From Cenococcum geophilum 1.58 (taxonomy: Eukaryota; Ascomycota; Dothideomycetes; Gloniales; Gloniaceae): a stretch of DNA of 64,000 nucleotides. Both the position numbers and the translations under genes were made by a program. Where the stretch lies: the NCBI GenBank assembly GCA_001692895.1, contig KV748265.1, forward strand, positions 248,001 to 312,000, written 5' to 3'. Positions 1 to 64,000 of this stretch are shown piece after piece; within the stretch, counting starts at the first letter, position 1, and every line of letters starts with the position of its first letter. Under the pieces are notes generated by a model. The model was given only the letters and a program-made list of their open reading frames with translations. It searched no databases and was not told the DNA's origin.

Positions 1-777
1 TATATGAATATATCCTTATTATTATGGACCGCCTAATTAAAATGTGATACTTTATCCTAGTAACAGGACTTTTAATAGAGGAGCTAGTTAATAGCTTTGT
101 TAATAACGTATATAAGCTCTATGGTGTACTAAGCACGATTATCTCCGATTACGGCATATAATTTATTAGCGACTTCTGGCGACGACTAAGTGAATACCTT
201 AAGACAACCTTGTGACCAAGCTTAGCTTAGTACCTAAAAACGGACGGCTAAACTAAAATTATTAACGCTGCTGTAAATAAATACCTTTGTGCTTTTATTA
301 GCTTTATATAGGTTAACTAGGTTAACTACCTGCCGCTTACTAAGTTTGCTATAAATAACTAAGTTAATAAGAGTATAGGTATCTCCCCGTTTTTTATAAA
401 CTATGGCTTTAACCCTTACCTTAGAATTAAGCCTGCTGGCCCTTGCCTACCGACACTATTAGTATAAGTAAAGAAGGAGTTCTTCCACGTAGATTCTGTA
501 GCTAACCGCTTTAAGCGGATATTAACATAGCTTAAGGCCCTAGCCCGGATTTTATAGCAATGCTATAAAGATAATGCTAATACCTATAGGGACGAGAGCG
601 TGTTATTCTACGAAGGTGATATAGTTATAGTTAGCTTAGAAAATATAAAGATAAATAGACCTAAGAAGAAATGGGACGATAAATGGGACGGCCTATACCC
701 CGTACTCGCAGTATACTAAGGAGCAGTCGTAGTAGACCTCCTGGACCATATCTAAGTAAATAAATCCTTTTATATAT
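1..777 (+). pseudogene. Gypsy-A integrase, C-terminal part, RIP-decayed
   Basis: Reading the + strand through TAA/TAG stops gives the core and C-terminal part of a Ty3/gypsy (chromovirus) integrase. It begins with a YEYILIIMDRLIKM-like core segment, followed by an SxxISDYGIxFIS segment (the usual SDRGTQF region) and a C-terminal stretch ending in VVDLLDH...NKSFYISK. An integrase joins retroelement cDNA to the genome. The frame breaks exactly at 778-782, where Copia-1 is inserted. The chromodomain continues at 12700. The 5' LTR, gag and reverse transcriptase lie outside the window. The closest relative here is Gypsy-B (26940-33845), which has the same domain order and a similar LTR. The fragment cannot make protein. 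Confidence 0.88.
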
Positions 778-782
778 CTAAG

Positions 783-1000
783 TGTATAATTACAGCACCT
801 AGTATACGAACGCGTAAATACGCGTTCGTGTACCAACCACCTACGTGCTGACTAATTAGGGGGGAGGCGCGTCAGTATATAGACCACGTAGTCTACCTTA
901 ATAGAATCGACAGTCACCACCATCCCAAAGAGCATACAATACTATACGTATTTCGTGCCCCGGGATACGACTCACTTATACCATTAAATTGGTACCAACA
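783..1000 (+). repeat. Copia-1 left LTR
   Basis: 218 bp, starts TGTATAATTACAG and ends ACCAACA. It contains a perfect 11-bp inverted repeat at 806-829 (ACGAACGCGTA, AA or similar spacer, TACGCGTTCGT). It differs from the right LTR only by transitions that I could find, in both directions. Confidence 0.95.
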
Positions 1001-1043
1001 CTGATCAGTAAGCGCGCACAGATTAGGAGATACGCACTTGCTT

Positions 1044-1190
1044 GGAAGACGTCCAACGCTCCACCTTGCAAGCCCCTATTTTAGTTAAAGAGAATTAAAG
1101 TACTCTAGATTTGGAAGACGTCTAACGCTCCACCTTATCTAGAATTACCTTGAATCTACCCTGGTTTTAGAAGACGTTTACGCTCCACCT
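1044..1190 (+). repeat. Three copies of a 24-bp core in different inverted arms (Copia-1 leader)
   Basis: A 24-bp core beginning GGAAGACGTC and ending CTCCACCTT occurs at 1044-1067, at 1113-1136 and, with a small deletion, near 1168-1191. Each core sits between complementary arms that differ from copy to copy: CTTGC/GCAAG, CTAGAT/ATCTAG, and CTGGTT/AATTAG (AACCAG before C-to-T change). The stems therefore covary while the loop is constant. A related single core is found in the leader of Copia-4 (minus strand, near 55225). The role is unknown; an RNA hairpin in the genomic leader (packaging, dimerisation, translation) is one inference. Confidence 0.8.
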
Positions 1191-1259
1191 TAATTAGAAA
1201 TATTGACTACTGTACCAGTAGTTAACGTAACTACGTTAAGAACACGATCACACTAAGAA

Positions 1260-1505
1260 CGCGACCACTATACCCTACTAAAATACCCCGGCCTCCTCTC
1301 TGACCCCTTACGGAGACTCCTTACCCTTTTACGAACCGTTACGGACCCGTTAATTATTTTTACGGACCGTTACGGAGACCTCTTACCCTCCTACAAACCA
1401 CTATAGACCTATTAAGACCCTACAGAGACCCCCTTACCCTTCTACGAACCGTTACGGGCCTGTTAACCGATTTTACGGACCCTTACAAGACCTCTTCTAC
1501 CCGCT
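1260..1505 (+). repeat. Short direct repeats rich in TTACGGAC, Copia-1 leader
   Basis: Roughly 110-bp imperfect repeats built from ACGAACCGTTACGG and TTTTACGGACC segments, at about 1330-1395 and 1440-1490. They lie in non-coding leader DNA before gag. The octamer TTACGGAC recurs here and throughout the element (see findings). Confidence 0.6.
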
Positions 1506-1530
1506 ATGTACTATACTATACTACACAGTA

Positions 1531-3175
1531 TGGTAGATATTAGTAAGTAGGTTAATAAAGGTTAAAAGAAGTGAAGACAAGGAGTCGACGTTACGTCTAT
1601 AGATGACGTTAACAACTATATTAAATTTAAAATCCTTAAGTACGAATACTTTAAGCTTATAAACGTCGACCTATGGGAGCAATACTAGGAAGACTTTACG
1701 GACTTTATGGAAGCTATCTTTAAGAAATATAACCCCACTACTATCCGTAATTTACGGACCCTTTTACGTAACTAAGGCGTATAGGTTAAAAGGAATAAAC
1801 GGGTTACTGTTGTATGGTCCTTATACAATATAATATATAAGGAGGACCGAACGGAATGGACTAAGGAAGAAATCCTAGACGAGTACAACACTACTAAGGA
1901 ACTCTTTACTTCTTCCAAACTTAATATAATTGCTAGCCTTATACCTAACCCTCTTAACTAAATTCGTCCTATAAACCTAAGCAGTTTCGGAATTAATCTT
2001 ACTAGCTAAAGTACACCTAGTACTCATATTACGGACCATAATACCCCCATAACCCAAATTACGGACTATAATACCCCTGCGAACCAAAATACGGACTAAA
2101 CCCCTCCCGTTATTTAAACTATAGATCCGCAACCTATATATCCATAACCTATAAATCCGCAAGCTATAAACCCGTAAACTACCTAAGTAAAGACCTATAG
2201 TAAGAAGCTAGCTAACCTAGCTAAGCTCTACACTGACGAATCTAAGTATAGCAGTGAAAACGACAACTTTAACTTTAAACTAACTATCTTTACGGACCTC
2301 TGTTAGAAGGCCGATATTCCTAAATAAGAGTTTAGCCAAGCCTACTCTACCATGCTACGCGGCCTAGCACTTAACTACTACTACACTAACCTTAAAAGCA
2401 ACCCCCTTAGTGTTCCCTTTAATAAGCTATGTAAAGCTATATATAACTACTTTAAAGGACCAGAATATAGGCGTAATATCTTTACCCAATGGAATGCGAC
2501 TAAGTTACGGACCGTAATGGATAAGAATACTAAAAAATTAACCATAGAGTGCCTACAAATCCTTATTAAAGACCTCCGCCACCTACAGTATGGTCTTAAT
2601 ATTAAGCTTTAAACGGATAACTTCTTACATAACAAACTAATTACGGCCTACTAGAAAATGGAACCCTATAAATACGCCTATTATAAGCCCGTAGACACCA
2701 TAGCTGGCCTTATTAACGATTTATGGTCCTCTATTACAACGTACAAAGCCTTAAACCCGCTAGGCAGTACTTAAGCTTTTATTACGGACCTGCAAAATCC
2801 GCAACCTAATTTAGATGCCTACTTTACGGACCGCTAATACCGCTAGCAGTATCCGCATTAACTAGGTTCTACCCGCAACCTCCGCAGCAACTCCCATACA
2901 AAAGCATACCCCCGCAGATAAACTAGTTAGAAGTGCTTTGTGTGCGGTAAGGAAGGATATTAGTCTATAAGGCATACCCAGAAAGAACGTAACAAGTCTA
3001 GGAAAAGACTTAATAACTAAATTAACCAGTTTATTTTAGAATACAAAAGAGAGGAAGTAGAGGAGCCCCCTAACGAGTTAATAGAAGCCCTTATAATTAA
3101 CTTTAACTTAGACGCTTAGGAACAGGAGACCTTAGAGACATTCCTAACTACTTTTAGACCTTTTACGGACAGTTA
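1531..3175 (+). pseudogene. Copia-1 gag, RIP-decayed, CCHC zinc knuckle
   Basis: The + frame, read through TAA/TAG, gives a gag-like polyprotein. It ends in a zinc knuckle at about 2934-2981: CFVCGKEG then, after two stop-converted codons, RH (the C-x2-C-x-x-x-G-x-x-x-x-x-H-type knuckle seen in fungal copia gag proteins). Copia-4 has the same kind of knuckle (CFICNKED). Gag packages the element RNA. Intact stretches between stops are short, the longest being 2352-2612. The start is not certain; a possible ATG lies near 1531. Confidence 0.75.
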
Positions 3176-3179
3176 AGCC

Positions 3180-4709
3180 TTTAATACTATAACCGTATTA
3201 GCTGACCGCTCCTTTATACACTTAATTACACCCGAAAACTGGCCTATAAATATACCCGTTAGACCCGTTATAAACATTATAGACCGCGAATAGGACCTAT
3301 TTACATATATTACTATAGAACGCTATACCCCTAAAGAATTCTATAGCGTTATAATCGATATAGGTGCCTCTAAGAAGTCTACTATAGGTTATAGACAATA
3401 CCTTATATATAAGACTACCGTAAATAATAATACGGATATTAACACTATATAAGCTAGGGCCGTAAACGTCCAATTTGGCATTGGTTTAACCGCATTAATT
3501 AGATTAGTTGCAGTTAAGACCCTAATTAGCCTAGTTAACTTCCACATAGTAAAAGCGGACACCCCTTTTCTACTCTGTCTTGTAGATATAGACAGGTTAT
3601 AGGTTTACTACAATAATATTACGGACACCTTAACTAGCCCCGCAACTGCCCTAGAAAGTAAGTATATTACCCTACTAATTACACAACGATTTGGACACCC
3701 GTTCCTTATATAGGGAGAGACTTTACGGACCTACATTTAGGAATCTTTTGACTATAACCCATGCTACCTTACTAGTACTAAAATCCACCATTTACACCGC
3801 CGTTTCGGCTACCCGTTAGCCGAAAAGCTATATAGAGTTCTTAAACGCTCTAGATATAACAACGTTAATAGAAAGGCAATCAACCACCTGACCAAATACT
3901 GCTCTTTTTACTAGAAATACGGACGTTCCCTAGGCAGATTTAAGTTCACCCTTTATAAGGACCTTAACTTTAACCACTTAGTATACGTAGATATTATGTA
4001 TATTAACGGTAGTCCAGTATTATATATAGTTAATAAGGCAACCCGCTATTAAGCCACCCGTTAGTTGCAAAATATATCTATAAAATATACTTAGGACATT
4101 TTACGGACCTACTGGATCAACACATACCTTAGACCCCCTAAGTATATCACCTACGACGCTAGTAGGAACTTTATTAGTAAGAAATTCCAATAGTACGCTA
4201 CGGCCATAGCTATTTTAATAAAAGCCGTTCTAGTTAAGGCGCACTGGTCTGTTAGACTTATTAAGCGAGCTTACCTAGCTTTATAGAGAGCTTACTAGAT
4301 TATTACGGACGAGTGTAAGAATATCTAAAAAGAACTGGCTTTATAGATGGCCGTAAAAGCTATTAATAATACCGCTAGCCCTAACGGACTGGTACCTACC
4401 CTCTTAGTCTACGGAGCCTACCCAAGGATAAGCAAACTGGACCCTCTTGCCCCATCCGTTATAGATTGAGCAGCTATAATATGGAAGGCAATAGCCGAAA
4501 TAGTCAAATTACGGGCCAAACAAACTATTAATAACGCTCTATACTACCGTAACGGACCTAATACAACCCTAGTACACAACCTCCCGCTTAACTCTAAAGT
4601 CCTTATATGGCGTAAAAGTGGTAATTAGACTAGACCTTACCGTCTACTAGCCGTAGAAGACGAGACCTACTATGTATAGCTCCCTAGCGGACCGATAAGC
4701 TTTAGAAGC
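3180..4709 (+). pseudogene. Copia-1 protease and integrase region, RIP-decayed
   Basis: An aspartic protease signature IDIGASKKST (DTGAS in the ancestor) lies at about 3355-3385. A GAG-pre-integrase segment HHLHRRFGYPLAEKL follows at about 3785-3830. The integrase core follows, with VYVDIMYINGSPVLYIV at about 3980-4030 and an ITYDAS/NFIS segment near 4145-4180. The region ends at the Copia-2 TSD GAAGC (4705-4709). Protease-integrase placed ahead of RT is copia order. Many TAA/TAG stops prevent expression. Confidence 0.85.
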
Positions 4710-4882
4710 TGTCAGATAATCTATATTCTTTAAAGGCGTAGACCATGCACGAGTCACGTGCAGTGTAAACCTCTTCATCTAAGCCCGAGGGCCCTAGGTC
4801 CAAGGACAATCAACCTCAAGACAAGATCATTAATCAATCAACCCATTTCATTAATGAACAGCTCAATATGAGTTACGTGACA
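4710..4882 (+). repeat. Copia-2 left LTR
   Basis: 173 bp, TGTCAGATAATC...CGTGACA. The matching copy at 10245-10417 is the same length and differs by transitions. Confidence 0.95.
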
Positions 4883-5087
4883 GTTATAAGCCCAGTCCAC
4901 CGACCCAAGAAGCTATTCAGCTAATACTCAATCATTTAAAGAGATTTTACCTCATCGTCAGACTCTAACACCTCATTATTCTCATCGTCTTAGGACGCAG
5001 ACTTTGACAGAAATTCTACCTCAATTGTCACAGGACGAGATTCCACGAGATTCCACGAGATTCCACCTTAATCGTCATAGGACGATC

Positions 5088-5151
5088 CTAATAATAAGGA
5101 CGATCCTAACAACAAGGACGATCCTAATGACGAGGACGATCCTAACAATAA
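5088..5151 (+). repeat. 18-bp tandem repeat encoding acidic DDPNNK units
   Basis: Four tandem copies of an 18-bp unit (GGACGATCCTAACAACAA type) at the 5' end of Copia-2 gag. In the reading frame GAC GAT CCT AAT AAT AAG they encode DDPNNK, DDPNNK, DDPNDE, DDPNNK. Two upstream copies of GAGATTCCAC are also tandem. An acidic repeated N-terminus is unusual for a nucleic-acid-binding gag. Confidence 0.75.
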
Positions 5152-6290
5152 ATTCTATCTTAATTCCTATCTACCTATTAGTCAAATGACTCTACCAAGG
5201 TTAAGGTCGTCTACTACGATCATCCTTAATAAGCTAGAAGACTGGGAGTAATAGATCTGGCAACTATAAGCCCTCATAAACAAACGAATTTGGGCCTATA
5301 TTAACCTAGACAATACAGCACCTTAATAAGGTCTATTACAAGAACTAGCCTATCTAGAAGTTATAGATTTTAATAAAAATGTAACCTTATATATATAGCT
5401 CTTAACGAATTAATAAAGGGCGTACGAGAACAGTAGACGATACTACAACTAAGATATAAAGTACTTTTTAAAATAGGAAGAGCATCTATAACAGATACGT
5501 ACCTAGATCACGTCCACAGTATTAATTTAGAAGAAGCTACTACTTAACCCTTCCTTAACAGTTAAAGAATGGCTATCTTAACTAAAGGAGAACACCGAAC
5601 CTACCTTATTATTCGTTAGGAAGAAGATATAACACCAGTATACGGAAGCTCTTAAGGGGTTTAAATAGTTATTAAAATTAAACTAATGGCTAGATTAATG
5701 GGAATATATAATAGTACTAGGAGAGAAGTATAAGATCCCTTAAATGTTAGAAGGAATCTAGCTTTAAGATTTAGCAGACGTTATTTAATCTTTTAGCGAC
5801 GCCTACTATATAAAGTATACTACTGAGTTAAATAACCCTTAGAAGTTAAGATCTTCTAAATACTATAGAGTAGTAAAGGAGCTATAAGAAGGACTTATAA
5901 GACCCTTAAAGAAAGCTAATACTACTATAAGGGGGAGTACCTTTAATGTAGACTTTATAGAGCAAGCCATTAAGGATTACTCTAATACTACTAAAGGTTT
6001 ATAAAGAGGAAGAGCCTTAATATGTAATAGACGCTTAAAGAAAGCCGGAATACTAGTAGATAAGAAGACGTCCTATAAGAAGCTAACGCCTAAGTGCTTA
6101 ACGTGCGAAATATAAGGTCACTCCCTTAAGGACTATTAGTGTTTATTTAAAGATAAGAGACCTGCAGGAGTTATAATAAGAGATGCTTATATTAAAAGGG
6201 CATTAAAGAAGGTAGAAAAGAATAAGAATTTCGCTAACTAAGTTATAAAGATTAAACTTAAAGAATAGGAAGATAAGGCTTAATAATAAC
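5152..6290 (+). pseudogene. Copia-2 gag, RIP-decayed
   Basis: Continuous + frame broken by TAA/TAG. The C-terminal part has a zinc knuckle at about 6090-6135, reading KCLTCEI(stop)GHSLKDY(stop)C, the expected CCHC spacing with Gln and Trp codons turned to stops. The gag upstream includes the DDPNNK repeats. Assigned by its position between leader and protease and by the knuckle. Confidence 0.75.
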
Positions 6291-6339
6291 AGGACGAGAG
6301 CTAAAAGACAGTTAAAATCAAGGGAGAAGCTAATGCGAT

Positions 6340-7815
6340 ATTCCTAGAATTATATTACACCGGTTAACTCTATCCACTAAAGCTATTAACTATTCTTAAC
6401 TTAGGAACCACTCTCTATATCTTTAATAACCTCTCTTATTTTTATAACTTTAGAAAAGCTCTAAAATATAAATACGTCATCGCCGGCAGCTTAGAAGTGC
6501 CTATACTAGGCTACGGCGATATTACCGTCTAAGTCACAAAACTAAACAAGAGTAAGGGAAACCTATATCTTAAGGACGCTACCTTTTATACGGACTTTAA
6601 TATAAATCTAGTGTTATTCCGTCTACTTTAAAAATAAAAGTACTACTAGGACAATAAAGGAGATAATAATCTTCTAGTTTAAAAGGATAATACAATCCTA
6701 TATTAAATAGAAGAACGTTATAGATAATAGATTATTAAATACGTCCAATTAGGAAACTTAAAATCCGCATTTAATATCAGCCGTCTAATGCACTGTTAAT
6801 GGAAGCGAATATTATCAAGAGACGTTTGTTTAGATTTAAAAGGTAATGCACGTCTATAGTATCTGCGTCTAAGTCATCCAGGACCTATAAGCCTTCACCA
6901 TTTAGGTCTTAACGCCTTAGGAGTTAAGCTTTATGGCCTAAAGACGACGGAATATTAATACTACAGTCTCGCCAAAATTAAGCGTTAGGTCTTACGAAGG
7001 TTCTTAAAACAGAAAATTAATAAACCCTATCTTGACCTCTATATTAACTAGACTAACCTTAAGGAAGCGCATGCTAGTTTCGTACGAGTTATACTTATCC
7101 ACAACACCTTCTTAGGAAGATCCTTCCTATATTTTATAACGACGCATAGTAAGAAGAAGGAGACACTATAAGTACTTAAAGATTTTACCTAGTAGATTCG
7201 TCTAAGGTATAACCTTAAAGTTAACACTATTAAATCGGACAACGAGCTAGGGAGAAGGAGAACCCTTAAATGGCTATAAACTTAAGGAATTACATTTGAG
7301 CCTTTAGTGCTATATACCTAAGCTTAGAATAGTACCGCCAAACGCTTAGGGGGTATAATTATTAAGAGAGCACGAGTAATAAGAATTGCTGCTAATCTAC
7401 TATATAATCTATGGAATGAGATAGTTAACTATATAGTCTACCTTCGAGATTAAACGCTACGGGAAAGCAATGGTTGGAAATCGCTATATAAGAGGTTCTA
7501 TACCTTTCTAGCTAATAGGAGATTAAGAAAGCCGCAACTAGCGCACCTAAAAGCCTATGGCTGTAGGGCGTATATAATAACGTCAGACGCCTAGCTAAAG
7601 AAGAAAAGGCTAAGTAAGCTAGATCCGTAAGCCTATATCAGCTACCTTATTAGCTATAACTCTACCAATATCTATAGGATCTGGATCCCATATAAGGGTA
7701 TCGTTATCTCTACAAGGGATATTATCTTTAATAAAAAGACGTTCTTTAACGGCAAGCAAATAAACATCTTAAAGGACCTGTACGCTAAATTAGACACGCT
7801 AATTAAGAAGATTTA
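6340..7815 (+). pseudogene. Copia-2 protease and integrase, RIP-decayed
   Basis: A protease-like motif ILNLGTTLYIFNN near 6389-6425 (ILDxGTT in relatives) is followed by a VPILGYGD segment. A GAG-pre-integrase region, ...RLSHPGP(I)SLHHLGLNAL, lies at about 6850-6915. The integrase core covers about 7020-7450 and includes LYINWTN, TIKSDNELG and a motif corresponding to QNSTAKR. Frame continuity is lost at TAA/TAG codons. Confidence 0.82.
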
Positions 7816-8319
7816 ACTCCCTAATACCCTAACCAAGAATAAGGTTCTTCTGGAAGATAATAAAGAAGTATTTAAACCGTTAATTTAAGAGGAAGACGAC
7901 GACGTTAATAAGCCAGTTTAAACCTTTAATAAGTTAGCAGATCTTAAGCTTGCAAGAGCTTTTAAAGATATATACTATACGCCACCTCCAACAGAAAAAG
8001 ACAAAGAACCTCCATATACCTTTTACATCGAGTATCCTACGAAGTTAGATATATAAGGTACTAATTAAGACATCACTTATTAAGCAGGAGATGCGTTTTA
8101 TACTTAGGGGGTGTTTAACAACTTAGTTAAAGACTCCTTTACGGAAGCTAGCGATTATAGGTTTAAAGACTTTATTACCAAAAGGATCACTTTAGCCTAT
8201 TATGGCGCCTTCTTAGCAGGAAGGAAGTTTAACCTCAATAGTCGACTTAATAATAGTAAGCTGAAATTAGGCAGAATACGCAATGTTAGATTATATAGGA
8301 AAAACTTACCTCTGCTACC

Positions 8320-9060
8320 TTAGTCGATCCGCGACCTTAATACGCATCCTCTTTAAGATTAGTTCTAAGAAGCTTAACAAGCTTATCTCCAATCTCATTA
8401 TTAAATAAGGTTGTTTTAAGAAATAGATAAGAAGTACGTAAAGGGATAATAGGTCCTTAGCTTAATATAGGTATTCGTCTACAAGACGGATAAGTATAGG
8501 TTTCTCCAGAAATACAAGGCACGCTTAGTAGTCTGCGGAAATTAATAGGCCCCAGGAGACCTACCTACGAGAGCTACTACATTAGCCAGTACGACCTTCC
8601 GAACCCTTATAGCGATTACCGCAAAATTTAACCTAAAGACGACATAGATAGATATAGTTAATGCGTTTATCTATTGTGATCTCAATAAGGTCGTCTATAT
8701 AAAGCTACTACTAGGGTTCAATAAAGGAAAGATAGATAAAGTACTGCGCTTAAGAAAAGCCCTTTATGGACTATAACGATCACCACTACTATAGCAGAAG
8801 AATCTCACGAGCTCGCTAATAGAATTAGGTTTTAAAGAGGTACCCTAGGAGCCGTACGTTATGCTAAAAGGGGGAATAGTTATCTTCTTCTACGTCGATA
8901 ATATTGTCTTCTACTACTAAAAGATAGATAAGAAGAAGGCTTAAGAAGCGATTAAGGAGCTAAGTAAGGAATACTAGATAAGTACCCTTAGAGAGCTAAA
9001 ATGGTTCCTAAAAATCTATATACTACGCAATCATAGCTAGAGGCTCCTGTGGCTATCCTA
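8320..9060 (+). pseudogene. Copia-2 reverse transcriptase, RIP-decayed
   Basis: The segment YKTDKYRFLQKYKARLVVCGN near 8475-8545 (kept below in pieces: YKTDKY, KARLVVCGN) is the fungal copia RVT_2 start. TTLASTTFRTLIAITAKF follows, then DIVNAFIYCDL. The catalytic YxDD site near 8892-8905 reads FYVDNIV (Asp to Asn, G-to-A). RT copies element RNA into cDNA. Dead through stops and loss of the second catalytic Asp. Confidence 0.88.
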
Positions 9061-9239
9061 GGAAGCCTATATTAAGAAGATAGCTAATTAGTACGAGATA
9101 GATCTTAATAGGCGTCTTTTAGATACTCCTATAGCTGAATTAGAACTCCTACCTACTAATTACCAATTAATCCGTCTAACGCGTCCGTCCCCTAATATAG
9201 ACCTATTAGTCCGTCCTATATCCCTACTAGCTTTTACAA

Positions 9240-9990
9240 TGCTATATTAGAGAAAACTGGGTTTAGTACTCTATATAGCCACTACAACGTGTCCGGATAT
9301 TGCCTTTATAGTATTACGGCTAATAAGGTTTAATTAGGACCTAAGCTAAGAGCACTATTAAGCAGTAGATAGAGTTATTTAGTACCTATATAGCACGAGA
9401 AGCAGAGTAATCTACTATAGAGGAGATAAGAAAGGAATAAACGGTAGAGGGAGAGATAAAGGAATATATAACCAAGGATAAGATAACGGAGACGGTAGAA
9501 GTAAAGCGCAATTATTTATCTGTGCTAGCGACGTATTATTTACGGACAACTCTATTAATAGAAAGAGCTTATAAGGATATATTATAAAGCTATTTAGGGG
9601 ACCGATCGCCTANAGAGTAAATAAGNAGNGTANTNTTANNACNTNNAGNATAGAAGCTAAGTTATTAGCCCTATTACAGACAGTAAAGGAAGCTATCTTT
9701 ATTAGTAGGCTGTTTAAAGTAATAACGTTATACCTAAACGAGCCCTTAATTATTAACTGTAATAATATTTAGATACTCTAACTAATTATAGAAGACACGG
9801 TAAAGCTAATTATAAAGCTCTAATATGTTAACATCTATTAACACTAGTTACGTTAAGAATACGTAATAAAACGAGTGCTATTACAATAGAAAGCGATAAA
9901 GGAGATAATTGCTAATGGATTTACGAAGGCCCTGCCTAAGTAAAGGTTTAAGAGCTTCGTTAATATAATTGGAATGGTGGATATTAAGGA
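9240..9990 (+). pseudogene. Copia-2 RNase H region, RIP-decayed
   Basis: The frame continues from RT with KLGLVLYIATTTCPDIAF, the copia signature after RT, then a SxDALFTDNS-like stretch, an SIEAKLLALLQTVKEAIFI segment and an LRVKEYV-like end. N bases at 9613-9651 interrupt it. The C-terminus lies near 9990, followed by non-coding DNA and the polypurine tract at 10231-10244. Confidence 0.8.
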
Positions 9991-10244
9991 GCGGCTAAAT
10001 AAGGAGAAGTATCTAGAGGACTTAAGGGACAGTATTAGAGCAAGACGGAAGGATTTAGATAAGATTACGGTTTAATTAACGTATTAATAAGCATGAGAAG
10101 GGTTGCTAAGGCGCTAGCCGTAAGCGAGCTAATAGCGATTTTCCATGCCAGGCATGGAAAATCCTAATTGGTTGGCAGAAGTTGGCAGAATTTAGCAGGA
10201 AGGTGGTTAGCTTTAACCTTAAAGAGCTTGAAGCTAAGGGGGTG

Positions 10245-10417
10245 TGTCAGATAATCTGTATTCTTTGGAGGCGTAGACCGTATACGAGTTACGTATAGTG
10301 TAAACCTCTTCATCTAAGCCCGAGGGCCCTAGGTCCAAGGACAATTAACCTTAAGACAAGATTATCAATCAATTAACCCATTTCATCAATGAATAGCTCA
10401 ATACGAGTTACGTGACA
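10245..10417 (+). repeat. Copia-2 right LTR
   Basis: 173 bp partner of 4710-4882, preceded by the polypurine tract AAGCTAAGGGGGTG and followed by TSD GAAGC. Confidence 0.95.
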
Positions 10418-10422
10418 GAAGC

Positions 10423-12230
10423 ACGTCCGTAAAACCCTATTTTTGGTCTAAAAATATCTATAACGTCGAGCTAGACAAACCAGAAGCACCCGCTAAATTG
10501 GATAAACTAGAAGCACCCTTATTTACCCTAAAGGTCCCCTAGAAACCTAATAAACCTACGGAACCTACTATAAAGCGTGGCCGAGGACGCCCCCATAAGA
10601 ACCCCGTAACGGAGAATTACCTAACCTCTATAGGCACATCCGCAAAGCAATCTCCGCCTATAGATATATTAGTTCTAGTATAGGAAACCCCTTTTACGGA
10701 CTTATAACGTAAAGAGATTAATGGACTACTTAAGAAGGGCGTCTTTACGGTTATAACGGAGAGAGACGTTCCGTAAGGCGTCCGTATATTTAACTCGCGC
10801 TTTATTAATAAAATTAAGCACCCTAGTACTAATAAAGCCTTTAAAAAGTTAAGGCTTATTATATAAGCTTATAATAACTAGGGAAAGAACCTTATCCTTA
10901 CGCAATTACCTATAATTTAACGGGTCAGTTAACGGATTATACTTGCGCTTATGCCGGGACTATAGCAAACCAAACCCGTAGCCCTCTACTTACGGGACAT
11001 CTCGCAATCCTATATGCAGTCCAATACCTACCTAAGTAGGGATATCTTTATACGGCTACCGCTCGAGCTTAATCTGCAACTAGGAATAATTTTATAGGTT
11101 ATAAAACCACTTTACGGAGTGCCAGAAGCTAGAAACCACTAGTTTAAGACGTACTACTAGCACCACGTTAGTAAACTTAAGATAGAGCAGTCGACCTATA
11201 ACCCTTGCCTCCTATATACCCTATTAAACGGCCTTAGCATCGTTAGACTCTAAATAAACAATACCCTCTTTCTAGCGGACTAAACTTTTGTAGACGCGGA
11301 AGAGACTAAACTATAAAAAGCTAAGTTCCTAGCAAAGCCATAAGAGTAGTTAACTAAGCGGACTCTAATTAAGTTTAACAGAGGCTTAATTATACAAAAG
11401 GGCAACTTAATCTAGCTAACTTAGGAACGCCAAGCTTAAAACCTAAAGCCCATTACGGTAAAGCCTATAAACCTTACTAGTTCCCGTAAAGAGACCCGTA
11501 AGACCGTAAATATAAAAGACCAATACGCTGCATAGCGTGCAAGAGGTGCCTATATCGCCATAGTCTATTAACCCGAATCTGCCTATAACTTATCCTTTGT
11601 AGCCTAGGCAGTAGATCTATAAGAAGAAAATGTTAAGTAGCTTAATAAGCGCATCTAATGGCAAATTAACAATGCGATAAGAGGACTTACTTTTATACCG
11701 CTAGACCTAAATTCTATTAGCATAATGGTATTTACGGACGCCTCCTTTGCTAATAATAGGGACCTATTATCGCAAATCGGCTTTGTAATTGTACTTACGG
11801 ACCATAACCAAGACGCAAATATACTGCATTGGTCTTTAATTAAATGCAAATAAGTAACCTGCAGTGTACTAGCTTTTAAACTATATGCACTAGCCTATGG
11901 CTTTAATATAGCAGCTGTAATCAAATTAACAATCCAGAAGATCCTACAATTGGAGCAGCTACCCCTGGTTTTATATACCAATTTAAAGTCTCTCTACAAC
12001 TGCCTAGTCAAGCTAGGTACGACATAGGAGAAGAGACTTATAGTCGACCTAATGTGCTTACGTCAGGCCTATAAACGACGTGAGATTACGGAGGTTAAAT
12101 AGATCACCAGCGGAGATAACCCAGCAGACGCTATAACTAAGGTAAAGCCGTGTTAAGCTCTTAAGACCCTAATTAATACAAACAAACTTAACCTAAAAGT
12201 TATAGAATGGGTAGAGCGAGACTAACGGAG
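10423..12230 (+). pseudogene. Copia-1 RT and RNase H, RIP-decayed
   Basis: The polyprotein resumes after Copia-2. INGLLKKGVFTVI and FNSRFINKIKHPST (RVT_2) lie at about 10720-10830. LNGLSIVRLQINNTLFLAD covers the late palm near 11230-11285. RNase H follows from about 11690 (VFTDASFANN near 11730-11760), with SALKLYALAYGF-type helix residues near 11870-11905 and the C-terminus AWITSGDNPADAITK-like near 12105-12140. The close match to the RT of Copia-4 (minus, 50940-51690) puts both in one copia lineage. Confidence 0.88.
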
Positions 12231-12476
12231 CATTTACGGTTTAGTTACGGCCCGCTAGAAGGCCGTACAGTTTATTTACGGCCCGTTAAAAGGCTATATA
12301 GTTTATTTTACGGACCGTAAAGCAGGGCTTATAGCTAGCTTGGGGCACCATTTAGAAGGCAGCCTAGAGGGCACCTCGGGAGGGATTTCCTATATATTTT
12401 CTTATGTGTTTTATAGTTCTATTAAGGCAATTACGGAGGCTGTATATAAGTAGTTTCATTTTCCAAGTACCGCCAG
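12231..12476 (+). other. Copia-1 3' non-coding region
   Basis: No reading frame. Three short repeats of the type TTTACGGCCCGTTAAAAGGC occur between 12238 and 12320, again carrying the TTACGG core that is scattered through this element. No convincing polypurine tract was seen next to the right LTR. Confidence 0.6.
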
Positions 12477-12694
12477 TATATAATTACAGTACCTGGTATA
12501 CGAACGCGTAAATACACGTTCGTGCACCAACCACCTACGTGCTGACTAATTAGGGGGGAGGCGCGTCAGTATATAGACCACGTAGTCTACCTCAATAGAA
12601 TCGACAGTCACCACCATCCCAAAGAGCATACAATACTATACGTATTTCGTGCCCTGGGATACGACTCACTTATACCATTAAATTGGTACCGACA
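12477..12694 (+). repeat. Copia-1 right LTR
   Basis: 218 bp partner of 783-1000. It starts TATATAATTACAG (TG mutated to TA) and ends ACCGACA. TSD CTAAG follows at 12695-12699. Confidence 0.95.
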
Positions 12695-12699
12695 CTAAG

Positions 12700-13020
12700 G
12701 TCCGCCTCTAGGCTGCTAAAGAGATCCCTAGCTAAGCAAATATTAATACTATAGAGCGCCGTAATGTATAAGGATGAGTGGTAGAGAGAGATAATGACGG
12801 TAATATAGAAGACAAATGGGAGTTTAAGAAAATCCTTAATATACACAACGAAGACCCCTAGGGCCTAACTTATGAGATTAAATGGAAATATTATAAGGAT
12901 ATAACCTAGCAGCTAGAGGAAGACCTAAAGGGTTACGAATAAGCTGTATAGCGCTTCTATAAGTAACACCCTAAGAAGCTAGGACCCCTAGACTGGGTAT
13001 AAGATAAGGAAAAGTTACGT
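12700..13020 (+). pseudogene. Gypsy-A chromodomain (end of pol), RIP-decayed
   Basis: Continues the frame broken at 777. It reads WEFKKILNIHNE, then TYEIKWKYYKD and W-x-LEEDLKGYE, the layout of a chromodomain at the integrase C-terminus (chromovirus gypsy). It ends ...PKKLGPLDWV. The same sequence type is at 33030-33330 in Gypsy-B. Chromodomains steer integration to marked chromatin in this family (established for chromoviruses). Confidence 0.88.
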
Positions 13021-13352
13021 TAAGGTCGCGGCCGACCACTGTATTAAAATTTGTGGTGGTTAAGATGTTATAGAACTTTAACCGGCAGTTAAAGTTGTCT
13101 AATTGGCTAAATTCTCGCCAAGAAACGCTATGCTGATTAATTTGGGTGGTGGTGTGGAGTTCTACCGACCTTACTTACTAAACTAACTAATTAGGATTTT
13201 CTATGCCCGGTATAGAAAATTGCTATTAGCTTAGTTAAGGGCGGTAAGCAAAACTAATATCTTTGCGGTAAAAAATAGGTAACCCCGTATACTACCTATT
13301 TTTAAGTTATCTATTTGGTTTAGGGACCAAACTATCTGGGGTAGAGGAGTAC
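13021..13352 (+). other. Gypsy-A 3' non-coding region and polypurine tract
   Basis: No gene. Matches the equivalent stretch 33331-33659 of Gypsy-B. A short inverted repeat around GATTTTCTATGCCCGGTATAG is present (first 20 bases noted). The purine-rich GGGGTAGAGGAGTAC abuts the LTR. Confidence 0.7.
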
Positions 13353-13539
13353 TGTTACGGCACTGACCTAACGCATACTGTTTTATACTGTCTTATACTG
13401 TTTCCTACTATTAGCTAGCCTACTACTAGCGACTTAGCGGCCGGCCCTACTATTTGTATACAATACCCCCTTTCTACCTTCTTCCCCTCTTTATACCACA
13501 ACGTAGTTATTTAGTCTACTTTATTGCAGCACTGTAACA
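13353..13539 (+). repeat. Gypsy-A 3' LTR
   Basis: 187 bp, TGTTACGGCACTG...CACTGTAACA. Clearly homologous to the 186-bp LTRs of Gypsy-B (26940-27125, 33660-33845). Its 5' partner is upstream of the window. The following bases CAATT are the likely TSD. Confidence 0.92.
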
Positions 13540-14521
13540 CAATTAAAGCTATATTAAAAGCTATAACAATACTACTAGCTAATACTCTAACTATTTACCT
13601 TTTTAAAGGTAAGCTACCAGAATACTATAAAGAAATAATTATAGTCGTTTTATAAAAGGTAAATAAAAAGGACTACTTACTCCTAGGAAGCTACTAATTA
13701 GTTACGCTTAAAAATACGTTAGAAAAGCTTCTAGAAAAGATAGTTATAAAATATATATAAGAGGCTATAGAGGCGCAAGGGTTACTATTATAGACATAAA
13801 TAGGTGCAAGAAAGAAACGATTAACTATTTTAGCCCCCTCCCTAATTACCTTAAGTATTTAAACGGCGTAGCAAGCCCGCCTAGGCCATATAGTATTAAT
13901 ACTAAGCCTAGATGTAAGCGGAGCTTTTAATGACATTTTATATAAGAGGTTTTTTTTATAGATTCTAAGAAAGAAGGGCCTATTAAACTGGATAATTAAG
14001 TTTACCTAGGCCTTTCTTATAGGGCGTATTATAAGAATAATATTTAAGGGCTATAAAAGCGAAATATTATTAACACCTATAGGTATCCTATAAGGATTAC
14101 CCCTATTGCTAATTCTATTCCTATTCTTTATATCTAAGCTACTAAGGACATTTAATAATAGCTATAAAATAGTAGCCCTATAATTTATAGATAATAAAAA
14201 TTTAATTATATAGGGAGATAGAGTAGTAGAAAACTATATAAGGCTAAACTAGGTATATAATAGGTATATTATATAGGCAAAATAATACAGTGTTAAATTT
14301 ATACTTAATTTATACTAATTTATCCACTTTATAAGGAAAAGAAGGGTAAATAATAACCTAGCATTAATAGTTAGTATCTAGGGCTGCGAAGTAAAACTAG
14401 AAACTACCCTTAAGGTCCTAAAGGTATAGGTAGACGCTAAACTAAACTAGAACGCGTATATTATATAGGTAACTTATAGGGAAATAGCGGTATTTATAGT
14501 AGTATTATGTAAGGCATATTG
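13540..14521 (+). pseudogene. LINE-1 reverse transcriptase, RIP-decayed
   Basis: LINE-type RT: KLPEYYKEIIIVVL (start of RVT_1), LEKLLEKIV, GHIVLILSLDVSGAFNDI (first catalytic Asp), IGIL(stop)GLPLLLILFLFFIS (PQGSPLSPILF in relatives), then FIDNKNLII (the FxDD box with its second Asp changed to Asn, G-to-A). The thumb region follows to VDAKLN(stop)NAYI. This Tad/Jockey-type RT primes at nicked target DNA. The segment stops at TATTG (14517-14521), the TSD of the LARD element. Confidence 0.88.
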
Positions 14522-14765
14522 CTAGGGTGTACGGTAGGGAGCAGGCAAGCCGAGCATGAGTTATAAGGAGAGTTGATGGAAGAGGACGATATAGTAATGA
14601 GGGTAGGCAATAGCCTAAGTACAGAGACGAACCGATAGGGGAGGAAGGAGGCTGTAAGCCTAAGGAGCTTATAAGGGGTGGCCAAGGCCTAGCCGAAGGC
14701 TAGCCTTAGTAGCCCCTGAGAGCTCCCGGGATGTAGCCGAGTAAGGGACCAAAAGTACCCTTACA
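14522..14765 (+). repeat. LARD left LTR-like repeat
   Basis: Shares GTGTACGGTAGGGAGCAGG and AAAAGTACCCTTACA with the right copy. A hairpin AAGGCCTAGC-CGAA-GGCTAGCCTT lies near 14682-14706. It carries about 33 bp not present in the right copy (around 14720-14752) and is less AT-mutated than the right copy. Confidence 0.75.
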
Positions 14766-16780
14766 TTGCCCCCCCCCTTGGTTAGGGCTGGCCCCCAGCC
14801 TGTATCCCAATAGATTGATTTCTATATACAGAAAAATGAGTATTGTTAAAGCTTTGCTCGTATAGGGAAATAGGAAATAGGAAGTTAAGCAGCCTTGATA
14901 AAAACCTTAACCTATTGCTAAAACCTAGTGGGAAAAAGGCCTAATTTAGGTAGGAAAAGAGCGTCCGCTGGTAGGAAGTTGATTGTATACGATTGATGAG
15001 CTTGTAGCTTGTTTGTGCGTCTTTATCTTGACGTCTTAACTACCTTACCCCGGCCGCGTAATTAGTTTTTATAAGGAAGTGATGGCCAAATAGCTATACG
15101 CGTGTTTCTTTCCTTCTGAATTACACTGTTATTACGGAGTTGTATCGGCGGGTTTAAGCCGTAGCTTAAGAAGAGACAACCGTACGGTTAAGTCTCGGCA
15201 GCCCTTTGGCTGATGACTAGGAGCTTTCCGGGTCGGGCCGTAGCCCTTGGACGAGCCGTAGCTCTAAGACGAGCCGTAGCTCTAAGAGACAACCGCCTGC
15301 GATTTAGTCTTGGTAGCCCTTAGGCTGATAGCTGGAGAGTCTCCGGGTTGGGCCGTAGCCCTTGAGTGATCGTGAATGATCTAAGAGCCGTAGCTCTTGA
15401 AGCAAGTAGTAGCTTGCGAGACCACCTACGATCTTGATGAGCCGTAGCTCTTGAGGTAAGCTGTAGCTTAGTAAGAGACAACTGCCTACGGTTTAGTCTC
15501 AGCAGCCCTTTAGCTGATTGGGCCGTAGCCCTAATTACATTTGATCTGGGAGAGAGGGTAGTAGCTATAGCTTTAAAAACTAGCCGTTAGTTCTTCGGAT
15601 GGCCATTGAATAGCAATTGGATAGCCTCTAGGGTAGCTGCATCTCTTTAAGGACGTTTAACCTTCTAATCTCTGCTGGTGGGACCTCTGTCGCGAGTAAA
15701 CCGTGGTTGGCCTATTAAGTATTTGCAAGCTTAATCGCGTAGGATTCCCCTTAACTTCTGCCAGAAAGCTTTCGGATAGCAATCTAATTGCCTTCGGGTC
15801 GCCGTTGGGGTAGAGCTATACTACTGATCGCATAGGATCTTTGAGCCGAAGCTTGAGGTGAGCCGTAGCTCTGAGGCGAGCCGTAGCTCTAAGAGACAAT
15901 TGCCTGCGATTTAGTCTCGGCAGCTCTATGGCTGATAACCGGAGAGTCTCTGGGTCGGGCCGTAGCCCTTAAGCGATCTTATAGGATCTTTAAGCCGTAG
16001 CTTAAGGTGAGCCGTAGCTCTGAGAGACAATCGCCTGCGATTTAGTCTTGGCAGCTCTATAGCTGACAGCCGGAAAGTTTCCGGGATGGGCCCTAGCCCT
16101 TGAGCGATCGCGAACGATCTAAGAGCCGTAACTCTTGAAGCAAGTAGTAGCTTGCGAGACTACCTACGATCTCAATAAGCTGTAGCTCTTAAAGTAAGTA
16201 GTAGCTTGCGAGACTACCTACAATCTTAGAGCCGAAGCTCTTTACATCTCTTTTAAGGACGTTTAACCTTCTAAGCTCTGTTGGTGGAACCTCTATAGCA
16301 AGTAAACCGCGGTTAGCCTAGAGAGCGTTACTAATCTCCTTAGGAGGTGATCGCGTCCGATCTAGTCTCCCTTCTTTAATCCGTATTCCATAACCGTTAT
16401 TAGCGGACATAATCCCAGATATCTGCTAGTATACCTGCTTGTTGCAGTGAACTGATCGGCCTAGGTAAGAGGGAGAGGATTAAGAATTCCTTTTTTCTCC
16501 TGATCTGTATCTACTAACCGTAATATGCGGATGCGATCTACTAGGCGTCTGCTAGTATAGCTGCTCTACAGCATACGCGATCGTTCTAGGTAAGGTAGAG
16601 GACTTAATCCGTATTCCAATGAACCTTTGTATGCGGATGCGATCTGCTAGGCGTCTGCTGGTGTACCTGCTGTGTCGCAGTAAACGCGATCGTCCTAGGT
16701 AAAAATGGAGGATCGTGAAATTGCTCGAGGGCGAAGCCCTCGGCTTGCTGCAGGCTACCACCTGCAAGGGTGTAGGATTG
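14766..16780 (+). repeat. LARD interior: array of mini-hairpins and diverged repeats
   Basis: No gene. From 15154 to about 16245 the sequence is built of tiny perfect hairpins with a near-constant loop: TTAAGC-CGTA-GCTTAA (15154-15169, 15990-16005), GGGC-CGTA-GCCC (15235-15246, 15350-15361, 15520-15531, 15957-15968), GAGC-CGTA-GCTC (15253, 15271, 15439, 15860, 15878, 16009), AAGAGC-CGTA-GCTCTT (15383-15398), TAAGC-TGTA-GCTTA (15457-15470). Between them recur GAGAC...GTCTC stems (one encloses the palindrome AACCGTACGGTT, 15173-15196) and CAGCC...GGCTG stems. A 75-bp repeat is at 15640-15713 and 16245-16319. Three diverged copies of about 105 bp are at 16376-16485, 16500-16603 and 16604-16715. 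The tract is more GC-rich than its surroundings. Confidence 0.85.
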
Positions 16781-17040
16781 TGTCGACCTGAATCGAAGTT
16801 CCTTACTACCATCGTAATACTGTCTGACGACCTAGATCGTCTATACGAACTATGTCTCAGTTGTCTCGTATCTTGAGCTCGTATGTCTCATCAAACGTCT
16901 CATTACCTGTTTCTCTTAACTATGACCTACTACATGACGACGTCGTCGTCATTGTATTTGGACCTACCTGATGTATATAAGAGAGCTTCTAGAGCCCTCT
17001 TTAATAAACAGAGTTCTCATTCCTAATCATCCGTTCAACA
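16781..17040 (+). repeat. Copia-3 left LTR, little mutated
   Basis: 260 bp. Every difference I found from the right LTR is C (left) to T (right) or G (left) to A (right), none in the reverse direction. The left copy is therefore close to the ancestral sequence. Contains a TATA-like TGTATATAAG. Confidence 0.95.
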
Positions 17041-17109
17041 GTTATAAGCCCGGGCTGTCTACTGCATTATCTTTAATTCTAAAGCCTTTATTCCCATTAA
17101 TTTTAATAA

Positions 17110-17850
17110 TTATCTTAATTATAGACAACTACCCATAATAACCTCTTAACAAGAAACCCCTCCCGTTATTATATTATCCGTTATCCTTATAAGCCTAAAC
17201 AATTAGGATAAATAGATTAAGGTTATTAAGTTAAAAGTAAATAACAATCGTCTCTAGAAGTATATTAACCTATTAACACCTAAGACCAATCTGCTATAGC
17301 TTAAAGAACCTATTTATGCCTTACCTAAGGATACCAATAGCTAGGGGAAGACGAAGATCGCGGACCTAGATAAGGAGGAGAAGGAGGAGCTCCGTACGCT
17401 TAAAGCCGACTATAGGGACAATATAAAGCTATACAGAAAACAGCTATTAGCTCTTAATACGTTACGCAGCCACATCCTAAGCTCCATCTCACGTACCTAC
17501 CTTATCTACACGTTTAAATACACTACCACCTATAACGTCTTAGTATCTCTTAAGAAGAGAATTACTCTAACTAACTACGCCTAAAAGCTTTAAATAGCTA
17601 CTTAATATATAAGGCTTAAGAAGGCGCCTTAGAACCAGAACTTTAAGGTCTAGTTATAAGAGTGGGAGAAGGTATACACTAAGTATAAGGGGCAAGCTCT
17701 ACCTAAGGTAGATAGTAATCGTTTAGTAAAAGACTTTATATATATAGTTAAATCTATTATACCAAGCTAGTTAGAATATTAGAAGAATAAGCTTAATAAG
17801 CGTAAGTGGGAGAAGAAGACGCTTCCTACCTTCTTCGAACTGGTTGAAAT
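17110..17850 (+). pseudogene. Copia-3 gag, N-terminal part, RIP-decayed
   Basis: + frame through TAA/TAG: an IKVIKLKVNNNRL-type start, DLDKEEKEELRTLKADYRD, then YTFKYTTTYNVLVSLKKRI and WEKKTLPTFFELVE, a fungal copia gag (UBN2-like) layout. It is interrupted at TA (17851-17852) by the Tc1 element and resumes at 21607 with a tail leading to the protease. Confidence 0.75.
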
Positions 17851-17852
17851 TA

Positions 17853-18057
17853 GTCGTTTGCAAAACGAATTAGAATCCTTAGCATGCAGATCCCCGATTT
17901 TTGCGCCCAACCTTACCTGTAAAACCGTAAGATAGCCCATTTCCACGTTTAACGCGCCTTATTGTTGACATAACTCCCTGCCGTTAGTTAGTAAGTTAAA
18001 GCCGACGTCGCCCTACTATTTACCCTATCCTGACGCGTTTCCTGGTGTTGTAGTGCC
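17853..18057 (+). repeat. Tc1 left TIR with start-codon-splitting intron
   Basis: 205 bp inverted copy of 21400-21604; all differences are transitions. It contains a consensus intron: donor GTAAGT at 17991-17996, branch CTGAC at 18030-18034, acceptor TTGTAG ending 18053, 63 bp in all. Splicing joins A17990 to TG18054-18055 and makes ATG CCC. No unspliced ATG is in frame here. Confidence 0.85.
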
Positions 18058-20299
18058 CGCGAAAAAGCCCACAAAGAAGCCCGCAAAGCAGGCCTTAAAG
18101 TTAACGCCAGCAACGTTAACGCCATTAGCAGCTCCTCCATCAGGCAGTACTCGCTCTATTAGCAATACCCTCGCTCGTTCACGTACTGCTAGTATTGCTC
18201 CTAAGGCTTCTGCTGCAAATAAACGTAGGAAGCCGTCTACTCCTCCTCCTCTAGGGCCACCTAAGCCTGGCTAGCGCGCCAAACCAACGAAGGTAACTTG
18301 GATAACTCGCATAGAGCCGCCTGTAGACCGCAGTTAGCGCGTACGGTTTCAGAATGAGGAAGTTAAGGAAGTTAAGGAGGCTACACCATATTAGGCGTTA
18401 GAGGGCTATAGCCGTTGTAGGCACTATTACGATGAAACCGAGGAGGAGGTTAAGGTGAGGAAGGAGCGTAAGAGGGATAAGCTTTATACTAGATGGGAGC
18501 GTAATATTAAGAGACTTAAGGGCCTAAATTTAAAGGTTCCGTTAGATCTGGAAAGGCTTAATTTAGGCCCTTATAGTTTAGATCTTATTAATTAGGATAA
18601 TAAGGACTTTAATATTAAAGATGCGTTAGAAGGGTAGGCTAAAGATCTACGTTAAAGCCGTTAAATTTAAGGTTAAGGTGTTTATCTTAAGCGTTAGACT
18701 AAGCGGGTAACCGTTAACTATCCTATCCACGGTTAGTTTAGGCTCTATATTAATAGTTCTAAGGTTACTACAGACTATCTAGTTAAATAGAAACGGTAGT
18801 TATATGACCTAAGCCTTGTTAAGGATGCTATTACAAATAAGATTAACTATTAACTTAGTGGTAAGATCTACACCTGGGTTAAACATCTTATAGTCGTGCA
18901 GTATATTTCTAGCCGCGGCGGACGAGCTAACTGCTCTATTAACGACTTCTCTATTAAATAGAGTGATTGCCTACTTAAAGTCGTTAATGTCTAGCAGGCG
19001 TATAACCTTAACAGCGATATTTAATTAACTTTTAAAGTTAAAATTAACTATACAGCGTTTATAAAGTTAGGAAGAAAGAGGACGGTTGTTAAAGACGTTA
19101 AGGAATCTGTTAAGATCCTATTTTCCCTACTAGTTGTCTTATAGTCTGAGAGTCCTGCTCTTATACTAGGCAAAGGCGCACCTATAAAATTACGCCTAGA
19201 GCCATTACTACAGCAGAATCTAAGCCGTTAATTAGTGTATAAGGATATCGCCAACTTCTAAGCTCGCTTAGGGAAACAGATTAAGTGTATAGATATAAAC
19301 TGTGGTAACTATCAGAACTTCTGCTATGCATTTAATAGTTAACACTACGCTATTAATGCTGCTTAGCACGAGGCCTGGGTAAATACTATTGCCTTTGGCG
19401 ACGCTTAGTACGAGAAGCCGCCCATAAAGGTTTTCCGTGCTCTTATAGTAGACGGTCCAGTTAGCCGCCTAGGTTAACAATCTTACAAACCTTTAGCGGC
19501 AGCTGAGCTTCGTATAGTAACTGACCGCATGGCTAAGCTTTAAGAACTGTAGATAGAGGCCCGTAGACGTTAATTAGAGGATAAAAAGGAAGAGAGGGAG
19601 GAGCGCTATAATAAACGATGTAAGGAACGAGAGGAGCGTCGCCGTCTAATCACCATGCAGAGATAGTAGCAGTAAATGGCAATGTTTTTATATAGCCTTA
19701 ATTAGCAGCTGCCTACGTATTCTTAATACCACGCCGGCCCTTCCTATGCACAGTATCCGCAGAATCAAGTGCCTCATTTGCCACCGTAGCAGCTTTAACC
19801 GCCTCTACCGCCGCCTACTTAACTGCCTATTTAGCCTTAAATCCAAGCTGCTGCTCCTACTATCAGCCCTCCACCGCCGCCGCCTCCTGCCCCTACACGC
19901 AATGTTAACAATCACCCACGCTTAAGTCCTATATTAGTTAATAAAGAGGATACGGATACTATTTAGTGTCTATTTATCTAGAAGCTAGAAAGGACACATA
20001 ATGCCGTAACACGAGAGAAACTAAAATAGTTTAGGGACATTATATTGGAACAACAGTGGAGTCTAGATAATCTACGTGCTATAGAAAACGAAAATTCACG
20101 CAAGTTTCGTAGGGCTTTGGAGTTAGGTGCCGCTAACGGCTTCGTTAGTAATATAGCTAGCTGGCTCCGCGAGTTTAAAGTATACTACAGGTAGTAAAAG
20201 GCCGCTATGGTGGCGAATGCCCTTACGGACCTAGCAGGAGGCTTTACGCGTATATAAAAGATATATAAACTAGATAGAAGGGTATATTCTCTATAGTAA
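17990..20299 (+). pseudogene. Second Tc1-borne gene, unrecognised basic/coiled-coil protein, RIP-decayed
   Basis: Proposed as join(17990,18054..20299), about 748 codons, through many TAA/TAG stops. I do not recognise the family. The N-terminus is Lys/Pro/Ala/Ser-rich (MPAKKPTKKPAKQ) and looks nucleic-acid-binding. A middle part follows, about residues 120-480, with HYYDETEEE, RGGRANCSIND, CIDINCGNYQNFCYAF and HEAWVNTIAF segments. Then a charged coiled-coil (EDKKEEREERYNKR) and a Pro-rich stretch (SPPPPPPPAP). The C-terminal domain has RTHNAVTREKL and ENSRKFRRALELGAANGF. Intact frame survives only at 18053-18274. It could be a regulator or accessory factor of transposition; function unknown. 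The frame agrees with the A|TG start. Confidence 0.7.
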
Positions 20300-20306
20300 T
20301 TTAACA

Positions 20307-21467
20307 TTAAATAATTTCCTAGTAAGCGCCTATAGCAATATTAAAGGCCATAGTTAACTCCTCTAGCCCTTAAACCCTAACACTACGTTTAAATTGCCCT
20401 AATTGATGCCGTAAACGCTCTAGCTCAGCCTATTCTATATATATTCCTCCTACAGTATATTAAAACTGCTGCTAGGCGAAGAAATCGCACCTACTCTTGC
20501 GGATAGCTTGCTTAAGAAACTTACTATAATTACGGTGGAGTTCTTAAGTATATAGGTGCCAGCGACAGATCTATACCTTTAAGACAGCCTATATAGGCTT
20601 AATTGGATTAAAGTCTGGTAAGTATGGTGGCAGATAATAAAGGATATAGCCCTCCTCTTCAATAGCAGCTGAAATCTGCGCGTTAATGTGAACCTAAAGG
20701 TTATCTATTACGATTACTATAGTCTAATTTAAATATCGCTTACGAAGCGCAGAAAATAGGCAGCCGTATAGCCACCTAACAAAGTTATTAATATAAAAGT
20801 AGCCCTTACGGGCTTAATGGCAAACCCAGCCGTTAATTGTTGTAGCCGCGCAGATACTCCAAGTATTACCTCTTTAAAGATTACCATAATAGCACGCCTC
20901 CTTACCAACTAGAGCTCGCCCTCTCATCCGCCAGCCAGTCTTTTTGTTAAAAATAGCCTTATTAAGGAATACCATAATATCTGCCGGAAACCGTCTTATA
21001 TCATTACAATAGAGCTCCCTTAGCTGTAAGTTACGGCCCTGCGTTATATACTTAATTGCCTTTCTTAACTACCCTTCCTTCTTTAAAATATAGTGGATTG
21101 TAGAATAAGTAATAGTAAGATTATGTTCGTGATAGAGCTAGTACTAAATTTTATCTAGATATTTCTAACTGTTGTAGAGCAGGAGTTTAAGGAGAGCCTC
21201 TCTGTTAGCTTTTGCTAACGCCGCCGGTCAGCCAGTCTTCCGTATATAAGGCCTAATAGGCTAGCCGTATCGTATAAGGCAACGTTCGGTGTTATATACG
21301 GTAGCTTAACTAACGTATAGCTGTTTTATAATAGCATCTGGCCGCTAGCCTAATTTAAGTAGACGGACTATATCCGCGTGACGAGCAGGGTTAATACGAG
21401 GCACTACAATACCAGGAAACGCGTCAGGATAGGGCAAATAGCAGGGCGACGTCGGCTTCAACTTACT
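20307..21467 (-). pseudogene. Tc1-type DD34E transposase, RIP-decayed
   Basis: complement(join(20307..21403,21467)), 366 codons including stop, exactly divisible by three with the spliced A|TG start. N-terminal helix-turn-helix: INPARHADIVRLLKLG and ATVYNTERCL. Catalytic core: MVFLNKAIFN (first Asp now Asn148), VIVIDN (Asp233 kept), and YLPPYLPDFNPIKPI (the Glu of NPIE now Lys268). The spacing 233 to 268 is the DD34E of Tc1. Both losses are G-to-A. Stops replace Gln/Trp codons. A C-terminal tail EQAELERLRHQL-like ends ...EII. Transposases cut at TIRs and insert at TA. The intron mirror-images that of the left TIR (21404-21466). Confidence 0.92.
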
Positions 21468-21604
21468 GACTGATGGCAGGGAGTTATGTCGACAATAAGG
21501 CGCGTTAAACGTGGAAATGGGCTATCTCACGGTTTTATAGGTAAGGTTGGGCGCAAAAATCGGGGATCTGCATGCCAAGGATTCTAATTCGTTTTGCAAA
21601 CGAC
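21400..21604 (-). repeat. Tc1 right TIR with start-codon-splitting intron
   Basis: Inverted partner of 17853-18057. On the minus strand the donor GTAAGT is at 21466-21461 and the acceptor ends at 21404, giving a 63-bp intron. Splicing joins A (21467) to TG (21403-21402), followed by CC TCG TAT. Confidence 0.85.
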
Positions 21605-21606
21605 TA

Positions 21607-22425
21607 ATATACCGTAACTACTATCGTACAGAGCTCGCCTAGAAGGGCAAAACCTTACAAAGATCCTTCGGAGTTACCTTTAAGGACGAGTTACCGAATT
21701 TAAAGCCTAAATTAAAACCTTAATTGTTAGCAGATAAGTAAAAGAAGGAAAGGTAACCGCCGCTAGAGTACCTATACGGAAAACGTTACTACTTTAATAA
21801 GTACTGGTATATTATAGAGTCGATTTCTTACCTATTGTGGTTTAAACTAAGTAACGAAATTTAAAAGAAGGTGGATAAGAAGATTGCTAATGCGACGCCC
21901 GAAATTAAGGCTTATATTAAGCAAATTAAAAAGGACAATTAAGCTAATAAGAAGGACGATTAAGCCAATAAAAAGCCAAAGGATGGCAACTAGTAGAGCT
22001 CTTAAGAGCCCTATGGAAACTTTGTAGTTTATTATATAGGAGCTAATAATACAGCTTCCAATTATAAGCTTTGCGATAGTGTGATTCTTAACTTAGGAAC
22101 TAGCCTATATGTCTTTAACAATAGAGCCAGGTTTATTAGCGATATTAAGCCTATATTAGAACGCGTCTACATAGGCTCGCATATAGAGGAAATTATAGGC
22201 TATAGTATAGCTGTAGTAACAATTAATAACCTAAAAGGGAAGAGACAGATACAGCTCTTAGGAGCAGCCTTTATACTAGGCCTCTATACTAACTTAGTAT
22301 ATCTTAATAAGCTTAATAATAAAGGAGTCTATTAAAACAATAAAGAGAACACTCTCTTCTATAGCGATGACAAGATGTATACCTACTATAGCCGCCACTA
22401 TGGTTAGAACACTATTAAATATAAT
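21607..22425 (+). pseudogene. Copia-3 gag end and protease, RIP-decayed
   Basis: Resumes gag after the transposon (KAKLKP..., then a Lys/Asn-rich linker). The protease region VILNLGTSLYVFNN lies at 22081-22120 (ILDxGTS in relatives), followed by GSHIEEIIGYSIAVV and FILGLYTNLVYLNKL. The frame is open at 22081-22335, one of the longest surviving open stretches of the element. Confidence 0.8.
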
Positions 22426-22499
22426 AAGCTAAAAAGTAACTTACCCAAGGCTTTATTTGCGACTTAATTAAAGCTAATAAAGTATTTATTAAAGCCTCT

Positions 22500-23400
22500 G
22501 CTAAATTAGGCAGAAGGCTATATATGGCATTAGCAATTAGGCTATATAGGAAAAGACGCGATTAAATAACTACTTTAGTTAGTAACGGGCGCGATTATAA
22601 AAGGCCCAATAATAGTAGAATGCGAATTATATAGAGTAAGTAAAGCTTATAAGGTAATATTAAAAAGACTACTAACTCGGTTGCTAGTTCCTTTCTATAA
22701 AATCTACCTTAATTTAATACCCGGAATAGTCGCATTTAATAGCGGTAAGTACGCGGTATACTTCCTTAATAACGCAACACGAATAAATAAGGTAGAGACA
22801 ATGGCTAAGAAGTCGTCCCTTACCCAAATTATTATTAAATATTGCAATGTCATTAAACAACAATATAGCTTTAAGGTAGCCATTATCCACATAAATAGAG
22901 AGACGTCTCTTATAAGCGAATTTAAGGAATGGGCAGCTAAATAAGGAATTACTCTTAAAAGATTAGCACCTAATACTTAATTATTGAACGGTCCAGCGGA
23001 ATAATCTAGGGGGGTAATTATACAGAAGGCTTGGTGTATAAGAATTAAGGCCCATCTACTAAAGGAGCTATATCCTAAAGTCTATAAAGCAGCTGCCTAT
23101 CTACTTAATTAAACGCCTAGTAGAAGACTTAGGTGGCAAACGCCTTTTTAAAAAAATCTAGTTAGCTATAGGTATATTACTGCTAAAACTAAATATAGGC
23201 TACCTATAAGTCTACGGCTATAGGGCCTACCCTCTTAAATATAATATTCTACGCCTAAACAAGCTCGCGCTAAGGGCCTATATAGGATATCTAGTAGGGT
23301 ATAATTTAATAAATATATTCCGAATCTACATTCCTAGTTAGAAAAAGGTCATTAGAATAAGAGATATAAAGTTTAATAAGCGGTTGCTCTATAATAACTT
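22500..23400 (+). pseudogene. Copia-3 integrase, RIP-decayed
   Basis: GAG-pre-integrase (LWHWRLGYIGKDAIKQL-like, with a stop) at about 22520-22570. The integrase core is LNLIPGIVAFNSGKYAVYFL (22705-22765), IIHINRETSLISEF (ancestral HTDGETS) and an LLNGPAE segment (QNGPAE) near 22980. It ends with an AAAYLLN(stop)TPSRRL region near 23090-23125. A window 22681-22944 remains open. Confidence 0.87.
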
Positions 23401-23859
23401 ATAGCTAGATTTAGTAAATATACTCTAAGTAAAAACTAACTAAATATTAGAAATTATTAATATCTATTAAATATAGGATCTCTAAAACGAATTAGAATTA
23501 TTATCTAATAAAAGTAATAAAACTTAAGATAAGATTCGAGTTAACACTAAAGGGAAATAATAGGTAGAATCTAGTAAAAATAAGGAAGAGCCTAATATTA
23601 AAAGTAGTAAGCAATAAGATTTAAGCTCTAAAGATAACTTAGCTTTAGGGCTTTTTACCCTAAATAAGATACTAGAACTTAACTCACTAGAGCCTCTACC
23701 ACCGTCCTTAAATACCTCGGTAAAGAAGCCGTACTATATCCTAGTTCTAACTAATAAAGCTAAGCTAAAGAAGAAGATTAATAGCGATATAGGAGAGTAA
23801 AATATAGTTAAAGGAAAGAGACTTAAAGGATAATTAAAGATCTACATAGGCTTTTTTGC

Positions 23860-25460
23860 TAACGTTACTAACTAGAGCCTTCCAGCTTAAAGATTAGCCT
23901 TTAATATAGGGCTTACATTTTATAAAAAGCTGTACTATAATTAGCTCCTACCGCCGCCTAGGAATTAAAAGGAGCTTTAAAAACATTAATATAAGGAAGA
24001 GTTCGCGGCTGCTGCCTAAAAGGAATATACGGACCTTTAAAATCGAGGAACGTTTTAAGTCGTTAACGAGACAATCTATACTAAAGCAGTGCCTATTATC
24101 TAGGTATTTATATATAAGACTAATATTAACGGATATCTAACGAGGTTTAAAGCATGTTTTTACGTACAAAGTAATCTACAAGAGTTAGTTTATAAGGACA
24201 CCTATACCGCAACTTTAGCAGCAAGATTGTTTAGAGCCTTAATAGCTATTATTGTAATATTTAACCTAGACTGCTAGTAAGGTAACGCTACTAATGCATT
24301 CGCAAATAGCGTAATTAATAAGGTCGTGTATATTAAGTGTTTAGATAGATTTCTAATTAAGGATAAATGCGTACTTCTTTAAAGAGCGCTCTACGGATTA
24401 AGGCGATTACCTCTGCTATAGTACGGTGACTTAACAATAACGCTAAAAAAGGAAGGCTTAAAGCCAGTGGCGGAGGAGCCTTGCCTATATCATAACGATT
24501 AGCTAATAGTCTTCTTCTACATTAATAATATTACAGCTATATTTAGGAAGAAAGACCTACTTAAGCTCTAAACCTTTAAGGAGCACCTTATAAGAAAGTA
24601 TGAGATAAAGGACCTAGGTAACCTCACCTAGTTCTTAGGAATTTAAATTATCCGCAATAGAAAGAATAGGAAGCTCTGGCTTAGCTAGGATTCCTATATT
24701 AATAAAATTGCAATAAGCTTTAAAGTTAAAGATTATCGCAAGATATATACACTAATGGGTATTAAGGAACTTAAGCCTAATCTAGAGTAAGCCTCTAAGC
24801 AGGATACCTACGCCTATTAGAGGAAAGTCGGATCTATGCTCTATACAGCTAATATTACTTGTCTAGATATAGCGAGAATAGTAAGTAAGCTGTTAGAATT
24901 CTTACAAAATCCGTTACTAGTTCACGACGCAGCTGCTATAAGGGTAATTACCTACCTTAATTAAACCAAGACTCTTGCGATTAAGTACTTAAAGGAGAAT
25001 ATAATAAACCAGATCTTCGCAAGGGCAAGCGACGCGTTATTTGGCAATAATTTAGTAAGTAGGAAGAGTATAGAAGGCTATCTATTTACCTTATTTAGGG
25101 GACTAATTAACTGGCGATCTACAAAGTAGAAGTTAGTAATAAAATTAAGCACAAAAGCAGAGCTTTTAGCCCTATCGCATGCAGCTACCGAGTCAATTTA
25201 GTAGCAGCGATTCTTTAAAGAAATCGGATTTAACCCTAATAAAAAGCAAACAATATATTGCGACAACCTATAAACTATTTAACTACTAACTAAAAGCGAC
25301 ACGGAGCTTAACACTAAGCTTTAATACGTTAATATTTATTACTACTAGCTCCGCCAGGAAGTTCGTAAAGGAAGCATTAATATTAAATAGGTGCTTACTG
25401 CGGATATAACAGCAGACGGCCTAATAAAGGCTCTACCTCGTTAAAAGTATAAAACATTCG
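23860..25460 (+). pseudogene. Copia-3 RT and RNase H, RIP-decayed
   Basis: RVT_2: VFIYKTNINGYLTRFKACF near 24105-24160, TLAARLFRALIAIIVIFNLD near 24210-24260, CVLL(stop)RALYGLRRLPLL near 24370-24415, and a catalytic box at 24510-24530 reading FFYINNIT (both Asp lost by G-to-A). RNase H: ARASDALFGNNLVSRKSIEGYLF near 25020-25085 (quoted in pieces: SDALFGNN, SRKSIEGYLF), SLSTKAELLALSHAA-like, and a C-terminal DITADGLIKALPR near 25405-25440. Confidence 0.88.
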
Positions 25461-25629
25461 TTCAGTAATTAAACCTCGTTAATATTAAGGATCTAATTTA
25501 ATTTAATTTAAATAATATTTAGGCAAGGTAAATATATAGAGGATTTCCTTTAACTTAACACCAAATTGCTATTGTAACTTTTTAGTATTTCTACAGCAGC
25601 CTAGAAGGCTCTATGTAGCTAGGGGGGTA

Positions 25630-25889
25630 TATTAACCTAAATCGAAGTTCCTTACTACCATCGTAATACTGTCTAACAACCTAGATCGTCTATATGAACT
25701 ATGTCTTAGTTGTCTTATATCTTAAGCTTGTATATCTTATTAAACGTCTTATTACCTATTTCTCTTAACTATGACCTACTATATAACGACGTTGTTGTTA
25801 TTGTATTTGGACCTACCTAATGTATATAAGAGAGCTTCTAGAGCCCTCTTTAATAAACAAAGTTCTCATTTCTAATCATCTGTTTAACA
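25630..25889 (+). repeat. Copia-3 right LTR, heavily RIP-mutated
   Basis: 260 bp partner of 16781-17040; carries only T/A-ward changes relative to it. Flanked by polypurine AGGGGGGTA and TSD GATTA. Confidence 0.95.
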
Positions 25890-25903
25890 GATTAGTTCGA
25901 ATA

Positions 25904-26119
25904 TAAGGGTGTATAGTAGGGAGCAGGTAAGCCGAGCATAAGTTATAAGGAGAGTTAATAGAAGAGGACAATATAGTAATAAGGGTAGGCAATAGCCTAA
26001 GTACAAAGAAAGAGACGAACCGATAAGGAGGGAAGGGCTATAAGCCTAAGGGAGCTTATAAGGAGGTGCTAAGGCCTAGCTAAGGGCTGGCCTTGGCAGC
26101 CGCCAAAAGTACCCTTATA
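25904..26119 (+). repeat. LARD right LTR-like repeat
   Basis: About 216 bp. Shares the body of 14522-14765 but lacks about 33 bp and is more C-to-T/G-to-A mutated. Ends GTACCCTTATA; TSD TATTA follows. Only 9 bp of LARD interior remain between it and Copia-3. Confidence 0.72.
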
Positions 26120-26181
26120 TATTATAAATTATAGCCTTAACCTAGGGACCCTTATTTAGACATATACGGCTACTATATATA
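26120..26181 (+). pseudogene. LINE-1 fragment between LARD and pogo
   Basis: Short RT-thumb fragment, NYSLNLGTLI(stop)TYTAT, like the xxTWGxSLxxxRxIYTAT segment of Tad-type LINEs. It continues at 34945 after the pogo element. Confidence 0.65.
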
Positions 26182-26239
26182 ACGTAGTCTGCGGGTAAAT
26201 AGGCTATACGGGCGTATAGGCCACCCTATTAAAATATCG

Positions 26240-26939
26240 TAAAAAACGCGACGCGTTACTTAACTATTACCTTAATGGCTATACCATAGTAACAAAATCC
26301 TCTTTTTTAAGAGGGTAGACTTATTTTAGCTATTAATGCCTATAAGCTAGGCCAATTTCTAAGCTTCTAAGCTACTACTAGCACGTATAATATACCCCAA
26401 ACTATAGCCTAGTAACGCGATAAAGGTATTAAAGTAAAACGCGGTCCTATTGCCTTAAATCGCCGCCTTATACTAGCATAAGAAGAGAGCCTTAAGTAGT
26501 GGATCCTATTAATAAATTAACGCGGTATGCTACCTAGGGCTACTACTATATAGTAAATAGCTAGCCTTTTAGCTACCTAGTACGCTAGATTATAACTAGT
26601 TGGCGAGTAATAGGTATATAAATTTATTAAGCGCTATAACGACCTTTAATCTAAATAGAATTGCAAGTATAACTACTAGTGTGCTAAATATAAGGATCCT
26701 ATACTTATTTAGGGCCAGTTTAAACGCGTTTAAGATATAAAAATATAATATAGGATTTTTAATAAAGATACTTAGAATTTTAATAAGACTAGCTTCTAAA
26801 TAGGTATTATTATAACTATAAAAGTTGTTACTAGAACTAATAGGGCTAACTAGCCCAAATTAATATAGCTAGGCAATTAAGAATAGGTTATAATCATTAA
26901 AGCTATTAATGCCCTAGGGGTTATAATTCTACTACTTAT
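26240..26939 (+). pseudogene. Pogo/Fot1 transposase, N-terminal part, RIP-decayed
   Basis: Through TAA/TAG the frame gives LNRRLILA(stop)EESLK(stop)WI and RGMLPRATTI (CENP-B-type DNA-binding region). Then RLVGE-VYKFIKRYNDL-like residues, and the DDE core start NKDT(stop)NFNKTSFQIGII, where FDKTGFQMG is usual (first Asp now Asn). It ends with AINALGVIILLLIV at the Gypsy-B insertion (TSD CTTAT, 26935-26939). Confidence 0.9.
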
Positions 26940-27125
26940 TGTCACGGCACTGACTTACCGCATACTGTTCCATACTGTCTTGTACTATTTCCTACCGTTA
27001 ACTAGCCCACCACTAGCGCCTTAGCGGCTGGCCCTACTATTCGTATACAATACCCCTTTTTACCTTCTTCTCCCCTTCATACCACAACGTAGTTATTTGG
27101 TCTACTTTATTGCAGCACTATAACA
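26940..27125 (+). repeat. Gypsy-B left LTR
   Basis: 186 bp, TGTCACGGCACTG...CACTATAACA. Its partner is 33660-33845. Confidence 0.95.
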
Positions 27126-27254
27126 GTTTGTGGTATCTCCTCTTGCGCCCTATTACAATCTTTATCTTCCTAGTTTACCGCCTCCGCCCATAGTCTTAAT
27201 AACCTTAGTATTACAGCTAGCCTTATAGGATTTTAACTACCCTACCTAGATCCC

Positions 27255-28650
27255 TTAAAATAGGCGACTAAAACACAAATAATACCCCGTTAACGAATAC
27301 ACGCGAAGCACTTACCCGCCTCTTTAACACTACCCACACTAATATTGCCTAGGCAATTAGGAATAGTCCTAAGGACCCTAAGGACCTTAATATAGTAGAA
27401 ACCTTCTAGCACTTCTCTATATATACAACCTTTTTAACTAGCGTTAAGAGCGGTCTCTAAATAGTCTATAATAAAGGTTAAACTACAAAGTCCTAACTTA
27501 AAGAAGCTTAATATAGAATTAACTCCCTTATAACGCTTAAACTACATATATAATAATACAAATAGTAAGCTTTTATATATACTAAGACTATATAAAGTCT
27601 AAGCTCTTAGATCGCTATACTTACTTAGGCTATTACCAATAAGAACATAAACCCTATAACTAGCTCCTTTCTTCCAGCTAAGCCCCGTAGAAAAAAGCGT
27701 AAAGTAAAAAATCTAACCCTATTTAATAGCAAGGGATCACCAATTAAAAAGCAAGAAAAATTTAAAATATAGAAAATAAAGATCTAAGGCGTTTTCTAGA
27801 GGGATATAAAGTACTTTAAGACCCTAATGGACGAAGTCCTCTATATATTAGACATACTAATAGATAAAGCCTATAACTATGTCAAACATAGCCTTAATAT
27901 GCTACGTATATACCTAAATAATTTAAGTAAATAAACTTTTTCTAACCGAGAGTCTAGGTTTATATATATAAGAAGATACTATAAGACTATAGATATAACC
28001 TAAGCGGCTAAAAATAAGTTAGATACTTTATATTAAAGTAAGCGTAACTACTAGTCCTAGAAAGCAGAGCTTAATAAGTTAATAATTAAAGTAAATAAGA
28101 CTAAGGAATAAAAAATAAATTTACTTAAAAAGAATAATTCCCCTAAGATAAAGGACCTAGCCTTTACCCTTAGCCATAAGATTAATAATGCCGACTATAA
28201 GGGCTAGAGTAAGCAAATAGACGTATTTACTTATAACCTATAGAACTATACCTACTACACTAAGCTAAATGCCGCTAAGCTAAATACCGCTAGCGGATAT
28301 TAACCTATATTACCTAATAATAACACCTTAGTACTAGCACTATAGAATAACCTAATAGACCTTAACGCCGCTAAATTCGGCAGCAGTAGTAGTAGCCTCC
28401 CTAATAACGTTTAAAGATATCGCATGGATAACAGACTCTATATAGTATATAGTTAATCCAGCCACTAAAAAGATGCCTATAACCCTTAAATAAACCTAAA
28501 TCCCCTTTTAATGCTACTACGCTAACCCCCTTCCAGCCACGGCGGATCCCCTAGCAGAGGGGATGGTAACTAAGGCGGTAACTAGGGATAAGGACGTGGG
28601 TCTAAACACAGAGACCTACCCCTATAATCTCCCTCCCCAACGCAGCCCTA
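27255..28650 (+). pseudogene. Gypsy-B gag, RIP-decayed
   Basis: + frame through stops: NTNNTPLTNTREALTRLFN (27275-27330), FLPAKPRRKKRKVKNLTLF near 27670-27725, a Lys-rich middle, then an NNVQRYRMDNRLYIVY-type end near 28410. The tail is Gly/Arg-rich (GNQGGNQG after restoring stops). Role inferred from its position between LTR and protease; the middle part resembles the gag of chromovirus elements only weakly. Confidence 0.65.
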
Positions 28651-29029
28651 GCTGACGGTCCCGTATATAAACTATAGATAAGTGCTCCGTACCGCTACCA
28701 ATTATAAAACCGGCCATATTATTAAAGAAATACCCTCTAGCACATATACACCGTTAGAGACTAACACGTTAGGATATACTAGCTAAGACTATAGCTACTA
28801 ACTAAGCCCCACAATCCAGTTATTAAAAGGCCAACCCTTAGACTAAGTTGCCTTTAAGGATTAAAACTATACGAGGAGGAGGATAAAAGGATTAGATCTA
28901 TATTACTAAATTAGTTAGACCTTATTCTAAGCTAGCTACTTCTTAATTTTAGAACAGTAAATAATAATAGAAATGCCATCCTTATTTAGACCTACCTCTC
29001 CTTACTATATAACCCACTCCTAGAAGTTT

Positions 29030-32000
29030 TCATTAAAACAGTAAGCCTTATTAATAGTAGTAATATAACACCAGCATTTATAGATGAAGACTCGCTTATA
29101 AAAAAGCATAATATTATAATAAAAAGACTCCTAGTCCTAAAACCACTCCGCCTTACTAACAGACTCCCATCCAGCTTTATTACCCATTACTTTATAGTAA
29201 AGATAATAATCAGCCACCATATAGAATCTATGCTTTTCTACGTCACGAAGTTATTACCCTTAATACTAGTAATTCTTAGAATGCCCTAGCTTAAAAAGCA
29301 TAACCTAAGAATAGACTTCCCCGTTCTAGAGCTTAAGTTTAACTCTAATTACTATGCCTATAACTGTCTCCTATAGCATACCCCTAACTATAACTAAGTA
29401 GTACTATATAGACGCATCGCATAACTAATGCTTAGATACTATTAGCCGATAATAAAAAAGATGCCTAATACCAGTAAGCTAATATACGCAGTAAATAAAA
29501 TAGAGATTTTAGAAGACTGGACTACTACCTTATCCTTAAAAAAAAAACACCGCTAGAACTATAAGTCCCCCGCATATACCCGCTTAACCTAGGTTAGCTA
29601 ATAAAATACCCAACTTTAAAATATTTGCTATACGTATATATAACCACGCGTATAATAGCTACGGCCAAAACCAGAGCAATTAAGACCTTCCCCCCGTAAC
29701 GCCTAACCTTACACTTATCCCCCGCGCGCACTATATAGGGCAGCCGCCTTGTTTCCGCCCCCTTAGGCTAACTAAGCTGTACTAGCCTAGTCATAGCACT
29801 GGAGAACTAGACACGCCCTAACCTAGACAATATTAAATGCACTTATACCGTTAACTTTACCTAGTTCTATAAATAAAAAGGCGTAAAGGTAATAAGGATC
29901 TATATGGCGGAGCTAGTAGAACTAGTTAAATAAGAAGAATATTAATAGCTGCTTAAGAAGCTGCCTATAGGCCTAATAAAAGTACCGGATCTATTAGAAA
30001 GGTCTTTCCGCCGGCTAGTAAAAGGCGACTATATAATAGAGGAAGCCTATAAAGCGCTACCCCCTTATTTCTATAACTTCCTTAAGATAAACCTAGGGAC
30101 TAAGTCCGAGTCTTTACGCCAGAAGATAGTTAATACTAATATTAAAAAATTTCTAAAAGGTAAACTAGGATTAACCCGCGAAGATATTTTATAACGCTTA
30201 CTAAAGGAGTTTTATAAATATATTAAATACTTCCTTTTTAAGAATATAGATAAGCTGCCCTCTTACCAACCATAGGACTATAAAATTAAGATTATACCTA
30301 AAAAGTAGGCCCTATATTATAAGAATAGACCACTCTTACCCGCTAAACTTAGTTATATAAAGAAGTGGATTAACGAGATGCTAGATAAGGGTTTTATCCA
30401 TAAATTAACCTTACTAGCCGCTGTACTACTTCTCCTTGCTATAAAACCTGGCGGCAGTATATAAATCTACTATAACTACTAAGGCCTAAATATAGTTACT
30501 ATTAAGAATTGGTACCTATTGCTACTAATCTATAAGACATTTAACGCACTCTATAGTACTAAGTATTTTACTAAGCTTAATATAATTACTGCGTTTAACC
30601 GGATCTAGATTGCGGAGGGCTATAAGTAGCTTATAGCATTTATTACCCGGTTTAGGCTCTATAAAATATTAATTATACTATTTAGTCTTTATAACGCACC
30701 TACTATATTTTAGAACTATATTAACTATATTTTGTATAACGCCCTTAATAACTATTACACTCCGTATCTTGATAATGTCCTTATTTTCTTAAAAACATAT
30801 ACTAAGCATATAAAATATGTAAACGAAATTATCTAGAGACTTGGTAATGCTGGACTCTAGATTAATATTAATAAGTTTAAGTTTTATGCTACTAAAACAA
30901 AATACCTTAGCTTAATTATCTTTACTAACGGCATAACTATAGACCCTAAGAAGGTGCAGGCCTTACAGGAATAGAAAAACCCAACGTTAGTTAAGGAACT
31001 ATAGCAGTTTCTTAGCTTCGCGAACTTTTACTAATAATTTATCTAAGGCTATTCTAAGGTAGTCGAACCTATAACTAGGCTACTAAAGAAGAGCACTAAC
31101 TGGTTATAGGGCCCTAATTAAGCACAAGCATTCTAGACCCTAAAAACAGCGTTTACCACAGCATCGGTCCTAGCGTATTACGACTATATAAAGAAGACTA
31201 TAGTAGAGATAGACGCCTTAAACTAGGCTTTAGGTAGAGTGCTCTACTAAGCCAATAAAAGTAATAAGCTTAAGCCAGTTATATTCTTCTCCGCTAAGTA
31301 CTTAGCCCCTAAATATAACTATAAAATATATAACAAGGAGCTCCTAGTAATTATTAAGGCACTAAAAAAATGGTGCCCCAAACTATAAGAAACTAAGCAG
31401 CTGTTTAAAATTATTATGGACTATAAGAACCTCTAGACCTTTATAATAACAAAATAACTAAACTAGCGTTAAGTCCGTTAGGCTAAGTTCCTCTCTTAGT
31501 TTAACTTTATTATTACCTATAGGCCTAGCATTAAAGCCACAATCCTAGACGCTCTTAGCCGCCTCCTAGGCGTAGCACCTACCAATATAGGTAATAAATG
31601 TTTACGACACTAAGACCGCGTTATCTTACTACTAAAAAAAGTTAACCCCGCTATTTTAGAAGAGCTGCTAAGCAAATCCTAAGACTAGAGCGTTAAAAAC
31701 TTTATTATAGTAATAGACCTAAAGCCTAAGAAAAAACCCCTTAAGAAGCTTATTAGGAATGCCTATAAGGAGAATAAACTTACTAGGGATATACTGGCTA
31801 TACTACGCGAACGGAAAGGCCATATAGTACGCCGTTGGCTAAAGTAGATTAGGAAGTTACTCCGCTATAATAAATCTAAATGTTTAATTATTAATGGCCT
31901 AATCGACTATAGGAATTAAGTATTTATCCCTAATTTACCTAAACTCTAATTAGAAGTTATATACCGTATATATAGTTTAGGTCCTATAGGCCACCTAAGC

Positions 32001-33330
32001 CGCGTTAAGACACTAAACCTCCTTAATTAAACCTATTAGTGGCTAGGTATTTTATAGTTTATAGCTACCTTTATAAAAGACTACGCTTTTTACTTCCGTA
32101 TAAAGACCCTACACTTAGCACTATCCGGTTTCCTAAAACTACTAAAACTACTAGTCCGCCCGTAAACTAATATCTCTATTAACTATATCATTAACCTACC
32201 TAAGTGCCTTCGCAACGGCAAAACATATAGATATATCTTTGTTGTTATTAACCGCCTAATGAAAATAAGACACTTTATCCCTATTACTAGCTTAAATATA
32301 AAGGAGCTTATTAAAGCATTTATTTACACTATCTATAAGTTACACGGCGCCTTAAGTACTATTATCTCTAATAGAGGCTCTTTATTCGTTTCCAACTTTT
32401 AGCGCCGCCTAAACTAGCGCCTAAAGGTAACTTTAAGCCCTAGTTCCGTATAGTACCCTAAAATAAATAGCTAGACTAAGATTATTAACGCAGTAATAAA
32501 TAAGTATCTACGCACTTTCGTAAGCTTCACCTAAGATAATTAGGTAGATTGGCTCCCCCTTATTAAGTTTACTATAAATAACTAGGTTAATAAAACCATA
32601 GAAATCTCACCGTTTTTTGCCAACTATAGCTATAACCTACGTTTAGGTATTAAACTAGCAGGCCCCTAGCCATTAGCCCTATCTATATATATAAAGAAAG
32701 AGTACCTATAAGCGGATGCTATTGCTAACCGCTTTAAGCGTATTCTAACTTAGCTTAAGGCCCTAGCTTATATCTCCTAGCAACGCTATAAAGATAACGC
32801 TAATATAAAACGGGATAAAGGTATAATATTTAAAAAAGGATAATATGGTTATAGTTAGCCTTAAAAATATAAAGACTAACTAGCCTAAGAGAAAATAGAA
32901 TAATAATTAGGATGGATCCTGGCCCGTCTTAGCTACCTATAAAGGGGCAATTATAGTGGACCTCTTAGACCATATTTATATTAATAAGTCTTTCTATACT
33001 ATAAAAGTCCGCCTCTAGTTCCCTAAAGAGATCCCTAGCTAAGCATATATTAATAAAAAGGAACGTCGCAATATTACAGGCAGGATAGCTAAAAGAGGTA
33101 ATAACGGCAATATTACAAACAAGTGGGAATTTAAGAAGATTCTTAATATATATAATAAACAAATAAACGAGCACGGCTTAACATATTATATTAAGTGGAA
33201 GTATTATAATAAGGAAACCTAGGAACCTAAAAAATCCCTAAAAGGGTGCAAGCGCGCACTACTAAAGTTTTATAAGCAATACCCTAAAAAGCTAGGACCC
33301 CTAAACTGGGTATAAGATAAGGGAGAGTTA
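29030..33330 (+). pseudogene. Gypsy-B pol (protease, RT, RNase H, integrase, chromodomain), RIP-decayed
   Basis: Protease region with FIVKIIISHH and VILRMP(stop)LKKHN near 29190-29300. RT at 30270-31000: IKKWINEMLDKGFIHKLT, LLLAIKPGGSI, FTKLNIITAFNRI (Asp to Asn), and YLDNVLIFLKT, where YLDD is usual. RNase H at 31150-31560: VLAYYDYIKKTIVEIDAL-like, then YNYKIYNKELLVIIKAL. Integrase at 31930-32800: YIFVVINRLMKIRHFI near 32235-32280. Chromodomain at 33030-33330: WEFKKILNIYNKQ and YYIKWKYYNKET. Stops are TAA/TAG. Confidence 0.93.
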
Positions 33331-33659
33331 TTACACTAAGGTTAATTACGTAATAGTTAAAATATTATAGAACTTTAACCGCCGGTTAAAGTTATCTAAT
33401 TAATTAGATTCTTACTAAAGGCGTAGCGCTAGATCGATTTAGATGGCGGTATAAAATTCTACTAACTCTATTTACTAAGCCGACTAATTAGGATTTTCTA
33501 TCCCCGGGATAGAAAATCGCTATTAGCCCAGTTAAGGGCGGTAAGTAAAACTAACATCCTTGCAACAAAAAACGCGCATTACCTATTTTTAGATTTACTT
33601 ATTTAGTTTAGAGTTACCTGTTCGGTTTAGGGACTAAACCTTTTAGGGGAGGGGAGTAC

Positions 33660-33845
33660 TGTTACGGCACTAACTTGCCGTATACTGTTCCATACTGTCT
33701 TGTACTGTTTCCTATTATTAGCTAGCCCACCACTAGCGCCTTAGCGGCTGGCCCTACTATTCGTATATAATACCCCTTTTTACCTTCTTCTCCCCTTTAT
33801 ACCATAACGTAGTTATTTAGTCTACTTCATTGCAGTACCGTAACA
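33660..33845 (+). repeat. Gypsy-B right LTR
   Basis: 186 bp partner of 26940-27125, after a purine tract (33645-33658), before TSD CTTAT. Confidence 0.95.
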
Positions 33846-33850
33846 CTTAT

Positions 33851-34860
33851 TATCTTTAAGGTAGTAATATACTAGGCAGCCTAGTATAAGGATAATATTA
33901 TACCACACAACTAGCTAATTAGTGTTAGTAATAATAGCTAGATAATAAACAAGATTAGCCTAACCTAGCTAAATCTATTCTACGAGTATATAAAGGATTA
34001 TATTATTGGTGCGCATTAGCTACTAGTACTAGATGGCCATAACAGCTATATACTACCTAAATTTAATTAGTTCTACCTAGATTATTAAATAGTCGTCCTT
34101 TATATACTAACGCATTTATTATATTTACTACAGCCACTAGATATGGGCTATTTCTTAGTCTATAAGCAATTATATAGAAGCCTTATTAAATAGATTATAG
34201 CCTATAGCATTAATTAACTATATTAATAAATACGAATTCCTACTACTATATAGGCAGGCTAGGCAGGCAGCACTGTATTAGAATAATATATAGGTAGGAC
34301 TTATAGCTGCTAGCTTAGTTCTATATAATCTAGATTACGTGCTATTGCTACTATATACTAAATATTAGATGCTATTACCCCAACGTCCGCTATTAAATGC
34401 CTCTTAGGCAGCTAAAACGCCTTATAATATTACCGGCCTATAATAGCAGACAGCCTTAATTAGGTATTATCTTAAATAGCGTATATATAGCCTACTAAGT
34501 TTAATAGAATAAGCTTTTAGCCAGCTTGTTAAGGGATGCGAAATGGCAATATTAAGTGCTATGCTGCTTGTAAGCGAAAATAAGAAGCTACGTATGGAAA
34601 ATTAGCGCCAGAAAAGGAAGAGGGTAAAGGAGTGCATATATATAGCTAGGGGGGGTATTTTATTAGGAGTAGAAGGGGCCTCTTATATATAAGCTGTCTA
34701 GGGAAGTGTAGTGGGGAGGGTAGTAGAGTTAGTGGCTAAGTGACCGCAATAAGTACTACGCAAGTGCAGTATGTATAAATTATTAGAATACACGGCACGT
34801 ATATGTCCTAGACGTTAGACAACTAGCTAGTAGATAGCTATACTAAATACAATTATTTAT
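33851..34860 (+). pseudogene. Pogo/Fot1 transposase, C-terminal part, RIP-decayed
   Basis: Continues the pogo gene after Gypsy-B. It reads LLVLDGHNSYI (second Asp kept), then LLYLLQPLDMGYFLVYKQL (third Asp, in the LLQPLDVGxF signature of pogo/Fot1 transposases). The C-terminal region includes GCEMAILSAMLLVSENKKLR and RQKRKRVKECIYIARGG. The right TIR follows at 34894-34944. Confidence 0.9.
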
Positions 34861-34944
34861 AGTTAACTAATTCGCTATATTGCCCTTAGTAGCTTAGTAG
34901 GGTGACCCATATACCTATATAGCCTACTTGCCCACAGACTACGT

Positions 34945-35354
34945 TAGTAGTAATAAGGCTAATAATACTATATAGCGCCTAGATCTAGGGTATAGAACTA
35001 AATAGTAAACTATTAGTAAAATGCTTCCTAGCGCCGCTAAAGAAGCTATAAAACTAATATCTATATAGAATTATAGGGGCCTATAAGAGGATACTACGTA
35101 CTGTAATAGAACGTAAAATATTAATACTGCTATTAGACATATATATAGAAGTAACTACTATATAGAGAGTATCTATAGTATAAGGCCACCTAGTAGAGAA
35201 GGAGATACGCTAAATATTAGAGCGTATATAAGGAGCGAGGGCCCCCTAAAGAGGTACTACGCCTAAGCTTATAAGCTAAAAAGCTCTCTACCTATAAGTA
35301 GTAGAGAGAGAATAGGAAATATAAGAGCTATTATAATATTAAGTAGAGACCTAG
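34945..35354 (+). pseudogene. LINE-1 ORF2 fragment between pogo and Gypsy-C
   Basis: Reads IKLISI-GAYKRTLRTV-like and EVTTI(stop)RVSIV(stop)GHLVEKEIR, i.e. ORF2 downstream of RT. The same segment is present in LINE-2 at about 56300-56695. It ends at CCTAG (35350-35354), the Gypsy-C TSD. Confidence 0.8.
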
Positions 35355-35772
35355 TGTAACGAAGCCTTGTAGGAAATACTACGGTAGACTTGTTAATAGG
35401 CTGGGTATATAAGTATAGAATAGTTAACAACGTAAATATAACTAGTAGAGTAGTTACCTAACAGATTAACTTTAATTATATTCTAAGATTTATTATAAAG
35501 AAGAGAAACTATCTATAGAGACTATATATCCTTAAATATATAACTCCTCCCTATAGTAAAGGTTTAGTATATTAGTACGTTAGTACGTTAGTATATTGCG
35601 TTCCCACGTTCCTATATTCCTATGTTCCGAACTTATAATGTAACTAGCTATATAACTTAGCTACCCCTTATTCTATAGCTTAATCGGTTCTAGCGCCTCT
35701 TATACTATCTTAACTAACCCATTTATATCTCTTTTAAGTAGTCGTATTATTGCCGATATAAGGTCCATAACA
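35355..35772 (-). repeat. Gypsy-C 3' LTR (left)
   Basis: 418 bp. On the + strand it starts TGTAACGAAGCC and ends CCATAACA. Partner 47537-47954. Confidence 0.95.
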
Positions 35773-36049
35773 CTATCTCTCCTCTCTTTATTTTTGTCCT
35801 TAAAGATATCTCCTATCTCTAAGTTATCTATTAGAGGTATAGCATTCCCGTCTTTAATTTAATAACCTTTATCGTTTCTAATACCTTTTATTAGATCTTT
35901 TATGTCTAATCGTTATAACTAGCTAGTAACATTTATTCTGTTACTTAGTAAAGTTATACCGTCCTATTCTTAGTGTGTAGAGAAGAAGTTAGTATATATT
36001 ACGATTACGGCTCCGTCTAGTCGCTAACCTTTTTCCTATGCTAAGTATA

Positions 36050-36560
36050 CGCGAGCGAATATACAATTATCCTATAATATTTAATCCGTCTTTAACGCTA
36101 AGCATATATATTCTACCATTGCTTATAACCGCCTAGCTCCCTATCTAACCTACCTTAGAGCCCTACGTATTAGCAGCGGCTAAAAGACCAAAGAGCAAGC
36201 TGGCTAAGGCCCCTGCTAAGGTTTAGCCTCGTTTTAATAAGGCGTCTTAGGCTCTAAAAGCTTAACTAAATACTTATACTCGCCTAAGCCGTCTAGTAAA
36301 GGTCTATAAAAAGGTACGCTTAAAGGAGTTATATTTAGTGGAGTAAGGTCTATCTAAGCTTAAGGCTAAGGAGGCTAAAAAGGATTCTAATTAAGTTAAG
36401 GTAAAAATAGTTTATACGCTAGTAGTAGATCCCTTAGATAATCTGGCTCGTTTATTACCTTTAACTAATCCTTCTATCTTTAGCTCCTTTTTAATATTAC
36501 CCAACCCGTTCTCTCTTAATACTCCTATACCTTTCCTATAGCGTTTTTTAAATTCTATAA
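36050..36560 (+). pseudogene. Possible antisense reading frame beyond Gypsy-C chromodomain
   Basis: Between the chromodomain and the 3' LTR, the strand opposite to pol reads as a plausible Lys-rich, coiled-coil-like protein once three or four TAA/TAG codons are taken as former Gln. Segments: AAKRPKSKLAKAPAKV, YTRLSRLVKVYKKVRLKELY, GLSKLKAKEAKKDSN, then LVVDPLDNLARLLPLTNPS. No family recognised. It may be an accessory antisense gene or chance; the sense strand reads worse. Confidence 0.4.
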
Positions 36561-37831
36561 TAGTTCCTAGGTAGTTTTATTATAGCCTATTTACTTAACC
36601 TTATACTATATTTTATTGTTAATGTCCTTATAACTAACAATCTTTAAAACTTACTATTTATCTTCTTCTTATCCTCTATATATATCTGCTTTATAAATTA
36701 GTAGCTTAATATTCCTATATACTAGCTCTAGCATTACGATATACTATATAGAGTAGATCTTTATCTTAGCTAGTAGGTTTAACTTAAATATAACCAGTAA
36801 AATCCCCCAAATAATTTTAAAAGGTCCTAGTCTAATATAGTCCAACTTCTTACTTAGTTATTAACTCTTAAAATTTTTGTATAGTAGCCACACTTTATCC
36901 CCCTCCTTAAGATCTAGTCCCTTAGATCTCTTAATATTATAGTACTTTTTTAATTTCTTTTATACTTTTTTTACTAATTCTATAAGGTCTATATAAAGAT
37001 TTATTAATATCTTTATTCTTTTTTTAGCTATGCTACTTATTTTCTTTACTTANTATAGTAATAANNATATTCTTAGCTTATATCTATAATTTGCCTTAAA
37101 TAGTAATATGCCTATTCCTTTTTATAGCATTACGTTATATATAAACTATATAACTAGTAANAATAATACCTAATTATTCTATGCATAATTAATATAATGC
37201 CTTAGATACTATTCTAGTGTCTAATTTAATCTTTTTATTTGTCTATCCGTCTGCGGATAATATATAGTAGAAGTTACTGCTCTAACTCCTTATTCCGCTA
37301 AAAATACTTCCTAAAATACTGCTATAAATCTTAGGTCTCTATTAAATATAATCTTACTTAATACTCTATGTCTTGTAAATACTTCTTTAATATAGATTTT
37401 AGCGATATCTTCCGCTGAGATTTCTTCTATGCATGCTATAAAGTAGCCCTATTTAGTTAATTTATCCACTATTACTAGAATTGTATTATATTCCTATTTA
37501 GTAATAGGATCTCTTAATTTTAGTAACTTAATAATAAAGTCCTATAATATAACCTCCCATAGTCTCTTTGGTATTTTAATAGGTTGTAGCCCTCTATATA
37601 GCTTATACCTTATTAGTTTATTCCTTTAGCAATCTAAATACTCTTTTATTACTTTTCTAGCTATGCCCTAGATTCTATTAATAATATATTCTTTCTAAAG
37701 TCTTAACACTAAGCCTGTTGCTCTGTTATATCCTTAAGTTATTCCCTTATAGAAATCTCCTATAAAATGCTCTACTTAGCGCGTCTGCCCTTGCATTCTT
37801 AGTGCCTTTAGTATACTAAATCTCAAAATAG
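36470..37831 (-). pseudogene. Gypsy-C RNase H end, integrase and chromodomain, RIP-decayed
   Basis: Minus frame from 37831: AEYYFEI, YTKGTKNARADALSR (end of RNase H), then the integrase zinc-binding and core regions. Its C-terminus reads LKEGDKVWLLYKNFK and LDYIRLGPFKI. A chromodomain near 36480-36640 includes IVSYKDINNKI(stop)YKVK(stop)IGYNKTTWE. N bases at 37053, 37065-37066 and 37161. The upstream half of RNase H is at 42643-43000, beyond LINE-3. Confidence 0.87.
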
Positions 37832-38029
37832 TATTCTGCAAGCATTTTTTTTTTAATATCCATTGTATTATACTACATATAATACTACGCATGCAGCCTT
37901 AGGCTATAGCGCTATAGTTCTATATACATAAATCCTTTCTAGGCAGCTTAATATATACTAGTAGCTATGTCCTAGTAGTTTATAAACCCCTAAACTAGGA
38001 GTTTATAGTTTCCTAGTAAAATACTAAGA

Positions 38030-39545
38030 TACTACAACTACTAGGGAATGAGAAAATGGTAAGAAAAACTATAAGAAATCCTAACCCCTGTCCCTATTCT
38101 TTTGCAATTTATTTCTATCCTTTTGCTCTCTAATATCTTTTACCCAAAAGCCTAGTAGGAGGTATCTCCTTCTAGAATCCTATTAATTTTATTCTTCTAT
38201 AGAATCTTCTACGCCAGTACTATGTACTAGTTTAGCTGCTTTAAGAACCTCGCAGTCTTTGCTATTAGCAAAGTGTTTTTCTTTACAATTGATGTAAAGA
38301 GGGGTAGTATACTTATAAGGCCTGCCCCCTACTATACAGGTAGGACAGACGTGGTCTTTAGATAGATGTGCAGCCGCATAATATCTATAGGCCCTAGTAG
38401 AGCATCTGTCTCCTATATGGCCAAATTTTTGGCAGCTATTATACTATATAGTAGGAGAGACTTTGAGGTATTTTACTACCTTAGTAGCTGTACCTGCAAT
38501 TAATATCTCTTTTTATTTAAGGATTTCTTGTCTTTTTTCTTTGTTCTCTATAGTAAAAACTATAAAGCCAAATCTAGTTTATAGATTGTGTCTTTTTATA
38601 CTAGATAAGATCTATCTAGGTAGTCCTTATATCCTTATAGGATTAAAAGTCTTAATTTCTTCTTTTAGAAGCTTAGAGCCTCCTTCTCCTAGGAAAGGTA
38701 GGGTAGGAACCCTATAGGCTATAATTTAAACCCATAATTCTAGTTTTTGTTCTCTTTAAAAGGTAAAGTAGTTATGCCAGATTTCCTTATATTTGACTAG
38801 GAAATCCGTATTATACTCTTCCGTAGTTATAAGAAGAATATTTTATTTTTCTTTAGTTCTAGCTATGGATGCTAAAACAGGTTTTTCTACTTACAGTTTT
38901 AATGCAAATAGTTAATTAACTTTGTTTCGTATAGAGAAGGTATTTAAAGGTTAGTCCTTTTAGTCTGTAATTAGGACTAGCTTTTTTTCTTATAGCTGCT
39001 TTTTCTTACTTCTAGTAGAAGTAGAAGGAGTAGGAAATAGTAGTAATAAGGAGGGTAGAGAGGACGAAGTAAGGAGGTCCTTCTTTAGCCTCTCTGCGTA
39101 GGTTTCTTTAGTAGGGGCTACCTCCTTACGGAGAGCTCTTACTTCTTTAACTAGTCCTTTTAGGACATCTTTTATCTTTTCTTTTCCTTTTATAAAGGGA
39201 TTTTCTCCTACTAGGACACTACGTGTATAGTCCTCTAGCTATTTAACTTGTTCCTTTTTATCTTCTTCTTCTTTTTCTTCTAGCCCTTTATAGGCCTGGG
39301 TTAGGCTATCTAGAGCCTTTTATAGGTGTTGTTCTAGAGAAAAGGGGGAGAAAGATATACTAAGTATACCAGCTGTAAAAGTTATTAGTTTAGTTATCTT
39401 TTTTGCAGGTTTTTGGTTTTCTTTTTTAGTAGAAGACTAAGGATATCCTCTTTTTTCTCCTGTCCTAAATAGGCTAGGGAGAAGGGCTAGAAAAAGTGGA
39501 TATAGATATAGACTTATTACATCGGGAAAATATTCGCAGGATGAG
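38030..39545 (-). pseudogene. LINE-3 ORF1 (gag-like, zinc knuckles), RIP-decayed
   Basis: Minus frame through TAA/TAG. N-terminal STKKENQKPAKKITK; coiled-coil KGLEEKEEEDKKEQVK; VKEVRALRKEVAPTKETYAE. A central RNA-binding-like domain with FLGEGGSKLLKEEIKTFNPI, GFIVFTIENKEKRQEIL and TATKVVKYLKVSPT. Then zinc knuckles: CQKFGHIGDRC, YYAAAHLSKDHVCPTC and INCKEKHFANSKDC, as in ORF1 of Tad/I-type LINEs. ORF1 proteins coat LINE RNA. The exact start is unclear; the end is near 38030. A potential ORF2 start (ATGGATATT) lies just before the poly(A). Confidence 0.85.
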
Positions 39546-39584
39546 ATTTAAGTAGACTTTGGTTTTCGCGTTTCGCGTAATTGA

Positions 39585-39975
39585 CATGCAATTTAACTAA
39601 CTTAACACGTAATTAACCAACTTAACACACAATTAACTAACTTAACATGCAATTTGACCAACTTAATACGCAGTTAACCTACTTAATATGCAATTTAACC
39701 AACTTAATACGCAGTTGACCTACTTAATATGCAATTTAACTAACTTAATACGCAGTTAACCTACTTAATATATAATTTAACTAACTTAATACGCAGTTAA
39801 CCTACTTAATATATAATTTAACTAACTTAATACGCAGTTAACCTACTTAACATATAATTTAACTAACTCGATATGCAGTTAACCTACTTAATATATAATT
39901 TAACTAACTTAACACGCAATTAACCTACTTAATATACAATTTAACTAACTTAACATGTAGTTAACCTACTTAACA
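39585..39975. repeat. Tandem ~20-bp AT-rich repeat in LINE-3
   Basis: About 19 diverged copies of a ~20-bp unit of the type GCARTTAACCWACTTAAYAY. Pairs of units alternate (TTTAAC and GTTAACC versions), giving a 40-bp higher period. Lies upstream of ORF1. Confidence 0.88.
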
Positions 39976-40289
39976 ACTTTAAAAGCTAACTGTATATTTC
40001 TTAACGTGTAATTAAGGTAAAGTTATATACTATATATTTAACTATTATATATAATCCTATATAATCTTATACAATCTCATACAATCTTATAGTCTTATTA
40101 CTTGGAGGCTTCTGCACGAGGCTCTACACGAAGCTCTACGTACAGAGGCTCTGTATGAAGCTCTGCGCATAGAGGCTCTGCATCGGGTCCCCGCTATATT
40201 CCCGATAGCCTCTACACGTGCCTCTACCCTATGTAACCACCTTATTTTTTACCTTCCTTCCTTCTTTATATCCTCCCTACCTAGGGAGG

Positions 40290-41145
40290 CACCAGAACGG
40301 CAGCCAGCAGAGGACCGTTGCTAGAACTAGACGACCGTCGCCAGAACCAGATAACCGTTACCAGAACCAGACGACCATCGCCAGCCAGACGACCGTCGGC
40401 CAGAACCAGACGACTGTCGCCAGAACCAGACAACCGTCGCCAGCCAGCGACCGTTACCAGAACCAGACGACCGTTGCCAGAGCCAGACGACCGTCGCCAG
40501 AACCAGACGACCGTTGCCAGCGCCAGACGACCGTCGCCAGAACCAGACGACCGTCGCCAGCCAGACGCCGTTACCAGAACCAGACGACCGTTGCCAGAGC
40601 CAGACGACACCGTCGCCAGAACCAGACGACCTTTGCCAGCGCCAGACGACCGTCGCCAGAACCAGAACGACCGTCGCCAGCCAGACGACCGTTACCAGAA
40701 CCAGACGACCGTTGCCAGAGCCAGACGACCGTCGCCAGAACCAGACGACCGTTGCCAAGCGCCAGACGACCGTCGCCAGAACCAGACGACCGTCGCCAGC
40801 CAGACGACCGTTACCAGAACCAGACGACCGTTGCCAGAGCCAGACGAACCGTCGCCAAGAACCAGACGACCGTTGCCAGCGCCAGACGACCGTCGCCAGA
40901 ACCAGACACGAACCGGCCGCCAGCCAGACGACCGTTACCAGAACCAGACGACCGTTGCCAGGAGCCAGACGACCCGTCGCCAGAACCAGCACGACCGTGC
41001 CAGCGCCAGACGACCGTCGGCCAGAACCCAGACGACCGTCGCCAGCCAGACGACCGTTACCAGAACCAGACGACCGTTCCAGACCAGAGCCAGACGACCG
41101 TCGCCAGACCAGACGGACCGTCGCCAGAGCCAGACGACAACGACT
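40290..41145. repeat. GC-rich 20-bp minisatellite in LINE-3
   Basis: Units of the type CCAGAACCAGACGACCGTCG with AACC/AGCC/CGCC and GTCG/GTTG/GTTA variants, plus shorter CCAGCCAGACGACCG units. They are arranged in a higher-order repeat of about 118 bp. It has no stop codons in several frames on both strands, so long open frames here (for example 40218-41147 on +) are artefacts of the repeat. Base composition is unlike the AT-rich surroundings; almost no RIP-type change is seen. Confidence 0.95.
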
Positions 41146-41214
41146 AGCCAGCAGCCAACACTATAACCGATCAATCGATCAGATCGAAATAAGGTAGCAC
41201 CAGATAGGTAGCGA

Positions 41215-41830
41215 CACAAACAGGTAGAGCTAACGGTAGGTAGATAATAGATAGTAGGCCCGATGCAGACAGGTAAGCAGATATAAAGATAAGCCAGCGA
41301 AGATAGCAGACAAGATTAAGAGATAAAATGCAGATTAGGTAACAAGATGCCAGAGATAGGTAGGATAAGAGGCTAAAACACGGGTAGGTAGATAAGTAGA
41401 ATAAGGTACCGAAGATAGCAGTGAACAGTAAGGCAGTATATAGATAGGCAAGGAAAATGCAGATAGGTAAGTAGATGCAGATAGGTTAAGCAGAAGAAGA
41501 TAGGTAGGTCAGATGCTAACAGGTTAGGTCAGATACAAAACGTATAGGTATAATGCAGAGTAAGCAATGCAGATATAATAATAACAAGATATTAAACAGG
41601 CAGGCAGATGCAGATAAGGATAGAAAAATGCAGACAGGTAAGCAGATGTAGATAGGTAATAATGCAGAGGTAAGCAGATGATAGAACGTAGGTAGATGTA
41701 AATATAGATAGGTAGGTAGATGCAGATAGATAGGTACCAAATGCAAACAGGTAGATGTAGATAAGGAGGTCCGATGCAGATAGGTAGGTAGATGCAGATA
41801 GGTAGGCGATATAGGCAGGTAGGGTAAGTC
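41215..41830. repeat. GATA/GGTA-type microsatellite-like tract in LINE-3
   Basis: Degenerate repetition of GCAGATAGGTAGGTAGAT and related strings. No gene; open frames on the minus strand are artefacts. Confidence 0.88.
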
Positions 41831-42004
41831 AATAGGTTATAATAGATAGGTAGAAGAGAACCATCGCTATATATAATATTAAAATTATCTAAAAATAATA
41901 ATATTTATTTTGCTAGCCTTAATAAAATAGCTTAAAATGCTTTTTTATTTATTTAAAATATGCTATTAGTATAAAAGAAGGTAAATTATAATTATGGTTA
42001 CCAA

Positions 42005-42068
42005 ATGCGCAGATTGCTGGCCAGTTGCGCGCAGGTTGCGCGTAGGTTGCGCGCAGGCTGCGCGCAGG
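42005..42068. repeat. 12-bp tandem repeat GCGCGCAGGTTG
   Basis: About five copies of a CpG-rich 12-bp unit, with T/C variation. CpG survives, unlike in flanking DNA. Confidence 0.85.
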
Positions 42069-42089
42069 CTGCGTGTTAAAAAAACGATA

Positions 42090-42628
42090 TAGGCTAGTCG
42101 GTCGAGTTGCCAAATGACCTCAACTGCGCGCTAATTGCGTCAACCACCAACCATTGAGGCCATTGAAAGGGTACCATATTTTGCCGATGTATTACTTATT
42201 TCTATAGGAGGTTTCTTTTTAGGCCTACTAGGCCTTGGCATTTTATATCTTATAGGGGGGTTTTCCTAGTTTTTACTATCCTTATACCCTTTTCTCCTTA
42301 TTAATCCTATTAGAAGATTTCTGGGGAGATTAGGCTAAGAGGTAATAGAGAAACTAGCCCCTATTTTATAGTTTTGGTATTAGTAGTAGTAGTAGTAGTT
42401 TTAGTGTTCCTGTCCGTGCCTCGCTTATAAGCTAGGGCCACCCTTAGAGAAATTTTTCTGTTAGGAAAAGGGGGTAAAATAACAAATAAATCCACCTTTA
42501 GCTCGCTAGGTAGTAGGAATTAGGTCTTAAAAGTTAGAAAATCGATTGTTTTTAATGGTAAGATGGGTATGCGTAAGTTTTGGAGTATGGCGCTACCTTT
42601 TGGTAAGGTTGCATGTGCGGTAAAGGTT
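42090..42628 (-). other. LINE-3 5' end region, no recognised gene
   Basis: No coding frame I can support. Contains runs such as (GTA)n near 42382-42405. Ends at the 14-bp TSD. Confidence 0.5.
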
Positions 42629-42642
42629 TATTCTACAAGCAT

Positions 42643-44500
42643 CTCTGCCTATCTAACTTATTTTTAGTTAAGTTCCTTTATTATTAGGAACCCCATTAGG
42701 TTCTTATAATCCGTTTTAACCACAAATAGTTTCTTTACAGCTTATAAAAATGCTCTCTATTCCTTAAGTGCTGTAACTATACCTAATAACTCTTTGTTAT
42801 AGATGTTATAGTTTAACTCTAGTAGTATTATCTTCTAACTATAGTATACTACTAGATGCTATATATTCTTATGCTTTTATAGCAAATATACTCCTAGTGC
42901 GAAGTTTAATATATTTATTTCTATAACCATATCTAGTCCTAGTTAATAGATCTTAAGGATTAGCTCCTAGGTAAATAACTCTTTAAGTTCCTTAAACAAC
43001 TTTTTTTATTTATCTCCCTATGCCTATAGTTCCTCTTTCTTTATAAGCCTAGTAAGTGGTTTAATATTCTTTAACTATTATGCTATAAACCTTCTGTAGT
43101 AGTTGCAGAACCCTAAGAATAACCTTAACTGTGTTACATTCTCTAGTTCTTGCTAATTTATTATAGCTTTAATTTTCTTTAGGTCTATATTAATATAACC
43201 TAGTTTAATAATAAATTTAACAAAATCTGTCTTTCAAGTAAAGAACTCGTATTTTTTAATTGCTACTAGCATCTATTCTTCTTATAGCCTCTTTAAAAAC
43301 TATTTAACGTGTTCCTTATATTCTTCCTTAGTTATTAAGTAGATAATAATGTTGTTAAGGTATGCTATAATAAACTTATTAAGGTGTTTTCTTAATATAC
43401 TGTTAATTCGTTTCTAAAATGTTACTAGTGTATTCTTTAACCTAAATTGCATAACTAATAGTTTATATAGTCCTTCCTTTAACCTAAAGGCTGCCTTCTA
43501 TTTATCGCCTTCTTTAATTCTAATTTAGTAGTACGCCCATCTTAGATCTATTTTTCTAAAGATTTGTGTATTACCTATCTAATCCTAGATTTCGCTAATT
43601 AAGGGTAAAGGATACCTATCCTTTTAAGTAATGCTATTTAACTATCTATAGTTAATACATAGTCTAAGTTTTCCGTTCTTCTTTAGTATAAATAGTACTG
43701 GATATCCCGCTAATAACTATAATGGTCTAATATATCCCTTTTATAAGTTCTCCTGGACAAACTCTTTAAGTGCTCTTAACTCCTCTTAAGTAAGCTTATA
43801 GGTTAAAAAGAACCTTAGGTTTATTTTTAGTTCTAACTCTATTTTATAGTCCTATACTATATAATCTACCAGCTTTTTACTTTCTAGGCTCTATAGTTTT
43901 TTGCCATACTTATAGTATCTCTTTAGTATATAACTTAAGCCTTACTCAGTCTCTTTATATATTACTCTAACTTAATACTATACTAACTTAGTCTATTATC
44001 GCGTTTTATAGCGTTAAGTATTTTTAATATTAACCTAACCTGTAATCTAATTGATTTTTAGGTTATATTCCTATAACTAAGGCATCCCTAATACTGCCTT
44101 ATCCCATCCTAATAGTAGGATATTAAAAAATATCTTAATTTGTCTTCCTTTAATAGTTATCTAAATAGGTCCTATTTTAAGGTTAATTATCCCTCCTCTA
44201 TAGGATATTAGATCTCCTAAAATTATAACTAATAGGTAAAGTTGTTTCTTCTATCTATAAGGTAATCCTATTTTTTTTAAACTACTGCTAGTAAGATATA
44301 GTTCCGCGTTACTCTACTATCTATTAGTGCTTTAAACTGTTAATCCTACTAATTAACTTATAAATTTAGGTGTTATCCTTAAATTCCTTTAAGGGTTTAA
44401 GGCTCTACCACTAGCTTCTTTTAGTCCTATAGGCCTCTACTTTTTCTAACTATTAGCTACTTAATCCTATTATACTTAGCTTACTCTTTAGCTAATACCT
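42643..44500 (-). pseudogene. Gypsy-C RT and RNase H (first half), RIP-decayed
   Basis: Minus frame: LFILKKNGKLRLCINYRQLN near 43640-43700, IFRKIDLRWAYY near 43525-43565, and FIIAYLNNIIIYL at about 43335-43373, where YxDDI is usual (both Asp to Asn, G-to-A). FLGFCNYYRRFI follows near 43070-43110. RNase H: HLVVYYS(stop)KIILLELNY and YNKELLGIVTALKE, with VKTDYKNLMGFL, breaking at AEMLVE where LINE-3 begins. Confidence 0.92.
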
Positions 44501-46440
44501 AGTTCGCTTTTTATCCTCTATATACTATAGATATATATTCTCTAGGCATTCCCACTACTGTTATTTATCTAAGTATTCTTCTGTAAGGAATCTTTCTAGT
44601 TAAAGTATTAAGTCCCCTAACTCTTAAACTTTTACTAGATGCTAGCTATATATATACTTAGTATTTTTATACTATTGCTTATCTAGCGCCTAATATATCC
44701 TTATAGGGTATTTCCGATTCTTTTTTTTTGGATTCTTATATATCTTATATATATTGTCCATATATACAATCCATAATAGCGTATAATATACTAGGTGTTT
44801 TAGGTTAACTCTTAACTTATCTTTATCTTTAAGTTTAAACCTCTACCATGTTAATTTAAACGTTATAACTTTATTTATAGGTACTAAGATACGTCTCTTA
44901 CTTCTCTAGTCCTCTAATTATTCCTCTAGATCCTTTAATATTATAATTAAGGCTCCCTTAATATAAGTTATAGCCTTCTCTATAATTAGGTAGTCCTAAA
45001 TAACTTATTCGTCTAACTATATATAGAAATCTTCCCACTTATCGTTATATCGTTGCCTATACTACTTTTGGTATAGCTACTAGAGTATATACAGTTTATC
45101 CATAAGAAAGTATCTTTTTATTACTATATTATAACAGCCCTTTATATACCGTTCTTTAAACCTAATTAAAATCCCTAAATCCTCTTTATCTTCTAGTTTA
45201 GTAAGCCACTTAGCTCTTAGCGTATCTGCTCTAGGCCTATTAGTAATTCTTTATATAGGTACTTTGTCCCTAGTATAACCTAATATACTAGATTTCTAGT
45301 CTAGTTTTTATTCTTGCTATATAAGGATTCTTTGTCTAAACTCCTCTATAGTTTCCCTTATTTTATATCTTATAAGTAGATTTTTAAAGTCTTCTTACTT
45401 CTTAATCTTAGTGTTAATTTTCTTAATAGTCCTTATTTGTGTATTAAAATTTTGGTCCTATAGAACTTTTAATCCTAAGCTTGCTTCTTTCTTTAGCTTA
45501 GCTCTAGCCTTAGTTTAACTAGGCTTCTATAGTGTTCTTATTTTATCTTAAGAATTTTAAATCTTACTTATCTCGTCTTAAGAATCTTATGCCTTTAGGA
45601 AACTTTATCCCGAGCTTATTTATATATTACTAAACTAAGCTATTACTCTACTCTATTGGTTTTTATCTATTATAGGTTCTTAAGCGTGTCTTATTTCTTT
45701 TTAAGAATCTTAAGCCTGTAGCCTTTTACCTTTATTAAGTGGTAAGCTAGCACTAGCAGTTATCTACTTACTTAATCCTTTTCTTTAGATATTTCTCCTT
45801 CTATCTTATAAAGCAATGGATACCGTATCTAATAGTATTATAATCTTTATTACTAACCCTTACTTTATAGCGGTCTTGGTCTTTACTTCTAATATAATAT
45901 CTCTAAGGTCTATATGCTCCTAATAAGCTACCTTTATTACCTTATTATTACTAAATATTTCGCCTACGTTAAATTTATTATCCTTAATGTCCAATCTGTA
46001 AGATAATTTATTAGTTCCTCTAAACTTTAATAATTTCGGCTCCTATAGATAATAGCTTACGCCATACTTAGCGTCCTTATAAATTCGGTATGCGTTGTTA
46101 TAATAAAACGCGAAACTTTTAATTAAACATTCTTTCGTTCCTTATAGCATATTATCGTCCCTCTATACATATATGTTGTCTACTAGTCTCATTCCCCTTA
46201 CTATATAGTAACTCTACCCACTTTTGTAGTCTCTAATAAAATAACCTTATTTTCTATAATTTATACAAGCTCTTTCTTTAAACTATTTTTCTTACTATAG
46301 AGTCCGCCTAAACGTCTTCTACTACTAAGATCCCTGGTTTAGCCTCTGCTCCTTAAACCTTTAATTACTTAATCCTTATCCTTTAGGTTTTTATAATTTC
46401 TTATTCTATTTCCTGTTTTCTTTAATACCGCTTAGGTCTA
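44501..46440 (-). pseudogene. Gypsy-C gag end / protease linker, RIP-decayed
   Basis: Minus-strand coding is suggested by its match to Gypsy-D 61570-64000 in the same order, including the repeated GATTCTTAAGACGAGATAAG-type segment (near 45545-45720 here, 62365-62570 there). Beyond that I see no catalytic motif I can place with confidence; the protease should lie toward 44500. Confidence 0.55.
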
Positions 46441-46669
46441 ACGTGGTTAACGGGGTTTTGACCGCTCCCTGGGTTATAACCGCTCTAGCGTACCGCCTGC
46501 TGTTTTAAGTAAAGTTTTATTGTTCTGCCAAAATTAAAGTAACACATACATTTAAAAGGCGGTATGTCGTGATAAGGCTTACCTAGGCGTGATAGATATA
46601 ACCTAGGTAAAGTTTTGATATTCAAAACGGTTATAACCTAGGGAGCGGTCAAAACCCCGTTAACCACGT
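46441..46669. mobile_element. 229-bp MITE with 42-bp TIRs
   Basis: Starts ACGTGGTTAACGGGG and ends with its complement. The first 42 bases of the two ends match with one G/A difference. TA duplications lie at 46439-46440 and 46670-46671. No coding. Retained CpG and little RIP change suggest a late arrival in Gypsy-C. The ACGT start recalls the pogo TIR (26182) but the rest differs. Confidence 0.95.
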
Positions 46670-46679
46670 TATTAGCTCT

Positions 46680-47510
46680 GCGCTATACTATAGTTTCTAG
46701 TTTTAACTTTATTATTGCGTGCCCTATACCTTATATAACTATAGAACTTTATCCTAACCCTTTTTAGTTTACTTTCTTTGGTAGATCCTATTATTAATCT
46801 TAATTACTTAATTAATTAATTCCCTAAGAGTATCCGCACCTTCTATTAGGATAATTGCGTTCTAAACTTTTACCTTAAGTCCCTGTTTATACTGTGCCAT
46901 AAGCGCCTTGTTATTCTATTTAACTTATATAGCTAATATCTAAAACTATATCGTATACTCAATTACTAAGGTCCGTTGCATTAAATTTTAAAGCTTTTGT
47001 TTTGCTATAGTGGTTGCTTCTAGGTCTCTAAACATTTGCGTTAGGTGTTTTACGAACCTATTCTAACTGGCAAATATATATTATACTTCTTAGTTAGTAG
47101 TTGCTATACCGCTTTCCTATACCTCTATAAGGTAAGATTTAAACCACTTAAGTGCTCTTCCTATTAGGAATAGTCCCGCGTAGGCTATTTAATTTATAGG
47201 TATTACTAGCTTCGCTCCCTCTTGCGTAACCTTAAAATGTATTTATATAAGGAATCCTTTAAGTTTTAACTTCTTACCTAAGAATTGCTTAATAGATGGT
47301 AGCTTAATCTTTACTGCTCCTATCCTATTAATCCTTTCTTTAAGTATTCTATTATTATCTGTTAATTAATTAACTATAGCTTATAATTGTCCAACTATAA
47401 CTAGCTAAAAGTCAGTATTTACTATACTAGTGTTATTACATAATCCTAATATAGTTGCTGCCGTTAACGACGTTATAACTACTGCTTTTAGTGGCATATT
47501 ATTTGACTTC
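46680..47510 (-). pseudogene. Gypsy-C gag, RIP-decayed
   Basis: Minus frame starting near 47498 with MPLKAVVITS. It includes KIKLPSIKQFLGKKLKLKGF, YAGLFLIGRALKWFKSYL and ALMAQYKQGLKVKV, then IEGADTLRELIN, a Retrotrans_gag-type protein. Gypsy-D gag at 60841 is its close relative. The MITE follows downstream. Confidence 0.88.
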
Positions 47511-47536
47511 TTTTACTATAACTTTAGTAGTAAATG

Positions 47537-47954
47537 TGTAATAAAGCCTTGTAGGAAATACTACAGTAGACTTGTTAATAGGCTGGGTATATAGGTATAG
47601 AATAGTTAACAACATAAACATAATTAGTGGAGTAGTTGCCTAATAGATTAACTCTAATTATATTCTAAGATTTACTATAAAGAAGAGAAACTATTTATAG
47701 AGACCGTATATCCTTAAATATATAACTCCTCCTCATAGTAAAGGTTTAGTACATTAGTATATTAGTACGTTAGTATATCGCGTTCCCACGTTCCTACGTT
47801 TTTATGTTCCGAACTTATAACGTAACTAGCTACGTAACTTGGCTACCTCTTATCCTATAGCTTAATTAGTTCTAGCGCCTCCCGTACTATCTTAACCAAC
47901 CTATTTATATCTCTTCTTAGTAGTCGTACTACTGCCAATATAAGGTCCGTAATA
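47537..47954 (-). repeat. Gypsy-C 5' LTR (right)
   Basis: 418 bp partner of 35355-35772, then TSD CCTAG (47955-47959). Confidence 0.95.
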
Positions 47955-48780
47955 CCTAGCACTACGCTAGTAGAGTATTATTATGGCAATAGAGGATATA
48001 AGACTACTAGTATAAGTAAAAATCCACTATATGCATTGCAAGATGGGTAGATATTAAGTAGAAATAACGCTAGAAGAAGGCGGCGAAAGCGTAAAAAGTA
48101 ACTACGTAGAGCACCTTATAGATAATATTAACTCTTCCCCTATATAAAGGACAGACGAAAATAGAGTCTATAGCTGCCTTTTTACTATAAATGGAGGTTT
48201 TAGGACTAAATATATAGCTAGTAAGTATTTATATCCTAAATACTATACCATACTATATATACGGATAGCGTATATAGTTAGTACGCTATATAATACTCTT
48301 CTACAACTACTATATAGTAAAAAACTAGCTATTTACTAAGGTGGGTATAAATAATATTACTTAAATACTTTCTATAAGTAGGGGCCTATATATAGTAGTA
48401 TAATAGCTTATAAGTTAAGGAATCCTTTAGTAGTTTTAGATGTTATATAAGATCTAACAAGAGGATATAGGAGGATACGCCCCCTTTTAGCCCCTTAGGG
48501 ATTAAACACCCCTATTAAGCTAAAGGCGATATATAAGCGAATTACTAAACCCTCCTACTACTCCCTAGACCTTTTAAGATACCTTAAAAGTATAGTATAA
48601 AAGGTAGATATATTATAAAGGTAAATAGACTAGGCGTAGGTAGAGCGCATAGGACTAGCTAAAAGGATATACCTAGGTTTTTCCTTTATAGGGATTTTCC
48701 TCGTAAATAGAAGGTAGGAGCCTATATAGACCTAAAAAAGGGACTAAATCGGGCAATAAATAAAACAAATATATATATAA
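47955..48780 (+). pseudogene. LINE-1 ORF2 C-terminus and 3' end
   Basis: Continues LINE-1 after Gypsy-C. The text LPLYKGQTKIESIAAFLL near 48135-48190, a LVRYIILFYNY segment and LFTKVGINNIT give the C-terminal zinc-binding-like region of LINE ORF2. A 3' UTR follows, with GGGCAATAAATA and a short AT repeat. Parallel to LINE-2 56690-57700. Confidence 0.75.
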
Positions 48781-49734
48781 TTAGGTGCTAAAGATATAAT
48801 TCTCTAGCTAGAAAGAGATAAATATCTCCTTTATAAAGTTTTTCCTTTCCTCTATATATAAATTTCCTTATAGATTAAACCTTATATAAGGGGACTTTAT
48901 AAATAGGGGGCTATAAGGCACGATTATAGAAATAAGATAGATTGTAGAGGAGACAAATCCTTAAGGAGGTAAGGCCTTTAGAATTAGAGAGACTATATAT
49001 TATAAGTACGCGCCTCTAGTATATAACTATTTAAGAGGTATCTAGGGGTTATCCTAAGGGCATTCTAAGACAGCCGCAATAATATCCCTTATATTACCCC
49101 CCCTCCCCCCCTCTTATAGTTAGCCCCTAATCGCTATTACCTTATAATAGAAAGAGATTATAAAGGGCTTATCCTAGAAGGGGTTTAGGTAGGTATTAGT
49201 ATACCGCTATATATAATCTAGCTATTTAATCCCTACTTTAAACTCCTTAAAACCTCTATAAAGCATTATATAAAGTATCGCCCTTAGTAATACTAAGAGC
49301 CTTACTACCACCGCTTAAGGCTCCCGTTTTACTACCTAAAGAGGCCTATTAAGGAAAACTAGAATATAAAAACTACCTAATATATAACTACCTAGCTTAT
49401 AGCTAGGCCTAAAACTAGCCTTATCTAGCTAGTTAATATAAACGCGCCCTAGGCGTATAATAGGACACCCTTAGACTTATACTAGCTCCAAAATTATAAT
49501 ATAATAAGGGCGTAGGAAACCTCTACTTATAAGAACTTATTAAGGCCCCTTTATAAGGGCCTATTTAGTATCTAGTATATCTAAGTAACTTAGAAGAGGG
49601 TCTTAATAGGTGTAGTATATATAATCTAATATATATATAAGGCGACTTATAGGAGAGTTTTAATAGGTATAGTGTATATAACCTAGTATATATATATATA
49701 TATATATATATAGTAGTCTTAAAGAAAATATAGG
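48781..49734. other. No gene seen: AT-rich unassigned DNA
   Basis: TpA-rich, with C-runs near 49094-49117 and a (TA)n tract at 49687-49712. No recognisable element; probably an old, RIP-saturated repeat. Copia-4 is inserted at its right edge (TSD ATAGG, 49730-49734). Confidence 0.6.
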
Positions 49735-50021
49735 TATTAGTATGCTTTAATAACGTGCAGAATACATATATCACAATAATATATACTATGCGGTATTGTT
49801 AGTAGATTGTTGTTTTTTTACTTACGACGCGCGCCATATATATATATTAGGCGCGTCCTGCCATATTCTGCCATGTTCTGCCACCTCGCTATTAGCTCGC
49901 TTACCACTAGCGTATTAGCCGTGTCCTGCCATATTCTGCCATATTCTACCATTATACTATTAGTTTATTTACCACTAGCGCGTTAGCCGTCCTCGTAATA
50001 TATTTAACGCTTCTAGCTATA
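49735..50021 (-). repeat. Copia-4 3' LTR (left)
   Basis: 287 bp, + strand TATTAGTATGC...CTAGCTATA. Contains repeated CCTGCCATATTCTGCCAT units. Partner 55291-55577. Confidence 0.94.
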
Positions 50022-50139
50022 CTAGGAGTACTTTAGAAAATATAAAGAACTAGTAGGCTATAACTATATAGTCCGAGAAATCCATATACGCACTTCTCCT
50101 CCCTTCCTTCCCTACCCTATGCCTTTAAATTAACGCTAT

Positions 50140-53100
50140 TATTAGTAGAACGTTCTACCCATTCTACCGTCTCTAACTTAATTCGGTTTGTATTAATAAG
50201 TCACTTAAAGGCTAATAACGGTTTGCTTTTAGTTATAGCGTCTATAGAGTTACTATCTCTATTAATCTACTTAACTTTAGCTATTTTATGTCTTTTATAT
50301 AACTAGCGTAGGTATATAACATTAATTATAAGTCTCTTCTCCTATATTGTTCCTAGCTTAATAAGGTATTTATAGATTAACTTAAAATCGGTATAAAGGA
50401 TAAGCGGTAGGCTAATGTTAAGTTATAGTTTAACTATAGCCTTAATTACAGCGCTAATATTAAAACTATAGGCCATAGCGTATAATTCGGAGGCTAGTAC
50501 GCTTCTAGTAACTCTTTTACACTTAACTAAGAACCAGTAGACGATATTCGCCTTATTTAATAAGTTTACTAGTACTAGGATATATCTAATTTATAATAAG
50601 AGGTCCTTATTATTTATAAATAAGGAATCAGTAAATATAAGCAGTTAGAGTATCTCTATATTAAGTTTAACAAAGCTTAAACCTCTTATTAAGTTTTTAA
50701 TTTGCCACTAAATTCTCTTATTAAGTAGTTTTATGTCTTTCTCATTAGGGTTAATTACCTAGGCAGCGTAGGATAAATTAAAAGAAGCTTTAGGCTAGCA
50801 TATAGACGCAATATAAGCTCCTCTTACTCATTAGGCGACGTATTAGTCCTTAGGTATAAGTACCATATAAATAGTACCTCTAGAGCTAGTTATTATAATA
50901 GCTTTCTTAATATTAATAAGGGTTAGGTTCTAGCATTAGCGCTCCTATATAAGTATAATTATATAGTCCTGTTATTAAATAATACCTCCATTAAACTTAA
51001 TTAGGTACTCTAGTATAAGGTACTCGCGTTCCTTAATTAAAAACTTTACTTTCTTAATCTTTTTTTATTCTAAAGCTGTAAAAACCAAATTAGTTAAGAA
51101 GAGGGTATTATTAGTCTAAAGGCCAACTATTCCAAAGCTTGTAGAATTATTAAGGTAAAGTAAGTAGGGGTTATAAGTGGATTAGTTTATATTTAACTCC
51201 TTAGTATAGTAGTTATAATAGGTCTTAAACTAATAATTACCTACTTCTAGGATGCCGTATAAAGGTCTAATAACCTTAAGGATTATACCTTATAAGACTC
51301 TAAGTGCTATACTAAGTTTAAGAGGTGCTCGGATATAAAAGTCTTAATTTAGTTTTATAATTAACTAAACATAGGCTTATAAGATGTCTTATAAGTAAAG
51401 GTATATATTATTAGTCTAGGTTATAGCCGTAATATAGAGAATAAGGCGTTAGCTAACTTATTAAATTATAGGTAATTAGGTTAGTACAAAGTCTTTTTCT
51501 AAGTTATTATAGGCCTATACAACTAGTCTTAATTTCTTAAAGGCCTTATCAGTACCGGGATTCTTAATTTTATCAATAAATCTAGAGTTAAATACTCTAT
51601 TGCCTTAAGGTATATCCTTAATATTAACCAATTTAAAGACTCCTTTCTTAAGTAGTTCTTTAACCTCTTTCTATTATAAGGCTGTAAACTAACTATTAGT
51701 TTTATTCTTATCTTATAAGTATATAGATATATTTACAGTATTAACTATAATAGGATACTTACGTAGTCTGCCTTATCCTTGCTTAACTAGTTAAGGTTCC
51801 TAAGGTAGTTCTATAATTAACTAAGGTAGTTTATTCTCGTTATTAGGTTATACATCCTTTATATCTCCAGGTTCTTACAAGTATAGTTTTATAACTATAC
51901 TGCAAAAGTTAACAGGGCCGTAGGGGAGTTATATAGTATAGGTCTTATTATTAATACTAAGTAGATTATAGGGACCTAACTAGAAACTAGGCTGGCCTAT
52001 AGGTCCTTCTCTCTATGCTAGTACAAGTAAGTTAAGTAGTAGGTTATAAATTACGGTTATTTTAGGGCCGTTGCACATATTAAGAGCATTTATTACTTAA
52101 CATTCGGCTCTAATCTTCTTAACTTCTTCTATAGCTTTCCTAAGGGCTATAGCTCGTTATACAACTATAGGGTTAGGTATATTAGATTCCACTATGCGCG
52201 GGTAAGCTCTAAATACTAGTAAGGTAGGTATAAGGCCGTTAAGGCCTACTAAATCGTTAATTGCCTTAAAAGCCATTTATAGAGCTATATCTTTATTAAT
52301 ATCTAGTAGTTCCATAGTAATAATACGGTATATACGGTAAAGGGGACTATAATAGCGTTCTACCATTCTAATTAAGTTATAGGCTTTAATGGGTACGCTT
52401 TTTATAATTATTCTAAATATTATAGCGTACTACTTAAATTCTTTACTTACAAAGTTCTTACCTATATTATATATAATTATATTGGGAGGTCCCAAATATA
52501 TATTAATCTAGCATATTCGTAGTATATCCTATATATATTTAGCGCTAATGCTTTATAGCTATCTACCAGCTCAAAATTATATTCCTTTATTAACAATATA
52601 TAGAAGGGGTGCGCTATTAATATACATAATGTCAACCATGATTAAGTAGTTAAAATTAAAATTATTACGTATTATAAATCTAAATCTACTAGGTAATTTT
52701 CTATATTTTTAATAATAATAGCAGTAGCGTATAAGATGGTCTAAAGTCTTGCTATTAACGTTATGTCCTAAGCGCTTAAGTACTCGCGTAAGGCGCTTAA
52801 CTAAAGGGTGGCTAAAACGGCGATGTAGTTATTTCAGTTCTACATTAGTTAAGTAGTAAGGGTTTTATTTAAATAACTTAGTTAAATAAGTATATAGGGA
52901 TATATCCTAAAGTAGGAAAGGGTGGCCGAAATAACGTATAACCAGCACTATACTGCGAGATATAACTAGCAAGTTCTTTAAGTTATTAAAATATACTTAT
53001 AGGTAGTCTATATCTGCTAAGCAAAGCAAAAATAGGGTATTAACCTTAATAATATAAAACTCGATTATGCTAATAGGGGTAGCTACTTTAGCTAATCTAA

Positions 53101-53150
53101 TACCAAATTATACGTTAACTATACCTTACGTAGTTGTATCAAGTTATACA
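50140..53150 (-). pseudogene. Copia-4 integrase, RT and RNase H, RIP-decayed
   Basis: Minus frame: integrase between about 53100 and 52300 (core motifs weak). RT at about 51690-50940 with LKKGVFKLVNIKDIP, FNSRFIDKIKNPGTDKAFKK, IIRPLYGILEVGN-like and NPYLLYLNNSTSFGIVGL. RNase H at about 50560-50140. The match to Copia-1 RT (FNSRFINKIKHPST) is strong. Stops are TAA/TAG. Confidence 0.85.
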
Positions 53151-53649
53151 TTAGTATTAAGTCTTTAAAATGCCAAGAACTAACTATATCCTACTATAGA
53201 GCGTTTAGAGGCTCCTATATTAATTATAATACCTAGAAAGCGGTCTATAGTATGGCGGGACGTAGTCGTGTTATAAGTAAATAGGTCTTTATTAGTTACG
53301 AGAGGTATTTATATAAAAGGAGTTACGCTATCCGCAGTTGTGACTAAATAACTAAAGTCCTTATTCGCTAGGTTAGCAGCTATAAGGGTTGCTTCCTATT
53401 ACTTAACTTAACTAAAGGATATATAAAGTAATTAATATGCAACTAATTATTCTGGTTAACTATCTTAGTACTTATATTAATAGTCAGTATATAAAAGACT
53501 TCTTTAAGCTCTTCTTCTAAGTTAATACCATTATTGTCCTTATAGTCGGCGATATATTAATTAAGGCATTAAGTAAAGCGATTATTAAACTTATTAAACT
53601 TGTCCTTATTAATACTTCTAAACTAAGCCTTCGCCTCTTCTTATTCTTC

Positions 53650-54960
53650 CTTACTATGCTTTTATAAGCAATAGTCCTCCTTATTACATATAAAGCAATA
53701 TAGTTTATATTAAGGAGGGAATCGAGGTTAATTACAATTATAATTTTGGTTATAGTTGTCTCTCCTTCTAAGGTATCGGCGGTCTATATAATAGGCTTAA
53801 ACTTATTCTAAGTTCTGCTTTTTATAAGCCGTAATTAAGGATTACAGTTTATTAATAAGGGGGCCTAGTTTATCTAGTAGATCTAATATAGCAATTTAAT
53901 ATGCGGGAATCCCCTAATAAGACATAATAAGCTTGTTATAGAGAAATGGGACTCCTTATAGTTCTAAATTTAGTCTATACTATAGTTAAGAGAGTTTAGT
54001 AACCAGTATCTAAAGACATTAACTAGTTAATTTGTCCGCATTCTTTTATATAACTATCTATAGTAATATCAAATTCCATTTATTAAGGCTTTTATATTTA
54101 GAACTAGGTCCTTTAAAGAAGCTATAAAGTGACTTATAAGCGTCCTTAAACGTAAGTATAGTAAGTCTAGTATTATAGTAGTGATCCAGAGCTAGGCCTT
54201 ATAGCATAAGTAGGAGAGCCTTAAGGTAGGTATTAGGTGGAACGTCTGCTCTATTACAGATATCGTAGAAGATTATTAACTTAAAGTCAAAGTTTCTACT
54301 AGTACTACTGTATTTCTAGTCATCCGTATATAACTTAGCTGCATTTACTAGTTCCTTTCCATACCCTAGTATAGAAGTAGGTGCTGTGGCAATGGGTATA
54401 GTAGTAGTAGGTGTCGTGGCCTGCGGAGGTAGGAGTAGTGGACTTAGAGGCGGAGTTGTTTAAGACATTGGTGAAGTCATTATAGGTATGCTTTTGGGTA
54501 TTAATTAAGGTATAAGGGTTTATGCAGTCTTATGTTTTAAGCCGCGTATAAATACGTTAGTGAGTACATTAGACTTAAAGGTGCCATCAAATTGCTCCTT
54601 ATAGGCTTCATTAAATTCTTCTTAGCTCTATTTATATTAAGTTTCTTTAAGTAGTACATCAGCCAAAACTTGTGCAAGCTTAGTACGTTTATCGTTCTTG
54701 CGTATATACACTCCTCCTTTACAAAGGAGGAAAAGATTCTTAAGGGTTTTGGTGCTAGCTTAAGAGAATATATCCATAATAAACTCTTTAAAGTCTTCTT
54801 AAAAGTAGTCCCATAAAGCGCTATTAACAGAGTTGTCGTTATTATATTCCTATATCTTAAACTAAATATAGTCTATAATATCATCATTAGTCGCAGTTTA
54901 TATATTAATTCTATTCTTCCATTACTCTACCTCTGCCTTCTAGTCTATAGGTATAGCCAT
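53650..54960 (-). pseudogene. Copia-4 gag, RIP-decayed
   Basis: Start ATG at 54960: MAIPIDWKAEVEQWKNRINI. Middle with FNEAYKEQFDGTFKSNVLT and LIPKSIPIMTSPMS. A later segment LALDHYYNTRLTIL is parallel to LALNYYYTNLKSNPL of Copia-1 gag (2365-2412). The zinc knuckle CFICNKED lies near 53685-53710. Confidence 0.83.
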
Positions 54961-55290
54961 CTTATCTAGTTATAAAGAGGTTGTTAATAAAGGGTGTTGG
55001 TGTTTATAGAAAGAGAGTATTTATAGTATTCGTAAGGAGGGAGAAAGGGTAGTTAACACAAGTTGTTAAAAACTTAACTTTTAATAAGGTAGGAAGCAAT
55101 ATCCTTCTAAATCTAGAGTGTATTATTTAATTCTTAGCAGTAATAAGGGTCTATAGGCAACGGCAAGCTATTAAGCTTCCAGATTATCCTTAGTACTCTC
55201 TTTAACTAAAATAAGGCCGTTATAAGGTGGAGCGTTAGACGTCTTCTAAACTAATACGTATTTCCTAATCTATGCGCGCTCACTAATTAG

Positions 55291-55577
55291 TATTAGTATA
55301 CTTTAACAACGTGCAGAATATATATATCACAATAATATGTACTATACGGTGTTATTAATAGATTATTATTTTTCTACTTACGACGCGCGCCACATATATA
55401 TATTAGGCGCGTCCTGCCATATTCTGCCATGTTCTACTACCTCGCCATTGGCTTACTTACCACTAGCGTATTAGCCGTATCCTGCCATATTCTGCCATAT
55501 TCTGCCATCGCACTATTGGTTCGCTTACCACTAGCGCGTTGGCCGTCCTCGCGATATATCTAACGCTTCTAGCTATA
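55291..55577 (-). repeat. Copia-4 5' LTR (right)
   Basis: 287 bp partner of 49735-50021; fewer T/A-ward changes than the left copy at several sites (for example ATTGGCTTACTT against ATTAGCTCGCTT both ways). Confidence 0.93.
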
Positions 55578-55582
55578 ATAGG

Positions 55583-56290
55583 CTAGTTAAATAAGGGCTG
55601 ATAGCTAGAGATATAGGCTAGCTTATAAGAAGGGGGGATATAAGCTTAGTTAATAGGAGAGAGAGAAGTAGGTTACCTAGTACAAGACATAGCGTCTTTA
55701 TAGCCCCTTTATAAAATATAGTTAGCCTATTATAAGTAGACTCTTATAGGTAACTAGTAGTAGTATAGGGTATTACGCCCCTATACTATAACTAGCCTCC
55801 TATAAAGCGTAGTGCGTAGTAGCTACTACTAGCTTTAGGTGTGACGGCGCGGGAGCGCGTCACCTAGTCAGGGGTTCGCTTAAGACTTGGCGTGTATATA
55901 TAGACGTGGCCTCACCACCTTCTCTTGCTCCTTAGCTTAATATCTTCGTAATACAGCATTCGTTCGCTTGATCTTGCAAGCATTCGTTCAAGTCTCTGTT
56001 GAGACATTTGTTCGATGGTTTGAGCCGTCACATTAGGGACCTTACTCCTTAGCTAGGCTTTAACCCCTAGTGTACCTAGTAGGTAAATAGAATTATATTT
56101 TAGCTAGAGAGACTATTATACGGCTTAAGAGAATGGATATATACATTAGTATACTAATAAATAAAACTACTTACTAGGGCGGTATACTAATAAGGTACGC
56201 TTAAAGAATAAATAAAAGTTACCTAGGTATAGAGGGTCTAGTTTACCTTAAGAGTTATATCGCTATAAGCGTAAACTAGGGTAAGGGCCT
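55583..56290. other. No gene seen: AT-rich unassigned DNA with a solo LTR
   Basis: Continues the unassigned sequence left of Copia-4. Apart from the solo LTR at 55840-56032 I see only AT-rich DNA with no readable frame. Confidence 0.5.
55840..56032 (+). repeat. Solo LTR, little mutated
   Basis: 193 bp, TGTGACGGCGCGGG...GAGCCGTCACA, TSD TTAGG on both sides (55835-55839, 56033-56037). A TATA box-like GTATATATAGACG and three CATTCGTTC-type motifs are visible. Cytosines are well preserved, so it is recent. Same family as the inverted solo LTR at 57438-57622. Confidence 0.93.
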
Positions 56291-57700
56291 AGATAGGTAA
56301 GTAGTTAAACCTTACTATTAGCTACTAGGTTATATAGCTTTCTACCTTAAAGCTACTTACTAAGCTATAAAACTAGGATATACGTAAAACTATAGGGGCC
56401 TATAAAAGAACACTACGCACCGTACTAAAACGCGAAGCAGTAGTTTTATTATTAGACCTATATATTGATATAACTACTATATAGAGAGCAGCTATAGTAT
56501 AAGGTCATCTAGTAGAAGAAAAGATATACTAAATACTAAAATATAGATAAGGAATAAGATAGATATAAAGAGCGAGGGCTTCTTAAAGGGATAATACGCC
56601 TAATTATATTAGCCAGAAAGCCCTCTACCTATAAGCAGTAAAGAGAGAAAAGGAAATATAAGAATTACTAGCTTACTAGGCAAAGACCTAGCGCTATAAC
56701 GGCGATATAGGATAGAAGGCTACTAGTATAGATAGAAATCTACTATACTAATTATAAGATAGATAGATCTTAAATAAAAGCGGTAATAGAAGGAAGTAGT
56801 AAAAATATAAAACGCAACCATATAGAACACCATATAGTTAATACTAACTCTTTCCCTATATAAAGGACTAACGAAGGTAAAATCTAAAGCCGCTTTCTTA
56901 TTATAGATAGAGATCCTAGGGCTAAATACATAGCTATTAAGCATCTATATTCTAAATACTATATGTTAATGCATATACGGATGGCCTATTTAGTTAGTAC
57001 GCTATATATTACTATTCTATAGTTACCGCTTAGTAAGGGACTAGCTACTTACTAGTGTAGGTATAAATAATATTACCTAGATACTCTCTATAAGTAGAGG
57101 TGTATAAGTAGCAGTAAAATGGCTTATAGGCTAAGGAATCCTCTAGTAGTTCTAAATAGCATATAAGATCTAATATAAGGACACTAAAGAATACGCCCTA
57201 TTCCAGCCCCTTAAGGACTAGATACCGCCCACCTAGCTATAGGCGGTATACTAATAAATTGCCAAACCCTCCTACTCCCCCCCCCCCTTTTAGATCTTCC
57301 AATATACCTAGAAAGTATAGTACGTAAGGTAGACTAAAAGATACAAAGATATACTAGCTAGGTGAAGGCGGAGTGCATAGGACTAGTTAAAAGGAAATAC
57401 TTAGGTTTTTCCCCTTATGGGGCTTTTTCCTATATAGTGTCACGGTAACTCAGTCAATCGAGACTCTAGCACTGTAATACAACGAGCGCAAGCCTGTACA
57501 ATTGGAGTGTCTATGGACTCGGATATCAAGATGAGGAGCAGAAGGTGGAAAAGGACACGTCTATATACATATGCCAAGGCTCAAGCGAGCCCCCTGACTA
57601 GATCCGTTACGGTGCCGTAACATATAGAAAGGTAGTAGCCTATATAGACCTAAAAAGTGATCAAATCGGGCAATAAATAGAATCAATAATAATATATATA
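56290..57700 (+). pseudogene. LINE-2: 5'-truncated LINE ORF2 end and 3' UTR
   Basis: Parallel to LINE-1 segments 34985-35354 plus 47955-48780, but continuous. This independently confirms that those LINE-1 pieces belong together around the CCTAG junction (56690-56695 here). The 3' UTR has GGGCAATAAATAGAATC and an AT tail. A solo LTR interrupts it at 57438-57622. RT is absent. Confidence 0.78.
57438..57622 (-). repeat. Solo LTR (inverted member of the 55840 family)
   Basis: 185 bp, + strand TGTCACGGTAAC...GCCGTAACA, TSD TATAG at 57433-57437 and 57623-57627. On the minus strand it aligns with 55840-56032 through CTAGTCAGGGG, TCGCTT and TATATAGACGTG. Little RIP change. Confidence 0.93.
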
Positions 57701-58050
57701 TAATATATAGCGTCTACTTAATTAATAAAAAATACCCCTACTATAACGTGTCTCACTCTACGTCGCTATATGGTTAAAAAGACAGACAGTGCTCGCGAAT
57801 CTATTGTAACCGTTGCGGGATCCAATATATATACTCTTACACTTATTTTATTATTATAGCTTTATAATAGAACGGTTTTAAAAAGGCGCATATTTTATTA
57901 AATAATATTCTTGTTTTTTAATAAGGAGTAGTTGTCTTTTTACTTTTATATACTAATTTTAATAATATATATTAATTGCTAAAGAAAGTGGTAATTTCCA
58001 TACTACTTTGAATCCTGTCTAGATTTTCCATAAGCCTTCAAGGACAAGGC
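57701..58050. other. Intergenic, 3' side of the hydrolase gene
   Basis: AT-rich, no gene seen. Transition from RIP-decayed repeat to normal-composition DNA near 57990. Confidence 0.6.
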
Positions 58051-59068
58051 CTAGTTCTTGAGCCATTCTTTCACAAGCCACTCCACGCCGTCCTTTAACC
58101 ATGGATCTTTGTCGACAGATTTCTCCCCATCAAAACCATGATTCCCGTCTTTCACAGTTAACTTTACCTTCGTGTCCGGAAACAGCTCTCTCACCTTCTC
58201 CACAAAGACTACACTAGACTCTACCGGTAAAATCTCATCGTCCCTCCCATGCAGAAGCCACATACTTGGGAAGTGAGTAGCTGTTTCTATTGCCTCTATT
58301 GGATAGAATTTAGGGTCATATCCCAGAAAATCGCACCATTTCCCATATACGGCCACGGCGAACATCAAATCTAGTCGAGCTGGTGGAGTGGCGTCACTAA
58401 CCACTGCCCCTGGTTGAATCCTAGCGACGAACTTGTCCACAAAGTCTTCGTCGGGGGCTGGCATACTGAAGATCATCTTCGTCTTCTTTGCAGCAGCGAT
58501 TTCGGTTCGTCGATCCGTCATCGGATATTGCGCCAGCACCGCGTTAATGAATCCTTCTGGGAGCATGAAGGCTGATAGTAGAGCCAAGTGGCCGCCGGCA
58601 CTCTCTCCACACACGAGGATATGGTCGAAGTCCACGGTGAGTGGGACAGTGGACCTGGATGCTACGAAGGATAAGAGGGATTGTTGGACCCAAGCCCAGA
58701 AGTCTGATATATCGTCCAGAATATCGGAGCCTTTGGACTCTGGGAGGAGGCGGTAGTTGGGAGAGACGATGATTGCAGATTGAGCGGCTGCAAAAGAGAC
58801 GATATATGGCGCGAACCATTCCGTGTAGAGGGAAGTCCCAGTAACCTGGCATTGATTGTTAGCTGACTATGAAACGAGGAGGCTGAAGCTGTTCTGGATG
58901 TCTTACCAAAAAACCTCCATGGAATCGAACAATCAACGGGTGACTGCCTGGCTTGATGTCCTTAGGAATGATGACATTAACTTCGATACCATGATCTCCG
59001 ACCTCTTTGTAGTCGGTGGTGTGAATATTCCAGTCATCGAAGCGGTGTTCTTCATCCTCGACGCCCAT
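58051..59068 (-). CDS. Alpha/beta hydrolase fold-3 protein (esterase/lipase-like), two exons
   Basis: complement(join(58051..58845,58907..59068)), 318 aa. The 61-bp intron (58906-58846) has GTAAGA, branch GCTAAC and acceptor CCAG; both exons join in phase 0. The start ATG follows in-frame TAA TAA and has A-rich context. Motifs: HGG oxyanion loop at residues 50-52 (FHGGFLVTG across the splice), nucleophile elbow GESAGG with Ser136, acid Asp257 in LLHGRDDEILPV, and His290 in DGNHGFDG. No signal peptide or membrane segment, so likely cytosolic. Members of this hormone-sensitive-lipase-like family hydrolyse esters or small amides; the substrate cannot be told. The length is normal, codon use is balanced and no RIP stop is present, so it is probably functional. 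No partner gene in the window suggests a pathway. Confidence 0.93.
58846..58906 (-). other. Spliceosomal intron of the hydrolase gene
   Basis: 61 bp, donor GTAAGA, branch-like GCTAAC about 12 nt before the acceptor CCAG. It contains an in-frame TAA, so it must be removed to reach the GESAGG exon. Confidence 0.92.
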
Positions 59069-59790
59069 TTTTCCTTATTAGGTTTTGATTCGGAGATTCC
59101 TTTTGATAGAGTTTGTGGAGGCAAGCCTAGGAAATAGGGTTCGGAAGAATTTGGCTTTGCTTTCTTGAGGAATAGAGAAAGGTGTTCTGAGTGTTGCTGT
59201 ACCTCCAACACCGACACCTCTATACCTTTCTTCCACCTGATGTTACTCGCCACACGGCTTTAACGCTGTTTCTACTGTCCGAAATCCCTAAGACACGTTG
59301 CGCAATCCGCTGCGACTTCACCATGGATATCCAAGTTTATCTTCAGTTCCGTTTTCAGATTAGGGAATTTAAGGACGTGCGTTTATAGAAGAGGGAATTT
59401 CTGCTCGTGCAACCCATGCCAAGCGCCAGCGCCACTCGGACTCTGAACACCACGCCGAGCCGATGGAATTAGTCATTTTTGAAGGTGACAGCCGGATGCG
59501 ATTACTTGGGATGGATTATGTTCATTTCACCTCCGTCAAGCGATTGTTAAGATCCGAAAGCTCAGACAGGATATTTAGGAACTTTAAGCCACAAGCTTAG
59601 GGCAGTGCTTGCGTACCTATGCTAGAATACTCCCTCATGTATATCTAGCATTCAAACGTCTATCGACTATCATATCCCTGGGCAGCTTATATCCTAAATT
59701 TCCTCATAATCTACTACATTCCTGCCTCATTTGATTCCTGTAAATACTATACAATCAATCTTTCTCGTCGACCTCTTGCATTAGAAGCCT
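59069..59790. other. Upstream region of the hydrolase; no gene supported
   Basis: Normal-composition DNA. Short open frames on both strands (for example 58933-59253 minus, 59191-59388 plus) have no recognisable motif and overlap or abut the hydrolase start. Presumably promoter and 5' UTR. No clear TATA or operator-like site. Confidence 0.6.
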
Positions 59791-59792
59791 AG

Positions 59793-60368
59793 GTCGGCTC
59801 GTGCACGCGGACGGCTCGTGCACGCTTTTCCTCACCAAAATCTACCCAAATACACCCTTTTCTACCACCTATAACTTAATAACCTTTGAATAGATTTTTA
59901 TAAAAATTTAAATTTGGCTTATCCAATACTAAAGCTATGGTTTTATAATAAAAAATAATAAAAAAAGACTAATTAACTTATGCACGCAACTGGGTCATAT
60001 ATGGTACTAAATTGCACCAAAATATAAGCATTTTTACATGCTTATAACTTAATAACCATAATGGCTATTAATACAAAAATTAAAATATAGCTTATTATAT
60101 AGTAGCTTAAGCATTTTATGGTATAAAAATATAATATTATATTATATTATAGCATGAACTAAAAAACCCCTATTTTTATATATAGTAAATTTTTGGAAAT
60201 ATTACATTAAATATAATAATAAGCTATATTATATTTTTAATAACTAATTATAATTATAATAAAAGACATTGTTAGTTTAAATTGTAATTTTAAAACTTTA
60301 TTTATAATATAAATATATAAATATATATTTTATTAAATATCAATATAACTTATATAAAAACGCCTATC
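59793..60368. other. AT-rich non-coding DNA with GTGCACG direct repeats
   Basis: CGGCTCGTGCACGC is repeated in tandem at about 59793-59827 with a 3-bp spacer; a related ATGCACGCAACTGGG lies near 59980. After each come similar stretches with TATAACTTAATAACC (59870 and 60047), so the region looks like two diverged copies of one unit. No gene. It may be the end of a non-autonomous DNA transposon; ends not resolved. Confidence 0.5.
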
Positions 60369-60793
60369 TGTTACGGACGCTTTAAGTACGATATTACAAC
60401 TACTTGGAGAAGAGACGGAAGAAGCTAGTTAGTTAATTCAGGCACGGTCCAGAATAGAGCCGATAGAACTATATGACAAGGAATAGTAACCAAGGTCATA
60501 TAATATGCTACGTATTAAATAAGAGGAACGAGAGGAACTTACGTACCTTACGTATAAGACGTATATTATATATAAGAAGGATTTTATAGGAGTACGGTTG
60601 TGTATTTAAGGACCCTTAATCCCTACCTAGATAGTTCCTTCCTTATAGTAATTCTTAGAATACAATTAGAGTTAATCTATTAGGCAACCACTTCACTAGT
60701 TATTATTACGTTGTTAACTTTTATACTTATATTTCCTATATACCTAGCCCATTAGCGAGCCCATTGTAGTTCTTACTATAAGGTTCCGTTACA
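60369..60793 (+). repeat. Gypsy-D 5' LTR
   Basis: About 425 bp, TGTTACGGACGC...TTCCGTTACA. Homologous to the 418-bp Gypsy-C LTR read on the minus strand (shared CTTAGAATAYAATTAGAGTT and TCTATTAGGCAACYAC). Confidence 0.88.
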
Positions 60794-60840
60794 CAATTAC
60801 TACCTAGTTACAGTATTAATATAAGAAGTCAAATAATATG

Positions 60841-61930
60841 CCACTAAAAGCAGCTACTATAATGCTATCGACGGCAGCAACTACTTTAAGGACAGGAGGT
60901 GACACTAGTATGGCGGATACTAACTTATAGCAACCTATAACGGTCGGACAGCTATAGGAAATAGTTAACTAGCTAACGGCTAATAATATAGTATTAAAAG
61001 AAAGACTTAATAGAATAGGAGCAGTAAAGATTAAGCTACTATTAATTGAGAGATTTATAGGAGAGAGGTTAAAGCTTAAAGGATTTCTTACGTAGATGCA
61101 CTTTAAGGTCTCACAGGAGGGAGTAAAGTTACCTACACCCGTGGATCGGATAGCCTACGCAGGACTATTCTTATTAGGAAAAGCACTTAAGTGGTTTAAA
61201 CCTTACCTTACGGAGATACAGGCGAACGGAATAACAACCACTAACTAAAACGTGTAATTTATATTCTTAAGTTGGGAAGAATTTGCAGAATAACTTACGT
61301 AGATATTTGGAGACCCAGAAGAAATAACTATAGCGGAAAGAAAACTCTAGAACCTCGTGCAACGAACTTTAGCAATTAAGTATATAATATAGTTCCAGAC
61401 ACTAGCAATATAAGTAAAATGGAATAATAGGGCGCTTATGGCATAGTATAAATAGGGACTTAAGGCTAAAGTTTAGGACGCAATTATCCTAATAGAAGAT
61501 GCGGACACCCTAAGGGAACTAATAGATTAGGCAATTAAGATTAATAATTGGATCTACTAAAGGGAATAGGCTAAGAGAGGCTAGGATAGAGTTCTATAGT
61601 TATATAAGGCGTAGAGTACGCAATAANAAAAGCTAAGTTAGAAANTATNGTANNGCGCAGAGCNAATAGACNTAAGTAGTACTAAAGAAGCCTATAAGAG
61701 ATAGAGTAAACTAGGGAAAACTAGAGGATAAGGATTAAGTAATTAAAAGTCTAAAGAGCAGAGGCCAAATTAGGGATCTTAATAGCAGAAGACATTTAGG
61801 CGGACTCTATAACAAAAGAAATGGTTTAAAGAAGGAGCTTATATAAATTGCGGAAAATAGGGTTATTANGTTAAAGACTGTAGAAGTAGGTAGAGTTACT
61901 ATGTAGTAAAGGGCACGAGACTAGTAGACG
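60841..61930 (+). pseudogene. Gypsy-D gag, RIP-decayed
   Basis: Starts MPLKAATIMLSTAATTLRTG at 60841. Then KIKLLLIERFIGERLKLKGF, YAGLFLLGKALKWFKPYL, GDPEEITIAERKL, and IEDADTLRELID. The zinc knuckle NCGK(stop)GY-VKDCRS lies near 61850-61890. The protein is a Retrotrans_gag type; frames are cut by TAA/TAG. Confidence 0.88.
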
Positions 61931-64000
61931 ATATATACGTATAAAGGGACAATAATATACTACGAGGAACAAAAGAATGTTTAATTAAAAGTTTTGCGTT
62001 TTGTTATAATAATATATACCAAATTTATAAGGACGCTAAGTATAGCATAAGCTATTAGCTATAAGAGCTAGTACCTACAGGATATAGAGGAACTAACGAA
62101 CTAGTTTACAGATCGGATATTAAGGACGATAAATTTAACCTAGGCGAAACGTTCCGTGACGATAAGGCAATAAGGGCCGCTTACTAGAAGCGAGTAGACC
62201 TCGGAGATGTTATACTAGAGGTAGAGGATAATTCTACTATAGAATAAGGAATATTAGTAGGGATTAAAACCCTACTAGACACGATGTCTATTACTTTATA
62301 AGACGTAAGAGAAGTAGGATAATAAACCACTTCGGCACTTAATAAAGGCAAAAAGCTAAAGGCTTAAGATTCTTAAGATAAGATAAGAGATAACTAAGAT
62401 TCTTAAAATAAGATAAGGTAAGCTTAAGGACCTATAATAGACAGAAACCAATAGAGCAGAGTAGCGGCTTAGTTTAAAGATATATAAATAAGCTTAGGAT
62501 AAGAATTCCCAACGGTATAAGATTCTTAAGACGAGATAAGTAAGATTTAGGACTCTTAAGACGAGATAAGGATACTAGTTAAGCCTAGTTAGACTAAGGC
62601 AGGGGCTAAGCTTAAGTCAGAAGTAAACTTAGGATTAAAGAACCTAAGGGGTTAAGAATTCGGGGTATAAATTAGGACACCTATAGACAAGAGGCCAGGA
62701 GCTTCTTTACAGATTAGAGAATCTACGGCATAAGCAGTAATTAGACTAGGAGACGAATATATAGACCTAGAGGATTTACTAGTTAGATGAAGTATTCGGA
62801 CTAAAGATTAAAAAGCCGATATCTAGATTAAGAAGTAAGATAACTTTAAGGATTAAAGCGTAAGGCGCAAACTAAAAGAAACTATAGAAGAATTTAGGCA
62901 AAGAATTATTATATAGTAAGAACAGAAACTAGACAGAAGATCTAGCATATTAGGACGTATAAAGGACAAAGCACTAGTATAAAGAATTACTAATAGGCCG
63001 AGAGTAGGCATACTAAGAGCTAAGTGGCTTACTAAACTGGAATAAGAAGAGGATCTAGGGATTTTTACTAGGTTTAAGGAACGATATATTAAGGGCTGTT
63101 ACAACGCAGCAATAAAGAAATACTTCCTTACGGACAGACCATATATACTTTAGCAGCTATATTAAAAGTAGTATAGGCAAAGACATACTAACAAATGGGA
63201 AGATTTCTATATGTGGTTGGATAAGAAAGTTATTTAGGACTACCTAATTATAGAGAAGGCTATAACGCATATTAAAGGAGCCTTAATTATAACGTTAAAG
63301 GATTTAGAGGAATATTTAGAGGACTAGAGAAGCAAGAGACGCATCTTAGTACCTACAAATAAAGTTATAACGTTTAGATTAGCACGATAAAGATTTAAAC
63401 TTAGGGACAAAAACAAGCTAAGAGTTAACCCAAAGCACCTAATATACCACACGATATTATAAATTGCGTATATAAATAATATATGCGAAATATATAAGAA
63501 TCCAAAAGAGAAGAATTGGAAATACCTTATAAGGATATACTAAATAACGGACAAGTAATAGTATAGGAATGCTAAATATATACATAGATGGCATCTAATA
63601 GAGGTCTAAGAGGAAGGAAGTTTAGTACTTTAACCAGGAAGATTTCTTACGGAAGAATGCTTAGACGGATAATAGTAGTGGGAATACCTAGAGAACACAT
63701 ATCTATAGCATATTAAAGATAAAAAGTAAACTAAGCATTGGCTAAAGAGCGAGCTAAGTACACTAGGATTAAGCAGCTAATAGTTAGGAAAAGTAGAGGC
63801 CTATAAAACTAGAGGGAGCTAGTAGTAGAGCCTTAGACCCTTAAAGGAATTTAAGAATAACACCTAAATTTATAAATTAATTGGTAAGATTAGTAGTTTA
63901 AAGCGCTAATAAATAGTAGAGTAATATAAAACTATATCTTACTAGTAGCAGTTAAGAGAATAGGACTACCTTATAGATAAAAAGAGCAACCTTACCTATT
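61931..64000 (+). pseudogene. Gypsy-D polyprotein linker, RIP-decayed, runs off the window
   Basis: Matches the 46440-44500 part of Gypsy-C in order, including GATTCTTAAGAYGAGATAAG-type repeats at 62365-62570. Charged, Lys/Arg-rich translation. I see no RT motif before the end; RT should lie beyond 64000. A methionine-free start and many stops prevent a firm frame. Confidence 0.55.

What the first reader, a model, noticed from the sequence alone, without database searches (positions are those of the whole stretch)
17853..21604. Tc1-type transposon whose TIRs carry an intron that creates the start codon of two convergent genes
Seen: 205-bp TIRs, TA TSD, donor GTAAGT, branch CTGAC and acceptor TTGTAG at matching places in both TIRs (17991-18053; 21466-21404). 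Splicing joins A to TG, giving ATG followed by CC in both genes. With this join the transposase is exactly 366 codons in one frame, and the second gene keeps the frame of its downstream coding. No unspliced in-frame ATG exists at the start of either gene. Known: Tc1/mariner elements usually have short or simple TIRs and one intron-poor gene. Inference: the TIR works as a shared promoter, leader and start module, so excision fragments or solo TIRs cannot express protein, and splicing gates both genes equally.
Basis: partly seen in the sequence, partly recalled or inferred. Interest (0 to 1): 0.88.

Follow-up and report, generated by a model that had tools for sequence, protein, structure and literature searches.

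The report
Transposon with splice-made shared start codon
A two-gene fungal DNA transposon, now mutated to death in this copy, carries in each of its two near-identical ends the same short intron, and removing that intron is probably what builds the start codon of both of its genes.

Summary
The element is real. It spans 17851-21606, with 207-nt terminal inverted repeats (TIRs, 95% alike) and two convergent genes: a Tc1-related transposase (Pfam DDE_3) and an unknown gene, both broken by mutation of the repeat-induced (RIP) type. At least 41 TIR places lie in the genome. In 22 aligned TIR ends, A|GTAAGT is kept in 21 and TAG|TG or TAG|TA in 22. TIR identity stops just after the start codon, and 21 of 22 ends have no in-frame ATG without splicing. 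Two sister families (transposase 37-38% identical, gene 2 26-31%) lend support. Their gene 2 can start as A|TG across an intron with other donors. Their transposase has a 60-nt leader intron ending 2 nt before a whole ATG. So a leader intron looks ancestral, and in the window's family the homogeneous TIR covers intron and start codon. Splicing is inferred; no RNA was available. Corrections: the duplicated target is AT, not TA, at two loci with empty sites; "366 codons" is not fixed; equal gating is untested. Against simple splicing: the intron body is far more conserved than the outer TIR and stays open in frame.

The parts
17849..17850 (.). left copy of the AT target dinucleotide
   Evidence: empty sites AAAT|ATAC in 5 of 5 fetched copies; second locus
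17851..21606 (.). whole element, T[A/T]GTCG...CGAC[T/A]A
17851..18057 (+). left TIR (207 nt), gene-2 side; identity ends at TGCC
17990..17990 (+). A of the split start codon of gene 2 (last base of exon 1)
   Evidence: A in 22 of 22 TIR ends
17991..18053 (+). inferred 63-nt intron in left TIR: GTAAGT...CTGAC...TTGTAG (branch A to last intron base 20 nt)
18054..20257 (+). gene 2 exon 2, starts TG CCC; inferred protein about 734 aa, no Pfam family; C-C-C-H and HEAW motifs
   Evidence: end placed at the TAA at 20255, a stop in all 7 full copies compared and close to the end of homologue P0010 (inference)
20309..21403 (-). transposase exon 2, starts TG CCT; Pfam DDE_3; inferred 361-365 aa
21404..21466 (-). 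inferred 63-nt intron in right TIR
21467..21467 (-). A of the split start codon of the transposase
21400..21606 (-). right TIR (207 nt), transposase side
21607..21608 (.). right copy of the AT target dinucleotide

Best explanation
A cut-and-paste DNA transposon with a Tc1-related DD34E transposase and a second, convergent gene of unknown function. Each long TIR works as the 5' end of one gene: untranslated exon 1, a 63-nt spliceosomal intron, and an acceptor placed so that splicing joins A to TG and makes the AUG of each protein. The leader intron is ancestral to the wider family. In sister families gene 2 also starts as A|TG, while the transposase has a similar leader intron ending just before a whole ATG. 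In the window's family the near-identical TIR reaches through intron and start codon, so both genes share one start module. Shown: anatomy, conservation, target site, sister comparison, decay of the RIP type. Inferred: that splicing happens, that translation starts at A|TG, and that transcription starts in the TIR.
For: 22 of 22 TIR ends have 63 nt between A and TG/TA; GT 22/22, GTAAGT 21/22, AG 22/22, exon A 22/22; exon 2 begins TG in 16 and TA (the RIP product of TG) in 6. Identity between the TIRs ends just after TGCC, where the two proteins begin to differ. Unspliced, 21 of 22 ends have no in-frame ATG before a stop or the TIR edge, among them L039, whose transposase has only two in-frame stops in its main match. 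Sister gene 2: in 4 of 5 ends the acceptor is TTTTAG|TG or |TA (the fifth, C12, is broken before it); a donor that leaves A at the exon end is present in all 5 (A|GTT-N-GT in L050, C31, C12; A|GTTTAT in C43; A|GTGAGG in L051); none of the 4 has an in-frame unspliced ATG. Sister transposase: in 6 of 7 ends TATACTAAC plus TTTTAG or TATAG lies 2 nt before ATG (ATA in one), 60 nt after a donor GTGAGG, GTAAGG or GTAGGG; the seventh, C22, is chimeric. A third family, L052, has TACTAAC and an AG 2 nt before ATG. The last 22 nt of the window's left intron resemble the sister gene-2 intron end (11 of 15 positions before AG; 217 of 100000 shuffles reach this).
Against: No transcript was available. The whole intron is conserved, not just its signals: 3 of 63 intron columns hold a transversion against 34 of 118 outer-TIR columns (Fisher 7e-5; 5 of 1386 cells in the intron). 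That is unusual for a plain intron. It is a multiple of three long with no in-frame stop in 22 of 22, so the frame stays open unspliced; the sister L051 gene-2 intron (57 nt) is open too, and one metagenomic protein (P0006) appears to read through its whole TIR. In the L050 subfamily I chose the donor that gives A|TG; it gives 61-62 nt, and a second donor-like GTRAR 4 nt downstream in L050, C31 and C12 would leave C, A or G at the exon end, not always ATG. The branch signal CTTGAC/CTTAAC of most copies is weaker than consensus (recalled). The GTAAGT donor holds no RIP target, so its survival through RIP proves little by itself.
Confidence: 0.8

Rival explanations
1. A different intron is used: exon 1 starts at the ATG at 17884 in the outer TIR (MQIPDFCAQPY..), the donor is GTAAAA at 17919, the acceptor is the AG directly before TAAGTT, and the '63-nt intron' is coding for an N-terminal extension (..KLKPTSPCYLPYLDAFPGVVV-P) shared by both proteins.
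For: In-frame join; exon length 35 nt in 21 of 22 ends; ATG in 18 of 22, AG in 22 of 22. The 63-nt segment is open in 22 of 22 and hardly varies by transversion.
Against: Donor is GT in only 14 of 22 (GC 2, AT 5, TT 1); GC, not GT, stands in L039 and L047, and CA to TA decay of GC would create GT; the L045 copy has ACG at both ends. The putative exon has 9 of 35 columns with transversions against 3 of 63 (Fisher 0.007), many of them replacing residues (by eye). Sister transposases start at ATG right after the acceptor with no such extension.
Confidence: 0.07
2. No splicing: translation starts at a non-AUG codon upstream in the open frame, giving both proteins a shared N-terminal extension.
For: Frame open for 27-69 codons upstream in 22 of 22 ends; P0006, P0003 and P0004 are predicted ORFs reading through this segment.
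Against: No ATG in 21 of 22; stop-bounded in 21 of 22; the frame upstream of the segment is broken by indels between copies; the sister transposase has a proper ATG at the matching place.
Confidence: 0.06
3. The donor/acceptor pair is a chance pattern in dead DNA and neither gene is expressed from the TIR.
For: This copy is dead (20 and 43 in-frame stops in the two genes).
Against: The same arrangement recurs across 22 ends, and a similar one in two sister families with different donor sequences.
Confidence: 0.04

Closest known systems
Tc1-like DD34E transposons (IS630-Tc1-mariner)
   Same: Transposase has DDE_3 (1.2e-16 window; 4.5e-27 sister P0008); sister shows D, D and E with 34 residues between the last two (counted by hand).
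   Different: Inserts at AT, not TA; second conserved gene; 207-nt TIR carrying an inferred intron and start codon.
MuDR (maize Mutator)
   Same: Two convergent genes, transposase plus gene of unknown function, about 215-bp TIRs that hold the promoters (PMC3440606, passages).
   Different: Unrelated transposase; AT instead of a long target duplication (9 bp, recalled); the passages seen do not describe a start codon made by an intron in the TIR.
Tc1-OP1 and Tc1-MP1 of fungi
   Same: Fungal Tc1 elements with long TIRs (169 and 141 bp) (PMC9977792, passages).
   Different: One ORF each; the word intron does not occur in that paper's text; Tc1-OP1 excision sites TACA|..|TGTA, not AT.
ATon elements of Aedes
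   Same: TIR elements inserting at AT (PMC3422177, abstract and passages).
   Different: Non-autonomous insect elements; no evidence here of kinship.

Membership tests
Tc1/mariner superfamily | DDE_3-type transposase, DD34E or variant | tested here: met
   triad complete in sister P0008 (by hand); in the window copy and in L039 the first D reads N, and in the window copy the E reads K
Tc1/mariner superfamily | TA target site duplication | tested here: not met
   AT duplicated (or A^T insertion) at two loci with empty sites; AT at 22 of 23 ends of the family printed (one GT). Sister ends: AT at both ends of L050 and L051 and at C12 and C22, but not at C31, C43, C9, C30a, C30b, C4 (6 of 12)
Tc1/mariner superfamily | usually a single transposase gene | tested here: not met
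   gene 2 adjoins the transposase in the 7 full-length copies compared
MuDR-like elements | two convergent genes begun inside about 200-bp TIRs | tested here: met
   by sequence only, transcription start not tested
MuDR-like elements | MULE-type transposase | tested here: not met
   Pfam hit is DDE_3
Spliceosomal intron | GT-AG ends, branch site near 20 nt from acceptor, length typical of fungi | tested here: met
   (length norm recalled)
Spliceosomal intron | removal seen in RNA | not testable with these tools
   no transcript data

The most novel reading that the evidence does not exclude
A lineage of Tc1-related, two-gene transposons that inserts at AT and uses its TIRs as portable, splicing-dependent start modules: exon 1, intron and A|TG are homogenised at both ends, so the same cis unit controls two proteins and would give a start codon to any sequence that comes to lie inside a TIR. 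The strongly conserved intron may double as a transposase-binding or promoter element.
Probability: 0.4. Interest if true: 0.75.

Novelty: new variant of a known kind. Interest (0 to 1): 0.6.

Why it matters
If right, the end of a transposon serves at once as recognition site for transposition, 5' leader, intron and start codon of two genes. Expression then depends on host splicing, and the TIRs must keep both DNA and RNA signals. It also documents a Tc1-related transposase lineage that uses AT rather than TA, and a second conserved gene that may be a partner protein. Sister families give a natural series (TIR stopping before the intron, TIR covering it) for studying how long TIRs grow into genes.

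Tried and rejected
Gene 2 identity: no Pfam family (the sister copy has only a hit far below the cut-off), no convincing solved relative, no homologue found for the RIP-damaged copy, one uninterrupted homologue covering 62% of the sister copy at 88% identity (P0010). A structure model of P0010 with a two-sequence alignment had mean pLDDT 39.8, so no fold search was made. Direct repeats inside the TIR (IR/DR type): none found. In the transversion counts, L048 was first put in the wrong group and moved; L046, L055 and L048 inflate the exon rates there, so exon-versus-intron rates are not used as evidence. Two partial TIR hits (L039 right end, L046 second hit) were left out of the 22. The host was not identified; about 177 Mb would fit Cenococcum geophilum (size recalled, not shown by any search). 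Literature: ten searches listed no report of a TIR-borne intron making a start codon; the library is open-licence only, several searches listed only the top of longer result lists (15 of 811, 10 of 42, 12 of 24, 12 of 17, 1 of 2), and papers were seen as listings or passages, none read whole; one (PMC5751038) was not held.

Full report
What is there. The arms 17849-18057 and 21400-21608 are 95% complementary over 209 nt. The outermost AT on each side is the target. Of 39 other copies of the host repeat listed, five were fetched at the site and all five read ..AAAT|ATAC.. without the insert. The element in L040 has an empty counterpart in this same window (4040-4125, minus strand), again with AT once. 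So the element is 17851-21606 with AT duplicated. The sequence equally allows insertion between A and T with the TIR one base longer.

Genes. On the minus strand lies a transposase with Pfam DDE_3 (1.2e-16). On the plus strand lies a second gene of about 734 aa with no Pfam family. Both are full of stops: 20 in the transposase and 43 in gene 2. For 8 of 20 and 21 of 43 of these, at least one of six other full-length copies has CAA, CAG, TGG or CGA instead. The other 22 in gene 2 are stops in all seven copies; of the other 12 in the transposase, 10 are stops in all seven, one (20321) in all but a gapped copy, and one (20696) only in the window. Stops shared by all copies could mean saturated mutation or an ancestor already mutated. 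The dinucleotide ratios (TpA/ApT 1.74; (CpA+TpG)/(ApC+GpT) 0.68) and the stop types fit repeat-induced point mutation (inference). The transposase end is therefore not fixed, and 'exactly 366 codons' is not established. Gene 2 most likely ends with the TAA at 20255, close to the end of homologue P0010 (inference).

Family. A DNA search of the host genome (177.19 Mb, 162 contigs, unnamed) with the left TIR gave 41 places, a lower bound. The transposase search gave 114 matches, many of them distant, and gene 2 gave 48. From 20 fetched loci plus the window, 24 TIR hits were found. The 22 that reach the inner end were aligned.

The intron. In all 22, the A, the GT, the AG and the T after it are present and 63 nt apart; GTAAGT is kept in 21; the base after T is G in 16 and A in 6, as RIP of TG would give. 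TIR identity ends directly after TG CC, where transposase and gene 2 become different. Unspliced, the frame upstream is open for 27-69 codons but contains ATG in only 1 of 22, and there apparently by a C-to-T change. L039, with two in-frame stops in its main transposase match and TpA/ApT 1.05, has the complete set A|GTAAGT..ATAG|TG and no in-frame ATG.

Sister families. L050 (C16) and L051 (C5) carry the same pair of convergent genes: transposase 38% and 37% identical, gene 2 31% and 26%. Their TIRs are alike over only 101 and 106 nt, stopping just before the intron. At the gene-2 end, 4 of 5 copies have TTTTAG|TG or |TA, the fifth being broken; the exon ends in A before GTT-N-GT in L050, C31 and C12 (GTTTAT in C43), and before GTGAGG in L051. 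These introns would be 61 (L050), 62 (C31), 62 (C43) and 57 nt (L051). The free base in GTT-N-GT is the fourth intron base, which is little constrained in introns (recalled). A second possible donor, GTRAR, lies 4 nt downstream in L050, C31 and C12; it would leave C, A and G at the exon end, so the A|TG reading in that subfamily rests on my choice of donor. At the transposase end, 6 of 7 copies have GTGAGG, GTAAGG or GTAGGG, TATACTAAC and TTTTAG or TATAG, with ATG (once ATA) 2 nt later and an intron of 60 nt; the seventh, C22, is chimeric. A third family, L052, has TATACTAAC and an AG two bases before the transposase ATG, and no gene 2 was found in that locus. The end of the window's left intron matches the sister gene-2 intron at 11 of 15 positions before AG (217 of 100000 shuffles reach that). 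I read this as one ancestral leader intron, kept with A|TG in gene 2, and carried to both genes where the TIR is homogeneous through the start codon. Whether the TIR grew inward or the sister TIRs decayed is open.

Results against. The intron body is too well conserved for a plain intron: 3 of 63 columns hold a transversion against 34 of 118 in the outer TIR (Fisher 7e-5); it has no indel in 22 ends, is a multiple of three long and has no in-frame stop. The L051 gene-2 intron is open in frame as well. Metagenome proteins P0003, P0004 and P0006 are predicted through this segment, P0006 apparently through the whole TIR, though callers made for prokaryotes do not model introns (general knowledge). 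Two coding rivals were therefore considered. An upstream ATG exon spliced at GTAAAA is in frame with the segment, but its donor is GC in L039 and L047 and lost in six others, its ATG is missing at both L045 ends, and its columns vary more. Non-AUG initiation without splicing cannot be excluded but does not explain the sister families. A further role of the inner TIR (binding site, promoter) would account for the conservation and is untested; no direct repeat of the IR/DR kind was found.

Known relatives. MuDR shows the same plan with an unrelated transposase: two convergent genes and about 215-bp TIRs with promoters (PMC3440606, passages). Fungal Tc1 elements with 141- and 169-bp TIRs are known (PMC9977792, passages). 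AT-specific TIR elements are known from Aedes as non-autonomous ATons (PMC3422177, abstract and passages). By sequence the transposase is Tc1-related, but the element fails the TA rule, so I do not file it as an ordinary Tc1/mariner member.

Verdict. Anatomy confirmed with corrections. Splice-made shared start codon likely (0.8) but unproven without RNA. Gating and solo-TIR claims untested.

Noticed in passing
L039 (G000:C40:336500-345500), 991-2386: A short, much less RIP-mutated copy that keeps the transposase and left TIR but has lost gene 2 and the inner part of the right TIR.
   Followed up: partly
window 4040-4125 (within 3689-4482): Uninterrupted copy of the repeat into which the L040 element is inserted; it served as the second empty site.
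   Followed up: yes
window 40308-41138: Tandem array, 20/40/79-nt period (CAGACGACCGTTGCCAGAAC), in the GC-richest 2-kb block; the only place with ORFs of 150 aa or more on both strands.
   Followed up: no
window 39613-39973: 41-nt tandem repeat, 8.8 copies, just before the 40308 array.
   Followed up: no
L051 3255-3368 and 7157-7275: Inverted, C-run-rich sequences lie on both sides of the sister element, with about 250 nt extra on the right, as if it were nested in another TIR element.
   Followed up: no
P0009 / P0010 / P0001: Gene 2 proteins share a C-x4-C-x6-C...H motif, then HEAW and GPVxR, and a glutamine/proline-rich stretch; no Pfam family matches.
   Followed up: partly
TIR ATG at window 17884 (and the outer ATG of sister TIRs): An upstream ATG with a short ORF lies in the outer TIR of most copies; it would burden translation unless transcription starts downstream of it.
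   Followed up: partly
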